Source: Marivirga harenae
Lineage (GTDB): Bacteria > Bacteroidota > Bacteroidia > Cytophagales > Cyclobacteriaceae
Length of the DNA: 64,000 nucleotides
Reading direction: 5' to 3'
Assembly (NCBI RefSeq): GCF_030534335.1
Contig: NZ_CP130565.1
Coordinates: forward strand, 703,501 to 767,500
Shown: positions 1-64,000 of the stretch, piece after piece
Layout: each line of letters starts with the position of its first letter
Position numbering within the stretch: the stretch's first letter is position 1
The notes under the pieces: model-generated
Told to the model about the DNA's origin: nothing
Databases searched by the model: none
What the model saw: only the letters and a program-made list of their open reading frames with translations
Position numbers and translations under genes: made by a program

Positions 1-1458
1 ATTTGCTACACCATCATTAGTAGTAGGGTCTTGAAATGCTCCCTCCCTAATATTAACTAAATCAGCATTTAACACTTGAGATAATCTTAAGTTATCTAAA
101 ATATTATAATTCAAAGCAAATTTAGTGATACCTCTTAAGTTGTTGTTAACAACAGGGTTTAAAGGTGCTGAATACAAGAAATTGTCTCCAGTAAATCCTA
201 ACCAACCAGGCTCAAGTCCAGTGAATAATTCACCAGTTTCAGGATCTCTTGCACCTTGCAAAGGAGTGGTAGAGAAAGCACCTAAGAGCGGTGATGCAAA
301 TCTATTTCCAGCAACTGCATTCAATTGATTTGTATAGGAAACATTCAAATTTAATTGAACATCTAATTTATCATTTAACTTATGATCTAAATTTGATCTC
401 AAAGAGTATCTAGAAAAATCTGATTCTATTAAAGTACCCGCTTGATTAAAAGCTGATCCAGAAATAAAGAAACGAGTATTCTCATTACCTCCTGATGCTT
501 GAATTTCATAATTTGAAGTTTCTCCCGTCCTAAATGCAGCATCAACCCAATCAGTAGTGTTGTCCAAAAGTTCTGGGCCTCTGTTGGCATCAATAACTGC
601 ATCACTAAAACCAGAATTACGAAGGATTTGTCTTTCGTACTCCAAATTTTGTTGCGCACTCATCATGTCAAAATTACCAATCTGCGGCTGAGCAACTCCG
701 TATTGAGCACTAACTGTAATTTTGGATTTACCAACTTTACCTTGTTTAGTATTAATTAAAATAACCCCATTCGCACCCCTTGATCCGTACAAAGAAGTTG
801 CAGCTGCATCTTTTAGGATTGACATTGACTCAATGTCATTAGGGTTAATATTTGACATCACGTCATTAGTTGCAGCAGTAGTAGAGAAATCTCCGCTAGC
901 CATGATTACACCATCAATTACATATAGAGGGCCTCTACCAGCAGTGATAGATCCATTACCTCTAATTCTGATAGTTTGAGCTGCACCCGGCTGACCTGAA
1001 GGAGCACTTGAATAAACTCCTGGAGCTCTACCTTGGATGATTTGATTAATATCTGGCATTGGCACTTCATTAATCTTATCTCCGTTTACTGTTGAAACAG
1101 AAGAAACTAATTTCTTCTGAGAAGTAGCAGAGTATCCTGTTACTACAACCTCACTTAGTTGTGCAATATCAGGATCCATTCTTACATCTATTACAGATCT
1201 GGCACCAATTTTTACCTCTTGCTTGGCCATGCCAATAAAAGTAAAAACTAATGTACCTCCATCTGATGGGACAGAAATTTTATAATTACCATCTAAATCC
1301 GTGGTAATACCTGTTCCGGTACCTTTTAACAATACGTTCACACCTGGTAAGCCTTCTCCAGTTTCAGCGTCTAAAACTGTACCGCTTACGGTGCGATCCT
1401 GTGCCCATGCGTGTAGCACGAACACCAACATGAAACATGTTAGTAGAATCTTCTTCAT
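1..1458 (-). CDS. SusC/RagA-family TonB-linked outer membrane receptor (N-terminal 486 residues; cut by window edge)
   Basis: This is an outer-membrane TonB-dependent transporter of the SusC type, normally paired with a SusD-like surface lipoprotein to import glycans or peptides. Reading back from the ATG at 1458, the frame stays open to base 1, so the C-terminal barrel and stop lie outside the window. Residues 1-20 form a signal peptide ending HAWAQ. A carboxypeptidase-regulatory-like domain follows (about 22-105), starting VSGTVLDAETGEGLPGV. The TonB-dependent plug spans about 110-230 and carries the SusC signature ILKDAAATSLYGSRGANGV. The barrel begins near residue 240. A SusD partner would be expected just left of the window and cannot be seen. 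Substrate is unknown. No exact TAnnTTTG box was found in the 231-bp AT-rich upstream gap. Confidence 0.95.
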   Translation of the reverse strand, partial: MKKILLTCFMLVFVLHAWAQDRTVSGTVLDAETGEGLPGVNVLLKGTGTGITTDLDGNYKISVPSDGGTLVFTFIGMAKQEVKIGARSVIDVRMDPDIAQLSEVVVTGYSATSQKKLVSSVSTVNGDKINEVPMPDINQIIQGRAPGVYSSAPSGQPGAAQTIRIRGNGSITAGRGPLYVIDGVIMASGDFSTTAATNDVMSNINPNDIESMSILKDAAATSLYGSRGANGVILINTKQGKVGKSKITVSAQYGVAQPQIGNFDMMSAQQNLEYERQILRNSGFSDAVIDANRGPELLDNTTDWVDAAFRTGETSNYEIQASGGNENTRFFISGSAFNQAGTLIESDFSRYSLRSNLDHKLNDKLDVQLNLNVSYTNQLNAVAGNRFASPLLGAFSTTPLQGARDPETGELFTGLEPGWLGFTGDNFLYSAPLNPVVNNNLRGITKFALNYNILDNLRLSQVLNADLVNIREGAFQDPTTNDGVAN

Positions 1459-1689
1459 ACTTATTTTAGTTTAGGTTAACAATAATTAAAGGTTAAATGT
1501 ACATAACATTACATGAAAATACCTAACAAAATATTAATTTTTCTTGAAAATAATTTACCAAATAAAAATTATCTTTTTCCTTATAATATAGTTTATTGTT
1601 GTTATGATAGATTCTAAACCCATATAATACAAAGGAAACTTATACAATAGTATTTTGTAAAAATATAATTTTGCTAATATTAAATTGAA

Positions 1690-3546
1690 TTAAAGAATTT
1701 TGAAAACCACCGTCTTTTGATACTTACCAGACGATAATCTTTTTGCCCCATATCCTACGGCATTTATCCTTTCCTTATCCAGACCGTATCCATCAATTAA
1801 TTTTTCATAAACTGCGCCAGCTCTTTTTCTGGATAACTCCTTATTATAAGAATCAGATCCTAGCTTGTCAGTGTATCCTCCAATTTCTATCTTCACATTA
1901 GGGTTTTGAATTAGGAAATCGGCTATTTTATTAATCTCATTTTGAGACTTCTCTGACAATTCATAGCTATCAAATTCAAAATATATATTATTGAGCATTA
2001 CCGTTTCGCCTTTACTTATGGGTTTTAAGGAAAAACTCAATTCTGTTTGGCTATCGGTGATTTCCAATCTTTCGGAATGAAATAAATAACCAGGAGATTC
2101 AACATAAAAAGAGTAATCCGAAGGGCGGGGAATTACTACTTTATATTCTCCACTGAGGGCATTGCTGTAGGTTTCCTGCACAAGGCTGTCTAATGCCAAA
2201 TCAAAAATTTGGATTTTGGCCTTGAGTTTAGAACTATCTGCGGAGTTAAGCACATCTCCATAAACTAAATTAATCTTACTGCCTTCTTTACCCTTATCGA
2301 AGTAGACTTTTGCTGGGGGATATTTTTCTTCCGATTGAAGCTCTCTAGACCAGTATTTCTCGCCACCAAACTTTTCATGATACGAAAGTTCGTTGTTAAA
2401 AGTGTTTATAGGAAGACCTATGTTTTTAACATTTCTATTTTCTATTGGCCACTCCACCATGTAAATATCAAATCCTCCCATCCCAATGCGTCCATTTGAA
2501 CTAAAGTACAATCTATCATTTGATAAATTGAGAAATGGAGAAATCTCATCGGCAAATGTATTCACTTCTGAGCCTAGATTTTTTGCTTTAGACCAATCAC
2601 CATTTACTATGGTGGAATAATACAGGTCTCGCTTGCCAAATCCTCCTTTTCTATTAGAGCTAAATAACAAAAACCGCCCATCTGAAGACAAAAAAGGTTG
2701 AGATTCCCAAGCGTTAGTATTTACTTCTACCCCTAAATTTTGAGGCTTTTGCCACCCATCACCTTCAAAATAGGAAATATATAGATCACAACTTCCTAAG
2801 CCGTCCCTTCTATTACAACTCGTAAAAACCATTACTCTCCCATCTGCTGAAATTGCGGCAGCACCCTCATTTTCTCTTGTATTGATTATAGGTACTTCCT
2901 CAACATTTTGAAACTGGCTACCTTCGATTTTAGCACGATAAATCCCTTCTTCTAAACTAGCTTTTCTTTGACCGGTGAAATATAAAAACTCGGAAGGGTA
3001 CAATGTGAAAAAAGGAAAATAGATGCTCCTGAAAATATTTTCTGACTCAATTGTTTGGACGTCTTCATTTACAAGTGGTTGAGTCTCTAATTCCTGCTGC
3101 GCAAACGCTATCGATTGCGAAATAATTTCGGCCATCTTCATGTAGTCTTTCCTATACCCTCTTTCAAGATAATGCTTTATTGGGTCTTTCGCTGATTCAT
3201 ACTCCCCGCGATCAAAGGATTCTTTCCCTAATAAGAAATAGTAATCCGTATATTTTGCCGGCCATTCTTTTTCGAGGACAAATGCTTTTTGGAGGGAATG
3301 TACCACTTTGTTAATATCATTAATTCCATAAAACAAAGTGGCTCTTTCTAAATAGAGATGATGGTTGCCAGGCTCAATTTCAATAGCATCTTCCATATAT
3401 TGAACCGCAGCATCCCAGTTTCTTTGGTAAAGTGCATCTTTAGATTTTTCTACTAATCTTTCAGTCCGCCATTTGTACTCTTGACAAAAGGAGCTAATTG
3501 AGAAGAAAAGAAACAGTATTAAAAGAGGGGTATATTTGAAATTCAT
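1690..3546 (-). CDS. TPR / PD40-propeller / OmpA-domain envelope protein, PorE-like
   Basis: This 618-aa exported protein starts with a signal peptide (residues 1-21, ending SSFCQ). TPR-like helices follow to about residue 150. PD40/WD40-like repeats of the type SxDGRxLxFSSNR lie around 215-370, then a carboxypeptidase-regulatory-like beta domain at about 430-500, and a C-terminal OmpA peptidoglycan-binding domain from residue 519, with NIYFEFDSYEL, the TDKLGSDSYN segment and the LSRKRA motif. This domain order is that reported for PorE, the protein that ties the type IX secretion system to peptidoglycan in Porphyromonas. PorU and PorV are encoded elsewhere in this window. However, many Bacteroidota carry several TPR-PD40-OmpA proteins, so the PorE assignment is inference. 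It lies 46 bp after queE and is probably co-transcribed with lepA-folD-queE. Confidence 0.85.
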   Translation of the reverse strand: MNFKYTPLLILFLFFSISSFCQEYKWRTERLVEKSKDALYQRNWDAAVQYMEDAIEIEPGNHHLYLERATLFYGINDINKVVHSLQKAFVLEKEWPAKYTDYYFLLGKESFDRGEYESAKDPIKHYLERGYRKDYMKMAEIISQSIAFAQQELETQPLVNEDVQTIESENIFRSIYFPFFTLYPSEFLYFTGQRKASLEEGIYRAKIEGSQFQNVEEVPIINTRENEGAAAISADGRVMVFTSCNRRDGLGSCDLYISYFEGDGWQKPQNLGVEVNTNAWESQPFLSSDGRFLLFSSNRKGGFGKRDLYYSTIVNGDWSKAKNLGSEVNTFADEISPFLNLSNDRLYFSSNGRIGMGGFDIYMVEWPIENRNVKNIGLPINTFNNELSYHEKFGGEKYWSRELQSEEKYPPAKVYFDKGKEGSKINLVYGDVLNSADSSKLKAKIQIFDLALDSLVQETYSNALSGEYKVVIPRPSDYSFYVESPGYLFHSERLEITDSQTELSFSLKPISKGETVMLNNIYFEFDSYELSEKSQNEINKIADFLIQNPNVKIEIGGYTDKLGSDSYNKELSRKRAGAVYEKLIDGYGLDKERINAVGYGAKRLSSGKYQKTVVFKIL

Positions 3547-3592
3547 ATCCCAATTTAAGGGATAAGGAAGAATTTCAAAAGAAAATTATCTT

Positions 3593-4216
3593 TTATGGAA
3601 TTTGTAAATACTTATGCGTCTGTAAGGAGATTCCCCAATTAGGGTTTTCTTTTACATAATCCACAATCATGGGCATCACTTCATCTCGTTTTCCCCATTC
3701 AGGTTGCAATAACAATTTACAATCTGAACCAACCTTTTCAGCATGTTCCTCGGCCCACTTAAAATCAGATTTGTTGTAAATAATAATTTTTAATTCATCT
3801 GCACGATCATACCAATGATCTAGCGGAGCTTTAAATTTTTTAGGGGAAAGACAAACCCAATCAACGATTCCGGAAAAGGGATGAGCACCAGATGTTTCAA
3901 CATTTACATGAAAGCCTTTTTGCAGTAAACGTTTGGTCAGGCCATGCATGTCATACATAAAAGGTTCACCTCCAGTAATGACGGCCAATCGAGATTTGTA
4001 TTGATAAGCTTCATCTACAATCTCATCAATATTCTTCAACGGCCACTTATCTGCGTCCCAACTATCTTTTACATCACACCAGACGCAGCCCACATCACAG
4101 CCACCCAATCTAATAAAATAAGCCGGTTTCCCATTGTGGAAACCTTCTCCCTGAATGGTATAAAATGCTTCCATTATAGGAAGTTCTATATTGGGATCAA
4201 ACGAGTTCTTGTCCAT
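3593..4216 (-). CDS. queE: 7-carboxy-7-deazaguanine synthase QueE (radical SAM)
   Basis: QueE converts 6-carboxytetrahydropterin to 7-carboxy-7-deazaguanine, the ring-contraction step that makes the precursor of queuosine in tRNA. The 207-aa protein has the radical-SAM iron-sulfur ligands as CDVGCVWC (CX3CX2C) near residue 40. Upstream is the family's substrate-binding start EAFYTIQGEG, and TGGEP follows as the SAM-binding glycine motif. The length fits the short QueE family. The ATG at 4216 overlaps the end of folD by 20 bp, which implies translational coupling; an internal Met (MEAFYT, residue 15) is a possible alternative start that would remove most of the overlap. No other queuosine gene is visible nearby. 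Confidence 0.93.
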   Translation of the reverse strand: MDKNSFDPNIELPIMEAFYTIQGEGFHNGKPAYFIRLGGCDVGCVWCDVKDSWDADKWPLKNIDEIVDEAYQYKSRLAVITGGEPFMYDMHGLTKRLLQKGFHVNVETSGAHPFSGIVDWVCLSPKKFKAPLDHWYDRADELKIIIYNKSDFKWAEEHAEKVGSDCKLLLQPEWGKRDEVMPMIVDYVKENPNWGISLQTHKYLQIP

Positions 4217-5093
4217 AAATCTCTTTTTGGGAAGCTAACCATGTATTCATTAATAAGCCTGCTCTTGTCATTGGCCCTACCCCACCCGGCACAGGTGTTA
4301 TATGAGTAGCCTTCTTCGATACTTCATCAAATAAAACATCTCCTTTTAAAGCAAAGCCTGATTTTTTACTTGAATCGGGAACTCTAGTTGTTCCTACATC
4401 AATCACTACAACATCGTTCTTCACCATGTCAGCAGTGATTAAGCCTGGCTTTCCAACGGCTACTATTAAAATGTCTGCTTGCTTGGTATATTTTGCTAAA
4501 TCGACAGTGTATCTATGTGTTAAAGTAACGGTAGCATCTCCAGGATAATTAGCGCTACCCATCAATATTGAAACTGGCGAACCAACTATATGACTTCTTC
4601 CGACCACAACGCAATGTTTCCCTTTTGTTGGAATATCATATCTTTTCAATAATTCCATAACTCCAAAAGGAGTTGCAGGAACATACGCTGGTAAATTAGA
4701 TGCCATTCTGCCGTAATTAACCGGATGAAATCCATCTACATCTTTTTCGGGCTTGATGGCATTCAGCACTTTATTTACATCAATATGCTTTGGCAAGGGT
4801 AATTGAACAATGAAACCATCTACTCTTTCATCATTATTTAACTTCTCCACCTCAGATAAAAGCTCTGCTTCTGAAATGGAATCATCAAAAAGAATTTTCG
4901 AAGACTCAAAACCAATTTCTTGACAATCTTTCACTTTGGCTTCCACATAAGTTTGGCTGGCGCCATCAGTCCCGACCAATATGGCCGAAAGATGAGGTAC
5001 CTTACCGCCTTCCTTCTTTAATGCTTCAACTTTCCCTTTTAACTCTTCTTTTATTTGAGAAGAAATTTTCTTCCCATCTAATAAAATAGGCAT
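4197..5093 (-). CDS. folD: Bifunctional methylenetetrahydrofolate dehydrogenase/cyclohydrolase FolD
   Basis: FolD interconverts 5,10-methylene-, methenyl- and 10-formyl-tetrahydrofolate with NADP, supplying one-carbon units for purines and formyl-Met-tRNA. The 298-aa length is typical. Visible family signatures are the YVEAKVKDC segment with the catalytic lysine near residue 54, GFIVQLPLP, PEKDVDGFHPVN, the nucleotide-binding VVVGRSHIVGSP and the C-terminal PVPGGVGPMT. The gene follows lepA by 39 bp and overlaps queE. Pterin and folate chemistry link FolD and QueE loosely, but co-transcription with lepA suggests a housekeeping operon rather than one pathway. Confidence 0.97.
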   Translation of the reverse strand: MPILLDGKKISSQIKEELKGKVEALKKEGGKVPHLSAILVGTDGASQTYVEAKVKDCQEIGFESSKILFDDSISEAELLSEVEKLNNDERVDGFIVQLPLPKHIDVNKVLNAIKPEKDVDGFHPVNYGRMASNLPAYVPATPFGVMELLKRYDIPTKGKHCVVVGRSHIVGSPVSILMGSANYPGDATVTLTHRYTVDLAKYTKQADILIVAVGKPGLITADMVKNDVVVIDVGTTRVPDSSKKSGFALKGDVLFDEVSKKATHITPVPGGVGPMTRAGLLMNTWLASQKEIYGQELV

Positions 5094-5132
5094 GATGTTA
5101 TGCTTATGTGATGTTTATAAATTTTTTATGGA

Positions 5133-6917
5133 TCAATCCAATTTAAGAACCGCCATAAATGCTTCCTGTGGAATTTCAACATTTCCTACCTGACGCATCC
5201 TCTTTTTACCTTTCTTCTGCTTTTCTAATAGCTTTCTCTTACGCGAGATATCCCCTCCATAACACTTCGCCAATACATTTTTACGAAGAGCCTTAACAGA
5301 TTCTCTAGCAATAACCTTGGTGCCAATTGCTGCCTGAACTGCAATCTCAAATTGTTGTCTAGGAATCAATTCCTTTAGCTTCTCACACAACTTCTTACCC
5401 CATTCATATGCTTTATCCCTATGAACGATAGCAGAAAGTGCGTCCACCTTATCACCATTTAGTAAGATATCCAATTTCACAAGGTTACTGGTGTGATAAC
5501 CTACCAATTCGTAATCCAAAGATGCATAACCCTTAGAAATCGTTTTCAATTTGTCAAAGAAATCAAATACAATCTCAGCCAAAGGCAAATGGAAAGTTAA
5601 TTCAACTCTTGATTGGGTTAAATAAACTTGATTTTTGATCTCCCCTCTTTTATCCATACAAAGAGAAATCACTGGGCCTACAAAATCTTCTTTTGTGATT
5701 ATTTGTGCTCTTATATAAGGTTCTTCCAAATGGTCAATGCTACCTAAGTCAGGCAACTCAGAAGGTGCACTCACTTTTACCATTTCACCATCTTTTGTAA
5801 ATGCATGGAACTGCACAGATGGAACGGTGGTGATCACTGTCATGTCAAATTCACGCTCCAATCTCTCTTGCACGATTTCCATGTGCAACATTCCCAAGAA
5901 ACCGCATCTGAAACCAAATCCAAGAGCTGCAGAGGTTTCAGGCTCCCATACTAAGGAAGCATCATTCAACTGAAGTTTTTCCATTGAAGCTCTCAATTCT
6001 TCAAATTCTGAAGTCTCTACTGGATAAATACCAGCATAGACCATTGGCTTAACGTTTTCAAAGCCTTGAACTGCTTTTCCTGGATTATCGACATGAGTGA
6101 CAGTATCACCCACTTTAACTTCTTTAGCTACTTTGATTCCACTTATTAAATAACCAACATTTCCTGTGCTGATCGTATTCTTTGGCTGTTGCGTCAGTTT
6201 TAAAATTCCAATCTCATCAGCTTCGTAGGTTTTTCCAGTATTGATGAATTTAATTTTATCACCCTTATTGATTTCACCATTAAAAACCCTGAAATAAACT
6301 TCAATACCTCGATACGGATTAAAAACAGAATCGAAAACCATAGCTTGCAGTGGAGCTTTAGGGTCTCCCACTGGTGCCGGAATTCTATGTGCAATAGCTT
6401 CCAGAATTTCGGCAATACCTATTCCTTCTTTAGCACTTGCATGAAGAATATCTTCTTTTTTGCAACCAATTAATTCAATAATCTGATCGGAGACTTCCTC
6501 GATCATTGCTCCAGGCAAATCTATTTTGTTAAGCACGGGAATGATTTCCAAATCATGCTCTATAGCTAAATAGAGGTTAGAAATAGTTTGGGCCTGAATT
6601 CCTTGAGCGGCATCAACAATCAAAAGCGCACCTTCGCAAGCGGCTATGGAACGCGAAACTTCATAGGAAAAATCTACATGACCGGGAGTGTCAATAAGAT
6701 TATAGACATACTCTTCACCATTCAATTTATACTCCATTTGGATTGCATGTGACTTGATGGTGATGCCTCGCTCACGCTCCAAATCCATATTATCCAACAA
6801 CTGTTCCATTTTCTCACGCTCATTTACTGTTTGAGTTGAATCTAACAGTCTGTCTGCCAAGGTACTTTTACCATGGTCAATATGTGCAATAATGCAAAAA
6901 TTTCTAATATTCTTCAT
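5133..6917 (-). CDS. lepA: Elongation factor 4 (LepA), translational GTPase
   Basis: LepA/EF4 is a ribosome-binding GTPase related to EF-G that acts on stalled or mistranslocated ribosomes and on 30S assembly. The 594-aa protein starts directly with the G domain: P-loop AHIDHGKS at residues 10-17, switch [10 protein letters not shown], and NKIDLPGA. The EF-G-like domains II, III and V follow. The LepA-specific C-terminal domain ends with [20 protein letters not shown]. It heads the minus-strand run lepA-folD-queE-porE-like. A TAnnTTTG box lies 132 bp upstream. Confidence 0.98.
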
Positions 6918-7048
6918 TTATATAACTTTGCTCGAAAATTCTGACCAGGCAGAACATTTAAACTTGCCAAAAGGCCATTGGGTTCATTGTTTTTAAAAAC
7001 TACAACAATTAAGTATGTCCTAGCCAATCCATCTTCCTAATCGAACTG

Positions 7049-7056
7049 CAAAAGTA
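7049..7056 (-). promoter_or_regulatory. Bacteroidota -7 box (TACTTTTG) upstream of lepA
   Basis: The minus-strand sequence TACTTTTG matches the TAnnTTTG consensus of the Bacteroidota primary sigma factor exactly. Transcription would start near 7042, giving a leader of about 125 nt. No TTG -33 element is found at the usual 19-21 bp spacing, so this rests on the -7 match alone. Confidence 0.5.
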
Positions 7057-7243
7057 CGCAATAAGGCTGAGATATAATAACAAGGAGATTTTATTTTAAT
7101 GTAAGTTACAGAAGCAAATCAATAGCTCAAAAAATGCCCTAGAGAACAGACATAGATTATACTTTAGCATTTTCATAGCTCTGTACGATAACAATAAAAC
7201 CATAAAAGCCTTTAGAATCAAAAAGGGTTCACAATAATTTTCT

Positions 7244-7251
7244 TAATTTTG
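7244..7251 (+). promoter_or_regulatory. Bacteroidota -7 box (TAATTTTG) abutting the GH3-like start codon
   Basis: TAATTTTG is an exact TAnnTTTG match that ends only 5 bp before the ATG at 7257. If used, the transcript would start at or inside the start codon, giving a leaderless or nearly leaderless mRNA, or implying a later true start. Confidence 0.45.
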
Positions 7252-7256
7252 GCTTT

Positions 7257-8753
7257 ATGGGAATACGTGCAGTACTAAGTAAACCTTTGGCGGCTATTAT
7301 AGTCAACCAACAAAAAAAGTGGGCAGCTCGACCAGCTCTGTCGCAAGTAAAAATTTTTAAGAATATCATCCAAAAAGCTAAAAATACCGCTTTTGGAAAA
7401 GACCATGGCTTTAATAATATTCAAACTTATGAAGATTTCAAAAAGCAAGTCCCAATCCGGGATTACGAAGGTCTTAAGCCCTATGTAGATAAAATATTAA
7501 AAGGAGAATCAGATATACTTTGGCCCGGAAAACCAGCCTATTTTGCTAAAACTAGTGGAACCACCTCCGGAACTAAATATATTCCCATCACAAAAGATTC
7601 AATTCCAAACCATATTAATAGTGCAAAAAATGCTTTATTGAGCTACGTTCATGAAACCGGAAAATCGCAATTCTTGGACGGGAAATTAATATTTTTATCG
7701 GGCGCACCCACATTAGAACAAAAAGCGGGAATTAATACTGGGCGCTTATCGGGAATAGTGAATCATCATGTTCCTAATTATCTCAGAACTAATCAACTCC
7801 CCTCCTATGATACGAACTGCATAGAGGAATGGGAAGAAAAATTGGAGCGAATTATAGATGAAACTTTAGATCAAGACATGAGTCTGATTTCGGGAATTCC
7901 GCCTTGGGTGCAAATGTATTTTGATAGAATTCAAGCAAGGGTTAAGAAGCCAATTAAAGACATCTTCCCAAATTTTGAAATGTTTGTCTACGGAGGCGTT
8001 AATTTTGAGCCTTATAAAAATAAATTATACGAAAGCATCGGTAAAAAAGTAGATTCGATAGAAACATATCCGGCTTCAGAAGGATTTATTGCCTATCAAG
8101 ACACCCAGACAGAAGGAGGACTTTTACTTTTATTAAACAGCGGGATATTTTTTGAGTTTATTCCGGTAGAGGAATATTTTGACGAAAACCCAACTCGCTT
8201 AATGATTGATCAAGTAGAATTAGATAAAAATTATGCTTTAATCATTAATAGCAATGCTGGTCTTTGGGGATACTCAATAGGTGACACTGTTAAATTTGTT
8301 TCCACAGATCCGTATAGAGTAGTGGTTTCCGGAAGAATTAAGCATTTCATTTCGGCTTTTGGTGAACATGTGATCGGAGAGGAAGTTGAAAATGCTATGA
8401 GGGCAACATTAGAAAAATTTGAAAATGTGAAAATAACGGAATTCACGGTGGCACCTCAGGTAACTCCAAAATCGGGATTACCTCATCACGAATGGTTTGT
8501 AGAATTCGATAATCCTCCAATAGATTTGGAAGCATTTTCTCAAGAGTTAGATATCAATCTAAGAAAAAGAAACAGTTATTATGACGACCTCATTACTGGA
8601 AATATACTTACACCCTTGAAAATAAGAACATTAAAAAAAGCCTCATTTATTAATTACATGAGATCTGAAGGAAAGCTGGGCGGACAAAATAAAGTTCCTC
8701 GCTTGTCAAACGATAGGAAATTAGCGGAGGCTTTGGAAAATTATACACATTAA
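7257..8753 (+). CDS. GH3-family acyl-adenylating enzyme (amido synthetase-like)
   Basis: This 498-aa protein belongs to the GH3 family, named after plant auxin-responsive enzymes. Plant members activate a carboxylic acid with ATP and join it to an amino acid. The ATP-binding P-loop-like motif is seen as AKTSGTTSGTKYIPIT near residues 97-112. Other family features are the YGGVNFEPYK region, ETYPASEGF (near residue 270) and GYSIGDTVKF followed by VSGRIKHFISAFGEHV. The substrate of bacterial GH3 proteins in Bacteroidota is not established, so plant functions should not be transferred. The gene sits 23 bp before dxr on the same strand and may be co-transcribed with it. Confidence 0.88.
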   Translation: MGIRAVLSKPLAAIIVNQQKKWAARPALSQVKIFKNIIQKAKNTAFGKDHGFNNIQTYEDFKKQVPIRDYEGLKPYVDKILKGESDILWPGKPAYFAKTSGTTSGTKYIPITKDSIPNHINSAKNALLSYVHETGKSQFLDGKLIFLSGAPTLEQKAGINTGRLSGIVNHHVPNYLRTNQLPSYDTNCIEEWEEKLERIIDETLDQDMSLISGIPPWVQMYFDRIQARVKKPIKDIFPNFEMFVYGGVNFEPYKNKLYESIGKKVDSIETYPASEGFIAYQDTQTEGGLLLLLNSGIFFEFIPVEEYFDENPTRLMIDQVELDKNYALIINSNAGLWGYSIGDTVKFVSTDPYRVVVSGRIKHFISAFGEHVIGEEVENAMRATLEKFENVKITEFTVAPQVTPKSGLPHHEWFVEFDNPPIDLEAFSQELDINLRKRNSYYDDLITGNILTPLKIRTLKKASFINYMRSEGKLGGQNKVPRLSNDRKLAEALENYTH

Positions 8754-8776
8754 AATTTAATAATATTAATTGACAT

Positions 8777-9934
8777 ATGTCTAATAAAAAATCGATAGCC
8801 ATCTTAGGCTCCACAGGTTCAATTGGAACTCAAGCTTTGGAGGTTATCAAATCACATCCCGATCATTTTCAAGTAGAAGTCTTAACTGCACAAACCAACG
8901 TAGAATTACTAATACAACAATCTATTCAATTCAGGCCTAATGCAGTAGTCATAGGCAACGAGGCTTTTTATGATCAAATTTTCAATGTATTAGATCCCTT
9001 AGGAATAAAAGTTTACTCTGGAGAGAAATCATTAGCCAGTGTGGTTCAAATGGACACTATTGATGTTGTTTTAACCGCACTTGTTGGCTATGCAGGCTTA
9101 GTACCCACAATAAAAGCCATAGAAGCAGGCAAACACATTGCATTAGCAAATAAAGAAACCTTGGTAGTTGCAGGAGAATTAGTCACTTCCTTAGCTCAAG
9201 AAAAGGGAGTGAATATTTACCCTGTGGATTCTGAGCATTCCGCAATTTTCCAATGCCTAGTTGGAGAATTCCATAATCCTATAGAAAAAATAATTTTAAC
9301 TGCATCCGGTGGTCCTTTCAGAGGGCGAAGCAGAAAATTTTTGGAATCTGTAAAGAAGGAACAAGCGCTAAAACATCCGAACTGGGATATGGGTGCTAAG
9401 ATCACAATAGATTCTGCCAGTTTGATGAACAAAGGACTCGAAGTAATTGAGGCAAAATGGTTATTTAATCTAAGGGAAGACCAAGTAGATGTGGTAGTGC
9501 ATCCACAATCCATCATACATAGCATGGTCCAATTTGAAGACAGCTCCATTAAAGCGCAAATGGGCTTACCCGACATGCGGGTACCGATTATGTTCGCATT
9601 AAGCTATCCCGACCGTTTAAAGGCTGATTTTCCTAGATTCAATTTTATGGACTATCCACAACTTACATTTGAGCAACCCGATAGTGACACATTCCGTAAC
9701 TTAGCTTTGGCTTTCCATGCGCTTGGGCGTGAAGGAAATGCAGCCTGTATTTTGAATGCAGCGAACGAAGTAGTAGTTTCGGCCTTTCTTGAAGACAAAA
9801 TTTCCTTTTTAGGGATGTCAGAAGTGATAGAAAATTGCCTTGCAAAAGTAGATTTTGTCAAAACACCAAGTTTGGAAGATTATATTTCAACAGATAAAGA
9901 AACTAGAATTAAAGCTTTAGAGTTAATAAATTAA
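8777..9934 (+). CDS. dxr: 1-deoxy-D-xylulose 5-phosphate reductoisomerase
   Basis: Dxr catalyses the NADPH-dependent conversion of DXP to MEP, the first committed step of the non-mevalonate isoprenoid pathway. The 385-aa protein shows the N-terminal nucleotide-binding motif GSTGSIGTQALEV, ALANKETLV, the metal- and substrate-binding PVDSEHSAIFQ, LTASGGPFRG, the active-site DSASLMNKGLEVIEA and the C-terminal NAANEVVV. The stop codon shares one base with the start of rseP (TAATG), so the two are translationally coupled. Confidence 0.98.
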   Translation: MSNKKSIAILGSTGSIGTQALEVIKSHPDHFQVEVLTAQTNVELLIQQSIQFRPNAVVIGNEAFYDQIFNVLDPLGIKVYSGEKSLASVVQMDTIDVVLTALVGYAGLVPTIKAIEAGKHIALANKETLVVAGELVTSLAQEKGVNIYPVDSEHSAIFQCLVGEFHNPIEKIILTASGGPFRGRSRKFLESVKKEQALKHPNWDMGAKITIDSASLMNKGLEVIEAKWLFNLREDQVDVVVHPQSIIHSMVQFEDSSIKAQMGLPDMRVPIMFALSYPDRLKADFPRFNFMDYPQLTFEQPDSDTFRNLALAFHALGREGNAACILNAANEVVVSAFLEDKISFLGMSEVIENCLAKVDFVKTPSLEDYISTDKETRIKALELIN

Positions 9935-11250
9935 TGGAAACAGTTATTATGATCGCCCAACTTATCTTGGGCTTATCTATTTTAGTAGGATTGCACGAGT
10001 TTGGCCACCTTTTGGCTGCCAAAGCTTTTGGTATGAGAGTGGAACAATTTTCAATCGGGTTCCCTCCAAAAATTTTCAGTTTTAAGTACGGAGAAACCGA
10101 ATACGCACTTAGCGCAATTCCTTTAGGCGGTTTTGTGAAAATTTCAGGCATGATTGATGAATCCTTGGACACTAAGAATATGGACAAAGAGCCTGAGCCT
10201 TATGAATTTCGAGCTAAACCTGCGTGGCAACGATTGATAGTAATGATGGGAGGTATAATCGTCAACGTAATTACGGGTATAATCATATTTATATTTTTAC
10301 AGTATGGATATGGCGAAACTTACGAATCAAAAGACAACATTACTGAAAACGGTATTTATGCTTATGAGCCAGCAAAAGAAATTGGTTTACAAACTGGTGA
10401 TATCATTATCAATGTAAATGGAAAAGAGTATGAAAAAGTAAGTGATCTCACTAGTTCTGACGTTTTATTAGAATCAGATAGTTACTATACAGTCTTAAGG
10501 GATGGAAAAGAAATTGTTGTTCCGATTCCCAACGACATGATTGAAAGAATTTCTGAAGACAATCAGCGTGTTGCCTTCATTTCTCCACTTTATGAGTTTG
10601 AGGTTGATAATATTCAACCTCAAAGCAATGCAGACATGGCTGGACTTATTCCTGGTGACAAAATAATTGCCGTTAATGGAGAGGAAGTAAAATATTTCCA
10701 ATTCCTTAGAGAGAAACTAGAAAGTAATAAAGGCGAAGAAATCCGCTTGACAATTAAAAGAAATGAAAAAATAGAGAATCTTCAAGCTAAAGTGGGCGAT
10801 GATGGACTCTTAGGTTTTAGACCCAAAATGGATGTTGAATTGGAGCATGAAGAATTTACTTTTGCAGAATCAATTCCAACTGGAACCGCCAAAGCGTTCA
10901 ATGTTATTTGGTTGAATATAAAAGGATTTGGCAAAATATTCAGGGGTGAGGTTTCTGCTTCGGAATCTTTATCTGGGCCAATTGGTATTGCACAAATTTT
11001 CGGTGGCGAATGGGTTTGGCAAAAATTCTGGGGAATTACTGGCCTTCTTTCCATGGTATTGGCATTTATGAACTTCCTGCCAATTCCTGCATTGGATGGT
11101 GGACATGTAGTTTTCTTAAGCTATGAAATTGTCTCAGGAAGAAAACCTTCCGATAAATTCCTTGAGAATGCTCAAAAGGTAGGTATGGTTTTATTACTTA
11201 GCTTGATGGCTTTTGCCATTTTTAATGACATTTGGAAAGTAATTTTCTAA
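9934..11250 (+). CDS. rseP: RIP metalloprotease RseP (site-2 protease)
   Basis: This is an inner-membrane zinc metalloprotease that cuts transmembrane segments of anti-sigma factors or leftover signal peptides. The 438-aa protein has the zinc motif HEFGH within GLHEFGHLLAAK near residue 21. Two PDZ domains lie roughly at 125-200 and 205-290, and the second active-site motif FLPIPALDGGH near residue 378 supplies the third zinc ligand (D). Hydrophobic segments occur at the N-terminus, around residue 105 and twice at the C-terminus. The dxr-rseP order is common in bacteria. No anti-sigma substrate is encoded nearby. Confidence 0.97.
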   Translation: METVIMIAQLILGLSILVGLHEFGHLLAAKAFGMRVEQFSIGFPPKIFSFKYGETEYALSAIPLGGFVKISGMIDESLDTKNMDKEPEPYEFRAKPAWQRLIVMMGGIIVNVITGIIIFIFLQYGYGETYESKDNITENGIYAYEPAKEIGLQTGDIIINVNGKEYEKVSDLTSSDVLLESDSYYTVLRDGKEIVVPIPNDMIERISEDNQRVAFISPLYEFEVDNIQPQSNADMAGLIPGDKIIAVNGEEVKYFQFLREKLESNKGEEIRLTIKRNEKIENLQAKVGDDGLLGFRPKMDVELEHEEFTFAESIPTGTAKAFNVIWLNIKGFGKIFRGEVSASESLSGPIGIAQIFGGEWVWQKFWGITGLLSMVLAFMNFLPIPALDGGHVVFLSYEIVSGRKPSDKFLENAQKVGMVLLLSLMAFAIFNDIWKVIF

Positions 11251-11269
11251 ATCAGTTTGATTAATTTGT

Positions 11270-11887
11270 ATGAAGCCTACAAAAGTTTTAACGTATATAG
11301 TAATAGCAGCAGTCATTTTGATTGCTGTTTTTAGTTTGTTTGATGCAGGAGACAGTCCGAAAGTAGAAAGCAACTACATTGAAGAAATGAAAGCTTTCCG
11401 CCACCAAAAGGATAGCTTTATGCGAAATGATGAAAAATCCCCTTTTATTGAACAAAATAAGGAGTTCAAAGGCTTAAAGCATTTTGATGTAGACGAAAGA
11501 TTTAAAGTAAAGGCATCGGTTGAGGCTCTTGAAAACGGTAAAGTCTATGACTTAAGGACTAGTGATGACAAAGTGAAAACCTATCAAGCAGTTGCAATTT
11601 TACATTTTGATATTGTTGGTTCACATCAAGATTTAACTCTACTACAATCTGCTTTAGATGGTCATTTTTTCCTTCCTTTTTACGATGAAACTTCCGCTAT
11701 CACTACCTATGGAGCTGGCAGGTATTTAGAGCTTGACTTTCAGAAAGGTCAACAACAAGTGATTTTGGATTTCAATAAAGCTTATAATCCCTATTGCGCT
11801 TATACTGAAGGTTACAGCTGCCCTGTGCCACCACCGGAAAATAATATATCTATTCCTATTAATGCCGGGGAGAAGAATTATGAGTAG
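11270..11887 (+). CDS. DUF1684 domain-containing protein, membrane-anchored
   Basis: This 205-aa protein has an N-terminal hydrophobic segment (about 7-24) that is either a signal peptide or an anchor, then a DUF1684 domain. The family hallmark is at the C-terminus: YNPYCAYTEGYSCPVPPPEN, with two cysteines and a proline run, after FLPFYDETSAITTYGAGRYL. Function is not known for the family. It lies 19 bp after rseP and is probably the last gene of the dxr-rseP transcript. The next 400 bp carry a palindromic repeat element. Confidence 0.85.
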   Translation: MKPTKVLTYIVIAAVILIAVFSLFDAGDSPKVESNYIEEMKAFRHQKDSFMRNDEKSPFIEQNKEFKGLKHFDVDERFKVKASVEALENGKVYDLRTSDDKVKTYQAVAILHFDIVGSHQDLTLLQSALDGHFFLPFYDETSAITTYGAGRYLELDFQKGQQQVILDFNKAYNPYCAYTEGYSCPVPPPENNISIPINAGEKNYE

Positions 11888-11933
11888 GAGTAAATAGTCA
11901 GTCTTTTCTATTTTGCTTTCTAATGCAACAGTA

Positions 11934-12168
11934 TTTCCTGTTTCCAACCGACACCCTTAAAGTCCCCTCAAGGGGACAATCTCACGGATTTCATTTAGCG
12001 GTACAGCATAGTGATCATCACTATTTTCATTAGAGTTTAACCCTCAAATACAAAAAGTACACTAATCAGAATCAAATTAAAAAACAAAAGTGCATCTGAG
12101 CGCACTCCCCCCTTGAGGGGGGAGCAGGGGGGTGTCCCATAGATTGAGACAACAAATAAAACAGGAAA
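11934..12168. repeat. Non-coding palindromic element with GC-rich hairpins and inverted termini (MITE/REP-like)
   Basis: The segment is bounded by TTTCCTGTTT (11934-11943) and its exact inverse AAACAGGAAA (12159-12168). Inside each end is a GACACCC/GGGTGTC element, followed by a GC-rich hairpin: GTCCCC-TCAA-GGGGAC at 11962-11977 and CTCCCCCC-TTGA-GGGGGGAG at 12105-12124. The two halves are diverged inverted copies of one repeat, so the whole 235 bp can fold back on itself. No ORF lies inside. The C-rich/G-rich runs stand out sharply from the AT-rich surroundings. No clear target-site duplication was seen. With its flanks it fills the 404-bp gap before pheT. Confidence 0.7.
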
Positions 12169-12215
12169 AATTACGAATAAGCGTAATTATTCATTCTCCT
12201 TATCAATCATTTCTT

Positions 12216-12223
12216 TAATTTTG
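12216..12223 (+). promoter_or_regulatory. Bacteroidota -7 box (TAATTTTG) upstream of pheT
   Basis: TAATTTTG matches TAnnTTTG exactly and lies 68 bp before the chosen pheT start at 12292, giving a leader of about 60 nt. It begins 47 bp after the palindromic repeat element ends. No TTG is present at the expected -33 distance. Confidence 0.5.
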
Positions 12224-12291
12224 TTTTTGAAAAATAAAATGGGCTTTTTAAGAACCCGTGTTTGTTAAAACAGAAGTATAAAAATACAGCA

Positions 12292-14709
12292 ATGAAGATA
12301 GCTTTAAACTGGTTAAAGAACTATATAAATATTACCCAATCTCCTGTAGAACTTTCAGAAACCCTGACCAACACTGGTCTAGAGGTTGAAGGAATGGAAG
12401 AGATTGAAACCATACCTGGTGGATTAAAGGGATTGGTAATTGGAGAAGTAAAGACGTGCAGCAAACATCCAAATGCGGATAAACTGAGCATTACGACAGT
12501 TGATATTGGCGAAGAAGAACCAGTACAAATCGTTTGCGGTGCTCCGAATGTAGCAGCAGGTCAAAAAGTAGTGGTCGCCACAGTCAATTCTACCCTATAT
12601 CCCAATCCTGATGAGCCTTTCAAAATCAAGAAATCCAAAATCCGTGGAGAGGTCAGCATGGGGATGATATGCGCTGAAGATGAAATTGGTATGGGTGCAA
12701 GCCATGATGGCATAATGGTATTGAATACTGATAAAGCAAATGGCACTCCGGCAGCAGAATATTTTAATATAGAATCTGATATAGTCTATGAAATTGGCTT
12801 AACACCTAACCGTGCTGATGCGATGGGTCACATCGGAGCTGCAAGAGACATCAAAGCCGTAACTGGAGAAGAAGTCCATTTCCCTTCAGTTCTGGATTTC
12901 AAAGTGGACAATCAGGACCTTACGATAGCAATAAAAGTAGAAAACCAGGAAGCTTGTCCAAGATATTCTGGTTTAAGCATATCTAATGTTAAAGTTGCTC
13001 CAAGTCCGGACTGGTTGCAAAATGCTTTAAAAAGTATTGGCTTACAGCCTATCAATAATGTAGTGGATGTTACTAATTTTGTGATGCACGAATTAGGCCA
13101 ACCCTTGCATGCTTTCAATGCTGATAAGATTTCAGGCCACACAATCAAGGTCAAAAATTTAAAGGAGGGCAGTAAATTTATTACTTTGGATGAAAAAGAA
13201 AGAAAATTATCCGCTAAAGATTTAATGATTTGTGACGGAGATTCCAATCCACTATGTATAGCAGGAGTTTTTGGCGGGATAGATTCCGGAGTTCAAGATC
13301 ACACCACAAATGTATTTTTGGAATCAGCATATTTCTCAGCCGATAGCGTACGAAAAACATCACAACATCACCAATTAAAAACCGATGCTTCCTTTCGATA
13401 CGAAAGAGGGACAGACCCTAATATAACCGTTTATGCCCTTAAGAGAGCCGCTCTTTTAATTCAGGAAGTGGCAGGAGGCCAGATCAGCAGTCAGGTTCAG
13501 GATGAGTATCCTGTAGCTATTCCAGACAGAGAGGTTTTAATGAAATATAAAAACATCGACCGATTGATAGGAAAAAAACTGGAGCAGAATGAAATCCATA
13601 CTATTCTCAATCGATTGGATATTGAAACCACTGATAAAACAGAAAATGGATTTAAAGCCATAGTACCACCTTACCGAGTAGATGTTACCCGCGAAGCGGA
13701 TGTGATTGAAGAAATCATACGAATCTACGGTTTTAACAATATTGATTTGCCCGAAACGCTTTCCAGCAGTTACATGGCTAGTTTCCCGGAAGTCGATCCA
13801 GTTAAAATGAGAAAAGAAGCTGGCTTGCTCCTGACGGCCAATGCATTTCAGGAAATAATGACCAACTCTTTAACAAAACCGGTATTTAGCCAACAGTTGG
13901 ACGGATTCAATCCAGAAGAAAATGTTGAAATGCTTAACAAACTCAGCGAAGATCTGGGCGTAATGAGACAAGACTTGCTGTTTACCGCCATGGATGTTTT
14001 AGCTTATAACATCAATCGCAGACAAAATGACTTAAAATTCTATGAATTTGGAAAAGTTTATAAAAAAATTAATTCCAAATATAAGGAAGAAATGCGCCTT
14101 GGGATTTATCTGACGGGGAAAAACGAATCTGAAAATTGGATTCGAAAAAATGAATCTGTAAAATTTCATGATCTCTATTCGGCAGTTCTAAAAATTTTCA
14201 ATAAATTTAATGCGGAAAGTATTGAAAATGAAGAATTTCATAACGATTGCTTCGACTATGGCTTGAAGTTAAAAATCAAGCAAAAATCAGTTGCTGAGCT
14301 GGGTAAATTAAGCAAAAAAGCACTGAAATTGAGCGGATTAAAGCAAGATGTTTTCTATGCTAATATCAATTGGGAAGTGTTACTAAAAATGGTTAATACA
14401 AATATCCAATTTGAGGCAGTGAGTAAATACCCTGAAGTAAAAAGGGATTTATCGCTCGTGATAGATGAACAAGTTTCGTATGATGAAATTAAGAAGATCA
14501 GCTTGAAACAAGCGCAGTACTTAATCAGTAACATTGATGTATTTGATGTTTATCAAGGAGATAAAATCGAAAAAGGAAAAAAAGCTTATGCTTTATCCTT
14601 CACCTTGCAGGACAAAACAAAAACATTGACAGATAAAATTATAGATAAAACAATGGAAAAACTGATGAAAGCTTTTGAAAACGAAATCGGAGCAGTAATC
14701 AGAAAATAA
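12292..14709 (+). CDS. pheT: Phenylalanine--tRNA ligase beta subunit
   Basis: PheT forms the alpha2-beta2 phenylalanyl-tRNA synthetase with PheS, which is not in this window. The ATG at 12292 is chosen because the family starts MKIALNWLKNYI; a TTG 30 bases upstream would add ten residues with no family support. The 805-aa protein has the tRNA-binding (EMAP-like) domain at about 40-150 (VIGEVKTCSKHPNADKLSI), the B3/B4 editing domain at about 215-400 (GVFGGIDSGV), the B5 domain, and a C-terminal ferredoxin-fold anticodon-binding domain (FEAVSKYPEVKRDLSLVID). It leads a plus-strand run with a coiled-coil protein and zapA. Confidence 0.98.
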   Translation: MKIALNWLKNYINITQSPVELSETLTNTGLEVEGMEEIETIPGGLKGLVIGEVKTCSKHPNADKLSITTVDIGEEEPVQIVCGAPNVAAGQKVVVATVNSTLYPNPDEPFKIKKSKIRGEVSMGMICAEDEIGMGASHDGIMVLNTDKANGTPAAEYFNIESDIVYEIGLTPNRADAMGHIGAARDIKAVTGEEVHFPSVLDFKVDNQDLTIAIKVENQEACPRYSGLSISNVKVAPSPDWLQNALKSIGLQPINNVVDVTNFVMHELGQPLHAFNADKISGHTIKVKNLKEGSKFITLDEKERKLSAKDLMICDGDSNPLCIAGVFGGIDSGVQDHTTNVFLESAYFSADSVRKTSQHHQLKTDASFRYERGTDPNITVYALKRAALLIQEVAGGQISSQVQDEYPVAIPDREVLMKYKNIDRLIGKKLEQNEIHTILNRLDIETTDKTENGFKAIVPPYRVDVTREADVIEEIIRIYGFNNIDLPETLSSSYMASFPEVDPVKMRKEAGLLLTANAFQEIMTNSLTKPVFSQQLDGFNPEENVEMLNKLSEDLGVMRQDLLFTAMDVLAYNINRRQNDLKFYEFGKVYKKINSKYKEEMRLGIYLTGKNESENWIRKNESVKFHDLYSAVLKIFNKFNAESIENEEFHNDCFDYGLKLKIKQKSVAELGKLSKKALKLSGLKQDVFYANINWEVLLKMVNTNIQFEAVSKYPEVKRDLSLVIDEQVSYDEIKKISLKQAQYLISNIDVFDVYQGDKIEKGKKAYALSFTLQDKTKTLTDKIIDKTMEKLMKAFENEIGAVIRK

Positions 14710-14711
14710 AA

Positions 14712-15008
14712 ATGAATCAGGCAGCTACACATAATGAATTAAATGCCCTAGAGCGAAAGGTTCAATTACTTTTGAATGATTTTCAAAATGCTAAAAATGA
14801 ATTGAGGAGCTTGAAAGCTGAAAATGAAGAATTGAAAGCTGTTTTAAAACTAAAAGACGAGAAAATTAACGACTTTCAAAATCAAGATAAAATTAGTAAA
14901 ATTGTAGGAAGTATTGGGAAGAATGAAGTGGAGGCTTCTGAAATGAAGGGAAAAATTGACGATTACATTAAAGAGATTGATAAATGCATCTTGCATTTAA
15001 CAAGATAA
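14712..15008 (+). CDS. Small coiled-coil protein upstream of zapA
   Basis: This 98-aa protein is predicted almost entirely as a coiled coil: residues about 8-55 show a heptad pattern with leucines (ELNALERKVQLLLNDF, ELRSLKAENEELKAVLKL). A second helix, IDDYIKEIDKCILHL, ends the protein. There is no signal peptide or membrane segment. It starts 2 bp after pheT and ends 15 bp before zapA. That position suggests a cell-division role comparable to the coiled-coil ZapB that partners ZapA in E. coli, but this is inference from size and context; no sequence similarity to ZapB is claimed. Confidence 0.8.
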   Translation: MNQAATHNELNALERKVQLLLNDFQNAKNELRSLKAENEELKAVLKLKDEKINDFQNQDKISKIVGSIGKNEVEASEMKGKIDDYIKEIDKCILHLTR

Positions 15009-15023
15009 TAGATAAACCGGTTT

Positions 15024-15308
15024 ATGAGAGAACTTTCAATCAAGATCAAAATTGCTGACAGGGAATATCCCATGACAGTGAGAGCGGAAGAAGAGGAAAG
15101 AGTAAGAAGAGCCGGTAAATTAATCAATGAACGATTGAAATCTTATAGAGAAAAATTCGGGATTGATGATAAGCAGGACTTGCTTTCAATGGTAGCTTTT
15201 GATGCTATTGTTGACAGATTTGGCATTGAAGACGACTTACAAAGCAATGACGAATCGGTTATAAATAAAATAAAATCTATTGAACACTTAATTAATCAAT
15301 CAATATAG
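15024..15308 (+). CDS. zapA: Cell division protein ZapA
   Basis: ZapA binds and cross-links FtsZ filaments at the division ring. The 94-aa protein has the typical ZapA fold: an N-terminal beta part (MRELSIKIKIADREYPMTV), then RAGKLINERLKSYREKFG and the dimerising helix DLLSMVAFDAIVDRF. Length matches the family. It follows the coiled-coil gene by 15 bp; a structured 152-bp spacer separates it from rny. Confidence 0.9.
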   Translation: MRELSIKIKIADREYPMTVRAEEEERVRRAGKLINERLKSYREKFGIDDKQDLLSMVAFDAIVDRFGIEDDLQSNDESVINKIKSIEHLINQSI

Positions 15309-15309
15309 T

Positions 15310-15430
15310 CCCTTCCATCCAGAGAAACAGAGCCAATTTGGCAATTACATGAAGAAGTTAAATCCAATCAAGATTGGGTTGATAATCGATTTCAAACTTC
15401 GTTGTAATTCATTTTTAGTTCTGTAGTCAC
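15310..15430 (+). ncRNA. Candidate 6S-RNA-like structured RNA between zapA and rny
   Basis: The spacer can fold as one long rod with a central bubble, the general shape of 6S RNA, which binds RNA polymerase. Outer stem: 15327-15331 with 15420-15424 (ACAGA/TCTGT). Central bubble: left side 15332-15342, which can form a small GCC/GGC hairpin, and right side 15410-15419. Upper stem: AATTACA 15343-15349 with TGTAATT 15403-15409, GAAGTT 15354-15359 with AACTTC 15395-15400, and AAATC 15360-15364 with GATTT 15388-15392. Apical hairpin: CCAATC/GATTGG, 15364-15377. A zapA-adjacent position also recalls enteric ssrS. No promoter box was found just upstream, and it could instead be the rny leader. Confidence 0.45.
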
Positions 15431-15460
15431 ATCATCACTTCCCACTAAATAATAAGTAAA

Positions 15461-17023
15461 ATGGGAACTATATACATAATCATTTCAGGGGTAGTAGGAC
15501 TGCTTTTGGGGTTTTTGCTTAGCAAAATTGCTCAAAAAAGCCTCCTTAGTAAGCTCGAAAAAGAAGCGCAGGATAAAGCCGCTTTAATTGTTCGTGAGGC
15601 TGAAGTAAATGCCGAGAACACTAAAAAAGATAAAATGCTGGAAGCAAAAGAGCATTTTTTGAAGAAGAAATCTGATTTCGAAGAGGAGGTAGGGCAACGG
15701 AAAAGCCAAATGGCTGCGAATGAAAATAAGCTCAAACAAAGAGAGCAAAATCTATCGAAGGACATCGAGCACTTTAAAAGAAAAGAACACGAAACCCAGA
15801 AACTTCAAGAAAATCTAAATGCACAGCTTGAAGTAATCGGCAAGCGAAAAGAAGAACTTGAAAAGGTACGTGAGCAGCAAGTCAATATTTTAGAAAAAGC
15901 GGCTAACCTCACCGCGGATGAGGCTCGTGAGCAACTGATTGAAACCCTTAAAGATGAAGCAGAAACCAAAGCATCTTCACTGATTAAAGATATCATGGAG
16001 GAAGCTAAACTTTCCGCTACCAAAGAAGCAAAGAAAATAGTAATCTCCACTATACAAAGAACTGCCACCGAACATGCTGTTGAAAACTGCGTCTCTATTT
16101 TCAATATAGAAAGTGACGATATCAAGGGTAAAATCATTGGTAGAGAAGGACGAAATATTCGTGCATTAGAAGCTGCTACGGGGGTGGAAATCATAGTAGA
16201 TGATACACCTGAAGCAATCATCATATCAGGTTTTGATCCTGTAAGAAGAGAGATCGCAAGACTATCGCTCCATAGACTTGTTCAAGACGGAAGGATTCAT
16301 CCTGCCAGAATCGAAGAGATTGTTAATAAGACTAGCAAGAACATAGATGAGGAAATCGTGGAAATTGGTGAAAGAACCGTGATCGATTTAGGGATACATG
16401 GTTTACATCCTGAATTAATCAAGATGGTAGGTCGATTGAGATTCCGATCATCATACGGACAAAACTTGTTACAACATTCACGAGAAGTGGCTAATATGTG
16501 TGCGACCATGGCTTCTGAATTAGGTTTAAATCCTAAGTTGGCCAAAAGAGCTGGTTTATTGCATGATATTGGAAAAGTTTGGCCAGAAGAACCAGAGCAA
16601 CCGCACGCTATTCTAGGAATGGAGTTTGCCAAAAGATTTAAAGAGCACCCAGATGTTTTAAATGCGATTGGAGCCCATCATGATGAAATTGAGATGACTT
16701 CTTTAATATCCCCTATTGTTCAAGCTTGTGATGCCATTTCAGGCGCAAGACCGGGTGCTAGGAGAGAAATCATGGATAGTTACATCAAAAGATTAAAAGA
16801 GCTTGAAGAGCTTGCATTGACTTTTGATGGCGTCAACAAATGCTATGCAATCCAAGCAGGTCGTGAATTGCGAGTGATGGTAGATGCTGAAAATGTAACC
16901 GATCAAAAAGCGGGGCAGTTGTCATTTGACATCTCTCAAAAAATAGAAAAAGACATGCAATATCCAGGACAGATAAAAGTAACGGTCATCCGTGAAATGA
17001 GGTCCGTATCTTACGCCAAGTAA
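15461..17023 (+). CDS. rny: Ribonuclease Y
   Basis: RNase Y is a membrane-anchored endoribonuclease that starts mRNA decay. The 520-aa protein has an N-terminal transmembrane helix (about 3-22), a long charged coiled coil to about residue 200, a KH RNA-binding domain with [15 protein letters not shown] near 225, and an HD phosphohydrolase domain with the metal motif LLHDIGKV near 370 and GAHHDEIE near 405. The C-terminal region ends with [11 protein letters not shown]. Length and order match the family. A terminator follows at 17082-17113. Confidence 0.98.
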
Positions 17024-17041
17024 TTCTGTATTGAAGATATT

Positions 17042-17056
17042 AAACCTGTCAGGTTT
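17042..17056. repeat. Short palindrome AAACCTGTCAGGTTT after rny
   Basis: A 15-bp perfect inverted repeat (AAACCTG-T-CAGGTTT) lies 18 bp after the rny stop and is followed by TT and an A-rich stretch. It could act as a weak first terminator hairpin or be a copy of a short interspersed palindrome; only one copy is seen here. Confidence 0.5.
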
Positions 17057-17081
17057 TTAAAATACTGACTTTACAATTGAC

Positions 17082-17113
17082 AAGCCCTTTTCAGAAATGA
17101 TGAGGGCTTTTTA
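17082..17113 (+). terminator. Rho-independent terminator of rny
   Basis: AAGCCCT (17082-17088) pairs with AGGGCTT (17103-17109), giving a 7-bp stem, and the 3' arm runs into a T tract (17108-17112). It lies 59 bp after rny and ends 55 bp before the next gene, so that gene is probably transcribed from its own promoter. Confidence 0.75.
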
Positions 17114-17167
17114 ATGCAAATGAAATAAAAGTGTAAATTGCTTATAAAAAATATAAAGTGATTGCTG

Positions 17168-18505
17168 ATGAAAAACACTCTACTACTATTCCTACTCATA
17201 CTTACAACAGTTTTTTCTTGCAAACAAAAACCGACAGAAGACAAGCAAACAGAAGCCTTTGAAAACCATTTTACTAGCAAAAATCCCTGGCCCGAAATCC
17301 GGAAGAAGCGAATCCAAGAATTATTGCCTTCTGCTATGGAAAGAGCAGAAGTTGAAGCTTGGATAGTCATTTGCAGAGAAAACAATAATGACCCAATGGC
17401 CATTCATATTGGAGGTGAGAATGCGGGTGGCACTTCTTTCTACCTCTTCTATAAAAAAGGGGACGAGCTTAATTCTGCTGTATTCTCCTCATTCGGAGAG
17501 GTAACTGCATTAACTGAATTAGGACTTCATGACAGCATCATAAGCGTTTCAAGAGGGCAAGATGTATTCAAATTAGCAACGGATTTTGTAAAAGAAATCA
17601 GTCCCAATAAAATCGCTATCAATACGAGTAGCAGTAATTCTACAGCAGATGGTCTAAGCCACAGCCAATATCAAAAATTGACAAATAGCTTTGGGCAAGA
17701 ATGGGAAGAAAAACTAATTTCTTCTGAAGCATTGGTTTATGAATGGCTTTCTATTAAACTACCCGAGGAAGTTGAAATCATGCGTAAGGCCGCTGAAATA
17801 ACTGCCCAATGGGAAGTTGAAGCTTACAAGACCATTGTGCCAGGAAAAACAACAGACGCAGAAGTAGCGGATTTCTTAAATGAAAAAATAAAGACATACG
17901 GTTTTGAAGACGGCTGGAACCCTGAACAAAATCCTAATGTGAACTCTGGTCCAGATCGCGGCCATTCTCATGCAACTGACAAAGTCATCATGCCTGGAGA
18001 TGTCATTCAAACAGACTTCGGCATCAAAGTTTATGGGATTTGGGTGACTGATATCCAAAGATTTGCATACGTGCTGAAGAAGGATGAAGAAAAAGCTCCA
18101 GAAAACATTCAAAAATACTGGGACGTGGCCAAAAGAGGCCACCGAATCGTATTTGAAAATATGAAACCAGGCATCTCTGGCTATGAATTGGACCAATTAC
18201 AGCGGCAATGGATGAAGGAAAACGGTTCTCTGCCTGTCCCGTGGAGTACTGGCCACCCAGTTGGATATGTCGCTCATGATGTTGGCCCGTCCATAGGTGG
18301 AGGCCAAGAAGGCATCATTCCGTCAGAAACAGCACTAAAACCGCTTAGGCAAGGAATGGTATTCGCTTATGATGGCTTCTACGCTTGGGAAATTGAAAGC
18401 GGTGAAAAAACGATTTCCGTTGAAGAAATGGTAGTGATTACAGAAAATGGCGCTGAATATCTGACAAATCCGCAAGAGGACCTGATTCTGATTGGGCAAG
18501 AATAA
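17168..18505 (+). CDS. M24-family metallopeptidase (Xaa-Pro aminopeptidase-like), lipoprotein
   Basis: The ATG at 17168 gives 445 residues starting with a lipoprotein signal peptide whose lipobox is VFSC (Cys about residue 18); a TTG 6 bp upstream is less likely. After a creatinase-like N-terminal domain, the pita-bread M24 domain lies at about 210-440. Its metal ligands are visible: D in IQTDFG, D in WVTDIQRF, H in TGHPVGYVAHDVG, and two glutamates in AWEIESGEKTISVEEM. It should be an envelope-anchored aminopeptidase that removes N-terminal residues before proline. It is a single-gene unit between the rny terminator and the tonB-like gene. Confidence 0.9.
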   Translation: MKNTLLLFLLILTTVFSCKQKPTEDKQTEAFENHFTSKNPWPEIRKKRIQELLPSAMERAEVEAWIVICRENNNDPMAIHIGGENAGGTSFYLFYKKGDELNSAVFSSFGEVTALTELGLHDSIISVSRGQDVFKLATDFVKEISPNKIAINTSSSNSTADGLSHSQYQKLTNSFGQEWEEKLISSEALVYEWLSIKLPEEVEIMRKAAEITAQWEVEAYKTIVPGKTTDAEVADFLNEKIKTYGFEDGWNPEQNPNVNSGPDRGHSHATDKVIMPGDVIQTDFGIKVYGIWVTDIQRFAYVLKKDEEKAPENIQKYWDVAKRGHRIVFENMKPGISGYELDQLQRQWMKENGSLPVPWSTGHPVGYVAHDVGPSIGGGQEGIIPSETALKPLRQGMVFAYDGFYAWEIESGEKTISVEEMVVITENGAEYLTNPQEDLILIGQE

Positions 18506-18739
18506 GCAAATTATACTAAAACGCAATCTAAAATTCGTGATGAGAATTATCTCATATAGCTTTTTGATTCCTTGATCTTGGAAAATGATTACAATTTTTT
18601 ACTATTCAATCAGCCCAGATTATAAACAGAATTTATGACTTAGATCAGTGAAATAGATGATTTACTTCCGTAATCATCTAAATATCAGTTATTTAATTGA
18701 CCAGCAGTCCTAATATTCGTATTTTAAGTATGGAAAGTA

Positions 18740-18760
18740 AAGCCTCAAGTGTTGGGGCTT
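18740..18760 (+). promoter_or_regulatory. Leader hairpin with an 11-codon ORF before the TonB gene
   Basis: AAGCCTCAA (18740-18748) pairs with TTGGGGCTT (18752-18760) as a 9-bp stem with one G-U pair and a 3-nt loop, 23 bp before the TonB gene start. The hairpin lies within a tiny ORF, ATG 18730 to stop 18763-18765 (11 codons). It is not followed by a T run, so it does not look like a simple terminator. A role in translation control is inference. Confidence 0.4.
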
Positions 18761-18783
18761 ATTAATCTTTAAATATAGGACTC

Positions 18784-19482
18784 ATGGAACTCAAGAAAAA
18801 CCCGGCAGTTGACATATATCGCTTTAGAAATGTCTTTCTTAATCTCGGATTAATGGTTTCCATTTCTCTTGTCTTTGCTGTATTTCAGTACAAATCATTT
18901 GATAGCACTGGTGCGGTGGATCTAGGCGAAGTCAAGCAAAAAACAAATGAAATAATGGAGATCCCTCCGACCACTCAACCACCTCCTCCGCCTCCAAAAA
19001 TACAGCTGCCAGAAATCATTGAAGTGGCTAATGAAGAACTAGTCATGGAGGATTTAGACTTAAATTTAGATATTGAGATGAACCAAGATACCAAAATTGT
19101 TCAGCTTACTTATGAGGATGACTTAGATGCAGATCTCCCTGAAGAAGAGGTAGATAAAATATTCATGATAGTAGAGCAGGCCGCAGAGCCTGTTGGAGGA
19201 GTTAAGGCCTTTTACGCTTACGTAGCTAGTCAGCTTGCAGACAACTATCCTGCTACCGCAGCCAGAATGAATATTGACGGAGTAGTTTATATACAGTTTG
19301 TAGTCGAAAAAGATGGCGATATCACCCAAGTGGAAGCTGTAAAAGGTATTGGAGGCGGATGCGATGAATTGGCAGTAATGGTAGTAGAAAATTCCCCAGA
19401 CTGGGTGCCTGCAAAACAAAGGGGAAGAGCCGTTAGGTCTAGGAAAGTAATTCCTATTCGATTTATTCTAAAAAGAAAATAG
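18784..19482 (+). CDS. TonB-family energy transducer
   Basis: TonB proteins pass proton-motive force from the inner membrane ExbB/ExbD complex to outer-membrane receptors such as SusC types. The 232-aa protein has a short cytoplasmic N-terminus, one transmembrane helix at about 18-38, a proline-rich spacer (PPTTQPPPPPPKIQLPEI, about 60-77), an acidic linker, and a C-terminal TonB domain (about 150-232) with YPATAARMNIDGVVYIQFVV and VIPIRFILKRK. ExbB and ExbD are not in the window. The gene is monocistronic, facing the tRNA-Ser terminator. Confidence 0.93.
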   Translation: MELKKNPAVDIYRFRNVFLNLGLMVSISLVFAVFQYKSFDSTGAVDLGEVKQKTNEIMEIPPTTQPPPPPPKIQLPEIIEVANEELVMEDLDLNLDIEMNQDTKIVQLTYEDDLDADLPEEEVDKIFMIVEQAAEPVGGVKAFYAYVASQLADNYPATAARMNIDGVVYIQFVVEKDGDITQVEAVKGIGGGCDELAVMVVENSPDWVPAKQRGRAVRSRKVIPIRFILKRK

Positions 19483-19494
19483 TTTTTTGAGCTT

Positions 19495-19527
19495 AAAAAA
19501 ACCCTGATAGTTTCCACTATCAGGGTT
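19495..19527 (-). terminator. Rho-independent terminator of tRNA-Ser
   Basis: AACCCTGATAGT (19500-19511) and ACTATCAGGGTT (19516-19527) form a perfect 12-bp stem with a 4-nt loop. On the minus strand the stem is followed by a T tract (19500-19495), directly after the tRNA 3' end at 19537. The plus-strand side has no T run, so it serves the tRNA rather than the TonB gene. Confidence 0.85.
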
Positions 19528-19536
19528 CGGTAATTG

Positions 19537-19621
19537 CAGAGGCGGAGGGATTCGAACCCCCGGTACCTCGCGGTACATTGGTTTTCAAGACCAACGCGAT
19601 CGACCACTCTGCCACGCCTCT
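19537..19621 (-). tRNA. tRNA-Ser (anticodon UGA)
   Basis: An 85-nt class II tRNA. The acceptor stem is AGAGGCG (5', 19621-19615) with CGCCTCT, then discriminator G. The anticodon stem is TTGGT/ACCAA with loop CTTGAAA, so the anticodon is TGA, which reads UCA-type serine codons. A long variable arm (ACCGC/GCGGT-type pairing) fits tRNA-Ser, and the T arm carries GGTTCGAATCC. CCA is not encoded. It has its own promoter and terminator. Confidence 0.97.
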
Positions 19622-19659
19622 AGATTGTCAGAATGATTTGATTTGCTCAAATCGGACTG

Positions 19660-19689
19660 CAAATGTATGCTAATTTATTTTTTGTGCAA
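19660..19689 (-). promoter_or_regulatory. Promoter of tRNA-Ser: TTG-N19-TACATTTG
   Basis: The minus strand shows TACATTTG (19667-19660), an exact -7 match, and TTG at 19689-19687 exactly 19 bp upstream. This is the best full match to the Bacteroidota consensus in the window. Transcription would start near 19653, about 32 nt before the mature tRNA. Confidence 0.85.
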
Positions 19690-19707
19690 ACTGAATCTTA
19701 AAAAAAA

Positions 19708-20640
19708 TTACAGCCGATGGAATTTATTTTCCTTTGCCTTCTCCAAACTCACATTCAACTCCAAACCTATGATTAAAAACAAGGACAAAAATGAGAACCA
19801 AATCATAATGGCTATCAAAGCACCGATAGAACCATAGAGCTTATTATAAGTTCCGAAATTGTTGACATAAAAAGAAAAACCAAAAGAAGCTGCCAGACTT
19901 AAAAAGGTGGCTAATATAGAACCCGGATTGAAAAAATGCCATCTTTTATGAATGGCAGGTGCCCAGTAATAAATCACAGAAATCGCAATTTGAAACAAAA
20001 AGAATATCACTAAAAACCTGAGTCCGATGAAAATATAGACTTCGAAACTATCACTTATAATACCGAAATCTTCAAGAATGTAAATGGCTTGTTGCGCTAC
20101 AATCAGTAGCACTATGGAAGCAACTAAAACAAAGGCTAATAAAAAAGTAAGGCCTATAGCAATCGCTTTAGCTTTAATAAAACCTCGACTGTCCTTTGTC
20201 CTGTAGGTCTGATTAAAAGCTGTCATTAATGCACTAGTACCATTGGTTGCAAAGTATAGGGCAAATATGAAACCGACAGATAGCAAGTCACCTCTGGACT
20301 TCGACAAAATATCATCAATCGTGGATTGTGCCACTTCGAAAACCGATTGAGGCATGGTCTCTTCTAGCAAGCCCATCACTTCCTGGTTTAAGTTTTCGAT
20401 TGGCAAATAAGGAATGAGCGTGAACAAGAATATAATAGCCGGAAAAATTGCCAAGGTAAATTGAAAGGCTACATTATTGGCTCTTTCTATCAAATTATGA
20501 TCACTTAATTCATCAATAAAAATCTTAATTAAATTGAAATAAGAAACTCCACTCCTTTTCAATCGCTTTCTTTTTAAGAAGTGAATGATACTTCTCAAAA
20601 AGCCAATGGACATTATGATTCTTAGGTACTTAAACTTCAT
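19708..20640 (-). CDS. YihY/BrkB-family inner membrane protein
   Basis: This 310-aa protein has the YihY (UPF0761, once misnamed ribonuclease BN) domain, with about six transmembrane helices from residue 60 to 300. Family features visible are ERANNVAFQFTLAIFPAIIF, the conserved NGTSALMTAFNQTY, and the C-terminal PGSILATFLSLAASFGFSFY and YGSIGALIAIMIW. Molecular function is not known; transport has been proposed for the family. Its start overlaps the stop of the thioesterase gene by 4 bp (ATGA), making it the third gene of mltG-thioesterase-yihY. Confidence 0.9.
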   Translation of the reverse strand: MKFKYLRIIMSIGFLRSIIHFLKRKRLKRSGVSYFNLIKIFIDELSDHNLIERANNVAFQFTLAIFPAIIFLFTLIPYLPIENLNQEVMGLLEETMPQSVFEVAQSTIDDILSKSRGDLLSVGFIFALYFATNGTSALMTAFNQTYRTKDSRGFIKAKAIAIGLTFLLAFVLVASIVLLIVAQQAIYILEDFGIISDSFEVYIFIGLRFLVIFFLFQIAISVIYYWAPAIHKRWHFFNPGSILATFLSLAASFGFSFYVNNFGTYNKLYGSIGALIAIMIWFSFLSLFLIIGLELNVSLEKAKENKFHRL

Positions 20641-21041
20641 TCGAAAAAAGGATGTATAATTTTAGTTAAAATTTCAGGCATTTGACAAGGTTTGCCCGTT
20701 TTTCTATCCACAAAAACCAAAACTGTGAAGCCCTTATGGATCAACTTCTCCTCTTTAAAAACTTCATATTCATATCGAATCCTTGCGTCAGGTAATTTTG
20801 GAATAGATAATTTAATAGTCAATTCATCATCATAGCGAGCTGGTCGCAAATATTTTGAATAGTTTTCCAAAACGGGCATAATAACCCCTTCTTCCTCAAT
20901 TTCCCGATATGACAACCCTAAATTTCTTATCGATTCTGCTCTTGCTACTTCGAAATATGTAGCATAATTTCCATAATACACATAGCCCATTTGGTCGGTC
21001 TCAGCGTAACGAACTCGTATTTTATGTTCAAATTGATACAT
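20637..21041 (-). CDS. Acyl-CoA thioesterase, 4HBT hot-dog family (YbgC-like)
   Basis: This 134-aa single hot-dog-fold protein should hydrolyse acyl-CoA thioesters. The 4-hydroxybenzoyl-CoA thioesterase active-site region is clear: VRYAETDQMGYVYYGNYATYF, in which the D of ETDQMG is the catalytic aspartate position, near residue 16. The length matches the family. It begins 3 bp after mltG and overlaps yihY by 4 bp, so the three are one operon. The natural substrate cannot be read from sequence. Confidence 0.92.
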   Translation of the reverse strand: MYQFEHKIRVRYAETDQMGYVYYGNYATYFEVARAESIRNLGLSYREIEEEGVIMPVLENYSKYLRPARYDDELTIKLSIPKLPDARIRYEYEVFKEEKLIHKGFTVLVFVDRKTGKPCQMPEILTKIIHPFFE

Positions 21042-21044
21042 AAA

Positions 21045-22079
21045 TTATTTATAAATTCTTGATCGGTTTAATTCATTCTGATAGGCTCTCGCATTAATAT
21101 TATGCTGCCTTAAGTTAGTGGCAAAAGCATGATAGCCTGAAAAATCAGGTTTTGCACAAAAATAAAGATAGTTATGCTCCTCAGGATTTAAGACCGCATC
21201 TATCGATTCAATTTCTGGTAAATTAATTGGGCCCGGGGGCAATCCATTGTATTTATATAAATTATAAGGAGAGTCAACTTCTTTATGAATATTCAGTACC
21301 CGTTTAATAGTAAAATCACCAACAGCATAAACCAATGCTGGATCTGCTTGCAGTCTCATATTTCTATCTAATCTATTCAAATAGACTCCTGCAACTTTTG
21401 GTCTTTCATCCGCTTGCACGGTTTCCGCCTGCACAATTGAAGCCAATGCACTCACTTCTGTTGGGGAAAGTCTAAGAGCCTTTGCTTTGCGCTTTCGTTC
21501 TTCAGTCCAAAATCGCTGATACTCTGCATACATTTTATCAAATAAACCTTGCTCAGAAATGGTGTAGTAAACCTCATAGGTATTAGGAATAAACATGCTT
21601 AAAATATTTTCTTGAGTAAATCCATAAGCATTGATTAAAGAATCATTATTTAACAATCCTAAGAACGCAACTGAATCGGCTTGCAAATTATCTGTTATTT
21701 TTCCTGCTAAATCCGACTTGAGACGAACATTATTGAAAGTCGTAGTTGTTGGTGTCTGTTCTCCCGCTCTTAGCATTCTCACCGCCTGAAGATTGGTCAT
21801 ATCTTTTCTCATCAAATAAAGCCCAGGCTTCATATTTTCTTGATAATCCAAAAGCTTGGCAACAAAACTAAAGGAGAGCATATCATTGACAATACCTCTT
21901 TCATAAACGATATCTTGTAAATCCTGAAAATTCATATCTTCTTCAATCACAATGACCTCATCGCCTTTTTCCACTAGAATATTTTCAGAGAAAAAAACTT
22001 GATAAAAGTAGAAAACAAAAGAAGTCAGCAGGATGGAGAATACTACCACAAAGCCAATTAGAAATTTATTCCTGTTCAT
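21045..22079 (-). CDS. mltG: Endolytic murein transglycosylase MltG
   Basis: MltG is an inner-membrane lytic transglycosylase that cuts nascent glycan strands and sets their length. The 344-aa protein has one N-terminal transmembrane helix (about 7-28), a LysM-like region, and the YceG catalytic domain with the active-site glutamate in ASIVQAETVQ. Further family motifs are RPKVAGVYLNRL, MRLQADPALVYA, YNLYKYNGLPPGPI and the terminal LYFCAKPDFSGYHAF. It starts the operon with the thioesterase and yihY. Confidence 0.96.
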   Translation of the reverse strand: MNRNKFLIGFVVVFSILLTSFVFYFYQVFFSENILVEKGDEVIVIEEDMNFQDLQDIVYERGIVNDMLSFSFVAKLLDYQENMKPGLYLMRKDMTNLQAVRMLRAGEQTPTTTTFNNVRLKSDLAGKITDNLQADSVAFLGLLNNDSLINAYGFTQENILSMFIPNTYEVYYTISEQGLFDKMYAEYQRFWTEERKRKAKALRLSPTEVSALASIVQAETVQADERPKVAGVYLNRLDRNMRLQADPALVYAVGDFTIKRVLNIHKEVDSPYNLYKYNGLPPGPINLPEIESIDAVLNPEEHNYLYFCAKPDFSGYHAFATNLRQHNINARAYQNELNRSRIYK

Positions 22080-22108
22080 AAAATTTTTATTTCACATATT
22101 TGAAAGTG

Positions 22109-22116
22109 CAAATTTA
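22109..22116 (-). promoter_or_regulatory. Bacteroidota -7 box (TAAATTTG) upstream of mltG
   Basis: Minus-strand TAAATTTG matches TAnnTTTG exactly and lies 29 bp before the mltG start, giving a short leader of about 20-25 nt. No -33 TTG at 19-21 bp. Confidence 0.5.
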
Positions 22117-22173
22117 AGGATTTTGTTTAGGCTTGAACTATTCTAATTAATTTCAAATTGATTAATATTGTGT

Positions 22174-22794
22174 ATGGCAGCAGAATTAATCAAATTATAC
22201 GAAGAAAATCCCGATCCTAGAAAAATCCAACAGATAGTTGACATCTTGAAAAATGGGGGAGTAATTATTTATCCTACAGATACTATCTACGGTTTAGGTT
22301 GTGATTTAACAAATAGAAAAGCTATTGACAAATTATGTTGGGTGAAAGGAATTAAACCTGGAAAAATAAATCTGTCATTCATTTGCGAGGACATGAGCCA
22401 CATTTCCGATTATGTTAAAAATTTATCAACTCCTACATTTAAGTTGATGAAGAAAAATCTTCCTGGGCCCTTTACTTTTATCTTGCCTGCCAATAGTAAT
22501 GTACCCAAAATCGTAAACGCCAATAAGAAAACAGTCGGAATTAGAATTCCCAATAATAAAATTCCCACTGCTATAGTTAAAGCTTTGGGTAACCCTTTGA
22601 TCAGCACATCACTTAGAGAGGATGATATAGTGGAATACCCAACAGACCCCGAAGAAATATATGAGAACTTTAAAAGTATGGTGGATGTGGTTATCGATGG
22701 CGGTTATGGTCACAATACACCTTCAACGGTAATAGATTGCACTACAGAACCGGCAGAAATTGTGAGAGAAGGATTGGGAGAAGTTATTTTATAG
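22174..22794 (+). CDS. Sua5/YciO/YrdC-family L-threonylcarbamoyladenylate synthase
   Basis: The family makes threonylcarbamoyl-AMP from threonine, bicarbonate and ATP, the first step of the t6A modification of ANN-decoding tRNAs. The ATG at 22174 is chosen (206 aa) over a TTG two codons upstream. The YrdC core is seen in [18 protein letters not shown] near residue 30, then KRKP-loop-like [32 protein letters not shown] and [10 protein letters not shown]. There is no C-terminal Sua5 domain. The KGIKPGK segment differs from the usual KxR-rich loop, a YciO-like feature, so catalytic assignment is less certain than family membership. Confidence 0.88.
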
Positions 22795-22813
22795 TATTTG
22801 GAAATAAAAATTA

Positions 22814-23443
22814 ATGCAGGATTCAATTTTAATAGAATTGCAATATTTACCTTCCATCGCTTTTTTTTCAAATCTGGAAGGCAAAGAAAAACTTATTTTA
22901 GAAGCAAATGAATTTTTTGAAAAACAAACGTATAGAAACCGTTGCCACTTACTTTCTTCTCAACAAATTGAAATTTTAACAGTCCCTCTACAAGGTGCTA
23001 ATAAAAAAATAAAGACCCGTGATATAAAAATAGATAACAGTCAAAGCTGGAGTAAAAAGCATTGGAGGAGTATTCAGACTTGCTATGGAAAATCACCTTT
23101 TTTCGAATATTTTGCTGATGAATTTCATCCAATATATAAAAACAACTATATTTTTTTATGGGATCTCAATTTAGATTTACTGACAATCTGTCTTAAAATC
23201 ACCGCCCAAAAAATAAAAATAGTGGAAAGCGTCAGCTACAAGAAAAATATTTCGGAAAACGTTATGGATGCCAGATCGTTAATACACCCTAAGAAACCTG
23301 ATTATTTAGAACGACTTTATAAATCTACAGCATATGGTCAAAGTTTTGGCAACAATTTTGAACCGAACTTAAGTGTTATAGATTTGTTGATGAACGAAGG
23401 ACCAAATGCGAAAAATGTCATTCAGCAGTCAATTTTCAAATAA
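22814..23443 (+). CDS. WbqC-family protein
   Basis: This 209-aa protein belongs to the WbqC family, which is named from O-antigen clusters and found widely in Bacteroidota. Family features seen are IELQYLPSIAFFSNL at the N-terminus, YRNRCHLLSS, LTVPLQGANKK, the WSKKHWRSIQTCYGKSPFF block, and FLWDLNLDLL. The YGKSPFF segment is the most conserved part. Some relatives are tied to transfer of amino-sugar acyl groups, but the reaction here is unknown. It follows the YrdC-type gene by 19 bp, with no polysaccharide genes nearby. Confidence 0.85.
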   Translation: MQDSILIELQYLPSIAFFSNLEGKEKLILEANEFFEKQTYRNRCHLLSSQQIEILTVPLQGANKKIKTRDIKIDNSQSWSKKHWRSIQTCYGKSPFFEYFADEFHPIYKNNYIFLWDLNLDLLTICLKITAQKIKIVESVSYKKNISENVMDARSLIHPKKPDYLERLYKSTAYGQSFGNNFEPNLSVIDLLMNEGPNAKNVIQQSIFK

Positions 23444-23446
23444 ATT

Positions 23447-23462
23447 AAACCTTAGGTTTTTT
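23447..23462 (+). terminator. Short hairpin-T-run after the WbqC-family gene
   Basis: AAACC (23447-23451), a TTA loop and GGTTT (23455-23459) form a 5-bp stem followed by further Ts. Weak, but placed 3 bp after the stop and before clpC. Confidence 0.4.
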
Positions 23463-23533
23463 ATTTAGTTTTTATAATAGTTACATTTAAACATGTCTTA
23501 GGGCATGAGTATAGAATATCGAGCAGTAAGCAT

Positions 23534-26131
23534 ATGGAAGCAAAATTTTCAAACAGAGTTAAAGAGGTAATTTCTTTGAGCCGAGAGGAGGCTCTAAGAT
23601 TAGGCCATGACTATATTGGTACAGAGCATTTGTTATTAGGAATGGTAAGAGAAGGAGAAGGCGTGGCGATCAGTCTTTTGAAAAAGTTAGGCGTTTCGCT
23701 CGATGAACTTCGAGGGGAATTAGAAAGAAGCACAAGAGGCACCGCGACAAATAATGTAAAAAACCTTGCCAATATACCGTTGACAAAGCAATCCGAGAAA
23801 GTATTAAAAATCACTTATTTGGAGGCTAAAATTTTTAAAAGTCAATTAATCGGCACCGAACATCTATTATTATCCATATTGAGAGATGAAGATAATATAG
23901 CTTCTCAAGTGATGGAGAAATTTGATGTGAATTACGATGTCATTAAGGAGCTCTTAGAATATCAAACCCAAAACCCTATGGCTTCTTCCGATACGGATGA
24001 TAGCGATGAGGACTCAGGGAAAATATTTGGTAGTGGTTCAAGGGAAACTAGCGGTGGAGGAGCTGGTGGATCTAAGACAAGTGAAAAATCCAAAACTCCT
24101 GTTCTGGATAATTTCGGACGTGATTTGACCAAAATGGCGGAAGAAGATAAATTAGATCCTATAGTAGGCCGTGAAAAAGAAATTGAGCGCGTTGCCCAAA
24201 TTTTATCAAGAAGAAAGAAAAATAACCCGATTTTAATTGGTGAGCCAGGTGTTGGTAAAACTGCGATCGCTGAAGGTTTGGCCTTGAGAATTGTCCAAAG
24301 AAAAGTTTCTAGAGTTCTTTTTGGTAAAAGAGTAGTGACCTTAGACTTGGCATCTTTGGTGGCAGGAACTAAATATCGAGGGCAGTTTGAAGAAAGAATG
24401 AAAGCAGTAATGAATGAGTTGGAGAAATCTCCTAATGTAATCTTATTCATTGATGAATTGCATACTATAGTGGGTGCAGGCGGAGCCTCTGGATCTTTAG
24501 ACGCCAGTAATATGTTTAAACCTGCATTGGCAAGAGGTGAAATACAATGTATTGGTGCTACAACATTAGACGAGTATCGTCAATATATTGAAAAAGATGG
24601 CGCTTTGGCAAGACGTTTCCAAATGGTAATGGTAGATGCTACCTCCCCTGAAGAAACGAGAGAAATCTTGATGAACATTAAAGATAAATATGAAGATCAC
24701 CACAATGTTAATTTTACGGATGAAGCAATTGAATCATGTGTAAAACTTAGTGATCGATATATATCTGACAGATTTTTACCAGATAAAGCCATAGATGTAA
24801 TGGATGAAGCAGGTGCAAGAGTACATCTGAATAACATTCATGTCCCAGATTCTATTGTAAAACTTGAAGCCTCAATTGAAGACATCAAAAAAGAGAAGAA
24901 TCAGGTAGTCAGAAGTCAGAAATACGAAGAAGCTGCTCGTTTGAGAGATACAGAAAAGAAACTCATTGAAGAGTTAGAAATTGAAAAAAGCAAATGGGAA
25001 GAAGAGACAAAAGCTAAACGTTATACCGTAACGGAAGAAAATGTAGCGGAAGTAATTGCCATGATGACTGGAGTTCCTACTAAGCGGGTTGCACAGAATG
25101 AAAGTGTAAAACTTAAGGGAATGGGTGATGATTTGAAAAAACAAGTTATCGGTCAAGATGAGGCGATTGGAAAACTTTCTAAAGCAATCCAAAGAACAAG
25201 AATTGGCTTAAAAGATCCAAAAAAACCAATTGGTTCTTTCGTTTTCTTGGGACCGACAGGAGTTGGTAAAACTGAATTGGCAAAAGTCCTTTCTACTTAT
25301 TTATTTGACAAAGAAGACGCTCTTATCAGAATAGATATGAGTGAATATATGGAAAAATTCTCCGTTTCAAGATTGGTAGGAGCGCCTCCAGGCTATGTTG
25401 GTTACGAGGAAGGTGGACAATTAACCGAAAAGGTAAGAAGAAAGCCTTATTCAGTTGTACTTTTAGATGAGATTGAAAAAGCACATCCCGATGTATTTAA
25501 TCTACTGTTACAAGTATTAGATGATGGGATACTGACCGATGGATTAGGTAGAAGAGTAGATTTTAGAAATACTATCATTATTATGACCTCCAACATTGGA
25601 GTTCGTGACTTGAAAGATTTTGGTGCCGGAATCGGATTTGCCAACAGTGCAAAAGCAGATAATTCTAATGAGGTAATGAAATCTACTATTCAAAATGCTC
25701 TAAAAAAGGCATTCAGTCCTGAATTTTTGAATAGATTGGATGACGTGATTGTTTTCAATCATCTTGAAAGAGAAGATTTACATAAAATCATTGATATTTC
25801 TTTAAAGAAGGTATTTGATAGAATGTTGTCTTTAGGTTATGATATTGATTTAACAGATGCAGCGAAAGACTTCTTATCTAAAAAAGGATATGACCAGCAA
25901 TATGGTGCGAGACCATTAAACAGGGCTATCCAAAAACATTTAGAAGACTTAGTTGCAGAAGAAATTTTAAACGAGAAAATAAAAATTGGTGATTCCATTA
26001 TTGCAGATCATGATGGAAAAAGTGAAACACTCTTTATAAAGTCGAAGAAAAAGAAGAAGGAAGATAAGAAGGAAAAGAAAAACCAAGACAAGGAAGACAC
26101 CAATCAAGAAAATAAAAAAGAGGCTGAATAA
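23534..26131 (+). CDS. clpC: ATP-dependent Clp protease ATP-binding subunit ClpC
   Basis: ClpC is a Hsp100 AAA+ unfoldase that feeds proteins to ClpP and also works as a chaperone. The 865-aa protein has two Clp_N repeats (1-145) and AAA module 1 with Walker A GEPGVGKT (near 237) and Walker B VILFIDELHT. A UVR-like middle segment (KYEEAARLRDTEKKL) separates ClpC from ClpB. AAA module 2 has GPTGVGKT (near 575) and the D2-small domain ends KKGYDQQYGARPLNRAI. A lysine/glutamate-rich tail of about 30 residues follows. The stop codon lies in the loop of its own terminator. Confidence 0.97.
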   Translation: MEAKFSNRVKEVISLSREEALRLGHDYIGTEHLLLGMVREGEGVAISLLKKLGVSLDELRGELERSTRGTATNNVKNLANIPLTKQSEKVLKITYLEAKIFKSQLIGTEHLLLSILRDEDNIASQVMEKFDVNYDVIKELLEYQTQNPMASSDTDDSDEDSGKIFGSGSRETSGGGAGGSKTSEKSKTPVLDNFGRDLTKMAEEDKLDPIVGREKEIERVAQILSRRKKNNPILIGEPGVGKTAIAEGLALRIVQRKVSRVLFGKRVVTLDLASLVAGTKYRGQFEERMKAVMNELEKSPNVILFIDELHTIVGAGGASGSLDASNMFKPALARGEIQCIGATTLDEYRQYIEKDGALARRFQMVMVDATSPEETREILMNIKDKYEDHHNVNFTDEAIESCVKLSDRYISDRFLPDKAIDVMDEAGARVHLNNIHVPDSIVKLEASIEDIKKEKNQVVRSQKYEEAARLRDTEKKLIEELEIEKSKWEEETKAKRYTVTEENVAEVIAMMTGVPTKRVAQNESVKLKGMGDDLKKQVIGQDEAIGKLSKAIQRTRIGLKDPKKPIGSFVFLGPTGVGKTELAKVLSTYLFDKEDALIRIDMSEYMEKFSVSRLVGAPPGYVGYEEGGQLTEKVRRKPYSVVLLDEIEKAHPDVFNLLLQVLDDGILTDGLGRRVDFRNTIIIMTSNIGVRDLKDFGAGIGFANSAKADNSNEVMKSTIQNALKKAFSPEFLNRLDDVIVFNHLEREDLHKIIDISLKKVFDRMLSLGYDIDLTDAAKDFLSKKGYDQQYGARPLNRAIQKHLEDLVAEEILNEKIKIGDSIIADHDGKSETLFIKSKKKKKEDKKEKKNQDKEDTNQENKKEAE

Positions 26132-26147
26132 TCAGCCTCTTTTTTTT
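26114..26147 (+). terminator. Rho-independent terminator overlapping the clpC stop codon
   Basis: GAGGCTGA (26120-26127) pairs with TCAGCCTC (26132-26139); flanking A and T runs extend the helix, and a T8 tract (26140-26147) follows. The clpC stop TAA (26129-26131) sits in the loop. Confidence 0.9.
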
Positions 26148-26608
26148 GCTGCAGTTTTGAAACAATCCTCATTATTCAGAGCGTCATCCCCGCGCATACA
26201 GGGATCTGACTATTTTAATTAAAGATTTAAATAACCCCTGGTTATTTTCGAAGACTAAAATTTAAACCGAAAATATATCCCATAGATACAAATTGTTGAG
26301 TCTAAGTTTCAATAAAAAAAAGATTCCTTCCTTCGCAGGGAGGAAGTATAGACTAGAGTTATTACCATACACAAGAAAGGACCGTCATTCCTTTGAAGAA
26401 GTGAATCCATCGATTTTGATCTTTGACTAAAATACGGAACAACTTAAAATTCACAGCCCTACCAAAACTTACATCTGTAAATTACCTCACCTATCCTATC
26501 AAAAATCAAATTGGTAGCCAAAACATTGCACTTAAACGATAATGTATTGAATTAATTTGAAAACAGCTTTAAATAAGCGACATTTACGATACAATAAAAC
26601 AATAAATC
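26148..26608. other. Intergenic region with degenerate palindromic repeats
   Basis: This stretch between the clpC terminator and the orphan ORF has no supported gene. It contains three degenerate palindromes of a REP-like kind: CGTCATCCCCGCGCATACAG and following bases at 26182-26210, a CCTTCCTTCGCAGGGAGG-centred inverted repeat at 26324-26345, and CGTCATTCCTTTGAAGAAGT and following bases at 26383-26410. The first and third share the CGTCATYCC start. Their decay suggests old copies. Confidence 0.45.
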
Positions 26609-26872
26609 ATGCATATTGCAACAGTGGAAAAAATTAGCGTTATCGATAAATTCACCCAAACAATTGAATTAAGTGGAGCCTCTGCTCGCGAGTGGAAAAT
26701 TGGTATTGCGTCTCTTGAGAGAGCATCGCTTCTAGGAGTAAAAGAAGAAATTTATTATCAAAAGTGTCCAATAGAAGAAGCCAAAGAAATAGTGTTCCAT
26801 TTTATAGCTCAGGGAGTTCAGACTTGCAATATGAGCAAGGCAAACTTTAATGGGATTTACCTATATCGGTAA
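26609..26872 (+). CDS. Orphan 87-aa hypothetical protein next to the tRNA-like array
   Basis: Not recognised as any family. The 87-residue ORF has a plausible soluble composition with no signal peptide or membrane helix: a beta-like start (MHIATVEKISVIDKFTQTIE), then EWKIGIASLERASLLGVKEE and a helix (PIEEAKEIVFHFIAQGV). Two cysteines lie at positions about 52 and 72. Its stop is at 26872, only 4 bp before the 3' end of the first tRNA-like unit, which is on the opposite strand. The last codons take part in an ATTTACC/GGTAAAT inverted repeat (26855-26874). No clear promoter box. It may be a real small gene or chance. Confidence 0.5.
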   Translation: MHIATVEKISVIDKFTQTIELSGASAREWKIGIASLERASLLGVKEEIYYQKCPIEEAKEIVFHFIAQGVQTCNMSKANFNGIYLYR

Positions 26873-26876
26873 ATAG

Positions 26877-27027
26877 CTGTAAGGGGAGGATTCGAACCTC
26901 CAAGGAGCAGTTAGGCTACAGTTCCCACGATAAACTGCCATGCAAATTATCATGAAAGTCCTGCGCTTTATCCCAAACCTCCACCCCCGAGACAGGAGGG
27001 CATGTTTGCCAATTCCATCACCTTACA
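26877..27027 (-). ncRNA. tRNA-like RNA with giant variable region, copy 1
   Basis: Read on the minus strand from 27027. The 5' acceptor TGTAAGG (27027-27021) pairs perfectly with CCTTACA (26884-26878) and is followed by unpaired G (26877), with no encoded CCA. TG then leads into a 3-bp D stem ATG/CAT with loop GAATTGGCAAA, like leucine tRNAs. The anticodon-arm position has CCCTC-CTGTCTC-GGGGG. An 82-nt extra region follows, then the canonical T arm GGAGG-TTCGAAT-CCTCC. In this copy the extra-region stem holds a U-G pair (CATGATAA/TTATCGTG) where the other copies have C-G. Whether it is charged or used in translation is unknown. Confidence 0.8.
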
Positions 27028-27043
27028 AAGTAAATGAAAACTT

Positions 27044-27076
27044 AAAAAGCCCCTTATCTCGTGACTTAGGGCTCTT
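27044..27076 (-). terminator. Hairpin plus T run in the spacer between tRNA-like copies 2 and 1
   Basis: On the minus strand AGCCC (27073-27069) pairs with GGGCT (27052-27048), with a long loop, followed by TTTTT. It is terminator-like, but lies between tandem copies, so it may instead be a processing signal. The matching element in the other spacer keeps pairing with a G-U. Confidence 0.4.
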
Positions 27077-27123
27077 CAATTATCCATTATTTCAATCTTT
27101 ACAAACCTTTTGTTCGCTTTTAG

Positions 27124-27274
27124 CTGTAAGGGGAGGATTCGAACCTCCAAGGAGCAGTTAGGCTGCAGTTCCCACGATAAACTGCCATGCAAATTATCGT
27201 GAAAGTCCTGAGCTTTATCCCAAACCTCCACCCCCGAGACAGAAGGGCATGCTTGCCAATTCCATCACCTTACA
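27124..27274 (-). ncRNA. tRNA-like RNA with giant variable region, copy 2
   Basis: Same architecture and length (151 nt) as copy 1: acceptor TGTAAGG (27274-27268) with CCTTACA (27131-27125), D arm, anticodon-arm-like hairpin, 82-nt extra region, T arm. Differences from copy 1 are five bases. One changes the anticodon stem to CCCTT/GGGGG, still pairable through U-G; another is in the D loop. The loop CTGTCTC, with U33 and a GUC triplet at 34-36, is unchanged. Confidence 0.8.
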
Positions 27275-27290
27275 AAGTAAATGAAAACTT

Positions 27291-27323
27291 AAAAAACCCC
27301 TTATCTCGTGACTTAGGGCTCTT
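27291..27323 (-). terminator. Hairpin plus T run in the spacer between tRNA-like copies 3 and 2
   Basis: Equivalent to 27044-27076 shifted by 247 bp. One stem base differs (AGCCC/GGGTT, pairing through G-U), and the T tract is TTTTTT. Confidence 0.35.
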
Positions 27324-27370
27324 CAATTATCCATTATTTCAATCTTTACAAACCTTTTGTTCGCTTTTAG

Positions 27371-27521
27371 CTGTAAGGGGAGGATTCGAACCTCCAAGGA
27401 GCAGTTAGGCTGCAGTTCCCACGATAAACTGCCATGCAAATTATCGTGAAAGTCCTGAGCTTTATCCCAATTCTCCACCCCCGAGACAGGAGGGCATGTT
27501 TGCCAATTCCATCACCTTACA
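27371..27521 (-). ncRNA. tRNA-like RNA with giant variable region, copy 3 (promoter-proximal)
   Basis: This copy would be transcribed first. Acceptor TGTAAGG (27521-27515) pairs with CCTTACA (27378-27372). The extra region (RNA positions 45-126) can fold into a closing helix GGAG/CTCC (46-49 with 121-124) and TTGGG/CCTAA (52-56 with 113-117), a small AAAG/CTTT hairpin (59-62 with 70-73), and an 8-bp hairpin CACGATAA/TTATCGTG (74-81 with 95-102). The putative GUC triplet is at 27487-27485. A GUC anticodon would read Asp codons, but the D arm and long extra arm are Leu/Ser-like, and base 37 is U, which is unusual. Confidence 0.8.
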
Positions 27522-27561
27522 ATATTTAATCAATTTGGCACTTTTTGCCTTTCTGATATTT

Positions 27562-27569
27562 CAAAGGTA
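27562..27569 (-). promoter_or_regulatory. Bacteroidota -7 box (TACCTTTG) upstream of the tRNA-like array
   Basis: Minus-strand TACCTTTG is an exact TAnnTTTG match, placed 41 bp before the first mature 5' end (27521). That leaves a leader of about 34 nt, similar to the tRNA-Ser gene in this window. At the -33 distance (19 bp) there is TGT rather than TTG. Confidence 0.55.
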
Positions 27570-27681
27570 ATAAAAACATCATTATGTTACATATTATTTA
27601 ATTTTATTTGATAATAAATACGTATATCGTATTTTTACAGTAATTTAATTATTCACTCAATAATTTACTCCCTAAAAACAC

Positions 27682-28152
27682 ATGCAAAATTATCAACTTG
27701 ATAATACCGATTTAGCCATATTAAATATTCTTATGCAGGATGCACGAAGACCATTCACAGAAGTGGCCGAAGAAGTCTTTGTTTCTCCTGGAACTGTCCA
27801 CGTCAGAATGCGAAAAATGGAAAAACTAGGGTTGATTAAGAATTCTCAACTACAAGTGGACTTATCTAAACTAGGCTTAGATGTGACAGCTTTCCTAGGT
27901 GTATACCTTCAGAAAAGCTCTTTATACGATGATGTAGTGGCAGCGTTAAAAGCAATTCCTGAAATTGTAGATTGTCATTATACCACTGGAGCTTATTCTA
28001 TGTTTGTAAAAATTGTTTGTAGAGACACCAATCACTTAAAAAACATACTACACGACTTCATTCAACCGATAGAAGGAATTGAAAGAACGGAGACTTTTAT
28101 ATCTTTGGAGGAAAGTATAAATAGACAAGTACAATTAAATAGAGCCTATTAG
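27682..28152 (+). CDS. Lrp/AsnC-family transcriptional regulator
   Basis: This 156-aa regulator has an N-terminal winged helix-turn-helix (about 5-55: LDNTDLAILNILMQDARRPF, VSPGTVHVRMRKMEKLGLI) and a C-terminal RAM (ActD-like) ligand-binding domain (about 70-150, with VDCHYTTGAYSMFVKIVC). Such proteins form octamers that wrap DNA and often sense amino acids. The effector and targets cannot be deduced. It is divergent from the tRNA-like array, with 160 bp between, and lies upstream of lgt. Control of either neighbour is possible but unproven. Confidence 0.95.
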   Translation: MQNYQLDNTDLAILNILMQDARRPFTEVAEEVFVSPGTVHVRMRKMEKLGLIKNSQLQVDLSKLGLDVTAFLGVYLQKSSLYDDVVAALKAIPEIVDCHYTTGAYSMFVKIVCRDTNHLKNILHDFIQPIEGIERTETFISLEESINRQVQLNRAY

Positions 28153-28250
28153 GCAATTACGCGAGAGAAACTTGTATCTGTTTGATATTCAGAACCAAAC
28201 GATAAATATTTGTGAAATTAATTATTAGATTCCATATAAATAGTAAATAA

Positions 28251-29057
28251 ATGCTCAACTACATCATCTGGAACCCCGATGGAACATTAATAGATTTTGG
28301 CTTTTACCAATTAAGATGGTATTCAGTACTCTTTGGGTTAGGCTTTGTTTTAGGCTATCAGTTTGTAAAATGGCGTTTCAAAAGAGATGAAGTAAATGTA
28401 AAATTACTCGATAATCTTGCAGTTTATTTGGTGGTAGGCACTATAATAGGCGCAAGATTGGGACATTGCATTTTCTATGACTGGGATTACTATCAAAATC
28501 ATTTACTGGAAATCCTGCTTCCGTTTCGATTTTCACCATCTTTTGAATTCATTGGATATAGAGGACTAGCAAGCCACGGTGGTGGTGCTGGAGTGATCAT
28601 CGCATTGCTCATTTATGCGAAGATGGAGAAAATCTCAAAGATGTGGATTTTGGATACCATAGCTTTAGTAATTCCTTTGGCTGCCGCTTGTATTCGCTTG
28701 GGAAATTTAATGAATTCAGAAATCATTGGAAGCCCTTCCAATGTCAGTTGGGCATTTATTTTTCAAGGCATTGACAATATCCCAAGACATCCCGCTCAAT
28801 TATATGAAGCCCTCTCCTATCTTCTAATATTCGGGGTTTTATTCTGGTTCGATAAAAAGCAAAAGTTTGGAAAAGGATTTATATTTGGATCCATGCTGGT
28901 TCTGTTATTCACTGCACGTTTTTTTATCGAATTCGTAAAAGCTGACCAATCTGCTTTCGAAGCGGATATGGTTTTAAATATGGGGCAATGGCTAAGTATT
29001 CCTTATTTTCTTATTGGATGGGTTTTGGTTTGGTTTGGTGTAAAAGGTAAAAACTAA
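28251..29057 (+). CDS. lgt: Prolipoprotein diacylglyceryl transferase
   Basis: Lgt moves a diacylglyceryl group from phosphatidylglycerol to the lipobox cysteine of prolipoproteins in the inner membrane. The 268-aa protein has about seven transmembrane helices. Lgt motifs are visible: IRWYSV-like LRWYSVLFGLGFVLGYQ, GARLGHCIFYDWDYY, the GLASHGGGAGVIIAL signature near residue 105 with the essential histidine, and RLGNLMNSEIIG. RHPAQLYEAL follows near 180. It lies 98 bp after the Lrp-type regulator. Confidence 0.96.
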   Translation: MLNYIIWNPDGTLIDFGFYQLRWYSVLFGLGFVLGYQFVKWRFKRDEVNVKLLDNLAVYLVVGTIIGARLGHCIFYDWDYYQNHLLEILLPFRFSPSFEFIGYRGLASHGGGAGVIIALLIYAKMEKISKMWILDTIALVIPLAAACIRLGNLMNSEIIGSPSNVSWAFIFQGIDNIPRHPAQLYEALSYLLIFGVLFWFDKKQKFGKGFIFGSMLVLLFTARFFIEFVKADQSAFEADMVLNMGQWLSIPYFLIGWVLVWFGVKGKN

Positions 29058-29085
29058 CTACTACACTCAATCTTCTATTATGATA

Positions 29086-29160
29086 AAACCGTTAAAACGG
29101 TTTGGTTTCATTCTCCCATTTAAGCCATGGTTAAAACCGCGGCTTATGGCTGTAAGAGCA
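29086..29160. repeat. Palindromic repeat cluster after lgt (REP-like)
   Basis: AAACCGTT-AA-AACGGTTT (29086-29103) is a perfect inverted repeat; about 20 bp later AAGCCATGGTTAAAACCGCG followed by GCTTATGGCT forms nested complementary arms (AGCCAT with ATGGCT, AAGCC with GGCTT). The first could serve as a weak lgt terminator. It resembles IS200-linked REP sequences in general form only. Together with the next entries it accounts for most of the 488-bp gap before uvrA. Confidence 0.5.
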
Positions 29161-29235
29161 AATAACAAGCATGTTACACGAATGCGGTATATGAGAATAT
29201 AGAATTCTATAAGTATTGCAATACCAACATTCACC

Positions 29236-29358
29236 TTAATAATAATTAATAAGCATAATGACCAAGGACATCAAAATGTAAACAAACATAATCCCATTTG
29301 ATATCTTTAGTCGTTCATTTTCTTTTTTCAAACTTTTGATCTCTGCTTCTGCATCCAT
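29236..29358 (-). CDS. Possible 40-aa small membrane protein (coiled coil plus one helix)
   Basis: A short ORF in the lgt-uvrA gap encodes MDAEAEIKSLKKENERLKIS, then a hydrophobic segment (about 21-40: NGIMFVYILMSLVIMLINYY). The first half has the heptad pattern of a short coiled coil; the second fits one transmembrane helix. A promoter-like TTG-N20-TCCATTTG lies directly upstream. Amphipathic-then-hydrophobic layout and promoter support a real gene, but the size is at the limit of what can be judged. Family not recognised. Confidence 0.45.
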   Translation of the reverse strand: MDAEAEIKSLKKENERLKISNGIMFVYILMSLVIMLINYY

Positions 29359-29362
29359 TTTG

Positions 29363-29393
29363 CAAATGGAATTTTTATTTATATTAGAGTCAA
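29363..29393 (-). promoter_or_regulatory. Promoter-like TTG-N20-TCCATTTG before the 40-aa ORF
   Basis: The minus strand has TTG (29393-29391), 20 bp, then TCCATTTG (29370-29363), which matches TAnnTTTG at all but one fixed position. It ends 4 bp before the ATG, so the mRNA would be nearly leaderless. Confidence 0.4.
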
Positions 29394-29545
29394 TATCCCG
29401 TAAATTGATAAATAGAAAGTTATCAGAGGCCTATCGCGTGTGCTGGTAGGAAAGCTCATGCACCCTTAACTCTTTCACATTTCAAAATTATCTTTCTCAA
29501 AACCAAACAATCCTCTATGCTATTTTGTAAATTAGCAAGTTATAA

Positions 29546-32413
29546 ATGCAGAGGATGAGTTTAACGAAAGAAGCCAAAAATAAAGTTCAAAACACTACTA
29601 CAGCAAGTCAGGATGAATATCTTGAAGTCATTGGTGCTAGGGAACATAACCTAAAAAATATTGACATCTCCATTCCGCGAGATAAACTAGTGGTTGTGAC
29701 TGGAATTAGTGGAAGTGGGAAATCAAGTTTAGCTTTTGACACCATTTATGCGGAAGGGCAAAGACGTTATATGGAAAGCTTCTCCGCCTATGCTCGATCT
29801 TTTATTGGCAATATGGAACGCCCTGATGTGGACAAAATCAATGGACTTTCTCCCGTTATTTCCATAGAACAAAAAACCACCTCAAAAAACCCACGATCAA
29901 CAGTAGGTACCCTTACCGAAATTTATGACTTTTTAAGAGTGCTTTATGCCCGTGCTGGTGAAGCGGTTTCTTACAAAACAGGTAAGAAAATGCAGCGCCA
30001 AACCGAAGATCAAATTATTGATCATCTAATTGGTGAATTTCCTGATGCCAAACTAAGCATTTTGGCACCTGTGGTGAAAGGTAGAAAGGGACACTACCGG
30101 GAGCTATTCCAACAAATTCGGAAAATGGGCTTTACAAAAGCGCGAGTCGATGGCGTTATTTTAGAAATTGATGCCCGAATGCAGGTAGATCGCTACAAGA
30201 CACACGATATTGAAATTGTGGTAGATAGAATTGTGGTCAATGAAAAAGATAAATACCGTATTACACAATCTGTTAAAACTGCTTTAAAACATGGGAATGG
30301 GATAATGATGGTCAGAGATACTGATGGAAATGTTCATCACTTCTCACAAAATCTCATGGATCCTGAAACAGGTCTAGCTTATGATGAGCCAGCACCCAAT
30401 AGTTTCTCATTTAACTCCCCTTATGGTGCATGCCCTACTTGTAAAGGCTTGGGTGAACTAGAAAATATTACGAAGGAAACGGTAATACCAAATCCGAAAT
30501 TGAGTATAAGCCGAGGAGGAATTGCTCCCTTAGGAGAGTATCGTGATATATGGATTTTCAAAAAAATAGATGCCATATTAAAGAATACGGATGTTAACCT
30601 CAGCACACCGATTGATAAGTTTCCGGAGGACGTCTTAAACGTATTGCTCTTTGGAAGCAAAACTAAAGTGGAAGTGAATTCGAAGAAGTATCCAGGAACG
30701 AAATGGAGCACTAGCTTTGAAGGCATTATTAAATTTTTACAGAAGCAGCAAGAAAGTGGTACCGATAAAATGCGAGATTGGCTGGAGGAATATACTGTAG
30801 TCCAAAAATGCCCTGACTGCAATGGTCAGCGATTAAAAAAGGAATCACTTCATTTCCTGATTGATGGAAAAAACATCTCCGAATTGGCATTAATGAGCAT
30901 CAGCGCATTGGGCAATTGGTTTGAAAATATTGAGGAAAGACTTTCTGAAAAGCAAAATCTAATAGGTGCAGAAGTTTTAAAGGAAATAAGAAAGCGAGTG
31001 GGCTTTATGTTGGATGTGGGTCTAGACTATTTATCCCTTGACCGACCTTTAAAAACACTTTCGGGCGGTGAAGCGCAAAGGATTCGATTGGCTACTCAAA
31101 TTGGTACGCAACTGGTGGGCGTTCTCTATATTTTAGATGAACCTAGCATTGGCTTGCACCAAAGAGATAATACTAAGCTCATCGCTGCTCTTCAAGATTT
31201 AAGGGATTTGGGAAATACCGTAATGGTGGTGGAACATGATAAGGACATGATGCTGGCTTCCGACTTTATATTAGACATTGGGCCAGGAGCAGGTAGGCAT
31301 GGAGGAAAAATTGTTGCAGCGGGCACGCCAGATGAATTTTTAAAACAAGGCAGTAAAACTGCTAAATATTTGAAAGGGGAATTAAATATTGAAATACCCA
31401 CGGAAAGAAGAAAAGGAAACGGCAAAAAACTTCAATTAAAAGGAGCCAAAGGAAATAACCTGAAAAATGTAAATGTTGACTTTCCATTAGGGACTATGAT
31501 GTGCGTAACAGGTGTTTCCGGCAGCGGAAAGTCCACTTTAATTCATGATACGCTGTACCCGATTTTAAACCAAAAATTCTATAGATCTAAAAAAGACCCA
31601 ATGGAACATGATTCCATTAAGGGCTTAGAGCATTTAGACAAGGTCATCGAAGTAGATCAATCACCCATTGGCAGAACGCCACGCTCTAATCCGGCAACTT
31701 ACTCTGGAGTTTTTACAGATATTCGCGCCTTATTTAGCAATTTACCAGAAGCTAAAATTAGAGGGTATAAGCCCGGTAGGTTTTCTTTTAATGTAAAAGG
31801 CGGTAGATGCGAAACATGCGAAGGAGCCGGTATGAAATTGATCGAGATGGACTTCTTGCCTGATGTGCACGTTCCTTGTGAGACTTGCAAGGGCAAAAGG
31901 TACAATCGAGAAACTTTGGAAGTGCGATTTAAGGGAAAATCTATTTCTGATGTTTTGGATATGACAGTAGAGCAAGCAGTTGAGTTTTTTACAAACCAAC
32001 CTAAAATTCTAAGAAAAATCAAGACGCTTTCTGAAGTAGGTTTAGGCTATATCACTTTGGGACAACATGCTACCACTCTCTCCGGTGGCGAAGCTCAAAG
32101 AGTAAAATTAGCTACGGAACTATCTAAAAAAGATACCGGAAATACCTTCTACATCCTAGATGAACCCACAACAGGACTCCATTTTCAAGATATAGAACAT
32201 CTTTTAGAAGTACTGCAAAAGTTGGTGGATAAAGGCAATACTGTTTTGGTGATCGAACATAATATGGATGTCATCAAAGTAGCAGATTACTTAATAGATT
32301 TAGGCCCCGAAGGCGGAACTGGAGGAGGAAATATTGTATTTACTGGGACTCCAGAGAAAATCATTAAATTAGACAATAGCTATACTGGTAAATTTTTAAA
32401 ACCGGAACTATAG
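29546..32413 (+). CDS. uvrA: Excinuclease ABC subunit UvrA
   Basis: UvrA is the DNA damage-sensing ATPase of nucleotide excision repair and loads UvrB. The 955-aa protein has two ABC modules: Walker A GISGSGKSS near residue 54 and GVSGSGKST near 660, with signature LSGGEAQR twice. Zinc-binding CxxC pairs are seen in YGACPTCKGLG, KCPDCNGQRL, GRCETCEGAG and PCETCKGKRYN. An in-frame Met three codons later (MSLTKEAKN) is an equally possible start. UvrB and UvrC are not in the window. Confidence 0.98.
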   Translation: MQRMSLTKEAKNKVQNTTTASQDEYLEVIGAREHNLKNIDISIPRDKLVVVTGISGSGKSSLAFDTIYAEGQRRYMESFSAYARSFIGNMERPDVDKINGLSPVISIEQKTTSKNPRSTVGTLTEIYDFLRVLYARAGEAVSYKTGKKMQRQTEDQIIDHLIGEFPDAKLSILAPVVKGRKGHYRELFQQIRKMGFTKARVDGVILEIDARMQVDRYKTHDIEIVVDRIVVNEKDKYRITQSVKTALKHGNGIMMVRDTDGNVHHFSQNLMDPETGLAYDEPAPNSFSFNSPYGACPTCKGLGELENITKETVIPNPKLSISRGGIAPLGEYRDIWIFKKIDAILKNTDVNLSTPIDKFPEDVLNVLLFGSKTKVEVNSKKYPGTKWSTSFEGIIKFLQKQQESGTDKMRDWLEEYTVVQKCPDCNGQRLKKESLHFLIDGKNISELALMSISALGNWFENIEERLSEKQNLIGAEVLKEIRKRVGFMLDVGLDYLSLDRPLKTLSGGEAQRIRLATQIGTQLVGVLYILDEPSIGLHQRDNTKLIAALQDLRDLGNTVMVVEHDKDMMLASDFILDIGPGAGRHGGKIVAAGTPDEFLKQGSKTAKYLKGELNIEIPTERRKGNGKKLQLKGAKGNNLKNVNVDFPLGTMMCVTGVSGSGKSTLIHDTLYPILNQKFYRSKKDPMEHDSIKGLEHLDKVIEVDQSPIGRTPRSNPATYSGVFTDIRALFSNLPEAKIRGYKPGRFSFNVKGGRCETCEGAGMKLIEMDFLPDVHVPCETCKGKRYNRETLEVRFKGKSISDVLDMTVEQAVEFFTNQPKILRKIKTLSEVGLGYITLGQHATTLSGGEAQRVKLATELSKKDTGNTFYILDEPTTGLHFQDIEHLLEVLQKLVDKGNTVLVIEHNMDVIKVADYLIDLGPEGGTGGGNIVFTGTPEKIIKLDNSYTGKFLKPEL

Positions 32414-32470
32414 AAAGGAATCCCCAATTTATTTCAATGGGCTCAGCATAATTTTTTATATATTGGCCAT

Positions 32471-33370
32471 ATGAAAATGGATGAAGTAACGCTTAATTTC
32501 AATAGTGAAAGCTTATTGCTGTTAAATTTTTTGCTTGGCTTTATTATGTTTGGCGTTGCGCTGGACTTGAAAGTTGAGGATTTCAAAAGGGTTTTACTCA
32601 ACCCCAAAGCTTCTATAATTGGGTTAATTTCTCAATGGGTAGTTTTACCTATTATTACACTTATCTTAATTTTTATTTTTGAACCTCAAGCTAGTATGGC
32701 ATTAGGCATGATACTAGTTGCATGTTGCCCAGGGGGAAATATCAGTAATTTCATTAGTAAATTGGCAGGCGGAAATGCAGCGCTTTCGGTAAGTCTAACT
32801 GCATTAACTACTTCTGCAGCCATCTTCATGACACCTTTTAGTTTTGCTTTCTGGTCATCTTTTATCGATAGTGCCAGTGGTTTAAAAAGTAGTATTTCTC
32901 TCAATATATGGGATATGTTTTCTACTATTATCTACCTAATTGTGATTCCAGTTATACTGGGAATTTCATTTGCAAAATACAAACCAAAAATTGCCGGTAA
33001 AATAAAAAAGCCCGTCAATATCCTTTCCATCGTTATTTTTGCAGCTTTTGTGGTCATAGCATTTTTGAAAAATGCCAATTACTTTTTAGAATACATTCAT
33101 ATCATTTTCGTCATCGTTTTATTCCATAATGGATTGGCCTTCTTGAGTGGATATTGGATGGGTAAACTTGGAGGTTTAGAAGAAAGTGAACGAAAAGCCA
33201 TATCAATTGAAACAGGAATTCAAAACTCTGGCTTGGGTTTGGTTTTGATTTTCAATTTTTTTGATGGAATTGGTGGAATGGCAATAATTGCTGGTTGGTG
33301 GGGAATCTGGCATATTGTAGCCGGATTAGTCATTGCTTACATTTGGTCCGGTAGGAAAGTATTTGCCTAG
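32471..33370 (+). CDS. Bile acid:sodium symporter (BASS) family transporter
   Basis: This 299-aa integral membrane protein has nine to ten predicted helices across its length. BASS/ASBT features are LNFLLGFIMFGVALDLK near residue 17, the CCPGGNISNFISKLAGGNAALS cation-binding crossover region (split here: CCPGGNISNFISKLAGG and NAALSVS) near 85-105, and a second half with ISIETGIQNSGLGL around 238-251. The family co-transports sodium with bile acids, pantoate or keto acids; the substrate here is unknown. It is 57 bp downstream of uvrA, on the same strand. Confidence 0.92.
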   Translation: MKMDEVTLNFNSESLLLLNFLLGFIMFGVALDLKVEDFKRVLLNPKASIIGLISQWVVLPIITLILIFIFEPQASMALGMILVACCPGGNISNFISKLAGGNAALSVSLTALTTSAAIFMTPFSFAFWSSFIDSASGLKSSISLNIWDMFSTIIYLIVIPVILGISFAKYKPKIAGKIKKPVNILSIVIFAAFVVIAFLKNANYFLEYIHIIFVIVLFHNGLAFLSGYWMGKLGGLEESERKAISIETGIQNSGLGLVLIFNFFDGIGGMAIIAGWWGIWHIVAGLVIAYIWSGRKVFA

Positions 33371-33373
33371 TAC

Positions 33374-33616
33374 TTATACATCCTCGTAATCCACATATTC
33401 TCCCCCTTTGAAATTACCTCCTGTTCTTTTTCCCTTCTGGCTAGGCACGTGGTCGATATGAATGCCATCTTTAGTTTTTCTCCCTCTATTGTTCTCTTTA
33501 TATTGTCTTTCTTGAGCTGTCCTAGCAGTTCTTCCCAAGAATAATCTAAAAAAAAACCCTCCCACTTTGAAAATAAGATACCCTATCAAAAAGAGAATTA
33601 ATAAAAACTTAAACAT
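33374..33616 (-). CDS. Small membrane protein, DUF4834-like
   Basis: An 80-aa protein with one N-terminal transmembrane helix (MFKFLLILFLIGYLIFKVGG) and a polar, basic tail (about 28-80) that ends GGEYVDYEDV. The size and the FKVGGFFFRLF motif resemble DUF4834, a small Bacteroidota family of unknown function; the name is from memory and moderately secure. It ends 3 bp from the convergent BASS gene. Confidence 0.75.
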   Translation of the reverse strand: MFKFLLILFLIGYLIFKVGGFFFRLFLGRTARTAQERQYKENNRGRKTKDGIHIDHVPSQKGKRTGGNFKGGEYVDYEDV

Positions 33617-33727
33617 AATTTTATAACTTAAGGCTTACGCCAAAATTTAATTTGAACTACTAGAAACAACAAATTCCCAAGGCTAAAGTTTCAAATCCAG
33701 CCCTAGGAATTTGTATATATAGTTTTA

Positions 33728-36541
33728 CTATCTACTCAAGTAAAGGTTTCGTTCCGATACGATTTTAAGGAAATAATCATCCATTAAATCATCAATAAAG
33801 TAAATAGATTCACCCGTTGATTTCATCTCAGGTCCTAATTCCTTATTCACATTCGGGAATTTATTGAATGAAAAAACAGGTTCTTTAATTGCATATCCCT
33901 TTTTAACAGGATTAAATTTAAAGTCTTTCACTTTCTTTTCTCCCAGCATCACTTTAGTGGCATAATTCACATAAGGCTCTTGATATGCTTTACAAATAAA
34001 CGGAACCGTTCTTGATGCTCTTGGATTTGCTTCAATGATATAAACGACATCATTTTTAATAGCAAACTGAATATTGATTAAACCTTTTGTTTCTAATGCT
34101 AAAGCAATTTTCTTGGTGTAATTTTCGATCTGCGTTAACACAAAATCCCCTAAATTATAGGGAGGCAATACCGCGTAAGAATCTCCAGAGTGAATCCCTG
34201 CTGGCTCTACGTGTTGCATGACGCCAATGATGTAAACATCCTCACCATCGCAAATGGCATCCGCTTCAGCTTCAATGGCGCCATCTAAGAAATGATCCAG
34301 TAAGACTTTATTTCCAGGGATATCTCGAAGTACATCTACCACATGTTCTTCCAACTCCCGTTCATTAATCACAATTTTCATACCCTGGCCCCCTAAAACA
34401 TAGGAAGGTCTCACCAACATCGGGAAACCGATATCTTTGGAAACTTCCAAAGCATTATCAGCATCTTCCACTACTGTAAATTTCGGATAAGGAATATCGT
34501 TATCAGCCAACAGTTTAGAGAAGGATCCTCTGTCCTCTGCTAAATCTAGTGCTTCAAAAGATGTACCTATAATTTTTATACCATATCGGTTCAATTTTTC
34601 AGCTAGCTTCAATGCTGTCTGCCCACCTAATTGAACGATTACCCCTTCTGGTTTTTCATGTAAAATGATGTCATAAATATGTTCCCAGAAAACAGGCTCA
34701 AAATATAATTTATCTGCAGTGTCAAAATCCGTAGAAACGGTTTCAGGGTTGCAATTAATCATGATAGTTTCATAACCGCATTCTTTTGCAGCCAAAACAC
34801 CATGAACACAAGAGTAATCAAATTCAATCCCTTGGCCAATTCGGTTTGGTCCCGAGCCTAAAATAATCACTTTCTTCTTCCCGCTTTCAACCGACTCATT
34901 TTCCTCCTGGAAGGTGGAGTAATAATAAGGTGTTTGTGCTTCAAATTCTGCTGCGCAAGTATCAACAAGTTTATAAACTCTTTTGATACCCATTTCATGA
35001 CGCTTTTTATAAACTTCACTTTCCAAGCATCTCACTAAATGTGCAATTTGTCTGTCCGCATATCCTTTCTGCTTCACTTCCATCATCAATTCTTTAGGAA
35101 TTGTATCAATAGAATACTTTTCAACTTCTTTCTCCAACACCAGGAGTTCTTCAATTTGCTCTAAGAACCATTTGTCAATTTTGGTGAGCTTTTGAATCGT
35201 TTTGAAAGGAATACCTAGCTTAAAGGCATCATATATATGGAATAGTCTGTTCCAACTTGGGTTTTCTAAACTGTATAGCAACTCATCTTGCTTTCTAAGT
35301 TCTTTTCCATCTGCACCTAAACCATTTCTCTTTATCTCTAAAGATTGACAAGCCTTCTGCAGTGCTTCCTGAAAATTGCGGCCGATACCCATGGTTTCAC
35401 CTACAGATTTCATGGAGAACCCTAGTCTTCTGTCGGATCCAGGGAACTTATCAAAATTCCAACGAGGGATTTTTACAATCACGTAATCAAGTGAAGGCTC
35501 AAAATAAGCAGATGTAGTTTTAGTAATCTGATTTTTAAGCTCGTGTAAATCATAACCAATTGCTAATTTAGCTGCTATTTTGGCAATAGGATAACCTGTT
35601 GCTTTAGAAGCTAATGCCGAAGAACGCGAAACTCTTGGGTTGATCTCAATACCTATAATATCATCATTTTCAGGATTTACAGCAAATTGCACGTTACAAC
35701 CACCTGCAAAATTCCCGATACCTTTTATCATTTTAATGGCTAAATTCCTCATTTCCTGATAAACTGTATCAGGTAAGGTTTGTGCAGGTGCAACTGTAAT
35801 TGAATCGCCTGTATGAACCCCCATGGGGTCAAAATTTTCTACGGAACAGATCACAATTACATTGCCAATGTTATCTCTGAGGATCTCCAATTCATATTCT
35901 TTCCAACCTAAAATGCTTTGCTCAATCAATACCTCATGAATTGGGGATGAATGTAATCCGTCTTTCAATGCATTATCAAATTCCGCAGGATCCTTTACGA
36001 TTGAGCCTCCGAGTCCTCCAAGCGTGAAAGACGAACGAATAACTAATGGAAATCCAATTTTCTGTGCAATTTCTTTTCCTTGTAAAAAAGATGTAGCTGT
36101 TTGACCCTCACAAACACCTACTCCCAATTCCATCATTTTTAGTCGAAATAGCTCTCTGTTCTCAGTGGTATCAATTGCATCTACATCCACACCCAACATC
36201 TTCACTTTATATTTGTCCCAGACTCCAGCTTTATCGCATTCTATTGCAAGATTCAATGCCGTTTGTCCTCCCATAGTAGGTAGTACAGCATCAATATCAT
36301 GCTTTTCTAGAATTTCTATGATAGACTTTTTTGTCAGTGGTTTAAGGTAAATATTATCAGCTGTCACTTCATCGGTCATAATAGTGGCCGGGTTAGAATT
36401 GATCAGAGTAACTTCAATCCCTTCTTCCCTAAGGGAACGTGCTGCTTGGGAACCTGAATAATCAAATTCACAAGCCTGACCGATGATGATTGGACCTGAT
36501 CCGATGATGAGTACTGACTTAATACTTTTGTCTTTAGGCAT
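33728..36541 (-). CDS. carB: Carbamoyl-phosphate synthase large subunit lacking the MGS allosteric domain
   Basis: CarB makes carbamoyl phosphate from bicarbonate, ammonia (delivered by CarA) and two ATP, for arginine and pyrimidines. The 937-aa protein has both halves: a preATP-grasp start SVLIIGSGPIIIGQACEFDY, ATP-grasp 1 (FTLGGLGGSI), the oligomerisation domain (about 410-550), then VIILGSGPNRIGQGIEFDY and ATP-grasp 2 (YVLGGQGMKIV, NPRASRTVPF). It ends soon after GPEMKSTGES near residue 920, so the roughly 140-residue MGS-like domain that binds UMP, IMP and ornithine in the 1073-aa E. coli enzyme is missing. CarA is not in the window. Confidence 0.97.
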   Translation of the reverse strand: MPKDKSIKSVLIIGSGPIIIGQACEFDYSGSQAARSLREEGIEVTLINSNPATIMTDEVTADNIYLKPLTKKSIIEILEKHDIDAVLPTMGGQTALNLAIECDKAGVWDKYKVKMLGVDVDAIDTTENRELFRLKMMELGVGVCEGQTATSFLQGKEIAQKIGFPLVIRSSFTLGGLGGSIVKDPAEFDNALKDGLHSSPIHEVLIEQSILGWKEYELEILRDNIGNVIVICSVENFDPMGVHTGDSITVAPAQTLPDTVYQEMRNLAIKMIKGIGNFAGGCNVQFAVNPENDDIIGIEINPRVSRSSALASKATGYPIAKIAAKLAIGYDLHELKNQITKTTSAYFEPSLDYVIVKIPRWNFDKFPGSDRRLGFSMKSVGETMGIGRNFQEALQKACQSLEIKRNGLGADGKELRKQDELLYSLENPSWNRLFHIYDAFKLGIPFKTIQKLTKIDKWFLEQIEELLVLEKEVEKYSIDTIPKELMMEVKQKGYADRQIAHLVRCLESEVYKKRHEMGIKRVYKLVDTCAAEFEAQTPYYYSTFQEENESVESGKKKVIILGSGPNRIGQGIEFDYSCVHGVLAAKECGYETIMINCNPETVSTDFDTADKLYFEPVFWEHIYDIILHEKPEGVIVQLGGQTALKLAEKLNRYGIKIIGTSFEALDLAEDRGSFSKLLADNDIPYPKFTVVEDADNALEVSKDIGFPMLVRPSYVLGGQGMKIVINERELEEHVVDVLRDIPGNKVLLDHFLDGAIEAEADAICDGEDVYIIGVMQHVEPAGIHSGDSYAVLPPYNLGDFVLTQIENYTKKIALALETKGLINIQFAIKNDVVYIIEANPRASRTVPFICKAYQEPYVNYATKVMLGEKKVKDFKFNPVKKGYAIKEPVFSFNKFPNVNKELGPEMKSTGESIYFIDDLMDDYFLKIVSERNLYLSR

Positions 36542-36579
36542 GAGCTTTTTTATTTCGTTGTGGGGCTAAATAAATTGGG

Positions 36580-36587
36580 CAAAATTA
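36580..36587 (-). promoter_or_regulatory. Bacteroidota -7 box (TAATTTTG) upstream of carB
   Basis: Minus-strand TAATTTTG matches TAnnTTTG exactly, 38 bp before the carB start. No TTG was found at -33. Confidence 0.5.
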
Positions 36588-36615
36588 AGATGATAATTTC
36601 GAAAACGAAAGGAGT

Positions 36616-37221
36616 TCACCCATCAATCTGTTGATAAATTTTGCTTTCTACCATAGAATGATAAAAAAGCACTTTTCTTTTGCAAATAAATCCATGCTTT
36701 ATAAAAAGACTGTCAAAATCAGCTAGCTCTTTTACTTTTAATTTAGCCGTAATTCTGAAAAATAAATACATCGCTTTAACCAACAATTTTTGAAATGCAT
36801 TTTTGGGACAAAAATCTGTGTGAATCCAAATGCCCCCTTGACTCAAATTACTTTTCAGTTTTTGAATTAGTAAGTTCAAACTGTCTTCATTAAAGCAATC
36901 TAAAATAAAGGGGGTAACAATAACATCAAATCTTTTATCAGATTCCCATTCTAAAACATCTGTATGAATAAATTCAATAGAAGCGTCTGTCGTGACTTTT
37001 TTTGCTTTGTTTATCATTGAACGAGAAAGTTCAAGATAATTTATTTGGTGAGTTGACTTGAAGTGAGCTAAAAGTTGCCCTGTTCCACCACCAATAATAA
37101 GGACTTCGGAAGATGGAGGGATATTTTCTACAAAATGCCTGCTTGCAAGTTCAACTTGACCATAAAAAACAATTCTCTTTAAATGGTTGTAGCTAGTGGC
37201 AATACGATCAAAATCAGCCAT
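36616..37221 (-). CDS. Class I SAM-dependent methyltransferase
   Basis: A 201-aa methyltransferase with the SAM-binding motif I at EVLIIGGGTGQLLAHF (about 39-54), an acidic motif II at NYLELSRSMI and motif III at VIVTPFILDCF. The C-terminal part has a short hydrophobic stretch (AMYLFFRIT). Its start overlaps the end of the UbiA-like gene by 8 bp, so the two are translated together. Substrate is unknown; a lipid or quinone-like product of the UbiA-like partner is one possibility (inference). Confidence 0.85.
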   Translation of the reverse strand: MADFDRIATSYNHLKRIVFYGQVELASRHFVENIPPSSEVLIIGGGTGQLLAHFKSTHQINYLELSRSMINKAKKVTTDASIEFIHTDVLEWESDKRFDVIVTPFILDCFNEDSLNLLIQKLKSNLSQGGIWIHTDFCPKNAFQKLLVKAMYLFFRITAKLKVKELADFDSLFIKHGFICKRKVLFYHSMVESKIYQQIDG

Positions 37222-38050
37222 CTATAATAATTTCAATAATTGGTAAAACGAATACAATATCACCAATTACCCGGTACCATTCCTCTTGTCTTAATACCAC
37301 CTCCTTGCTCAATACCATTGCCAAAACAGAAGCCATTAGGATAAATATAGCTTGATAATCGAGTAAATCTTCTGTTTTAAAAAACATGAATGAGGAAGAC
37401 CAAATAAGTACAAATGCTAAAAGCAAAACTAAAATTACCCGTCTTGAAAAATCAGCCCCTTTAACAGTCGCAAAAGAAGTAAAGCCTAGCTTTTTATCAA
37501 TTTTATACTCAATCATATTAAACAGTATTAAATTGATACTAGCCAATATAAAGAGTTGTAACCAGAAATATATTAAAATAGAAGGAACACTTTGAATATA
37601 AGTCGCGGTTGGCAAACAAATTCCTGTAGCATACACTAGAGCAATAAACCATTCCTTACCCCAATACACTTTTTTTCTTACAAAATGGACAAAAATAAGA
37701 TAACAGAAAACTGCAAAGCCCAAAGCCATTCCATATGCTAATAAATAAGGCTTTAAATTTTGCAAAATGAAAATCAAAACCATCGTTACAATAGCAATTA
37801 ATCCAAATATGTAAGGGGCATTTTTGTCGTGAATAATATGCCTCAAGAAGGCATCTTTTGATTTGATTTTCCTTGCGTCCAACAAATGATCAATAGTATA
37901 AATCAACCAAACAGTAAGCCCTAAAGCGAGAATAGCATAGGTGGGAATCTCTGCATCAAAGTAATTACCAATCCAACGGGCACTAATCACAGCCCCTGCC
38001 ACCACGTCTAAACTAAAAGCCCTTATATATTGGTAAAACTTAGTAAACAT
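37214..38050 (-). CDS. UbiA-superfamily-like polytopic membrane protein
   Basis: A 278-aa protein with seven to nine transmembrane helices; the ATG at 38050 is used rather than a TTG one codon upstream. Two polar motifs fit UbiA prenyltransferase aspartate-rich sites: YTIDHLLDARKIKSKDAFLR (about 50-70), and NMIEYKIDKKLGFTSFATVK (about 180-200), where DKKLGFTSFA corresponds to the DxxxDxxxG...S second motif. The first motif lacks the usual NDxxD form, so substrate and activity are uncertain. It pairs with the overlapping methyltransferase gene. Confidence 0.7.
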   Translation of the reverse strand: MFTKFYQYIRAFSLDVVAGAVISARWIGNYFDAEIPTYAILALGLTVWLIYTIDHLLDARKIKSKDAFLRHIIHDKNAPYIFGLIAIVTMVLIFILQNLKPYLLAYGMALGFAVFCYLIFVHFVRKKVYWGKEWFIALVYATGICLPTATYIQSVPSILIYFWLQLFILASINLILFNMIEYKIDKKLGFTSFATVKGADFSRRVILVLLLAFVLIWSSSFMFFKTEDLLDYQAIFILMASVLAMVLSKEVVLRQEEWYRVIGDIVFVLPIIEIIIDG

Positions 38051-38115
38051 CAATGTAAAAATAGAATAAATCTAAGAAATTACTTACCTAATCGAGTTAA
38101 ATCTAGTTTTTATCG

Positions 38116-38151
38116 AAAAAAAAAGGCGGTCATGTTTCCATAACCGCCTTT
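38116..38151 (-). terminator. Rho-independent terminator of the rpsP-rimM-trmD-rplS operon
   Basis: On the minus strand AAAGGCGGT (38151-38143) pairs with ACCGCCTTT (38130-38122), and ATG/CAT inside lengthens the helix. A run of T follows (to 38116). It lies 20 bp after rplS. Confidence 0.9.
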
Positions 38152-38170
38152 AGTGATATTGAATATCAGC

Positions 38171-38521
38171 TTAGATTTTTTCTTTAATCCTTGCAGATTT
38201 ACCCTTTCTACCTCTTAAGTAGAATAACTTAGCTCTTCTTACTGAACCTCTTCTTACAACTTCAATTTTATCAATTGCAGGAGAGATTAAAGGAAATATT
38301 CTTTCAACGCCAATTCCACTTGAAACTTTTCTTACAGTAAAAGTTACAGAGTTACCAGAACCCCTTTTTTGGATTACTGCACCTTGGTATTGCTGAATAC
38401 GCTCTTTATTTCCTTCTTTAATCTTCACGTGAACATTAACAGTATCACCTGCCTTAAAATCAGGAAATTTACTTACTGCTTCGTGATATTCTTTTTCAAT
38501 TTCTTTGATCAAATCGCTCAT
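38171..38521 (-). CDS. rplS: 50S ribosomal protein L19
   Basis: L19 sits at the 30S-50S interface. The 116-aa protein has the family core [40 protein letters not shown] and [20 protein letters not shown]. Length is normal. It is the last gene of the conserved rpsP-rimM-trmD-rplS cluster but has its own promoter box and a structured leader, so it is probably also transcribed alone. Confidence 0.98.
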
Positions 38522-38570
38522 GGCTCTTTCTTTTTTCCGATAATGGTTTCGGTACTATGCCCGAAAAATG
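38522..38570 (-). promoter_or_regulatory. rplS leader with mutually exclusive hairpins
   Basis: Just before rplS the minus-strand leader holds three segments: TTTTTCGG, CCGAAA and TCGGAAAA. The first two can form a TTTCGG/CCGAAA stem; the middle one can instead pair with the third as CCGA/TCGG. Such competing hairpins fit r-protein autoregulation; L19 leaders have been described in Flavobacteria, but no match is claimed. Confidence 0.35.
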
Positions 38571-38575
38571 GAGTG

Positions 38576-38583
38576 CAAATATA
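38576..38583 (-). promoter_or_regulatory. Bacteroidota -7 box (TATATTTG) upstream of rplS
   Basis: Minus-strand TATATTTG matches TAnnTTTG exactly. A TG dinucleotide lies 19 bp upstream. Transcription would begin near 38569, leaving a 48-nt leader. Confidence 0.6.
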
Positions 38584-38622
38584 AGGATAATTTTATTCTT
38601 TGCATCCCTAAATAATATTTTT

Positions 38623-39303
38623 TTATTCTTTTTTCAACAAATCCGGCCTTCGCTCCTCAGTTCTCTTAACTGCTTGCTCAAAACGCCATTTTTCTATATT
38701 GGCCGCATGACCCGACAATAACACATCAGGCACTTTTAATCCCTTGAATTCAGCAGGTCTAGTAAATACTGGTGGAGCTAATAATCCATCTTGATATGAG
38801 TCTGTCAAAGCGGAAGTTTCATCTGACAAAACACCAGGCAATAATCTCACAATAGCATCAGTAACCACTGCTGCTGCCAACTCACCCCCTGATATCACAT
38901 AATCTCCTATACTGATTTCTCGGGTAATGTAATGCTGACGAATTCTTTCATCCACACCTTTATAATGACCACACAATATTAATAGATTTCCTTTCAAGGC
39001 TAATTGATTAGCTAAGGTTTGCGTAAATTCATCGCCATCAGGGCTCATGTAAATCACTTCATCATACAATCTCTTGGATTTCAAATCATCAATTGCAGCT
39101 GCTATTGGTTCAATTTGCAAAACCATTCCTGCCCCTCCCCCATAAGCATAATCATCTATACTTTTTTGCTTATTAGTGGAGTACAACCTCAAATCATGGA
39201 CATGAATTTCAACCAGCTCCTTTTCTTGAGCACGTTTCATTATACTGTCAGAAAAAGGCCCTTCCAGCAATCTTGGTAAGCATGTAATAATATCAATCCT
39301 CAT
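38623..39303 (-). CDS. trmD: tRNA (guanine-N1-)-methyltransferase TrmD
   Basis: TrmD methylates G37 in tRNAs that read CNN and related codons, which prevents +1 frameshifts. The 226-aa SPOUT enzyme has [27 protein letters not shown] near residue 110, [14 protein letters not shown] (trefoil knot) and [15 protein letters not shown]. Its ATG overlaps the rimM stop by 11 bp. Length matches the family. Confidence 0.98.
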
Positions 39304-39832
39304 CTTCCTCCTCCAAGTATAATTCCAACAAACCAGCTGGCAAGCTTACTTTTAAAAGCTTTTCTCCTCTGTCCACATTCAAAATCACTTCATCATTAAT
39401 AGGAATTAATACCTCTTTACCTTTGTATTCCATCCCAATCAAATCCTGATGCCCTGCCTCAAAAACTTCTTTTACAGTACCCAACATTCCTTTTTCAGAA
39501 TCCTCAACTTTGAAACCATCAATTTCATGGAAATAAAACTGGTTTCCGGTTAAATTCGGTAGTTCTGTTAAGGGTAAATGCAAAGAATTTCCTCTTAAGG
39601 AGATTGCGGCCTCTTTATCATCCACATCCTCGAATTTGAGTAGCGCCTCCTTATTCTTAAGTTGAATGTGTTCAATAAAAAATGGAACCAGTTTTCCGTT
39701 TTGCAACATGAATACTGATTCCATTTCCTGATAATCCTCTGGATAGTCTGTATCCAAAGAAATGTATAATTCACCTTTTAATCCATGAGGCTTCAATACT
39801 ACACCTAATTGAAAGCATTGGTCAAGCTTCAT
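39293..39832 (-). CDS. rimM: Ribosome maturation factor RimM
   Basis: RimM binds S19 and helps to mature the 30S head. The 179-aa protein has the N-terminal [16 protein letters not shown] signature, the PRC-barrel region from about residue 95, and [15 protein letters not shown]. It lies between rpsP (12 bp) and trmD (overlap). Confidence 0.96.
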
Positions 39833-39844
39833 GGCTGAAGGCTA

Positions 39845-40474
39845 TTAATCTTCTTTCTTTTCTTCTTCAGATTTCTCCTCAGAAGCTTCTTCTTTAGGAG
39901 CTTCTTCAGTAGATTCAGCTTTAGGAGCTTCTTCAGTACCAGCTTCGGCAGCTGGAGCTTCTTCAGTCACCTCTTCTTCAGCAGGTGCTTCAGCAGCTTT
40001 TGCTTCAGCTTCAGCTTCTTCCTGACGCTTTTTGATAGCTTCAGCTCTAGCTTCGTTCACTTTAGTTTCAGCTTCTAATCTAGCTTTCTTCTCAGCCGCT
40101 GCCTTATCAGCTAAAGATTTCTCTTTACCTTCAATGGTAGCTTCCTTGTCTTTCATCCAAGCTTCTAATTTCTTATCAGCATCTTCTTGAGTCATTGCTC
40201 CTTTGATCACACCAATTTGCAAATGCTTTTTGTAAAGCAATCCTCGGTAAGATAGCATAGCACGAACCGTATCGGTTGGCTGGGCACCATTCATTAACCA
40301 CTGAAAAGCCTTGTCGTTGTCCAACTCAATCGCTGCAACAGGAGTATTCGGGTTATAAGTACCAATTTTTTCAATAAAGCGACCATCACGTGGTGCACGG
40401 GCATCAGCTACGACTACATCGTAAATTGCCATTTTTTTTCGACCTCTACGGGCCAATCTGATTTTTACTGCCAT
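39845..40474 (-). CDS. rpsP: 30S ribosomal protein S16 with a long acidic C-terminal extension
   Basis: S16 is a 30S assembly protein of usually 80-90 residues. Residues 1-80 are the ordinary core ([44 protein letters not shown]). The remaining 130 residues are an extension: first a lysine-rich helix (about 95-165), then a Glu/Ala/Pro tail. Extended S16 forms are known in Bacteroidota, but the role of the extension is not known. It starts the rpsP-rimM-trmD-rplS operon. Confidence 0.97.
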
Positions 40475-40498
40475 TTCTTATTTTGTTTTAGCAATCAC

Positions 40499-40515
40499 GA
40501 GGGATCACGTCCCTC
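40499..40515 (-). promoter_or_regulatory. Leader hairpin before rpsP
   Basis: GAGGG (40499-40503) and CCCTC (40511-40515) form a 5-bp GC-rich stem in the rpsP leader, followed on the minus strand by more potential pairing (CGTGAT). It lies 25-41 bp before the start and could block or mark the leader. S16 leaders are known in related phyla. Confidence 0.35.
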
Positions 40516-40529
40516 TTTTAATTAGTTCG

Positions 40530-40537
40530 CAAAGGTA
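40530..40537 (-). promoter_or_regulatory. Bacteroidota -7 box (TACCTTTG) upstream of rpsP
   Basis: Minus-strand TACCTTTG is an exact TAnnTTTG match, 55 bp before the rpsP start. It is identical to the box of the tRNA-like array. No TTG at -33 spacing. Confidence 0.55.
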
Positions 40538-40618
40538 ATGAAAAAAATTTGTAAACATAAATAGCTTCAAATATAAATTGAGACAATAGTACGACTTGGA
40601 TTATTAGTACCTCTAAAC

Positions 40619-43600
40619 TTAATCCCGCTCTAGACAAGGAATTTCAATAATAAAGCGAGTTCCCTCATATTTCTCAGATTCCATTTTAATTTTACCCTGC
40701 AATTTTTCTACGGTTTCAAGAATAATGTAAAGCCCTAATCCAGATCCAGTGCTTCTTTCCGTTGCTCGGTAAAACATTTTAAAGACTTCTTTCTGTTCCT
40801 CTTTGGAAATCCCTATTCCATTATCTTCAATTTCAATCTCAGCCTTTTTTGAATTGCTCTTTACAAACACCTTCAAAAATGGTTCATCTTTTGAATCATC
40901 GCTATACTTCAGTGCATTGGAAATCAAATTTCTAAAAATAACAGCAATTCTTCGGTTATCGCTGACAAATTGCCCTGATTGATGGACTTCAATTTCCTTC
41001 TTTACTTCATTATCACTATCCAAAAAAGACAGTTCATCAACTATATTGTTTATAGTTGCTTTAAAGTCAACTTCATCACATACCACTTCCTTTCGTTCAT
41101 TACTAGAAAAATCAATTATCTCAGCTATAAAATCATCAAGTCTTTTAATACTCTTTTCCATTTTATCCAAATAGATGTGAATGTGTTCTGAATCTTTACG
41201 AGATAAATTGATTAACCCCAACAAAGAGGCAAGGGGTGATCGCAAGTCATGTGAGGCACTGTAGACAAAACCGTCCAACTCACTATTGACTTTGACTAAT
41301 TTTGCATTCATTTTTTGAACAGCCCTTACCCTCCATTTATATATAGAGTATATAAGAAAGAAGGTGAAAATTGAAAACAGCAGATAAAACCATATGGTTT
41401 CATGAAATGCAGGCTTAACAGTAAAAAAGTATTTAGCGGGCTCTTTGGTCCAATAACCATGATTATTGGTGGCAAATAAAAGGAAAGTGTATTCCCCAGG
41501 AGATAAATTTGTATACTCAACAGAACGTTGACCAGACTGCAGCAGAAAGTCAGTATCGAACCCTTCTAACTTATATTTAAATTGTGTTGCATCCGGAGCT
41601 AAATAGCTAAGTGCAGTGAAATCAAATTTATACCGAATAGTACTTGAACTTAATACAACATTAGAGTTTTTGCTGTAGGTACTGTCTTGGGTGGTTAAAC
41701 TTTCAACGTAAACTTCAGGCAGATCCTGATTTTCACCCATCCGATCTGGTGAAATAACACTCACTCCGCCCAAAGTGGGAATGTACAGCTTACCTTTTGA
41801 GGACTTTAAAGATCTTACAGCACCGGTACATTCGTTATCATACATACCGTCAAAACTATTCAACATGCGGCTTTCCACCTCATAGGTGGGATCCTTTAAA
41901 AATTTATTTATTTCATTATTATAAATCTTGATTACTCCTTGATTTGTAGTAACCCAAACATCTCCATGTTCATCCTCCAACCAATCAAACAGACTTAATC
42001 CCTTATACTTTCTGTCAAATTCTAATTTCAGAACCTCTCCTTCTACAATCAGGAATATACCTGTACTCGTAACAACCCATAAGCGGCCTGAGCTTTCAAT
42101 ATGAGTATTAAAAACGATTACGCCTTGATCATTTTCTGTAAGCGAAATATTCTCAATACCCCCTCCTTTTTTAATGATGGAGACACCTCCACTATGGGTT
42201 CCTACATATAGATCACCATTAATATCTTCTTCAATTGACAAGATAAAATCTGAATTTAGTCCTGAATTATTATCTATAACTTCTACAATTTCATCATTAC
42301 GTATTTTAATTAAACCACCAGAACGACTTGCCACCCACAGATTACCATTTTTATCCTCGAAGATTCTTCTTAAATCTAAAGACGGCAATCCATCATTTAA
42401 ATCATAAAATTTTTCGTTATCACCCCTTTTTCTTAGAAGTCCTTTGTAGCTCGCAATCCAGACCGTTCCATCCTTTTGTTCATAAACATCACGGATTCCG
42501 GTTGGAGCCACTGAGTTCTCAATCTTATAAGGCCGTATCCCTTTAGAATCCAGTACAAAGATTTTTCCATCATCGCAGCCGATAAAAAAGCTATTCTTAA
42601 TCTCTCGTTCTGTTACAACATTTACATTATCATTTTCTAGCCCGTCAAATCGATTGTAGTTTATGATTCCTGTCTCTTTTAATTGCACAAGCCCATTCCT
42701 TCCGGTTGCTAACCAAATGCTACCTTCTGCATCTATCATGACATCACTGACCCTGGTAACATCTATAAAACCTAAGGACGAAATAAATTCAGTTTTTCCA
42801 CTCTGTAGATTCATCCTACCCAAGCCATTGTCTGAACCTATCCACAAATAATTATTGACATGCAACATGCTATTGATTGATTCTCCATTCATGAAATCAA
42901 AACTGTATAGCTCATTATTCAAGATATAATTTAAACCTGATTGAGTACCCACTAAAATAGTATCACCAATATTCGATGTTGTATTAACTATATCACTCAA
43001 CATCCCGTTAGAGCTCCTGTACTGTTTGACCACCTCAAAATCTTCAATTGCAAAAAGGCCATCGCCTTCTGTTCCCAAATAAATTATACCATCTTGACTT
43101 TGAAATAGTGATAGTGCGTTGGTATTCTCTATAACGGGGTGCATGAACTTAAACAAGCTATCATTTTGCAAGATTGAAAGACCTTCATTTGTGGAGGCAA
43201 TCCATAAATCACCATTACCGTCTTCAATTACATCCTCCAAAGAAAGCGGTATCTCTCCATTTTTCGCATCAACCTTTTCGAAGCCTTCTTTTTCATTATA
43301 GCGGATTAGACCACTGCTCTGAGATGAAAAATAAATGGATTGGTCAAAAGGGCTGCGATAAATCTTGCGAAATCCATTACTCCTCAGAAACGGTAGTTGA
43401 TTTACGTCATAATTAACAGTTTTATGACCATCGAATTTCTGAATTCCGTTATAAGTAGTCAACCAAATATAGCCGTCATCAGATTGCATGATGTTGGTCA
43501 CATTATTAGCAACCAATCCAACCGATTTAGAAGACCATTCAGTTGCGATTAGTCGTTTCAATGGCGTTTCATTCCGTACCTTTTCTTGGGCAAAAATGAG

Positions 43601-43663
43601 CCCTGAAATACTTAGTATAAGCGTGACAGAAAGAATATATTTAAGTGCTCTAAAGAAATCCAT
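40619..43663 (-). CDS. Propeller-type sensor histidine kinase (no receiver domain)
   Basis: A 1014-aa membrane sensor. A signal peptide (about 1-25) precedes a large periplasmic region of two-component-regulator-type beta-propeller repeats (about 45-640; motifs such as DGNGDLWIAST and DKNGNLWVASRSGG). A Y_Y_Y domain follows at about 680-760 (YKLEGFDTDFLLQ, SPGEYTFLLFATN), then one transmembrane helix near 770. HisKA has the phospho-acceptor His805 in SASHDLRSPL. The HATPase domain has the N box RNLISNALKY near 911, DNGIGIS and the G2 box STGSGLGL. No receiver or AraC domain is attached, unlike many propeller hybrid kinases. The target regulator is not nearby. Confidence 0.95.
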   Translation of the reverse strand: MDFFRALKYILSVTLILSISGLIFAQEKVRNETPLKRLIATEWSSKSVGLVANNVTNIMQSDDGYIWLTTYNGIQKFDGHKTVNYDVNQLPFLRSNGFRKIYRSPFDQSIYFSSQSSGLIRYNEKEGFEKVDAKNGEIPLSLEDVIEDGNGDLWIASTNEGLSILQNDSLFKFMHPVIENTNALSLFQSQDGIIYLGTEGDGLFAIEDFEVVKQYRSSNGMLSDIVNTTSNIGDTILVGTQSGLNYILNNELYSFDFMNGESINSMLHVNNYLWIGSDNGLGRMNLQSGKTEFISSLGFIDVTRVSDVMIDAEGSIWLATGRNGLVQLKETGIINYNRFDGLENDNVNVVTEREIKNSFFIGCDDGKIFVLDSKGIRPYKIENSVAPTGIRDVYEQKDGTVWIASYKGLLRKRGDNEKFYDLNDGLPSLDLRRIFEDKNGNLWVASRSGGLIKIRNDEIVEVIDNNSGLNSDFILSIEEDINGDLYVGTHSGGVSIIKKGGGIENISLTENDQGVIVFNTHIESSGRLWVVTSTGIFLIVEGEVLKLEFDRKYKGLSLFDWLEDEHGDVWVTTNQGVIKIYNNEINKFLKDPTYEVESRMLNSFDGMYDNECTGAVRSLKSSKGKLYIPTLGGVSVISPDRMGENQDLPEVYVESLTTQDSTYSKNSNVVLSSSTIRYKFDFTALSYLAPDATQFKYKLEGFDTDFLLQSGQRSVEYTNLSPGEYTFLLFATNNHGYWTKEPAKYFFTVKPAFHETIWFYLLFSIFTFFLIYSIYKWRVRAVQKMNAKLVKVNSELDGFVYSASHDLRSPLASLLGLINLSRKDSEHIHIYLDKMEKSIKRLDDFIAEIIDFSSNERKEVVCDEVDFKATINNIVDELSFLDSDNEVKKEIEVHQSGQFVSDNRRIAVIFRNLISNALKYSDDSKDEPFLKVFVKSNSKKAEIEIEDNGIGISKEEQKEVFKMFYRATERSTGSGLGLYIILETVEKLQGKIKMESEKYEGTRFIIEIPCLERD

Positions 43664-43896
43664 AATTTAAGTCCTTCTGTAAGGTTAGGAACTTTACTAT
43701 AAATAATGAAGTAATTCTTTAAATATTACAAAATAATAAGTGATATAACAAATTGTAAGGAGAATGAATTAAAGAAATTTATACTAACTTAAAGTCAACA
43801 AATTTAAAGAGTCCTCGTTTGCACAACCTAAACACTTGATTATCTTTATTATCTGCTTAATCGCTTAAGCAATTTTAATAGTATTTTATAAGTGTT

Positions 43897-43904
43897 TATA
43901 TTTG
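43897..43904 (+). promoter_or_regulatory. Bacteroidota -7 box (TATATTTG) upstream of sucA
   Basis: TATATTTG matches TAnnTTTG exactly, 25 bp before the sucA ATG, giving a leader of about 19 nt. No TTG -33 at 19-21 bp. The rest of the 266-bp gap from the kinase start shows only AT-rich DNA. Confidence 0.55.
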
Positions 43905-43929
43905 CTTATCGATAAAAAACAATCCCATA

Positions 43930-46662
43930 ATGGATAAATACACTTACATTGCCAATGCTCATGGTAATTACATAGAGGAACTTTACCAATCCTATAAAAA
44001 CGATCCTCAATCAGTTGATGATTCTTGGCAAAAATTCTTTGAAGGGTTCGAATTTTCTCAGAAGGATTTTGGAGGGAATGGACAAACTACTGAGACAAGA
44101 GTATCATCAAAGGAGACTCAGGTTCGAAACTTAATTCAAGCATACAGAATGCGGGGTCATCTAAAATCCAAAACCAATCCTGTTAGAGATAGAAGGCCAC
44201 ACGATGCTCGAATAAGTTTAGAAGAGTTCGGTCTTCAGCAGGAGGATCTAAAGGAGGAATTCTCTATTGGCCAAGACATCGGACTGGGAAAAGCAAGCTT
44301 AAAAAGTATCATTGAGGCTTTGGACAGCATTTATATTGGGCCAATCGGGTTTGAATATATGCATATTCGAGATCCAAAAATTGTTGATTGGTTTATCGAA
44401 AAAGCCGAAAACTCAAAAGGAGATTACCAACCAAAACTGGATGAGAAAAAAAGGATTTTATCTAAATTGAATGAAGCGGTTGTCTTTGAAAACTTCTTAC
44501 ACACTAAATTTCTAGGGCAAAAAAGATTTTCACTTGAAGGAGGAGAAAATACTATTCCATTTTTGGATAAAGTGATTAATCGGTCTTCAGAATTAGGCAC
44601 CAAGGAAGTGATTATCGGTATGGCTCATCGTGGGAGATTAAACGTTTTGGCCAACATCATGAATAAAACGTACGAGCAAATTTTCTCCGAGTTTGAAGGA
44701 AGTACCGACCCAGACCTAACTATGGGTGATGGAGATGTGAAATATCACATGGGATACTCAAGCTATCTTGAAACTTCTGAAGAAAAAAAATCTTACGTTA
44801 AACTAACACCTAACCCATCGCATTTAGAGGCGGTAAATTCAGTAGTTTTAGGTTATACCCGAGCACAAATAGATGATGAGTATGGCGAAGATGTCAATGC
44901 AGCTCTTCCGATTTTGATCCATGGTGATGCAGCGGTAGCAGGTCAAGGCATTGTATATGAAACTACCCAAATGTCACTGCTAGAGGGTTATTCTACAGGC
45001 GGAACGATTCATTTAGTCATTAACAACCAAGTTGGTTTCACTACAGATTATGATGATGCCCGTTCATCAATTTACTGTACGGACATTGCCAAAATGATTG
45101 ATGCTCCAGTTCTACATGTAAATGGAGATGATGCCGAAGCTGTCAATTTTGCGGCAAACTTAGCAGTTGAGTATCGAAATAATTTTCATAAAGATATTTT
45201 CATAGATTTATTATGCTACAGAAGACATGGGCATAATGAAAGTGATGAACCAAAATTCACTCAACCGAAGTTATATAATAAAATTGCCAAACACCCAAAC
45301 CCGAGAGAAGTCTATGTAAAAAAACTAACTGAAAGAGGTGATTTGGATAATGACTCTGTAAAAAAATTAGAGAAGGATTTCAAAAAACAACTTCAGGATA
45401 GGTTAAATGAGGTGAAACAGAAACCTTTACCCTATAAGCCACAGAAAATTGAAGAGGAATGGGAGCAATTACGAAGAGCAAAATCTGATGATTTTTTAGA
45501 GTCTCCCGACACTGCCATTTCTCAAGAATTGGTAGATAAAGTTGGTAAAGCCTTAACTTCGTTACCTAAGGGATTCAAGCCATTAAAGCAAATTGACAAG
45601 CTTTTAAAAGAAAGAAAGAAAAACTTTTTTGATGAAAAAATGCTTAACTGGGCAGATGCTGAATTGCTTGCATACGGATCATTATTGTCCGATGGAAATA
45701 TCGTTCGAATGTCAGGACAAGATGTTAAAAGAGGGACATTCTCTCACAGGCATTCATACTTATTTGATGCAGAAACTAACGAGCCCTATTGCAATCTTGA
45801 CCATATAGAAGAGAATCAGAAAGAGAAGTTCAATATATATAATTCCTTGCTTTCAGAATTTGGAGTATTAGGCTTTGAATATGGATACGCAATGGCCACT
45901 CCAAATGCTTTGGTGGTGTGGGAAGCTCAATTTGGTGATTTTGCTAATGGCGCTCAAGTAATGATTGACCAATTTATCACTTCGGCCGAAAGTAAGTGGC
46001 AAAGGATGAACGGCTTGGTGATGTTATTACCACACGGATATGAAGGACAAGGTCCAGAGCATTCAAATGCCAGACCTGAAAGATTCTTACAATTAGCGGC
46101 AGAAGAGAATTTAATTGTAACTAATATCACAACTCCTGCGAACTTGTTCCATATGTTCAGGAGACAAGTTAACTGGGAATTCAGGAAACCATTGGTTCAA
46201 TTTGCTCCAAAATCACTATTGCGTCATCCAAAAGTCATCTCCCCTGTTAAAGAATTTACTGCAGGTAAGTTTAGAGAAATTTACGAGGATGATTACGTTA
46301 CCAACAAAAATGTAAAAAGAGTATTGTTGTGTACTGGAAAAGTTTACTATGACTTATTAGAAAAACAGCAAGAGGACAAAAGGAAAGATGTTGCTATCAT
46401 TAGAATAGAGCAATTACATCCCTTCCCTATGAATCAGATTGATAAGGCTTTGAAGAAATTCAATGAACCAGAAATATTCTGGGTACAAGAAGAGCCTTCA
46501 AATATGGGGTATTGGACTTATATGCTAAGAACAATCGCCAACAAAGCAGGCTTGCAATTGATTTCTAGAAAATCAAGCGCATCACCTGCAACTGGTTATG
46601 CAAAAGTACATAAAGCAGAACAAGAAGCATTAGTCGAAAAGGCTTTCGACACAAAGAAATAA
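43930..46662 (+). CDS. sucA: 2-oxoglutarate dehydrogenase E1 component
   Basis: SucA is the thiamin-diphosphate subunit that decarboxylates 2-oxoglutarate in the TCA cycle and passes succinyl to the E2 lipoyl arm. The 910-aa protein has an N-terminal E2-binding segment (YIANAHGNYIEELYQSYKND), IGMAHRGRLNVLANIM near residue 235, the TPP site GDAAVAGQGIVYET, VINNQVGFTT, YRRHGHNESDEPKFTQP, and the transketolase-like part (FSHRHSYLFDAE, LLPHGYEGQGPEHSNARPER). It starts the sucA-sucB-lpd set. Confidence 0.98.
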   Translation: MDKYTYIANAHGNYIEELYQSYKNDPQSVDDSWQKFFEGFEFSQKDFGGNGQTTETRVSSKETQVRNLIQAYRMRGHLKSKTNPVRDRRPHDARISLEEFGLQQEDLKEEFSIGQDIGLGKASLKSIIEALDSIYIGPIGFEYMHIRDPKIVDWFIEKAENSKGDYQPKLDEKKRILSKLNEAVVFENFLHTKFLGQKRFSLEGGENTIPFLDKVINRSSELGTKEVIIGMAHRGRLNVLANIMNKTYEQIFSEFEGSTDPDLTMGDGDVKYHMGYSSYLETSEEKKSYVKLTPNPSHLEAVNSVVLGYTRAQIDDEYGEDVNAALPILIHGDAAVAGQGIVYETTQMSLLEGYSTGGTIHLVINNQVGFTTDYDDARSSIYCTDIAKMIDAPVLHVNGDDAEAVNFAANLAVEYRNNFHKDIFIDLLCYRRHGHNESDEPKFTQPKLYNKIAKHPNPREVYVKKLTERGDLDNDSVKKLEKDFKKQLQDRLNEVKQKPLPYKPQKIEEEWEQLRRAKSDDFLESPDTAISQELVDKVGKALTSLPKGFKPLKQIDKLLKERKKNFFDEKMLNWADAELLAYGSLLSDGNIVRMSGQDVKRGTFSHRHSYLFDAETNEPYCNLDHIEENQKEKFNIYNSLLSEFGVLGFEYGYAMATPNALVVWEAQFGDFANGAQVMIDQFITSAESKWQRMNGLVMLLPHGYEGQGPEHSNARPERFLQLAAEENLIVTNITTPANLFHMFRRQVNWEFRKPLVQFAPKSLLRHPKVISPVKEFTAGKFREIYEDDYVTNKNVKRVLLCTGKVYYDLLEKQQEDKRKDVAIIRIEQLHPFPMNQIDKALKKFNEPEIFWVQEEPSNMGYWTYMLRTIANKAGLQLISRKSSASPATGYAKVHKAEQEALVEKAFDTKK

Positions 46663-46690
46663 AAATTTGTAAGATAGAATTCAGAGAAAC

Positions 46691-48271
46691 ATGAGTTTAG
46701 AAATAAAAGTACCGGAAGTAGGCGAATCAATCACTGAAGTAACCATTGCCTCGTGGTTAAAAAAAGATGGTGATTTTGTTGAACAAGATGAAATCATTGC
46801 AGAACTGGAATCAGATAAAGCAACCTTTGAATTGCCTGCTGAAGCTTCCGGTGTATTAAAAATTAAAGCTCAAGAGGACGAAACTATTGAAGTAGGTGCA
46901 GTCATCTGCGAGATTGATGAAGATGCCAAAGGCGGCAATTCTAAACCTGAGGAGAAAAAAGAGGAGAAATCTGAACTAAAACAGAAAAAGAAAGAATCTT
47001 CCTCTTCAAGTAGCGGACCAAAAAAGACCGGTGAAGTTCATGAAATGGTGGTGCCTACTGTTGGTGAATCTATTACAGAAGTTACTATTAGTTCTTGGTT
47101 GAAATCGGATGGCGATTATGTAGAAATGGATGAAGTCATTGCAGAAGTTGAATCTGACAAAGCAACCTTTGAATTGCCTGCTGAGGCTAATGGCTTTTTA
47201 CAAATTGTTGCACAGGAAGACGACACAATTGAGATTGGCGCTACAATCTGTAAGATTGAAGTTACAGAAGGCGATGCTCCTAGTGAATCTTCCTCAGTGA
47301 AAAGCTCTGCTTCAAGCGATTCAGGCTCTGAATCAAAAGATGAAGACAGAGAAAGCTATGCAACTGGCCATGCTTCTCCAGCTGCTGCTAAAATTTTGAA
47401 AGAAAAAGGAATAGATGCATCGAATGTAAAAGGAAGCGGCAAAGATGGTAGAATCACAAAAGAAGATGCTGAAAATGCAGAGAAGCAGCAAGCTTCTAAA
47501 TCGACTGAAAAAGAAAGTAAATCTGGTGATTCCGGAATAGAAACTAAATCTGTACCAGGGCCAAGTAGCGAACGGGATCAGCGTAGAGAAAAAATGTCTA
47601 GCCTGCGTAAAACGGTGGCAAGAAGATTGGTCAGCGTTAAAAATGAAACGGCAATGTTAACTACTTTCAATGAAGTGGATATGAAGCCTATCATGGATTT
47701 ACGCAAAAAATATAAAGAACAGTTTAAAGAAAAGTATGAGGTGGGACTAGGTTTTATGTCTTTCTTTACGAAAGCCTGCACAATGGCATTGAAGGAATTT
47801 CCCGCTGTAAACGCGCAGATAGACGGCAACGAAATGGTTTATAGTGATTATGTTGATATGTCTATTGCAGTTTCTTCACCAAAAGGTTTAGTTGTACCCA
47901 TAATTAGAAATGCGGAAAAGCTATCATTTAATGAAGTAGAATCCGAAGTAATCAGACTGGCTGTAAAAGCGAGAGATGGTAAGTTAAGTATTGACGAGAT
48001 GAGCGGAGGAACCTTCACTATTACTAATGGTGGTATATTTGGTTCGATGTTATCAACTCCTATAATCAATGCACCACAATCAGCTATTTTAGGAATGCAC
48101 AACATAGTGGAACGCCCTGTAGCCATTAATGGAGAAGTTCAAATCAGACCAATTATGTACGTAGCATTGAGCTATGATCATAGGATTATTGATGGGAAAG
48201 AATCTGTAAGCTTTTTGGTTCGAGTGAAAGAATTATTGGAAGATCCAACAAGATTACTTTTAGGGATTTAA
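46691..48271 (+). CDS. sucB: 2-oxoglutarate dehydrogenase E2 (dihydrolipoyl succinyltransferase) with two lipoyl domains
   Basis: E2 carries succinyl groups on lipoyl-lysine to CoA. The 526-aa protein has two N-terminal lipoyl domains (about 1-78 and 117-193), each with the lipoyl-lysine motif [12 protein letters not shown]. Serine/lysine-rich linkers separate them. The E1/E3-binding domain follows (about 222-258: [19 protein letters not shown]). The catalytic domain (about 290-526) has the active-site histidine in [12 protein letters not shown]. Most OdhB enzymes have one lipoyl domain and about 400 residues, so this is a duplicated-arm form. It starts 28 bp after sucA. Confidence 0.97.
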
Positions 48272-48280
48272 GAATTACCT

Positions 48281-48720
48281 GTACAAAGTAAACAGAACAA
48301 AGTACAAAGAAATAGATTGAATTAGATTGCGATGCATAAATTTCAAGATCTGGATATTTGGAAGAGGGGAAGTGATTTAGGAGAGAGCGTGTACAATGTG
48401 AGCGCTCATTTCCCTTCTGAAGTAAAGTTCGGGCTGACTTCACAGCTTAGAAGATCTGCAGTCTCCATACCATCTAATATTTCAAAAGGTGCAGGAAGAA
48501 ATAGCAATAAAGAATTCAACCACATTCTAGGAATGTCTTTGGGTTCTCTTGCGGAGGTTCAAACTCAGATTGTACTAGCTTCAAAATTCAAATTTATTAC
48601 TGAAAAGAATAAAAATCAATTAGTGGAAGAAATTGAAGTACTCAGACGAATGATGTACTCCTTCCATCAGAAAGTATTTGTATAATTTCATCTTTGTTCC
48701 TTGTACTTTGTACCTTATAC
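48281..48720. mobile_element. Inverted-repeat-flanked four-helix-bundle gene cassette inside the odh operon
   Basis: The 117-aa four-helix-bundle gene is bracketed by 29-bp imperfect inverted repeats, 48281-48309 (starting GTACAAAGTA) and 48692-48720 (ending GTACCTTATAC), identical at 22 of 29 positions. Each is rich in GTACAAAG units. The cassette lies exactly between sucB and lpd, which are normally adjacent. No transposase is encoded, so movement would need help. Insertion is inferred from the repeats and the broken synteny. Confidence 0.55.
48332..48685 (+). CDS. Four-helix-bundle protein (23S rRNA intervening-sequence protein family)
   Basis: A 117-aa all-helical protein of the family first found in 23S rRNA intervening sequences (TIGR02436-like). 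Family marks are KFQDLDIWKRG at the start, LTSQLRRSAVSIPSNISKGA near residue 35-54, then EFNHILGMSLGSLAEVQTQI and the final EEIEVLRRMMYSF. Related proteins include the Avd accessory protein of diversity-generating retroelements, but no reverse transcriptase is present. Its function is unknown. It sits within inverted repeats between sucB and lpd. Confidence 0.9.
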   Translation: MHKFQDLDIWKRGSDLGESVYNVSAHFPSEVKFGLTSQLRRSAVSIPSNISKGAGRNSNKEFNHILGMSLGSLAEVQTQIVLASKFKFITEKNKNQLVEEIEVLRRMMYSFHQKVFV

Positions 48721-48756
48721 AATTTACAAGGCACTCACTCAAAATAACTAAAAGAA

Positions 48757-50160
48757 ATGTCAAAATATGATGTAACAGTAATTGGTTCCGGTCCTGGTGG
48801 TTATGTAGCAGCAATTCGTTGTGCACAACTGGGAATGAAAACAGCTATTATTGAAAAATATGATACACTTGGTGGAACTTGCCTGAATGTGGGTTGTATT
48901 CCTTCAAAAGCACTGCTAGATTCCTCAGAGCATTATCATAATGCAGAAACTACCTTTAAAGAGCATGGCATCAACCTGAGCAATTTAAAAGTGGATATCA
49001 AGCAGATGATCATTAGAAAAGCAGATGTGGTCAAACAGAATGTTGACGGTATTGCTTTTTTGATGAAGAAAAACAAAATTGATGTCCATACAGGCGTGGG
49101 TTCTTTTAAAGACAAAAACACTGTTGTTGTCACAAAATCAGATGGTAAAACAGAAGAACTTGATACCGAAAAAGTAATCATCGCTACTGGTTCAAAACCT
49201 GTAGAGCTACCTTTTGCGAAATTTGATAAGAAAAGAATTATCAGCAGCACCGAAGCATTAGAACTTAAAGAAGTTCCAAAACACTTAATTTTGATCGGTG
49301 GTGGTGTAATAGGACTTGAATTGGGCTCTGTTTACAAAAGAATCGGCTCTAAAGTTACTACCATTGAATTCATGGATAGCTTAATTGCAACAATGGACGG
49401 CACGATGGGTAAGGAAATGAAAAAGAGTATGAAAAAGCTCGGGATGGACCTGAAATTGAAACACAAAGTAACCAAGGTTGAAAATAAAGGCAAGGAAGTA
49501 GAAGTTACTTATGAAACTGATAAAGGTGAAGAGGAAACTATTAAAGGCGATTATTGCTTAGTTGCTGTAGGAAGAAAACCCTATACGGATGGATTGAATC
49601 TTGAAGCTGCAGGACTAAAAACCGATGATAAGGGCAGAATCTCAGTAGATGAAAATTTGAAAACGGAAATTGACAATATTTATGCAATCGGAGATGTAGT
49701 GAGAGGAGCAATGCTAGCTCATAAAGCTGAGGAAGAAGGTACTTTTGTAGCAGAAACCATGGCCGGACAAAAGCCACATATTCACTATAAATTAATCCCT
49801 AACGTAGTTTATACCTGGCCAGAAGTTGCTGGAGTAGGCTACACTGAAGAAGAGCTGAAGGAAAAAGGCAGAGATATCAAAACGGGATCCTTCCCATATA
49901 AAGCACTAGGAAGAGCGAGAGCAAGTGGGGATTTAGAAGGTTTAGTTAAAGTAATTGCAGATAAGAAAACCGATGAGATTTTAGGCATTCATATTATCGG
50001 TGCAAGAGCGGCTGATATGATTGCAGCTGGGGTTACTGCAATGGAGTATAGAGCTTCTGCAGAAGATGTATCCCGAATGTCTCATGCGCATCCAACATAT
50101 ATGGAAGCAGTAAAAGAGGCATGTCTGGCAGCTACTGACAACAGACCAATTCATATGTGA
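48757..50160 (+). CDS. lpdA: Dihydrolipoyl dehydrogenase (E3)
   Basis: E3 reoxidises the dihydrolipoyl groups of the E2 subunit with FAD and NAD. The 467-aa protein has the FAD site VIGSGPGGYVAAIRCAQLG at the N-terminus, the redox disulfide in GGTCLNVGCIPSKALL (Cys about 45 and 50), the NAD site LIGGGVIGLELGSV, YAIGDV near 310, and the catalytic His-Glu pair in SHAHPTYMEAVKEA. It completes the sucA-sucB-lpd set, separated from sucB by the inserted cassette. Confidence 0.98.
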   Translation: MSKYDVTVIGSGPGGYVAAIRCAQLGMKTAIIEKYDTLGGTCLNVGCIPSKALLDSSEHYHNAETTFKEHGINLSNLKVDIKQMIIRKADVVKQNVDGIAFLMKKNKIDVHTGVGSFKDKNTVVVTKSDGKTEELDTEKVIIATGSKPVELPFAKFDKKRIISSTEALELKEVPKHLILIGGGVIGLELGSVYKRIGSKVTTIEFMDSLIATMDGTMGKEMKKSMKKLGMDLKLKHKVTKVENKGKEVEVTYETDKGEEETIKGDYCLVAVGRKPYTDGLNLEAAGLKTDDKGRISVDENLKTEIDNIYAIGDVVRGAMLAHKAEEEGTFVAETMAGQKPHIHYKLIPNVVYTWPEVAGVGYTEEELKEKGRDIKTGSFPYKALGRARASGDLEGLVKVIADKKTDEILGIHIIGARAADMIAAGVTAMEYRASAEDVSRMSHAHPTYMEAVKEACLAATDNRPIHM

Positions 50161-50193
50161 TCTCTAAAATCAAACTTTCTTGATCATAAAACA

Positions 50194-50224
50194 AAACCCG
50201 AAAGCAAACTCTTTCGGGTTTTTA
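50194..50224. terminator. Bidirectional terminator between lpd and the cysteine-cluster gene
   Basis: AAACCCGAAAG (50194-50204) pairs with CTTTCGGGTTT (50211-50221) as an 11-bp stem with a 6-nt loop. T runs follow on the plus strand, and TTTTGTTTT follows on the minus strand, so it can end both converging transcripts. Confidence 0.9.
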
Positions 50225-50239
50225 TTTCAATGATAAATC

Positions 50240-50845
50240 CTAGGCGGCTCCTTTTCCTGCAGGCAAGGCCCTATACGCATAGTACTGCATTACAGCCTCC
50301 AAAGCTGACAAAACAGCTTCATTTATAGGTAACATGTCTTTTGCTAATCTGAAATCTATTTGCATGAGTTTTTGGTAATAGTCAGTAAAAATCGGAACTG
50401 GAGACTTGGACTTTAGCATTTCAACAGCCCTTTCGTAATTTTCAACTTGATTTTCTTTTATCAATTTGCAAGTAACCATACGCAATTCACCGTACTTGTC
50501 TCGACTTGCGCCATATCCAAATAATCTGCAGATCAAACCTCTAAAATCATATTCTCCACAATGGCCATGATTCTGATCATATATTGATAGGGGTTGATAA
50601 ACCAAACAATTAAGTGATTGATTTGCTTCTAGTTTCTCAAACATTTCATCTGCTCGGCCTTGCGAAAACCAGTGAAAGGCTAGCGGTAAAAACTCCAGAG
50701 GTGATGCTTCTATATCTGCCTTGTTACAACATTTACCACATCCTGAAAAACAATAAATGTCTGATTCGCGTCTGAAATCAGAAATCTCTTTGTCGAGACC
50801 TTTGAATAACTTTTCAACTGCCAAGACCTTTTGTTTGATTGTCAT
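50240..50845 (-). CDS. YkgJ-family cysteine cluster protein
   Basis: A 201-aa protein with the CxxCxxCC-type zinc/iron-binding cluster near the N-terminus (YCFSGCGKCCNKADIEASPL, residues about 31-50). Further cysteines sit in SLNCLVY, GHCGEYDFRGLICRLFGYGA and MVTCKL. The family is widespread and of unknown function, presumed to bind a metal. It lies between the lpd terminator and the M16-family gene; no pathway is indicated. Confidence 0.88.
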   Translation of the reverse strand: MTIKQKVLAVEKLFKGLDKEISDFRRESDIYCFSGCGKCCNKADIEASPLEFLPLAFHWFSQGRADEMFEKLEANQSLNCLVYQPLSIYDQNHGHCGEYDFRGLICRLFGYGASRDKYGELRMVTCKLIKENQVENYERAVEMLKSKSPVPIFTDYYQKLMQIDFRLAKDMLPINEAVLSALEAVMQYYAYRALPAGKGAA

Positions 50846-50921
50846 ATTTTGGATGCAAATGTAAATTGAAATTCAATACTTCAATTCAATTCATCCATAT
50901 ATATTTTGTGAAATAAATTGC

Positions 50922-52181
50922 TTAAGCCACCTTAACTACACAATACTTTTCGGAAAAATATTTCTTGCTGATTTCCATGACTCTCTCTGAACTAATATTA
51001 CGTATTTTGTCCACATAATTATCAAAATAATCTATGTAATCAGCACCTTCTGACAGCTTTACTTTGTAATTCTCGGATTGATGAAATACGGTATCCAAAC
51101 TACTAGCAATTTTCCCTAGCATATAATTTTTAATGGTCTCAATCTCTTCCTGCGGTACAGGTGTAACTTTGAGTTCTTCCATTTCTCTATAAACTTCTTT
51201 TACTGTGTCTTCGACATGGTCAATTTTTACATCTGCTCCTATGATATGGTAATCCAAATGTTTATAATTAATCAAAACGGAATAAATACCATAGGTATAA
51301 CCTTTATCCTCTCTGATATTTTTCATTAATCTTGATCCAAAATAACCACCCAAAATCTCATTTGTAATATTTAAATCGAAATAGTCAGGATGGTTGCGTG
51401 GAATAGAAATTAGCCCCATTCTAACAGAAGCCTGTACCGAACCTTCTCTTTTAATTAACTTATCATCAATGATAGGGGATAATTTACCAGTATATTCAGC
51501 AATTTCATTTGAAAACTCTAACATTCCGAAATGCTCCTCCAGGAAAGTAAATATATTCTGATCAAAATCTCCTGCTACAATAATTTCAGGTTTTAAAATA
51601 AAATATCGATTAAAGTATTTTTTAATATCCTCAATATCAATATTATTCAGATATTCCTCCTCTAAAGTATCCGCATATGGTGTGCCATGCAATAGATTTT
51701 TGCGAAGATTCTTAGTAGCTATCAAGGCATTTTTTTGCTTGTTTACTCTTATCTTTTGCAGTTGTTGTAACTTAATTTTTTCAAAATCCTCAGGATCAAA
51801 TAAAGGCTCAGTGATAGCACTTTTTAATAAAGGCAAAAGGGTATTGAAATGCTCTTTCAGGCATAATAATGTAACCGTGGTATAATCATAGTCTATTGAA
51901 ACATCTAAATGGGCACCATAATGATCCAACAGTTCCTGCAGCTCACTCCCTGGATAACTTTTAGTACCTTCCACCATGGATTTAGCACAAATTAATGATT
52001 GACCTGGCTTGTCGTCATTTACCTTGCCTGCAGGAAAAAGAATGTCAGTCTTTATGACAGGATTTGTATCATCTGCTAAAATGTGGACAGATAACTCATT
52101 GGACAACTCCTTGATCTTCGGCTTAGTCAAGGACAACTCTTTTAACATATAAGATTCAGGAGCTATTTGTCTATTGAGCAT
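50922..52181 (-). CDS. M16-family peptidase-like protein lacking the zinc motif
   Basis: A 419-aa protein with the M16 (pitrilysin/insulinase) fold: ILFPAGKVNDDKPGQS, ELLDHYGAHLDVSIDYDYTT, the EAxxG-like VQASVRMGL and the C-terminal GSRLMKNIREDKGYTYGIYS near residue 290-309. At the place where active members have HxxEH there is ICAKSMVEGT (near residue 65), so the zinc ligands are absent. In bacteria such inactive M16 subunits usually pair with an active one encoded beside them, but none is next to it here. It is upstream of nothing else on its strand except the YkgJ-like gene, and lies 43 bp after porV. Confidence 0.9.
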   Translation of the reverse strand: MLNRQIAPESYMLKELSLTKPKIKELSNELSVHILADDTNPVIKTDILFPAGKVNDDKPGQSLICAKSMVEGTKSYPGSELQELLDHYGAHLDVSIDYDYTTVTLLCLKEHFNTLLPLLKSAITEPLFDPEDFEKIKLQQLQKIRVNKQKNALIATKNLRKNLLHGTPYADTLEEEYLNNIDIEDIKKYFNRYFILKPEIIVAGDFDQNIFTFLEEHFGMLEFSNEIAEYTGKLSPIIDDKLIKREGSVQASVRMGLISIPRNHPDYFDLNITNEILGGYFGSRLMKNIREDKGYTYGIYSVLINYKHLDYHIIGADVKIDHVEDTVKEVYREMEELKVTPVPQEEIETIKNYMLGKIASSLDTVFHQSENYKVKLSEGADYIDYFDNYVDKIRNISSERVMEISKKYFSEKYCVVKVA

Positions 52182-52224
52182 ATAACTTAATTGAAAATTT
52201 AAAAATTGGTATTAATATAAATTC

Positions 52225-53397
52225 CTATTCTGCTACAGAAGCTTTAGCTATTCCCAAACTTTCAAAGTTAAAAACAGCTGTGAACCTAAGCGTTTCAGCC
52301 AACGGATTGTTTTGTTGGGTAGGGATTAAATATGAAAAATCTAATCCAAGCACCTGATACCTGAAGCCTAATCCAGCCGTGAAGTATTTTCTACCACCCT
52401 TGGTAGTGTGTTCATAAAAATAACCAGTACGCACTGCGAACACATTATTATACCAATACTCAACACCTGTTGAAATCGTGATTTCCCTTAATTCTTCTTG
52501 AAAACCTCCTGGCGCATCAGCAAAGGAACCGAACATTCCTTCCAATAAAGTTGCAGGGATAGTATCACTTTCATTTGGGGTCGGCACCATCAATTTATTA
52601 AAATCAAGTGCGACCGTCAGTTTATTGTACGGGTCCAACTCTGTTGTAAAAGCCGAGCCAATTTTAAGATTAATCGGTAGAAACTGCTCATTATCGTCAC
52701 CGCTGTATGATACTTTGTTGGCAATATTAGATATTTGTAAACCCGTAGAAAAGTCAGAGTCTTTTCCATTAACCAAAAGATCCTTGGTGTAAAGCAACCC
52801 TAAATCTACTCCTAGAGCCGTTGCTGGACTTGGGTTCGATTGATTGTTATTTGTGTAATTTCCGAATAAATTGGACCTTGCAAATTTACCGGTCAATGAT
52901 GCGCTAAGATTATCACTTAGCTTTCTAGAATAAGCAGCTGCTATAGAGAAATCTTTAGGAGAAAAATCTGTGCCAGTGCTACCATCATCGGTGAAAAATA
53001 TATTTCCCAAATCAAAATATTTCATTGAGATCCCCACTACTTGTTCTTTATCAATTCTGTAATAACCGCTTAGGTAAGATATGGACATATCAGTTACCCC
53101 AATACTCATCAACCAGGGTGAATAAGAAATCGAAGCTCCGACTTCATTTTCTACAAATGCCAAACGTGCTGCATTCCATTGCATGGCATTGGCGTCAGCA
53201 GATAGTGCAACACCTACATCACCCATCCCAGCTGATCGGGAATCAGGTGAAATTAATAAAAAAGGCATTGCTGTGGTAATTACATTTCGTTCGGCATCCT
53301 GACCTGAAACCGTTGTGGGTGGACCTGTGATTTGACCAACGGCAATTGTTGAAATGAATGTAATAATAGTGAAAAAAATTAATCTTGCTACTCGCAT
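52225..53397 (-). CDS. porV: Type IX secretion system outer-membrane protein PorV
   Basis: PorV (LptO) is a FadL-like beta-barrel that shuttles T9SS cargo from the translocon to the PorU sortase. The 390-aa protein has a signal peptide (1-21, ending VGQ), then the family opening AMPFLLISPDSRSAGMGDVG near residue 43, SADANAMQWNAARLAF and ISYSPWL. The C-terminal barrel strands end FRYQVLGLDFSYLIPTQ and LRFTAVFNFE. The gene follows porU by 26 bp, the usual porU-porV order. Confidence 0.95.
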   Translation of the reverse strand: MRVARLIFFTIITFISTIAVGQITGPPTTVSGQDAERNVITTAMPFLLISPDSRSAGMGDVGVALSADANAMQWNAARLAFVENEVGASISYSPWLMSIGVTDMSISYLSGYYRIDKEQVVGISMKYFDLGNIFFTDDGSTGTDFSPKDFSIAAAYSRKLSDNLSASLTGKFARSNLFGNYTNNNQSNPSPATALGVDLGLLYTKDLLVNGKDSDFSTGLQISNIANKVSYSGDDNEQFLPINLKIGSAFTTELDPYNKLTVALDFNKLMVPTPNESDTIPATLLEGMFGSFADAPGGFQEELREITISTGVEYWYNNVFAVRTGYFYEHTTKGGRKYFTAGLGFRYQVLGLDFSYLIPTQQNNPLAETLRFTAVFNFESLGIAKASVAE

Positions 53398-53423
53398 TTT
53401 ATCTTGATTTACTTCAAATATAC

Positions 53424-56400
53424 TTAATTGATTACAATTAGCTTTTTAAATTGGTTAGTTTTTGCATTATCTTCTATAGAACGTATAAAAACCCTGACAA
53501 AATATATTCCGGGTGAAAGATTTCTTCCATTTTCACCCCTCAAATCCCAAACGTCCTGTCTAAAATCTTCTTTCGTATTATAATTATATGAATAAACTTC
53601 TTGACCTTGGTTATTGAGAATCTGGTATTTAACCTCCATCTCTTTATTTCTTCTGTTTTGTCGGAGCTTAAAATTAACATTTTCTGATGCCGGATTCGGA
53701 AATATGGTGAAGTCCAAAATCGAGAGCTCATCATTGCCCACTACCTTAAACTCCACGGTTGACTTCGATTTATTATTAAATACATCCATAGCAGTTACCG
53801 TTATATAATGTTCACCTTTTGCTAAATCTGATACATTATAACTCAAACTTCCCTCTTGGTATGAATCACGATTATAATAAAAAAAGTCATTCAGTTTGAT
53901 CTCCTCTCCCCCATCCACATTAAATGTTATGCCCGGGTTTACATTACTATTGGAAATGCTAATGCCGTGTTCATCGAATAAATCTACTATTAATTCTACA
54001 TTGCTCCCAGTCTTACCACCGCTCACAAATTCCCGATCGTTCAAGTAAATATTGACATCAGGCCCAATATCATCTTGATTTGACATAGTAATACTTCCAC
54101 CGATCAAATAATCGTCATTAAAACCATTAGCATCTTCAAGTCCCTCCTTAGGTTTTGCATATAGGCTAAATTTTCCCTTTTCAATTTGATAATCTATTTC
54201 TTTTGGGACATAAAAAGTAAAACTAAAATTACCATTCTCTATCGTAGATTTCCCTCTATAAATCACCTGATCTAATTCGAGAAAATTGAATTCATTTTCT
54301 GAGGGATCAATTGTACTGCTTTCTTGTGGTTTATCGTAAAGTTCAGCAGTTAATTCTCCCCTAAAGCTGCTGATCATTTGACCTGCAGGATTTTCTACAA
54401 TCCCGCTAACTGAAATTTTTGACATACTGTTTAGAGTGTCTGCATTTCCCTTCTCATTTACTACCTCTTCAATTCTTAAATTATTTTTAGGCTCGGCCAA
54501 TGTTAATGCAGGGTCTCCCAATAGGATAAAATTTCTATTTTTCACTCCTACAATTCCAGAATTCTTGGTGTTCTTAATGATGTCTCCTAATTTTTTGGGT
54601 TCTCCACCATCTTCTTTGAACACATTTTTGAAAAAGGAGCGATTAAGGGTAGCATTTGAGCTCGATTCTACCGGTCGAGAAGTGGTCAAGAGTGCGATTG
54701 CACCTCCATCTTGCTTTAGCAACATTTCCTGTGCACCGGAGACTATGTTTGGATTATCAAATCTACCGTATTCACAAGTGGCTGTAACAAATAAAGGTAA
54801 TCGATCTAAATTAGTCCATTCGCTAACCATATTTTTAGAAAGTATTGACTCGTTGGTCCAGCTATTTTCAGATCCATGGCCAATGTAATTCACTATCAAA
54901 GCCCCTTTTTCCACCATATCATTAATGGCCTCACGCATTTTTGGTGAGCGCTGTGTACTTGCAAAAATCTCTTGTTCGAAAGCACCTAAATACAGCTTAT
55001 TGATGTTATAAAAACCAAAATTATCAATCACATATTCACTCAATATTTCTGAATCTCGGTGGAAAATATTACCGTCCTCATCGTCTGCAATAAAGTACAA
55101 ATCATTGCGCCACTTATTAAATGTGTGAGGATTAGTTTCATAATGAATTATCTTATTGACGGCACCAGTAGCCTCCTGAGCTGTCTTAGCTGGAATTCGA
55201 CCAATACCTACATCGATAGCATCTGTATTATTAAACTCCTCTTCCCAAATACCTTCCTCTTCATTCATAAAGCCATAAAAATCATCGGATGCGTAGGTAA
55301 AAACCGGGTGCAGTGAGTTTCTCGATTCATAGACAGGAACGAGATTCGTGTTATTAGCTACTCTATCTTTATAATCATATGATGCTGCTCCTAACATCAA
55401 CACATATTTCAATTTACCTGGGTTTCTTTTGTAATAATATCGTATATAATTTCGAATGGCAGAAACATCAGCCCTACCAGATCCAAATTCATTAAATATT
55501 TGACTAGTTTTTGCCACCTCTACCTTATAACCGTTGTGACTTCTTCGGAAATCAGCCAACTTAAGAGCCTGTTGAAAAAAATCATCATAGGAGATAATAA
55601 GGTATTCAGGAGAGCTAGTGGTTTTAATATTTTGACCACTTAGTATATTTATGAAATAAGGGTCATGGGCTGTTGACTTTTCAAAAACCACGAACTTTCT
55701 TTCATTGGGCTGGGTCTGAGAAAACACAAATTTTTGTCCTTGATAAACCAATTCTTCATAATTTAATAGATCTGTAACATCCCATACCGAATGATTTGTA
55801 TTTAGGCCTTGAATATTCAATTCATAATTACCAATCTGTTGGAAATCCCTGTTTCTAATCACCATCTGACCACCACCAATTTTTAATTGCTCTGGCACTG
55901 TCAGAAAAAGATAATCTAAATACCCATCAGATCTACCTGAACCTAACGGGTCATGTGAAATACCAACTGTAAGTTCATTGCTTGATAAAAGTGAACTAGT
56001 TAAAGTAGAATAATTGTTTATAATTTCTCCTTTTTGGCGATAGGGGAAAACAGTGAAATCAGAAACTTGGGGCATTTCAACGGAAGCCAAACCAAATTCA
56101 TTTATTGATATATTTAAATTAGCTGAATTATAGGTCTGTGCCATGTACTGAGTAGTTAGTGCAATTTCTCTTCCTGGCGCTAAATCATTTAATAAGTTAA
56201 AAGTAAAAGTCTGAGATCTATTTACATTAAATGATTCTCCAAACCACATCCTTCCAGAACGTAAAATATTAGTTTGATCAATTTCATGAAAATATACAGC
56301 ATCATACCAATCAATAACCCTATCGGGTTGTATATTGGTTGGGGATTTTGAGTCTATCGATTTAGTGCTCCCCGCATTTAAGTCGATAAAAAAGTATAAT

Positions 56401-56798
56401 GAATCACTGTATAAATTATTACTATATTGATAAGTCTCTTCCTCGAAACTGAAATTAATGTTCTGAACGGCATCAGCGTAGAAATAAATTACCTCATCGT
56501 TGTCAAAAGCATTATTATCATTTGCCTCTACTTTCACTGGAATTTCTTGAGGAGCATACGGATAGTTCACTGAATTCGATTGTGGAATATGTCCTCCAGG
56601 CATCCCGTAAACCTGAATGTTTTTAGGGTTTATTTCATTGGCATTATATCCAATTGACTCAAGAAATACTTTATCAATTTTATGGACTCCTTCCTGCAGA
56701 GTAGCCACTTTAATAATACCTTCTTTCTCTAAAATAGACTGGCTACTTAAAAAATGGAAGGAAAACGTGGTCAATATAATACTGAGAAAGTACTTCAT
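53424..56798 (-). CDS. porU: Type IX secretion system sortase PorU
   Basis: PorU is the surface C25 (gingipain-like) cysteine protease that removes the C-terminal sorting domain of T9SS cargo and joins the cargo to anionic lipopolysaccharide. The 1124-aa protein has a signal peptide (1-19), a large N-terminal part, and the caspase-like C25 domain (about 400-760). The catalytic dyad is visible as His641 in YIGHGSENSW and Cys675 in TATCEYGRF. A C-terminal T9SS-type domain (about 1035-1124) begins FTIFPNPASENVNF and ends KKLIVIN. It heads the porU-porV pair. Confidence 0.96.
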   Translation of the reverse strand: MKYFLSIILTTFSFHFLSSQSILEKEGIIKVATLQEGVHKIDKVFLESIGYNANEINPKNIQVYGMPGGHIPQSNSVNYPYAPQEIPVKVEANDNNAFDNDEVIYFYADAVQNINFSFEEETYQYSNNLYSDSLYFFIDLNAGSTKSIDSKSPTNIQPDRVIDWYDAVYFHEIDQTNILRSGRMWFGESFNVNRSQTFTFNLLNDLAPGREIALTTQYMAQTYNSANLNISINEFGLASVEMPQVSDFTVFPYRQKGEIINNYSTLTSSLLSSNELTVGISHDPLGSGRSDGYLDYLFLTVPEQLKIGGGQMVIRNRDFQQIGNYELNIQGLNTNHSVWDVTDLLNYEELVYQGQKFVFSQTQPNERKFVVFEKSTAHDPYFINILSGQNIKTTSSPEYLIISYDDFFQQALKLADFRRSHNGYKVEVAKTSQIFNEFGSGRADVSAIRNYIRYYYKRNPGKLKYVLMLGAASYDYKDRVANNTNLVPVYESRNSLHPVFTYASDDFYGFMNEEEGIWEEEFNNTDAIDVGIGRIPAKTAQEATGAVNKIIHYETNPHTFNKWRNDLYFIADDEDGNIFHRDSEILSEYVIDNFGFYNINKLYLGAFEQEIFASTQRSPKMREAINDMVEKGALIVNYIGHGSENSWTNESILSKNMVSEWTNLDRLPLFVTATCEYGRFDNPNIVSGAQEMLLKQDGGAIALLTTSRPVESSSNATLNRSFFKNVFKEDGGEPKKLGDIIKNTKNSGIVGVKNRNFILLGDPALTLAEPKNNLRIEEVVNEKGNADTLNSMSKISVSGIVENPAGQMISSFRGELTAELYDKPQESSTIDPSENEFNFLELDQVIYRGKSTIENGNFSFTFYVPKEIDYQIEKGKFSLYAKPKEGLEDANGFNDDYLIGGSITMSNQDDIGPDVNIYLNDREFVSGGKTGSNVELIVDLFDEHGISISNSNVNPGITFNVDGGEEIKLNDFFYYNRDSYQEGSLSYNVSDLAKGEHYITVTAMDVFNNKSKSTVEFKVVGNDELSILDFTIFPNPASENVNFKLRQNRRNKEMEVKYQILNNQGQEVYSYNYNTKEDFRQDVWDLRGENGRNLSPGIYFVRVFIRSIEDNAKTNQFKKLIVIN

Positions 56799-56844
56799 TT
56801 TTTTATTTAAACATTGAGCTAACAGTTATTACATAAAATTAATT

Positions 56845-57522
56845 TCATTTATTAAAGGCAAACTTAATCACTGATAATAGTATATAAAGCAGGATAACGA
56901 GTGGCACAGCTGAAAATTGAAAAAAACTTATTAAAACTATAGCCATCAGAATGGTGGTGTACCTAAAAATATTTTCACGAAAATTTAAGCTCTTAAATTT
57001 CAAAGCAATCATAGGGATTTCAGCTACCAGTAATAATGAAAAAACAACTGCAAAAATTAGTAACGAAGGCGTTTCAAATACAAATCCCAATGTTTCAAAC
57101 TCCTTTAAAAAAACCAGAAATCCAATGAACAAAGCATTGGCAGGAGTAGGTAATCCAATAAATTCCTCTGATTGACGGCTATCAATATTGAATTTTGCCA
57201 ATCTGAATGCTGAGAACACTGCAATCAAAAAGGCAGTGAAACTTAAAATTCCCGCGTCATTCATTTGTAAAAATTGGAAAAGCACATAAGAAGGTAAAAA
57301 ACCAAATGTTACCATATCAGCCAAAGAGTCTAGCTGCTTCCCAATTTCAGAATGAACTTTCAACAATCTAGCCAACATACCGTCCAAAAAATCGAAAAAT
57401 GCTGCTAACACAATGCAAAATGCCACCCATTCAAACTCAAATTGACTTGCAAAATACACACCCACTGCCCCTGTAAATAGGTTGGCCGCAGTGATTGTAT
57501 TAGGAATATTCTTTTTTATCAT
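56845..57522 (-). CDS. pssA: CDP-diacylglycerol--serine O-phosphatidyltransferase
   Basis: PssA makes phosphatidylserine from CDP-diacylglycerol and serine, leading to phosphatidylethanolamine. The 225-aa membrane protein has the CDP-alcohol phosphotransferase signature spread across DGMLARLLKVHSEIG and KQLDSLADMV (DG-AR-G-D-D, about 47-72), and five to six further helices. FLGLPTPANAL-like GLPTPANALFIGF is typical of the bacterial type II family. It lies 6 bp after the MBL hydrolase gene. Confidence 0.95.
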   Translation of the reverse strand: MIKKNIPNTITAANLFTGAVGVYFASQFEFEWVAFCIVLAAFFDFLDGMLARLLKVHSEIGKQLDSLADMVTFGFLPSYVLFQFLQMNDAGILSFTAFLIAVFSAFRLAKFNIDSRQSEEFIGLPTPANALFIGFLVFLKEFETLGFVFETPSLLIFAVVFSLLLVAEIPMIALKFKSLNFRENIFRYTTILMAIVLISFFQFSAVPLVILLYILLSVIKFAFNK

Positions 57523-57528
57523 AATATT

Positions 57529-58173
57529 CTATTTGATGGCACAGAAAGGATTACTTACTTTTTCTTTACCCAAAGTAGTTTCAGGGCCATGTCCACAATA
57601 AACTTTTACGTCATCATGATATTTAAATAGTTTGTTTTGAATGCTACTAATTAAAGTATCATGATCTCCTCCTGGGAGATCAGTTCTTCCTATGCTACCA
57701 TCAAACAATACATCTCCTCCAATAAACACCTTTTCAGCTTCATTCATAAAACCTATGTGTCCTGGAGCGTGTCCCGGCAAGAACAATACTTTGAATTCAA
57801 TATCACCTATTTTGTGAGTATCGCCTTCCTTCAAAAAGTGATCTGGCTGGCTAGGTTGGTAATTTGCAAAACCATAGGCGGCAGAATAAGTGGGGACAGC
57901 TTCTAATGTTGGTAAATCCTTTTCATGCATATACAACTCCACTCCAAACTTATCTTTCACAAATGCATTACCCAGCACATGATCAATGTGACAATGGGTA
58001 TTTATTAATTGTGTTACATTTAATCCTTCAGCTTTTATGAAATTAACCAGTTCGTCCTGCTCGTAGCCTTCGTAACAACCTGGATCTATAATTGCTGCAT
58101 TTTTATTGTTATCATAAACCACATAGGTATTTTCCATAAATGGGCTAAAAACAAATTGCTTTATGTTTATCAT
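57529..58173 (-). CDS. MBL-fold metallo-hydrolase (glyoxalase II-like)
   Basis: A 214-aa metallo-beta-lactamase-fold hydrolase. The zinc motif HCHIDH is in INTHCHIDHVLGNAF near residue 60, with further ligands in LPGHAPGHIGF (His about 135), FIGGDVLFDGSIGRTDLPGGD (Asp about 154; split as FIGGDVLFDGS and IGRTDLPGGD) and YCGHGPETTLG (His near 197). This set fits the glyoxalase II / YcbL-like group, which hydrolyses thioesters; the substrate is not certain. It starts the pair with pssA. Confidence 0.93.
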   Translation of the reverse strand: MINIKQFVFSPFMENTYVVYDNNKNAAIIDPGCYEGYEQDELVNFIKAEGLNVTQLINTHCHIDHVLGNAFVKDKFGVELYMHEKDLPTLEAVPTYSAAYGFANYQPSQPDHFLKEGDTHKIGDIEFKVLFLPGHAPGHIGFMNEAEKVFIGGDVLFDGSIGRTDLPGGDHDTLISSIQNKLFKYHDDVKVYCGHGPETTLGKEKVSNPFCAIK

Positions 58174-58335
58174 TTCCTTAAAGTTTAGTGCAAATTTGTT
58201 GAAATTAAAACTGATTGCCTAAAATTAGGATTACTAAATAAAATCTTAAAAAACAGTGGTAATAAAAATAAGGTAATTTAAACTTTAATGTGGTTAATAT
58301 TCTTATTATATCATTCCAAAAAATCCATTTAGAAT

Positions 58336-59394
58336 ATGCAAATTGATTACATCATTGTGGGGCATGGATTGGCCTCTGTAGCGGTCGTTGAACATCTCAA
58401 AAAATATAATAAGTCATTCTTAGTGTTCTCAGATGAAAATCCAAACTCTAGCTCTAAAGTGGCGGCAGGCCTGTACAATCCTGTGACAGGCAGGAAAATG
58501 AAGCAAACCTGGAAAGCGGCTGAGCTATTTCCATATTTAGAACAGTTCTATACCAAGTTGGAAAATTCATTGCAAGCAAAATTCCTTCACAAAAGAACTA
58601 TTTACAGGCCTTTTTTATCCTTGGAAGACCAGAATGATTGGATGTCAAGAACAGAAACAAATGATGTCTTCGTTACAGCAACTTACACTAAACCAAATTT
58701 CCAGGCATATATAAAAGATCAGTTCGGTGGAATTCTACTAAACAACAGCGGGTTTCTGGATGTGAAAGAAATGTTAGAGCACCACAAGAATAGGTTAGTT
58801 TTAGATCGGCAATTTATAAATGAACGAATAGATTTTAATTTAATAGAAGTACAGAAAGAAAAAATCAAATACAAGAAAATAGAAAGCAAAAACATAATCT
58901 TTTGCGATGGCCCATTAAGTCAAAATCCGTTTTTTAATTGGTTGCCAACCGCCCCAGTTAAGGGAGAAATCCTTCATATAAAAACCGAAAAGCCTCTTCC
59001 AGAAGAAATTATTTTCAATAGAGGAGTTTTTTTAGTTAAGAATCCGCAACAGGATTTCTACAGAGTTGGTGCTACTTATGAATGGAAGAAACTAGACTAT
59101 GAACCAACTACAAAAGCAAGAAAGCAATTGACAGATAAACTGGATGATCTTTTAAAATTAGAATATGAAATTATAGAACAAGTAGCTGGAATTAGGCCCG
59201 CATCCAAAGACAGGCGACCCCTAATAGGAAACCATCCGGAATTGAAGAACGTATTTATATTCAATGGATTAGGAACTAAGGGCGTTTCTCTTGCACCATT
59301 TTTTGCCAATGAATTTGTTGAATCAATAATTAATTCAAAAAAATTGAACGATGAAGTAAACATAAATCGTTATTATCCATTATATTCAAGTTAG
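58336..59394 (+). CDS. DAO-family FAD-dependent oxidoreductase
   Basis: A 352-aa flavoprotein of the D-amino-acid-oxidase (GlyOx) fold. The dinucleotide-binding start is DYIIVGHGLASVAVVEHL (a GxGxx(G) variant with GHGLAS), then SSKVAAGLYNPVTGRK near residue 45. The C-terminal family block is EQVAGIRPASKDRRPLIGNH (about 283-302), followed by FNGLGTKGVSLAPF. Such proteins oxidise an amine or amino acid; some take part in tRNA modification (MnmC-like) but no such domain is fused. It starts 1 bp before the next gene, so they are co-transcribed. Confidence 0.88.
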   Translation: MQIDYIIVGHGLASVAVVEHLKKYNKSFLVFSDENPNSSSKVAAGLYNPVTGRKMKQTWKAAELFPYLEQFYTKLENSLQAKFLHKRTIYRPFLSLEDQNDWMSRTETNDVFVTATYTKPNFQAYIKDQFGGILLNNSGFLDVKEMLEHHKNRLVLDRQFINERIDFNLIEVQKEKIKYKKIESKNIIFCDGPLSQNPFFNWLPTAPVKGEILHIKTEKPLPEEIIFNRGVFLVKNPQQDFYRVGATYEWKKLDYEPTTKARKQLTDKLDDLLKLEYEIIEQVAGIRPASKDRRPLIGNHPELKNVFIFNGLGTKGVSLAPFFANEFVESIINSKKLNDEVNINRYYPLYSS

Positions 59395-59395
59395 T

Positions 59396-62300
59396 ATGAT
59401 CAGAAGTTTCTTAAAATATGCTTTAGTTTTTTTAGGCTTTACTTTAATGTTAATGCCCAAGCTGTCATTCTCGCAAAATAGCGAGGAAACTTTTGGCAAG
59501 AGTAGAATCCAATATCGCTATTTTGAATGGAAGTATTATAGTACTCCACACTTTGATATTTATTATTACTACGGTGGTCAAAAATTAGCAAAGCAATTGG
59601 CAGAAAATATTGAAGAAGATTTTTTGCGTATTACTGACATAATGGGTTATGCTCCTTACAGCAAAACGAAAATTTTCCTGTTCAATAGCAACCTAGATTA
59701 TAATCAAAGCAATGTTGGTCTTAATGAAGCACAATTTGACATAAGTGGACAAACCAACTTCTTAAAAACACATATAGAATTAGCTTTTTCTGGCTCCTAC
59801 CAAGAATTTAAAGACGAACTCATCTACAAAGTTTCTAAGCTTTATGTCAAGGATATGTTGTTTGGAGGTGGTTTGGTTTCGGAGGTTTTTCAATCAAATG
59901 CATTATTTACTGTTCCCGATTGGTTTATTAGCGGAATTGCAGCCTATATCGCGTACGGCTGGAGTGCTGAAATGGACGATTTCGTAAGGAATTTCTTGGT
60001 TGACCATAGTGCGAAGCAAATTGATAAACTAGAAGGTAAAGAAGCGGAACTTGCAGGTCAATCTATATGGAATTTTATTTCAGAAAAATACGGGCGAATT
60101 AATATTTCCAATACCTTAAATTTAACAAGGATTATCCGAAATGAGGAGAAAAGTATCACCAATACACTGGGTATTCCTTTCAAAGCATTTCTATCCGAAT
60201 ACAGATACTTCTATCTTAATAATTTTTCAGGTATGGAAACAGAAAAACCCTCAAAGAAAAACCAGATTTCCAAACCCTGGCAGGGAGATTTGAATTATAG
60301 CTCTAAAATAAGCCCTAATGGTGATTATTTAGCTTATTCCATCAATAACCGAGGACGATTTAAAATTAAGTTGAGGGAAATAAGTACTGGAAATGAAAAA
60401 ACAATTTTTAAAGGAGGCCAAAGGAGACTTGAAGAATTTGAGGATACATTTGCACCTGCCATGGACTGGGGGGATAGCACGACCTTGGGTATTGTAAGTT
60501 ATGAAAGAGGTGTGAATTATTTGTATTTATATGACCCGTACTCCAAGAAATTTCAGAAAAGAGACTTACGAAGATTTGATCAAGTCAACCAAATCAACAT
60601 TTACCCCAATGGAAAAACTGCTGTAGTCAGTGCTAATATTAATGCGCAGTCTGACTTGTACTTAATAAGCACCGGAAGACCTAATATAAGAAGGTTAACT
60701 AATGATGTTTTTGATGACTTAGATCCTGCTTTTATACCAGATACAAAACGTATTGTCTTCTCATCCAACAGAAGTTCTGATACCATCTCAACTGAAAATA
60801 ACTATAAGGACTTGACTAAAAATTTCAATCTATTTGAATTAGACATCGATGAGCCAAATCAGTTAAACCAACTTACCAAAGATTTTGGGCAAAACTCAAA
60901 AATTGTCATCCCAGACAGCACCGCTATTTATTATGTTAGTGATAAGTCAGGGATTAATAATTTGTACAAATTTGACACCGAGAAAGGGACTTCTAGACAA
61001 ATTACCGCTTACGGTACAGGGATTCTAAATTATGACATAAGACCTGAATTCAATTATTTTTCATTTGTATTAGACCAAAGCGGGGAACATAGATTTTTCT
61101 TTAGGAATGACTTCTCTGGAAATGAAGCAAAGTTTTTACCTTCTACACTTCGCAAGCAAGTTCAATTAAGTAGAAAGCTAAGCAGTGAAGCATCAAAACA
61201 AAGTAAAATCCCTGCTAGAAGCAATGAATTAGAAATCAATACCAAATCTGATTTCAAGAAAGATTCATCTCTGTCTAGCCTGCAAAAGAAATTAAACCAA
61301 ACGGATGAATCTACTACTAAACTAGATGCTGATAATTTCGACTTCGAACAACAACAGTTTGAGCAAGAAAAGAAGCAAAGTTCCTTATTGAAGAATTTAA
61401 GTAAGCTTAGAAATACAGCTAGTATGATGGGCCCCTTTGATTATGAGCCAACATTTACAACTAATAATATAACTGCCTCTTGGAATATAGACCCTCTTAT
61501 TGGACTTACCATGTACTCCAGGTATCAGATGAATGATTTACGTGAAAACAATAAATTCTATGGTGGATTTGATGTATCACTACAAGATTTCAAGAGTGGT
61601 TCTATATTTGGTGAATATCAATATCTTGAAAGATTGGTCGATTATAGTGTCAGGTTTGAAAGAGAAGTTTATGCTACAAAATTGGACGATAGATTCACTG
61701 ACCAAACCTATTCACTTAACAACTTTAGTTTTGGAGGAGCCTACCCTTTTTCAAATAATAGTAGAATTAGTGTTAAGCCTCATATCGTATACCAACAATT
61801 TATTGAAAGCAGTTTTAATGTCTTAACTCAACAAAACAATTTGGAGAAAGATCCACTGCGCAATGACTTGCTCTTTGGAGGCAAAATCGAATATGTTTAT
61901 GATAATTCGGAGCCATTGGGATTAAACATGAGACAAGGTTTAAGGGGGAAAATTGCTTTTGAAAATTATACTGGTGGCTTTAATGCAGGTGAATCATTCA
62001 GTAAGCTATACATTGATGTCAGAAATTATCAGAAAGTATTTAGAGAAATAACCTTTGCCAGCAGACTTTACGCAGGTGGATTCTTTGGCCAAAATTCACC
62101 ATACTATATGTTGGGTGGAGTTGAAAACTGGGTTTTTAGAAGAGTCAACCAACCGCCTACTGGAGCCGAAATTACACCTGAGGAAAATCCACTTGCCTTA
62201 ACCTCCACAGAGAGTCCCATCTATAACTCTAATATTTTGTTTCATGAATTTGTTACTGGTTTAAGAGGTTTCCAACTGAATGAATTTAGCGGAAAAAATG

Positions 62301-62653
62301 TGATACTTCTGAGTAATGAATTGCGATTTCCACTGTTTAGAGTTTTAAGTAATAATTCGATGTCATCAAATTTTGCTAGAAACTTTCAACTTATAGGATT
62401 TTATGACATTGGAACTGCATGGTTAGGTGGAAGTCCTTGGGATCAAGACAATAGCATTAACCGCCAAAATATTGAAACCAATAACTTTAAGGCGGTAATA
62501 AGAAATTACAAAAACCCTTGGTTGTCTTCCCTTGGTTTAGGATTGAGAACCACCTTATTAGGCTATTATTTAAGACTTGATTATGCTTACCCAATTGAAG
62601 ACTATATAGTTCAAGATCCAAAACTGAGTCTAAGTATCGGTTATGATTTTTAA
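59396..62653 (+). CDS. TolB-like propeller plus C-terminal beta-barrel outer membrane protein
   Basis: A 1085-aa exported protein with a signal peptide (1-26, ending SFSQ). Residues about 40-280 resemble a gluzincin/MA-like domain, but no HExxH is visible. A TolB/PD40 beta-propeller follows at about 290-590 (SPNGDYLAYSINNRGRFKIK, RLTNDVFDDLDPAF, IVFSSNRSSD). After a charged linker (about 600-680), a C-terminal beta-barrel of the Omp85/surface-antigen type starts near 690 and ends LSLSIGYDF, with the terminal Phe that BAM recognises. An LRGF-like motif (LRGFQLNEFSG) supports this. The role is unknown. It is the second gene after the DAO-family protein, spaced 1 bp. Confidence 0.85.
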   Translation: MIRSFLKYALVFLGFTLMLMPKLSFSQNSEETFGKSRIQYRYFEWKYYSTPHFDIYYYYGGQKLAKQLAENIEEDFLRITDIMGYAPYSKTKIFLFNSNLDYNQSNVGLNEAQFDISGQTNFLKTHIELAFSGSYQEFKDELIYKVSKLYVKDMLFGGGLVSEVFQSNALFTVPDWFISGIAAYIAYGWSAEMDDFVRNFLVDHSAKQIDKLEGKEAELAGQSIWNFISEKYGRINISNTLNLTRIIRNEEKSITNTLGIPFKAFLSEYRYFYLNNFSGMETEKPSKKNQISKPWQGDLNYSSKISPNGDYLAYSINNRGRFKIKLREISTGNEKTIFKGGQRRLEEFEDTFAPAMDWGDSTTLGIVSYERGVNYLYLYDPYSKKFQKRDLRRFDQVNQINIYPNGKTAVVSANINAQSDLYLISTGRPNIRRLTNDVFDDLDPAFIPDTKRIVFSSNRSSDTISTENNYKDLTKNFNLFELDIDEPNQLNQLTKDFGQNSKIVIPDSTAIYYVSDKSGINNLYKFDTEKGTSRQITAYGTGILNYDIRPEFNYFSFVLDQSGEHRFFFRNDFSGNEAKFLPSTLRKQVQLSRKLSSEASKQSKIPARSNELEINTKSDFKKDSSLSSLQKKLNQTDESTTKLDADNFDFEQQQFEQEKKQSSLLKNLSKLRNTASMMGPFDYEPTFTTNNITASWNIDPLIGLTMYSRYQMNDLRENNKFYGGFDVSLQDFKSGSIFGEYQYLERLVDYSVRFEREVYATKLDDRFTDQTYSLNNFSFGGAYPFSNNSRISVKPHIVYQQFIESSFNVLTQQNNLEKDPLRNDLLFGGKIEYVYDNSEPLGLNMRQGLRGKIAFENYTGGFNAGESFSKLYIDVRNYQKVFREITFASRLYAGGFFGQNSPYYMLGGVENWVFRRVNQPPTGAEITPEENPLALTSTESPIYNSNILFHEFVTGLRGFQLNEFSGKNVILLSNELRFPLFRVLSNNSMSSNFARNFQLIGFYDIGTAWLGGSPWDQDNSINRQNIETNNFKAVIRNYKNPWLSSLGLGLRTTLLGYYLRLDYAYPIEDYIVQDPKLSLSIGYDF

Positions 62654-62705
62654 TTAAATCCTTTTTGCTTACAATTAAGTTCTCGAATCCTATTAATTTT
62701 ACCCC

Positions 62706-63584
62706 ATGATTAAATCAATGACTGGCTTTGGTCATGCTGAAGCCCAAAACGAAAATATTTCAATTGAAGTAGAGATTAAAACTCTTAATTCTAAGTTTTT
62801 AGACTTGTCTTTGAAGCTTCCTAAAGTTTTTAACGCCAAGGAAATTGAAGTAAGAAACCTTATTACTCAAAAACTGATAAGGGGTAAAGCGTCTGTTTCC
62901 ATCAATATTTCCAAGAAAAACAAGCAATTATCTTTACCTAACATAGACCAAGAGTTGTTTTCAGCATATTTGGATAAGTTATCGGAACTGGAAGAAGCCA
63001 ACGGCCGAAAATTCCATGATAGCATGAAGATGGCTTTGGACGCCCCTGAAATTATTAAATATAATGAAGACCAGCTTGCTGAAGAGGATGATCAATTGAT
63101 TATTGGGACATTAAATATTACTTTGGACAACTGCAATGACTTTAGAAATACAGAGGGTCAGACTGTGGGCGAAATTCTATCAGGCTATATTTATACCATT
63201 TCCGAAAAATTGGACAACGCCAAAAAGATAGAACCCAAAAGAATGGATAAAATCCGTACCCGCCTTCAAAATAATATTAAAGAACTAACGCAGTCTGTTG
63301 ATTACGACCAGGAAAGGTTGGAACAAGAGTTGATTTACTATTCTGAAAAACTTGATGTAAATGAAGAAATGGAACGTTTGTCCATTCATTTACAATACTT
63401 TTTAGATACATTAAACAGCACAGCAGACTCACATGGCAAAAAGCTTGGTTTTATTAGCCAAGAAATCGGAAGGGAAATTAACACCTTAGGTTCTAAAGCC
63501 AATGACTCCGACTTGCAAGAGCAAGTCATTCAGATGAAAGAGGAATTGGAGAAAATTAAAGAGCAAAGTTTAAATGTGCTCTGA
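62706..63584 (+). CDS. yicC: YicC-family protein (endoribonuclease family)
   Basis: The 292-aa protein has the two YicC halves: YicC-like N-domain (MIKSMTGFGHAEAQNENIS, EIKTLNSKFLDLSLKLP) and the C-terminal DUF1732 (VDYDQERLEQELIYYSEKLD, ERLSIHLQYFLDTLN, GKKLGFISQEIGREINTLGS). YicC-type proteins in E. coli have been reported as endoribonucleases. The length is the usual 290. It follows the barrel protein by 52 bp and faces the right-edge gene. Confidence 0.93.
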   Translation: MIKSMTGFGHAEAQNENISIEVEIKTLNSKFLDLSLKLPKVFNAKEIEVRNLITQKLIRGKASVSINISKKNKQLSLPNIDQELFSAYLDKLSELEEANGRKFHDSMKMALDAPEIIKYNEDQLAEEDDQLIIGTLNITLDNCNDFRNTEGQTVGEILSGYIYTISEKLDNAKKIEPKRMDKIRTRLQNNIKELTQSVDYDQERLEQELIYYSEKLDVNEEMERLSIHLQYFLDTLNSTADSHGKKLGFISQEIGREINTLGSKANDSDLQEQVIQMKEELEKIKEQSLNVL

Positions 63585-63592
63585 TTTGAGCA

Positions 63593-64000
63593 TCAATAAA
63601 AATCAAACTCCACCTGCTGAGTTCCGTCACCCTCTGTTAATCGGAGGGTTTTAATTTCTCCTCCCAAATCTGTATGAACCAAATTGGACTGGGTATCAAA
63701 CTCATCAAATAAAACTATATTGGTAATTCTGAAGATTTTGGGCTTGCGTACTTTATAAATTTCCTGATATACCCACAGCACGTTTTCCTCCAGTTCACTT
63801 CCGATGTAAACGATCTCTTGTTCTTTCCCATCGATTTCAACTGCAAATCTCTTCGAAAAATAATCATTTACCATCTCATCAATTTCTTTGGTGCTTTCCA
63901 TTGAAAGAATATCTAGATTAACTTTATAATGCTTATTTAAAGTCTGTTCAAAATCATCCACAAATACTTTATGCATAATTTGAACTGACTTCGTATCTTC
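63593..64000 (-). CDS. DUF6702-like protein, 5' end cut by window edge
   Basis: The frame stays open to base 64000, reading ...EDTKSVQI before MHKVFVDDFEQTLN, so the Met at 63976 is internal and the true start and signal peptide lie outside. The IMHKVFVDDFEQTLNKHY motif and the closing acidic beta-strand (TQQVEFDFY) resemble the DUF6702 family of Bacteroidota, in which this segment follows a histidine-led N-terminus. Function unknown. At least 135 residues are present. It converges on yicC, 8 bp apart. Confidence 0.7.
   Translation of the reverse strand, partial: EDTKSVQIMHKVFVDDFEQTLNKHYKVNLDILSMESTKEIDEMVNDYFSKRFAVEIDGKEQEIVYIGSELEENVLWVYQEIYKVRKPKIFRITNIVLFDEFDTQSNLVHTDLGGEIKTLRLTEGDGTQQVEFDFY

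Follow-up and report, generated by a model that had tools for sequence, protein, structure and literature searches.

The 64,000-nt stretch of the Marivirga harenae genome analysed here (the window; the source genome is a single contig of 4.37 Mb) carries three tandem units of a tRNA-like RNA whose conserved features suggest a tie to aspartate and asparagine, by way of AspRS together with GatCAB and of AsnC. There is good support for the RNA family and its structure as well as for its links to AsnC and gatB, and we lean slightly toward the view that this is a non-decoding tRNA that would serve AspRS and GatCAB as a dedicated substrate for making asparagine under AsnC control. If true, cells would build an amino acid on an RNA devoted to that task and separate from translation, i.e., a modern RNA cofactor would operate in core metabolism. 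Whatever its role, this is an RNA family unmatched in Rfam 15 above cut-off and missed by a tRNA finder run in default mode.

An array of tRNA-like RNAs

The array consists of three minus-strand units of 151 nt each, repeated with an exact period of 247 nt, a layout proposed in an earlier note on this DNA and confirmed both from the sequence and with TRF (2.6 copies, 97% match). Unit 1 (nucleotides 1–73; positions 27371–27521), unit 2 (27124–27274), and unit 3 (26877–27027) score 142.1 bits (E 1.2e-43), 134.9 bits, and 141.8 bits, respectively, with our covariance model R1, whose sole further match within the window is a canonical tRNA-Ser. As previously described, the acceptor stem of each unit has 7 bp and is followed by an unpaired G (G73), the D arm is of the leucine type, the T arm is canonical, and there is an anticodon-arm-like hairpin with a GUC triplet. 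This hairpin is made of a 5-bp stem and the 7-nt loop CUGUCUC (27483–27489, minus strand, in unit 1), which holds the GUC triplet, U37, and C38. A recount also gave the same 82 nt separating this hairpin from the T arm (unit positions 45–126; 27396–27477, minus strand, in unit 1), and this variable region is composed of a base stem GGAG/CUCC, an internal loop GGGAUAAA / CUAAC, and a distal hairpin. One feature absent from the earlier description is a C encoded immediately 3′ of G73 (C74; 27370, minus strand, in unit 1), and the resulting GC 3′ end is found in all 115 distinct members of the family. The fold of unit 1 exceeds chance expectation, being equalled by 4 of 200 shuffles (z -2.37). 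Adjoining the array is an 87-aa ORF (26609–26872) that is conserved in four Marivirga loci and for which no Pfam or NCBIfam family was detected at E 0.001.

With its 7/5 stems, leucine-type D arm, and long variable arm, the RNA resembles tRNA-Leu and other class II tRNAs, from which it differs by having G73 instead of A73, a GUC-type loop with U37, and a variable region that is usually 40–123 nt long and includes a conserved internal loop. It also recalls allo-tRNA and selC*, which are likewise non-canonical class II and, according to passages of PMC7609411, sometimes carry GUC anticodons; however, these have 8/4 or 9/3 stems and a tRNA-Sec-like shape. Allo-tRNA / selC* and tRNA-Sec-like identities were rejected on stem lengths, and a group I intron because neither group I nor any other Rfam intron matched in the window or in five loci of relatives, in agreement with the earlier judgement that tRNA-Sec and group I introns do not fit. 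A tmRNA was also discarded, with 0 genes called by ARAGORN.

A conserved and structured family

A DNA search of related genomes matched 75 out of 98, with matches that were either full-length or in two parts, and 52 members selected from 77 distinct units were aligned with MAFFT (alignment A2). The structure scored on this alignment included the stems of the acceptor, D, anticodon-type, and T arms, the base stem of the variable arm, and one pair, the first, of the distal hairpin. Of its 1300 cells, 99.5% were paired, compared to just 53–63% in slid controls, and double changes were observed at 13 of 25 pairs. The covariation score (0.265 vs 0.134 in shuffles) was not reached in any of 500 shuffles. 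Without a supplied structure, RNAalifold predicted 22 pairs from the family alignment, ten of which show double changes; these make up the acceptor and anticodon-type stems, the base of the variable arm, and the T stem, and the 3-bp D stem and the distal hairpin were not predicted. A cloverleaf with a 7-bp acceptor, an anticodon arm, and a 5-bp T arm is thus recovered by alignment, covariation, and RNAalifold. Homologues with compensatory changes occur across many families, and neither a lack of homologues nor a loss of acceptor and T-arm pairing, both of which the earlier note had named as counting against its reading, was seen in the DNA search, the A2 alignment, or the covariation analysis. 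These compensatory changes, the spread across many families, and the promoter and terminator enrichment presented below leave a negligible probability that the units are functionless repeats of a decayed tRNA-Leu, even with a tRNA-Leu-like D arm and tandem copies in favor of such an origin.

The base stem of the variable arm occurs as GGAG/CUCC, GAAG/CUUC, or GGGG/CCCC, with covarying pairs and 100% of cells paired in A2, and the two sides of the internal loop contain AAA and CUAA, respectively, both invariant in the 52 aligned members. The distal part ranges from 10 to 69 nt and forms a hairpin in most members, and the entire arm measures 40–100 nt in the 52 aligned members and 7–123 nt in 98 model hits. 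Hence, the 82-nt region highlighted in the earlier note as a distinguishing feature is real in the window and represents one value in the wide range of the family. Three of 101 model hits were dropped from the counts of position, AsnC linkage, promoter, terminator, and arm length, namely L149 (a composite match spanning two stretches that resemble tRNA-Leu), the window tRNA-Ser, and a 69-nt partial match (L087:7076-7144; 25.6 bits). The latter has the acceptor ends of the family, is located close to two full copies, and is likely a remnant. A 78-nt member (L148:5838-5915) lacks the long variable arm and keeps the loop CUAUCUC, U1-A72, and G73-C74, and is perhaps a reduced or decaying form; its genome (G071) encodes asnA and lacks GlnRS. 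Array copy number reaches 6 (L090).

No Rfam 15 family matched the units at gathering score, ARAGORN called neither a gene nor a tmRNA in default mode, and five loci of relatives yielded only sub-threshold matches to tRNA (RF00005; best 26.9 bits vs 29). The suggestion of an undescribed RNA family therefore stands, with members that are structured, tRNA-like, unmatched in Rfam 15, and missed by default ARAGORN. Among the matches listed in a search of open-licence literature covering titles and abstract starts, no account of this RNA was found, which is weak support for its absence there. Across 345 genomes of the phylum, 35 had an R1 match at 73.9–142.1 bits (counted by hand, in a scan with stricter filters and eight candidates scored per genome). 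The next-best matches reached at most 62.1 bits, were mostly 84–88 nt long, and were taken for canonical tRNAs. An even draw from the class returned the RNA in 30 of 158 genomes.

Identity elements and decoding marks

All 115 distinct members share U35, C36, C38, G73, and C74 as well as the pairs U1-A72 and G2-C71, and 102 have G34, replaced by A, C, or U in the other 13. According to passages of a 2023 review (PMC9976931), the main determinants of aspartate identity are G73, G34, U35, C36, and C38, with G1-C72 crucial in bacterial tRNA-Asp, and its section 48 gives U1-A72 as the determinant of amidation, and G1-C72 and U20a as antideterminants. The main AspRS determinants are thus found in the RNA (G34 in 102/115, the others in 115/115), and in every member U1-A72, a feature of GatCAB substrates, stands in place of the G1-C72 expected of an AspRS substrate. 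The base following G18-G19-C20 is an A in 52/52 members of A2; we read this base as A20a, in which case the U20a antideterminant would be missing as well. Judged from its sequence, this RNA therefore unites AspRS determinants with the GatCAB determinant.

The tRNAs of the same genome were represented by 29 distinct ARAGORN sequences from 30 loci, excluding an overlapping false call and the window tRNA-Ser (33 Rfam hits genome-wide). All 29 have U33 and a purine at position 37, and U1-A72 is confined among them to tRNA-Asn and tRNA-Gln; the genome also has a normal tRNA-Asp of the G1-C72 kind. Among the 115 members of the family, position 33 is U in 92, C in 9, G in 7, and A in 7, and position 37 is U in 105, C in 8, and G in 2, i.e., a purine in only 2/115 and never A. 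Since position 33 varies and position 37 is never A, we would expect an RNA that is charged and amidated but non-decoding. Decoding by such an RNA would place asparagine at aspartate codons, and the abandonment of U33 and of a purine at 37 would be in keeping with this. A glutamine identity based on U1-A72 and G73 was considered and dropped because the tRNA-Gln of this genome has A73 and the RNA loop is GUC. Of the 29 distinct tRNA genes read from this genome, 28 stop at N73-C74 and do not encode the CA; such a partial 3′ end is unusual.

When introns are allowed, ARAGORN reports units 1 and 3 as tRNA-Asp(gtc) carrying a 60-nt intron, as would be the case for an ordinary, decoding tRNA-Asp that a small intron splits 3′ of its anticodon loop. 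We consider this extremely improbable given that the middle unit is called differently, that no group I intron matches in the window or in five loci of relatives, and that the putative intron overlaps the covarying base stem and the conserved internal loop; in addition, position 33 is not U in 23/115 members, U, C, or G occupies position 37, and a normal tRNA-Asp is present in the genome. A serine-accepting species, either allo-tRNA or tRNA-Sec-like, would be consistent with the class II layout, with the G73 shared with the tRNA-Ser(gct) of this genome, and with a long arm, as SerRS would then read the long variable arm and G73. Passages of PMC7609411 state, however, that SerRS does not read the anticodon, yet U35, C36, and C38 are invariant. 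The stems of 7 and 5 bp and the retention of CUAUCUC and U1-A72 in the L148 member, which has no long arm, further make a serine acceptor very unlikely.

AsnC neighbour, promoter, and terminator

In the window, the array is next to a divergent gene (27682–28152, plus strand) for an AsnC-type regulator of the Lrp family, with E. coli AsnC (2cg4) as the best solved relative (123 bits) and 161 bits to NCBIfam AsnC. An AsnC-like gene was identified within 3 kb of the array in 43 of 60 loci, always divergent (43/43) and at a distance of 108–213 nt, and was missing at 17/60; these 60 loci represent one hand-picked place per genome, and genomes with multiple arrays may have AsnC beside another one. 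NCBIfam AsnC was the best family by a wide margin for all nine neighbour proteins tested (149–182 bits), all of which fall below its equivalog cut-off of 227 bits.

Upstream of unit 1 lies a putative promoter element, TACCTTTG (27562–27569, minus strand), of the TAnnTTTG type, which we take to be the Bacteroidota-type promoter consensus. Of 43 loci, 32 carry this motif in the upstream 90 nt, compared to a mean of 3.2 and a maximum of 9 in 200 rounds of base shuffles. Similarly, at 49 of 60 loci the 150 nt past the last unit contain a hairpin followed by a T run, for a shuffled expectation of 7.9; the window's own array is one of the 11/60 without a terminator by this rule. A scan of the window region yielded 0 terminators (1.0 expected) and 6 sigma-70 promoters (4.9 expected), i.e., not above shuffles.

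Protein clusters near 41 array loci consisted of AsnC, the suf operon (15), a fatty acid-CoA ligase-like group (10), smaller groups, and Marivirga synteny. The suf operon follows the AsnC gene at about 15/41 loci, including L080, L083, and L086, with sufB, sufC, sufD, and sufS identified in L086. It was set aside as a main clue because the RNA-AsnC pair also exists without suf, although it may hint at a link among asparagine, AsnC, and Fe-S assembly. The fatty acid-CoA ligase-like gene, located on the other side of the array at 10/41 loci (two members tested), suggested nothing.

Co-occurrence with gatB and asparagine enzymes

GatCAB presence, judged by gatB, was first tabulated for a chosen set of 80 hand-picked genomes, of which 42 encode the RNA and 38 do not (20 from the same class, 18 from other classes). 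gatB was detected in 42/42 RNA-encoding genomes, in 1/20 genomes of the class without the RNA (G138, which lacks GlnRS), and in 18/18 of those from other classes. In families f23 and f24, gatB and the RNA occur together in 3 and 6 genomes, respectively, and are both missing in 2 and 2. In the even class draw of 158 genomes, which was not author-chosen and shares RNA-encoding genomes with the chosen set, gatB was found in 30/30 genomes with the RNA and 86/128 without (Fisher p 4.5e-5). A one-to-one link in the class, which the hand-picked genomes had suggested (41/41 vs 1/20), was dropped after this draw; these counts show that the RNA implies gatB and that gatB does not imply the RNA.

AsnRS was above cut-off in 78 of the 80 chosen genomes, including all 42 with the RNA, and GlnRS in 32/42 genomes with the RNA, 19/20 without it in the class, and 8/18 from other classes. 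GatCAB is therefore left without an obvious decoding job in those 32 genomes; the other ten lack GlnRS, and GatCAB is needed there for tRNA-Gln anyway. AsnA was detected in 7/42 genomes with the RNA (one slightly below cut-off), 3/20 without it in the class, and 0/18 elsewhere, and E. coli-type AsnB above cut-off in 1/42, 14/20 (15 with G150, at 491 bits vs 499; the copy in G126 has two stops), and 0/18. Within the class, and including G068 and G150, either enzyme is encoded by 7/41 genomes with the RNA vs 16/20 without (p 3e-6), and 31 of the 32 RNA-encoding genomes with both AsnRS and GlnRS have neither, G039 being the exception. Long asn_synth_AEB proteins, which might make asparagine, are above cut-off in 39/42 RNA-encoding genomes, with two in the window's genome and none in G409, G087, and G361.

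The window's genome encodes an AspRS of the bacterial type, which has a GAD domain and reaches 740 bits with aspS_bact; with the non-discriminating model it scores 242, below the cut-off of 368. A His and a Gly near the N-terminus mark bacterial-type non-discriminating AspRS, and these were absent from 14/14 AspRS-like N-termini in 14 genomes. According to passages of PMC4206432, a bacterial-type AspRS can be non-discriminating. If the enzyme is discriminating, tRNA-Asn would not be aspartylated, and the tRNA-like RNA would therefore be a plausible GatCAB substrate. The same passages report, in a survey of 547 genera, 18 genera including some Bacteroidetes with AsnRS, GlnRS, GatCAB, and no asparagine synthetase, 13 of which have one AspRS (PMC4206432).

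Proposed mechanism

The course of events that we infer, from expression and charging through amidation, exclusion from decoding, and release to regulation, is as follows. The units would be genes of a conserved class II tRNA relative that stopped decoding, transcribed from their own promoter beside the AsnC-type regulator and processed like a tRNA, with CA probably added to the G73-C74 end. Ordinary AspRS, reading G34-U35-C36, C38, and G73, would charge the RNA with aspartate, and GatCAB, reading U1-A72, would amidate Asp-RNA to Asn-RNA. In translation, an Asn-carrying GUC anticodon would corrupt aspartate codons; Asn-RNA would be kept out by the relaxed hold on U at position 33, the lack of A at position 37, and the very large variable arm, and would thereby become a carrier for asparagine synthesis. 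Asparagine would then be freed for AsnRS, through hydrolysis or a deacylase, and AsnC would tune transcription of the RNA to asparagine.

This asparagine-carrier reading joins several independent lines, namely the loop and discriminator, U1-A72, the lost decoding marks, gatB, the missing AsnA and E. coli-type AsnB, and AsnC. Against it, gatB is common without the RNA, 8/18 gatB-encoding genomes outside the class that lack the RNA have GlnRS too, G34 is replaced in 13/115 members, the G1-C72 of bacterial tRNA-Asp is missing, asn_synth_AEB proteins are found in 39/42 RNA-encoding genomes, and no AsnC neighbour was seen at 17/60 loci. For the broader claim that an entire Bacteroidota lineage depends for asparagine synthesis on a dedicated non-coding RNA, a tRNA descendant that lost decoding, unites recognition by AspRS and GatCAB, replaces asparagine synthetase as a reusable RNA cofactor, is AsnC-regulated, and is also carried by phages of these hosts, we consider the case evenly balanced. 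If true, the carrier would provide a testable answer to how an Asn-carrying RNA with a GUC anticodon avoids translation, and would explain the Bacteroidetes genera for which passages of PMC4206432 list AsnRS, GlnRS, GatCAB, a single AspRS, and neither asparagine synthetase.

The closest known process would be tRNA-dependent asparagine synthesis, in which, according to passages of PMC4206432, Deinococcus and Thermus pair GatCAB with an additional AspRS that is non-discriminating, and Bdellovibrio has a single non-discriminating AspRS. The two share GatCAB beside AsnRS and GlnRS; asparagine synthetase is often missing in the known pathway (PMC4206432, in the same passages), and AsnA and E. coli-type AsnB are missing from most RNA-encoding genomes, although 39/42 of these have the long asn_synth_AEB proteins. 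An Asp-to-Asn conversion on an RNA with U1-A72 would be common to both. They differ in that the relaxed part of the known pathway is AspRS and its RNA is a normal tRNA-Asn, whereas in the window's genome AspRS is bacterial-type without the non-discriminating residues, and what would set the system apart is an additional RNA with a GUC anticodon that does not decode.

The RNA could instead be a regulatory or scaffold RNA that binds AspRS and/or GatCAB, as a transamidosome scaffold or a sensor of Asp/Asn charging, and does not make asparagine. Linkage to AsnC at 43/60 loci and co-occurrence with gatB speak for such an RNA, and a simple carrier would not seem to require so large a variable arm or its invariant AAA / CUAA internal loop. 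However, the invariant acceptor end with G73-C74 and U1-A72 fits charging and amidation, and several copies per array (up to six) suit an abundant carrier, and we thus view this role as rather doubtful.

Among the roles guessed in the earlier note, an unusual tRNA or aminoacyl donor lies near the evidence, and nothing was found pointing to a peptidoglycan or lipid link. Staphylococcal non-proteinogenic tRNA-Gly is kept out of translation and serves as an aminoacyl donor for the cell wall, and may be analogous in its aminoacyl role outside translation; it differs in amino acid, in having no GatCAB step, and in having no giant variable arm. With this precedent, and with aspartate determinants kept and decoding features gone, the RNA could be a donor of aspartyl instead of asparaginyl groups in a non-ribosomal reaction, for example one that modifies a lipid, the cell wall, or a peptide. 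Yet the amidation determinant U1-A72 replaces the G1-C72 of tRNA-Asp in 115/115 members, gatB is present in 42/42 RNA-encoding genomes, and no aminoacyl-transferase was seen near the 41 array loci, where eight clustered proteins, the AsnC genes, and the window's neighbours were identified; an aspartyl donor is accordingly improbable.

Phage copies

An exact pattern was found in 27 viral contigs (L168–L194), and all 27 score as family members, one copy being cut by the contig end. Of 40 hits in this scoring, 26 viral ones were kept, leaving out the end-cut copy (L182), L148 (counted via the main model hits), L149, and canonical tRNAs. Among proteins from eight of the RNA-bearing viral contigs, 7 of 10 tested match PHROGs, including portal, terminase, helicase, and DNA ligase. 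Phages may bring their own copy of the RNA. No AsnC-like protein was detected at E 1e-5 in the 27 viral stretches. One other exact viral pattern gave 0 matches, plasmids gave no match to the RNA, and a search of phage records returned only one 24-nt T-arm stretch (E 0.5). The RNA is located within or adjoining a tRNA cluster in 4 of 11 viral contigs scanned, and two contigs (L172 and L187) also encode a tmRNA. Phage copies in L172, L175, L180, L187, L190, and L192 have a D-arm insert before GGCAGACAUGCC.
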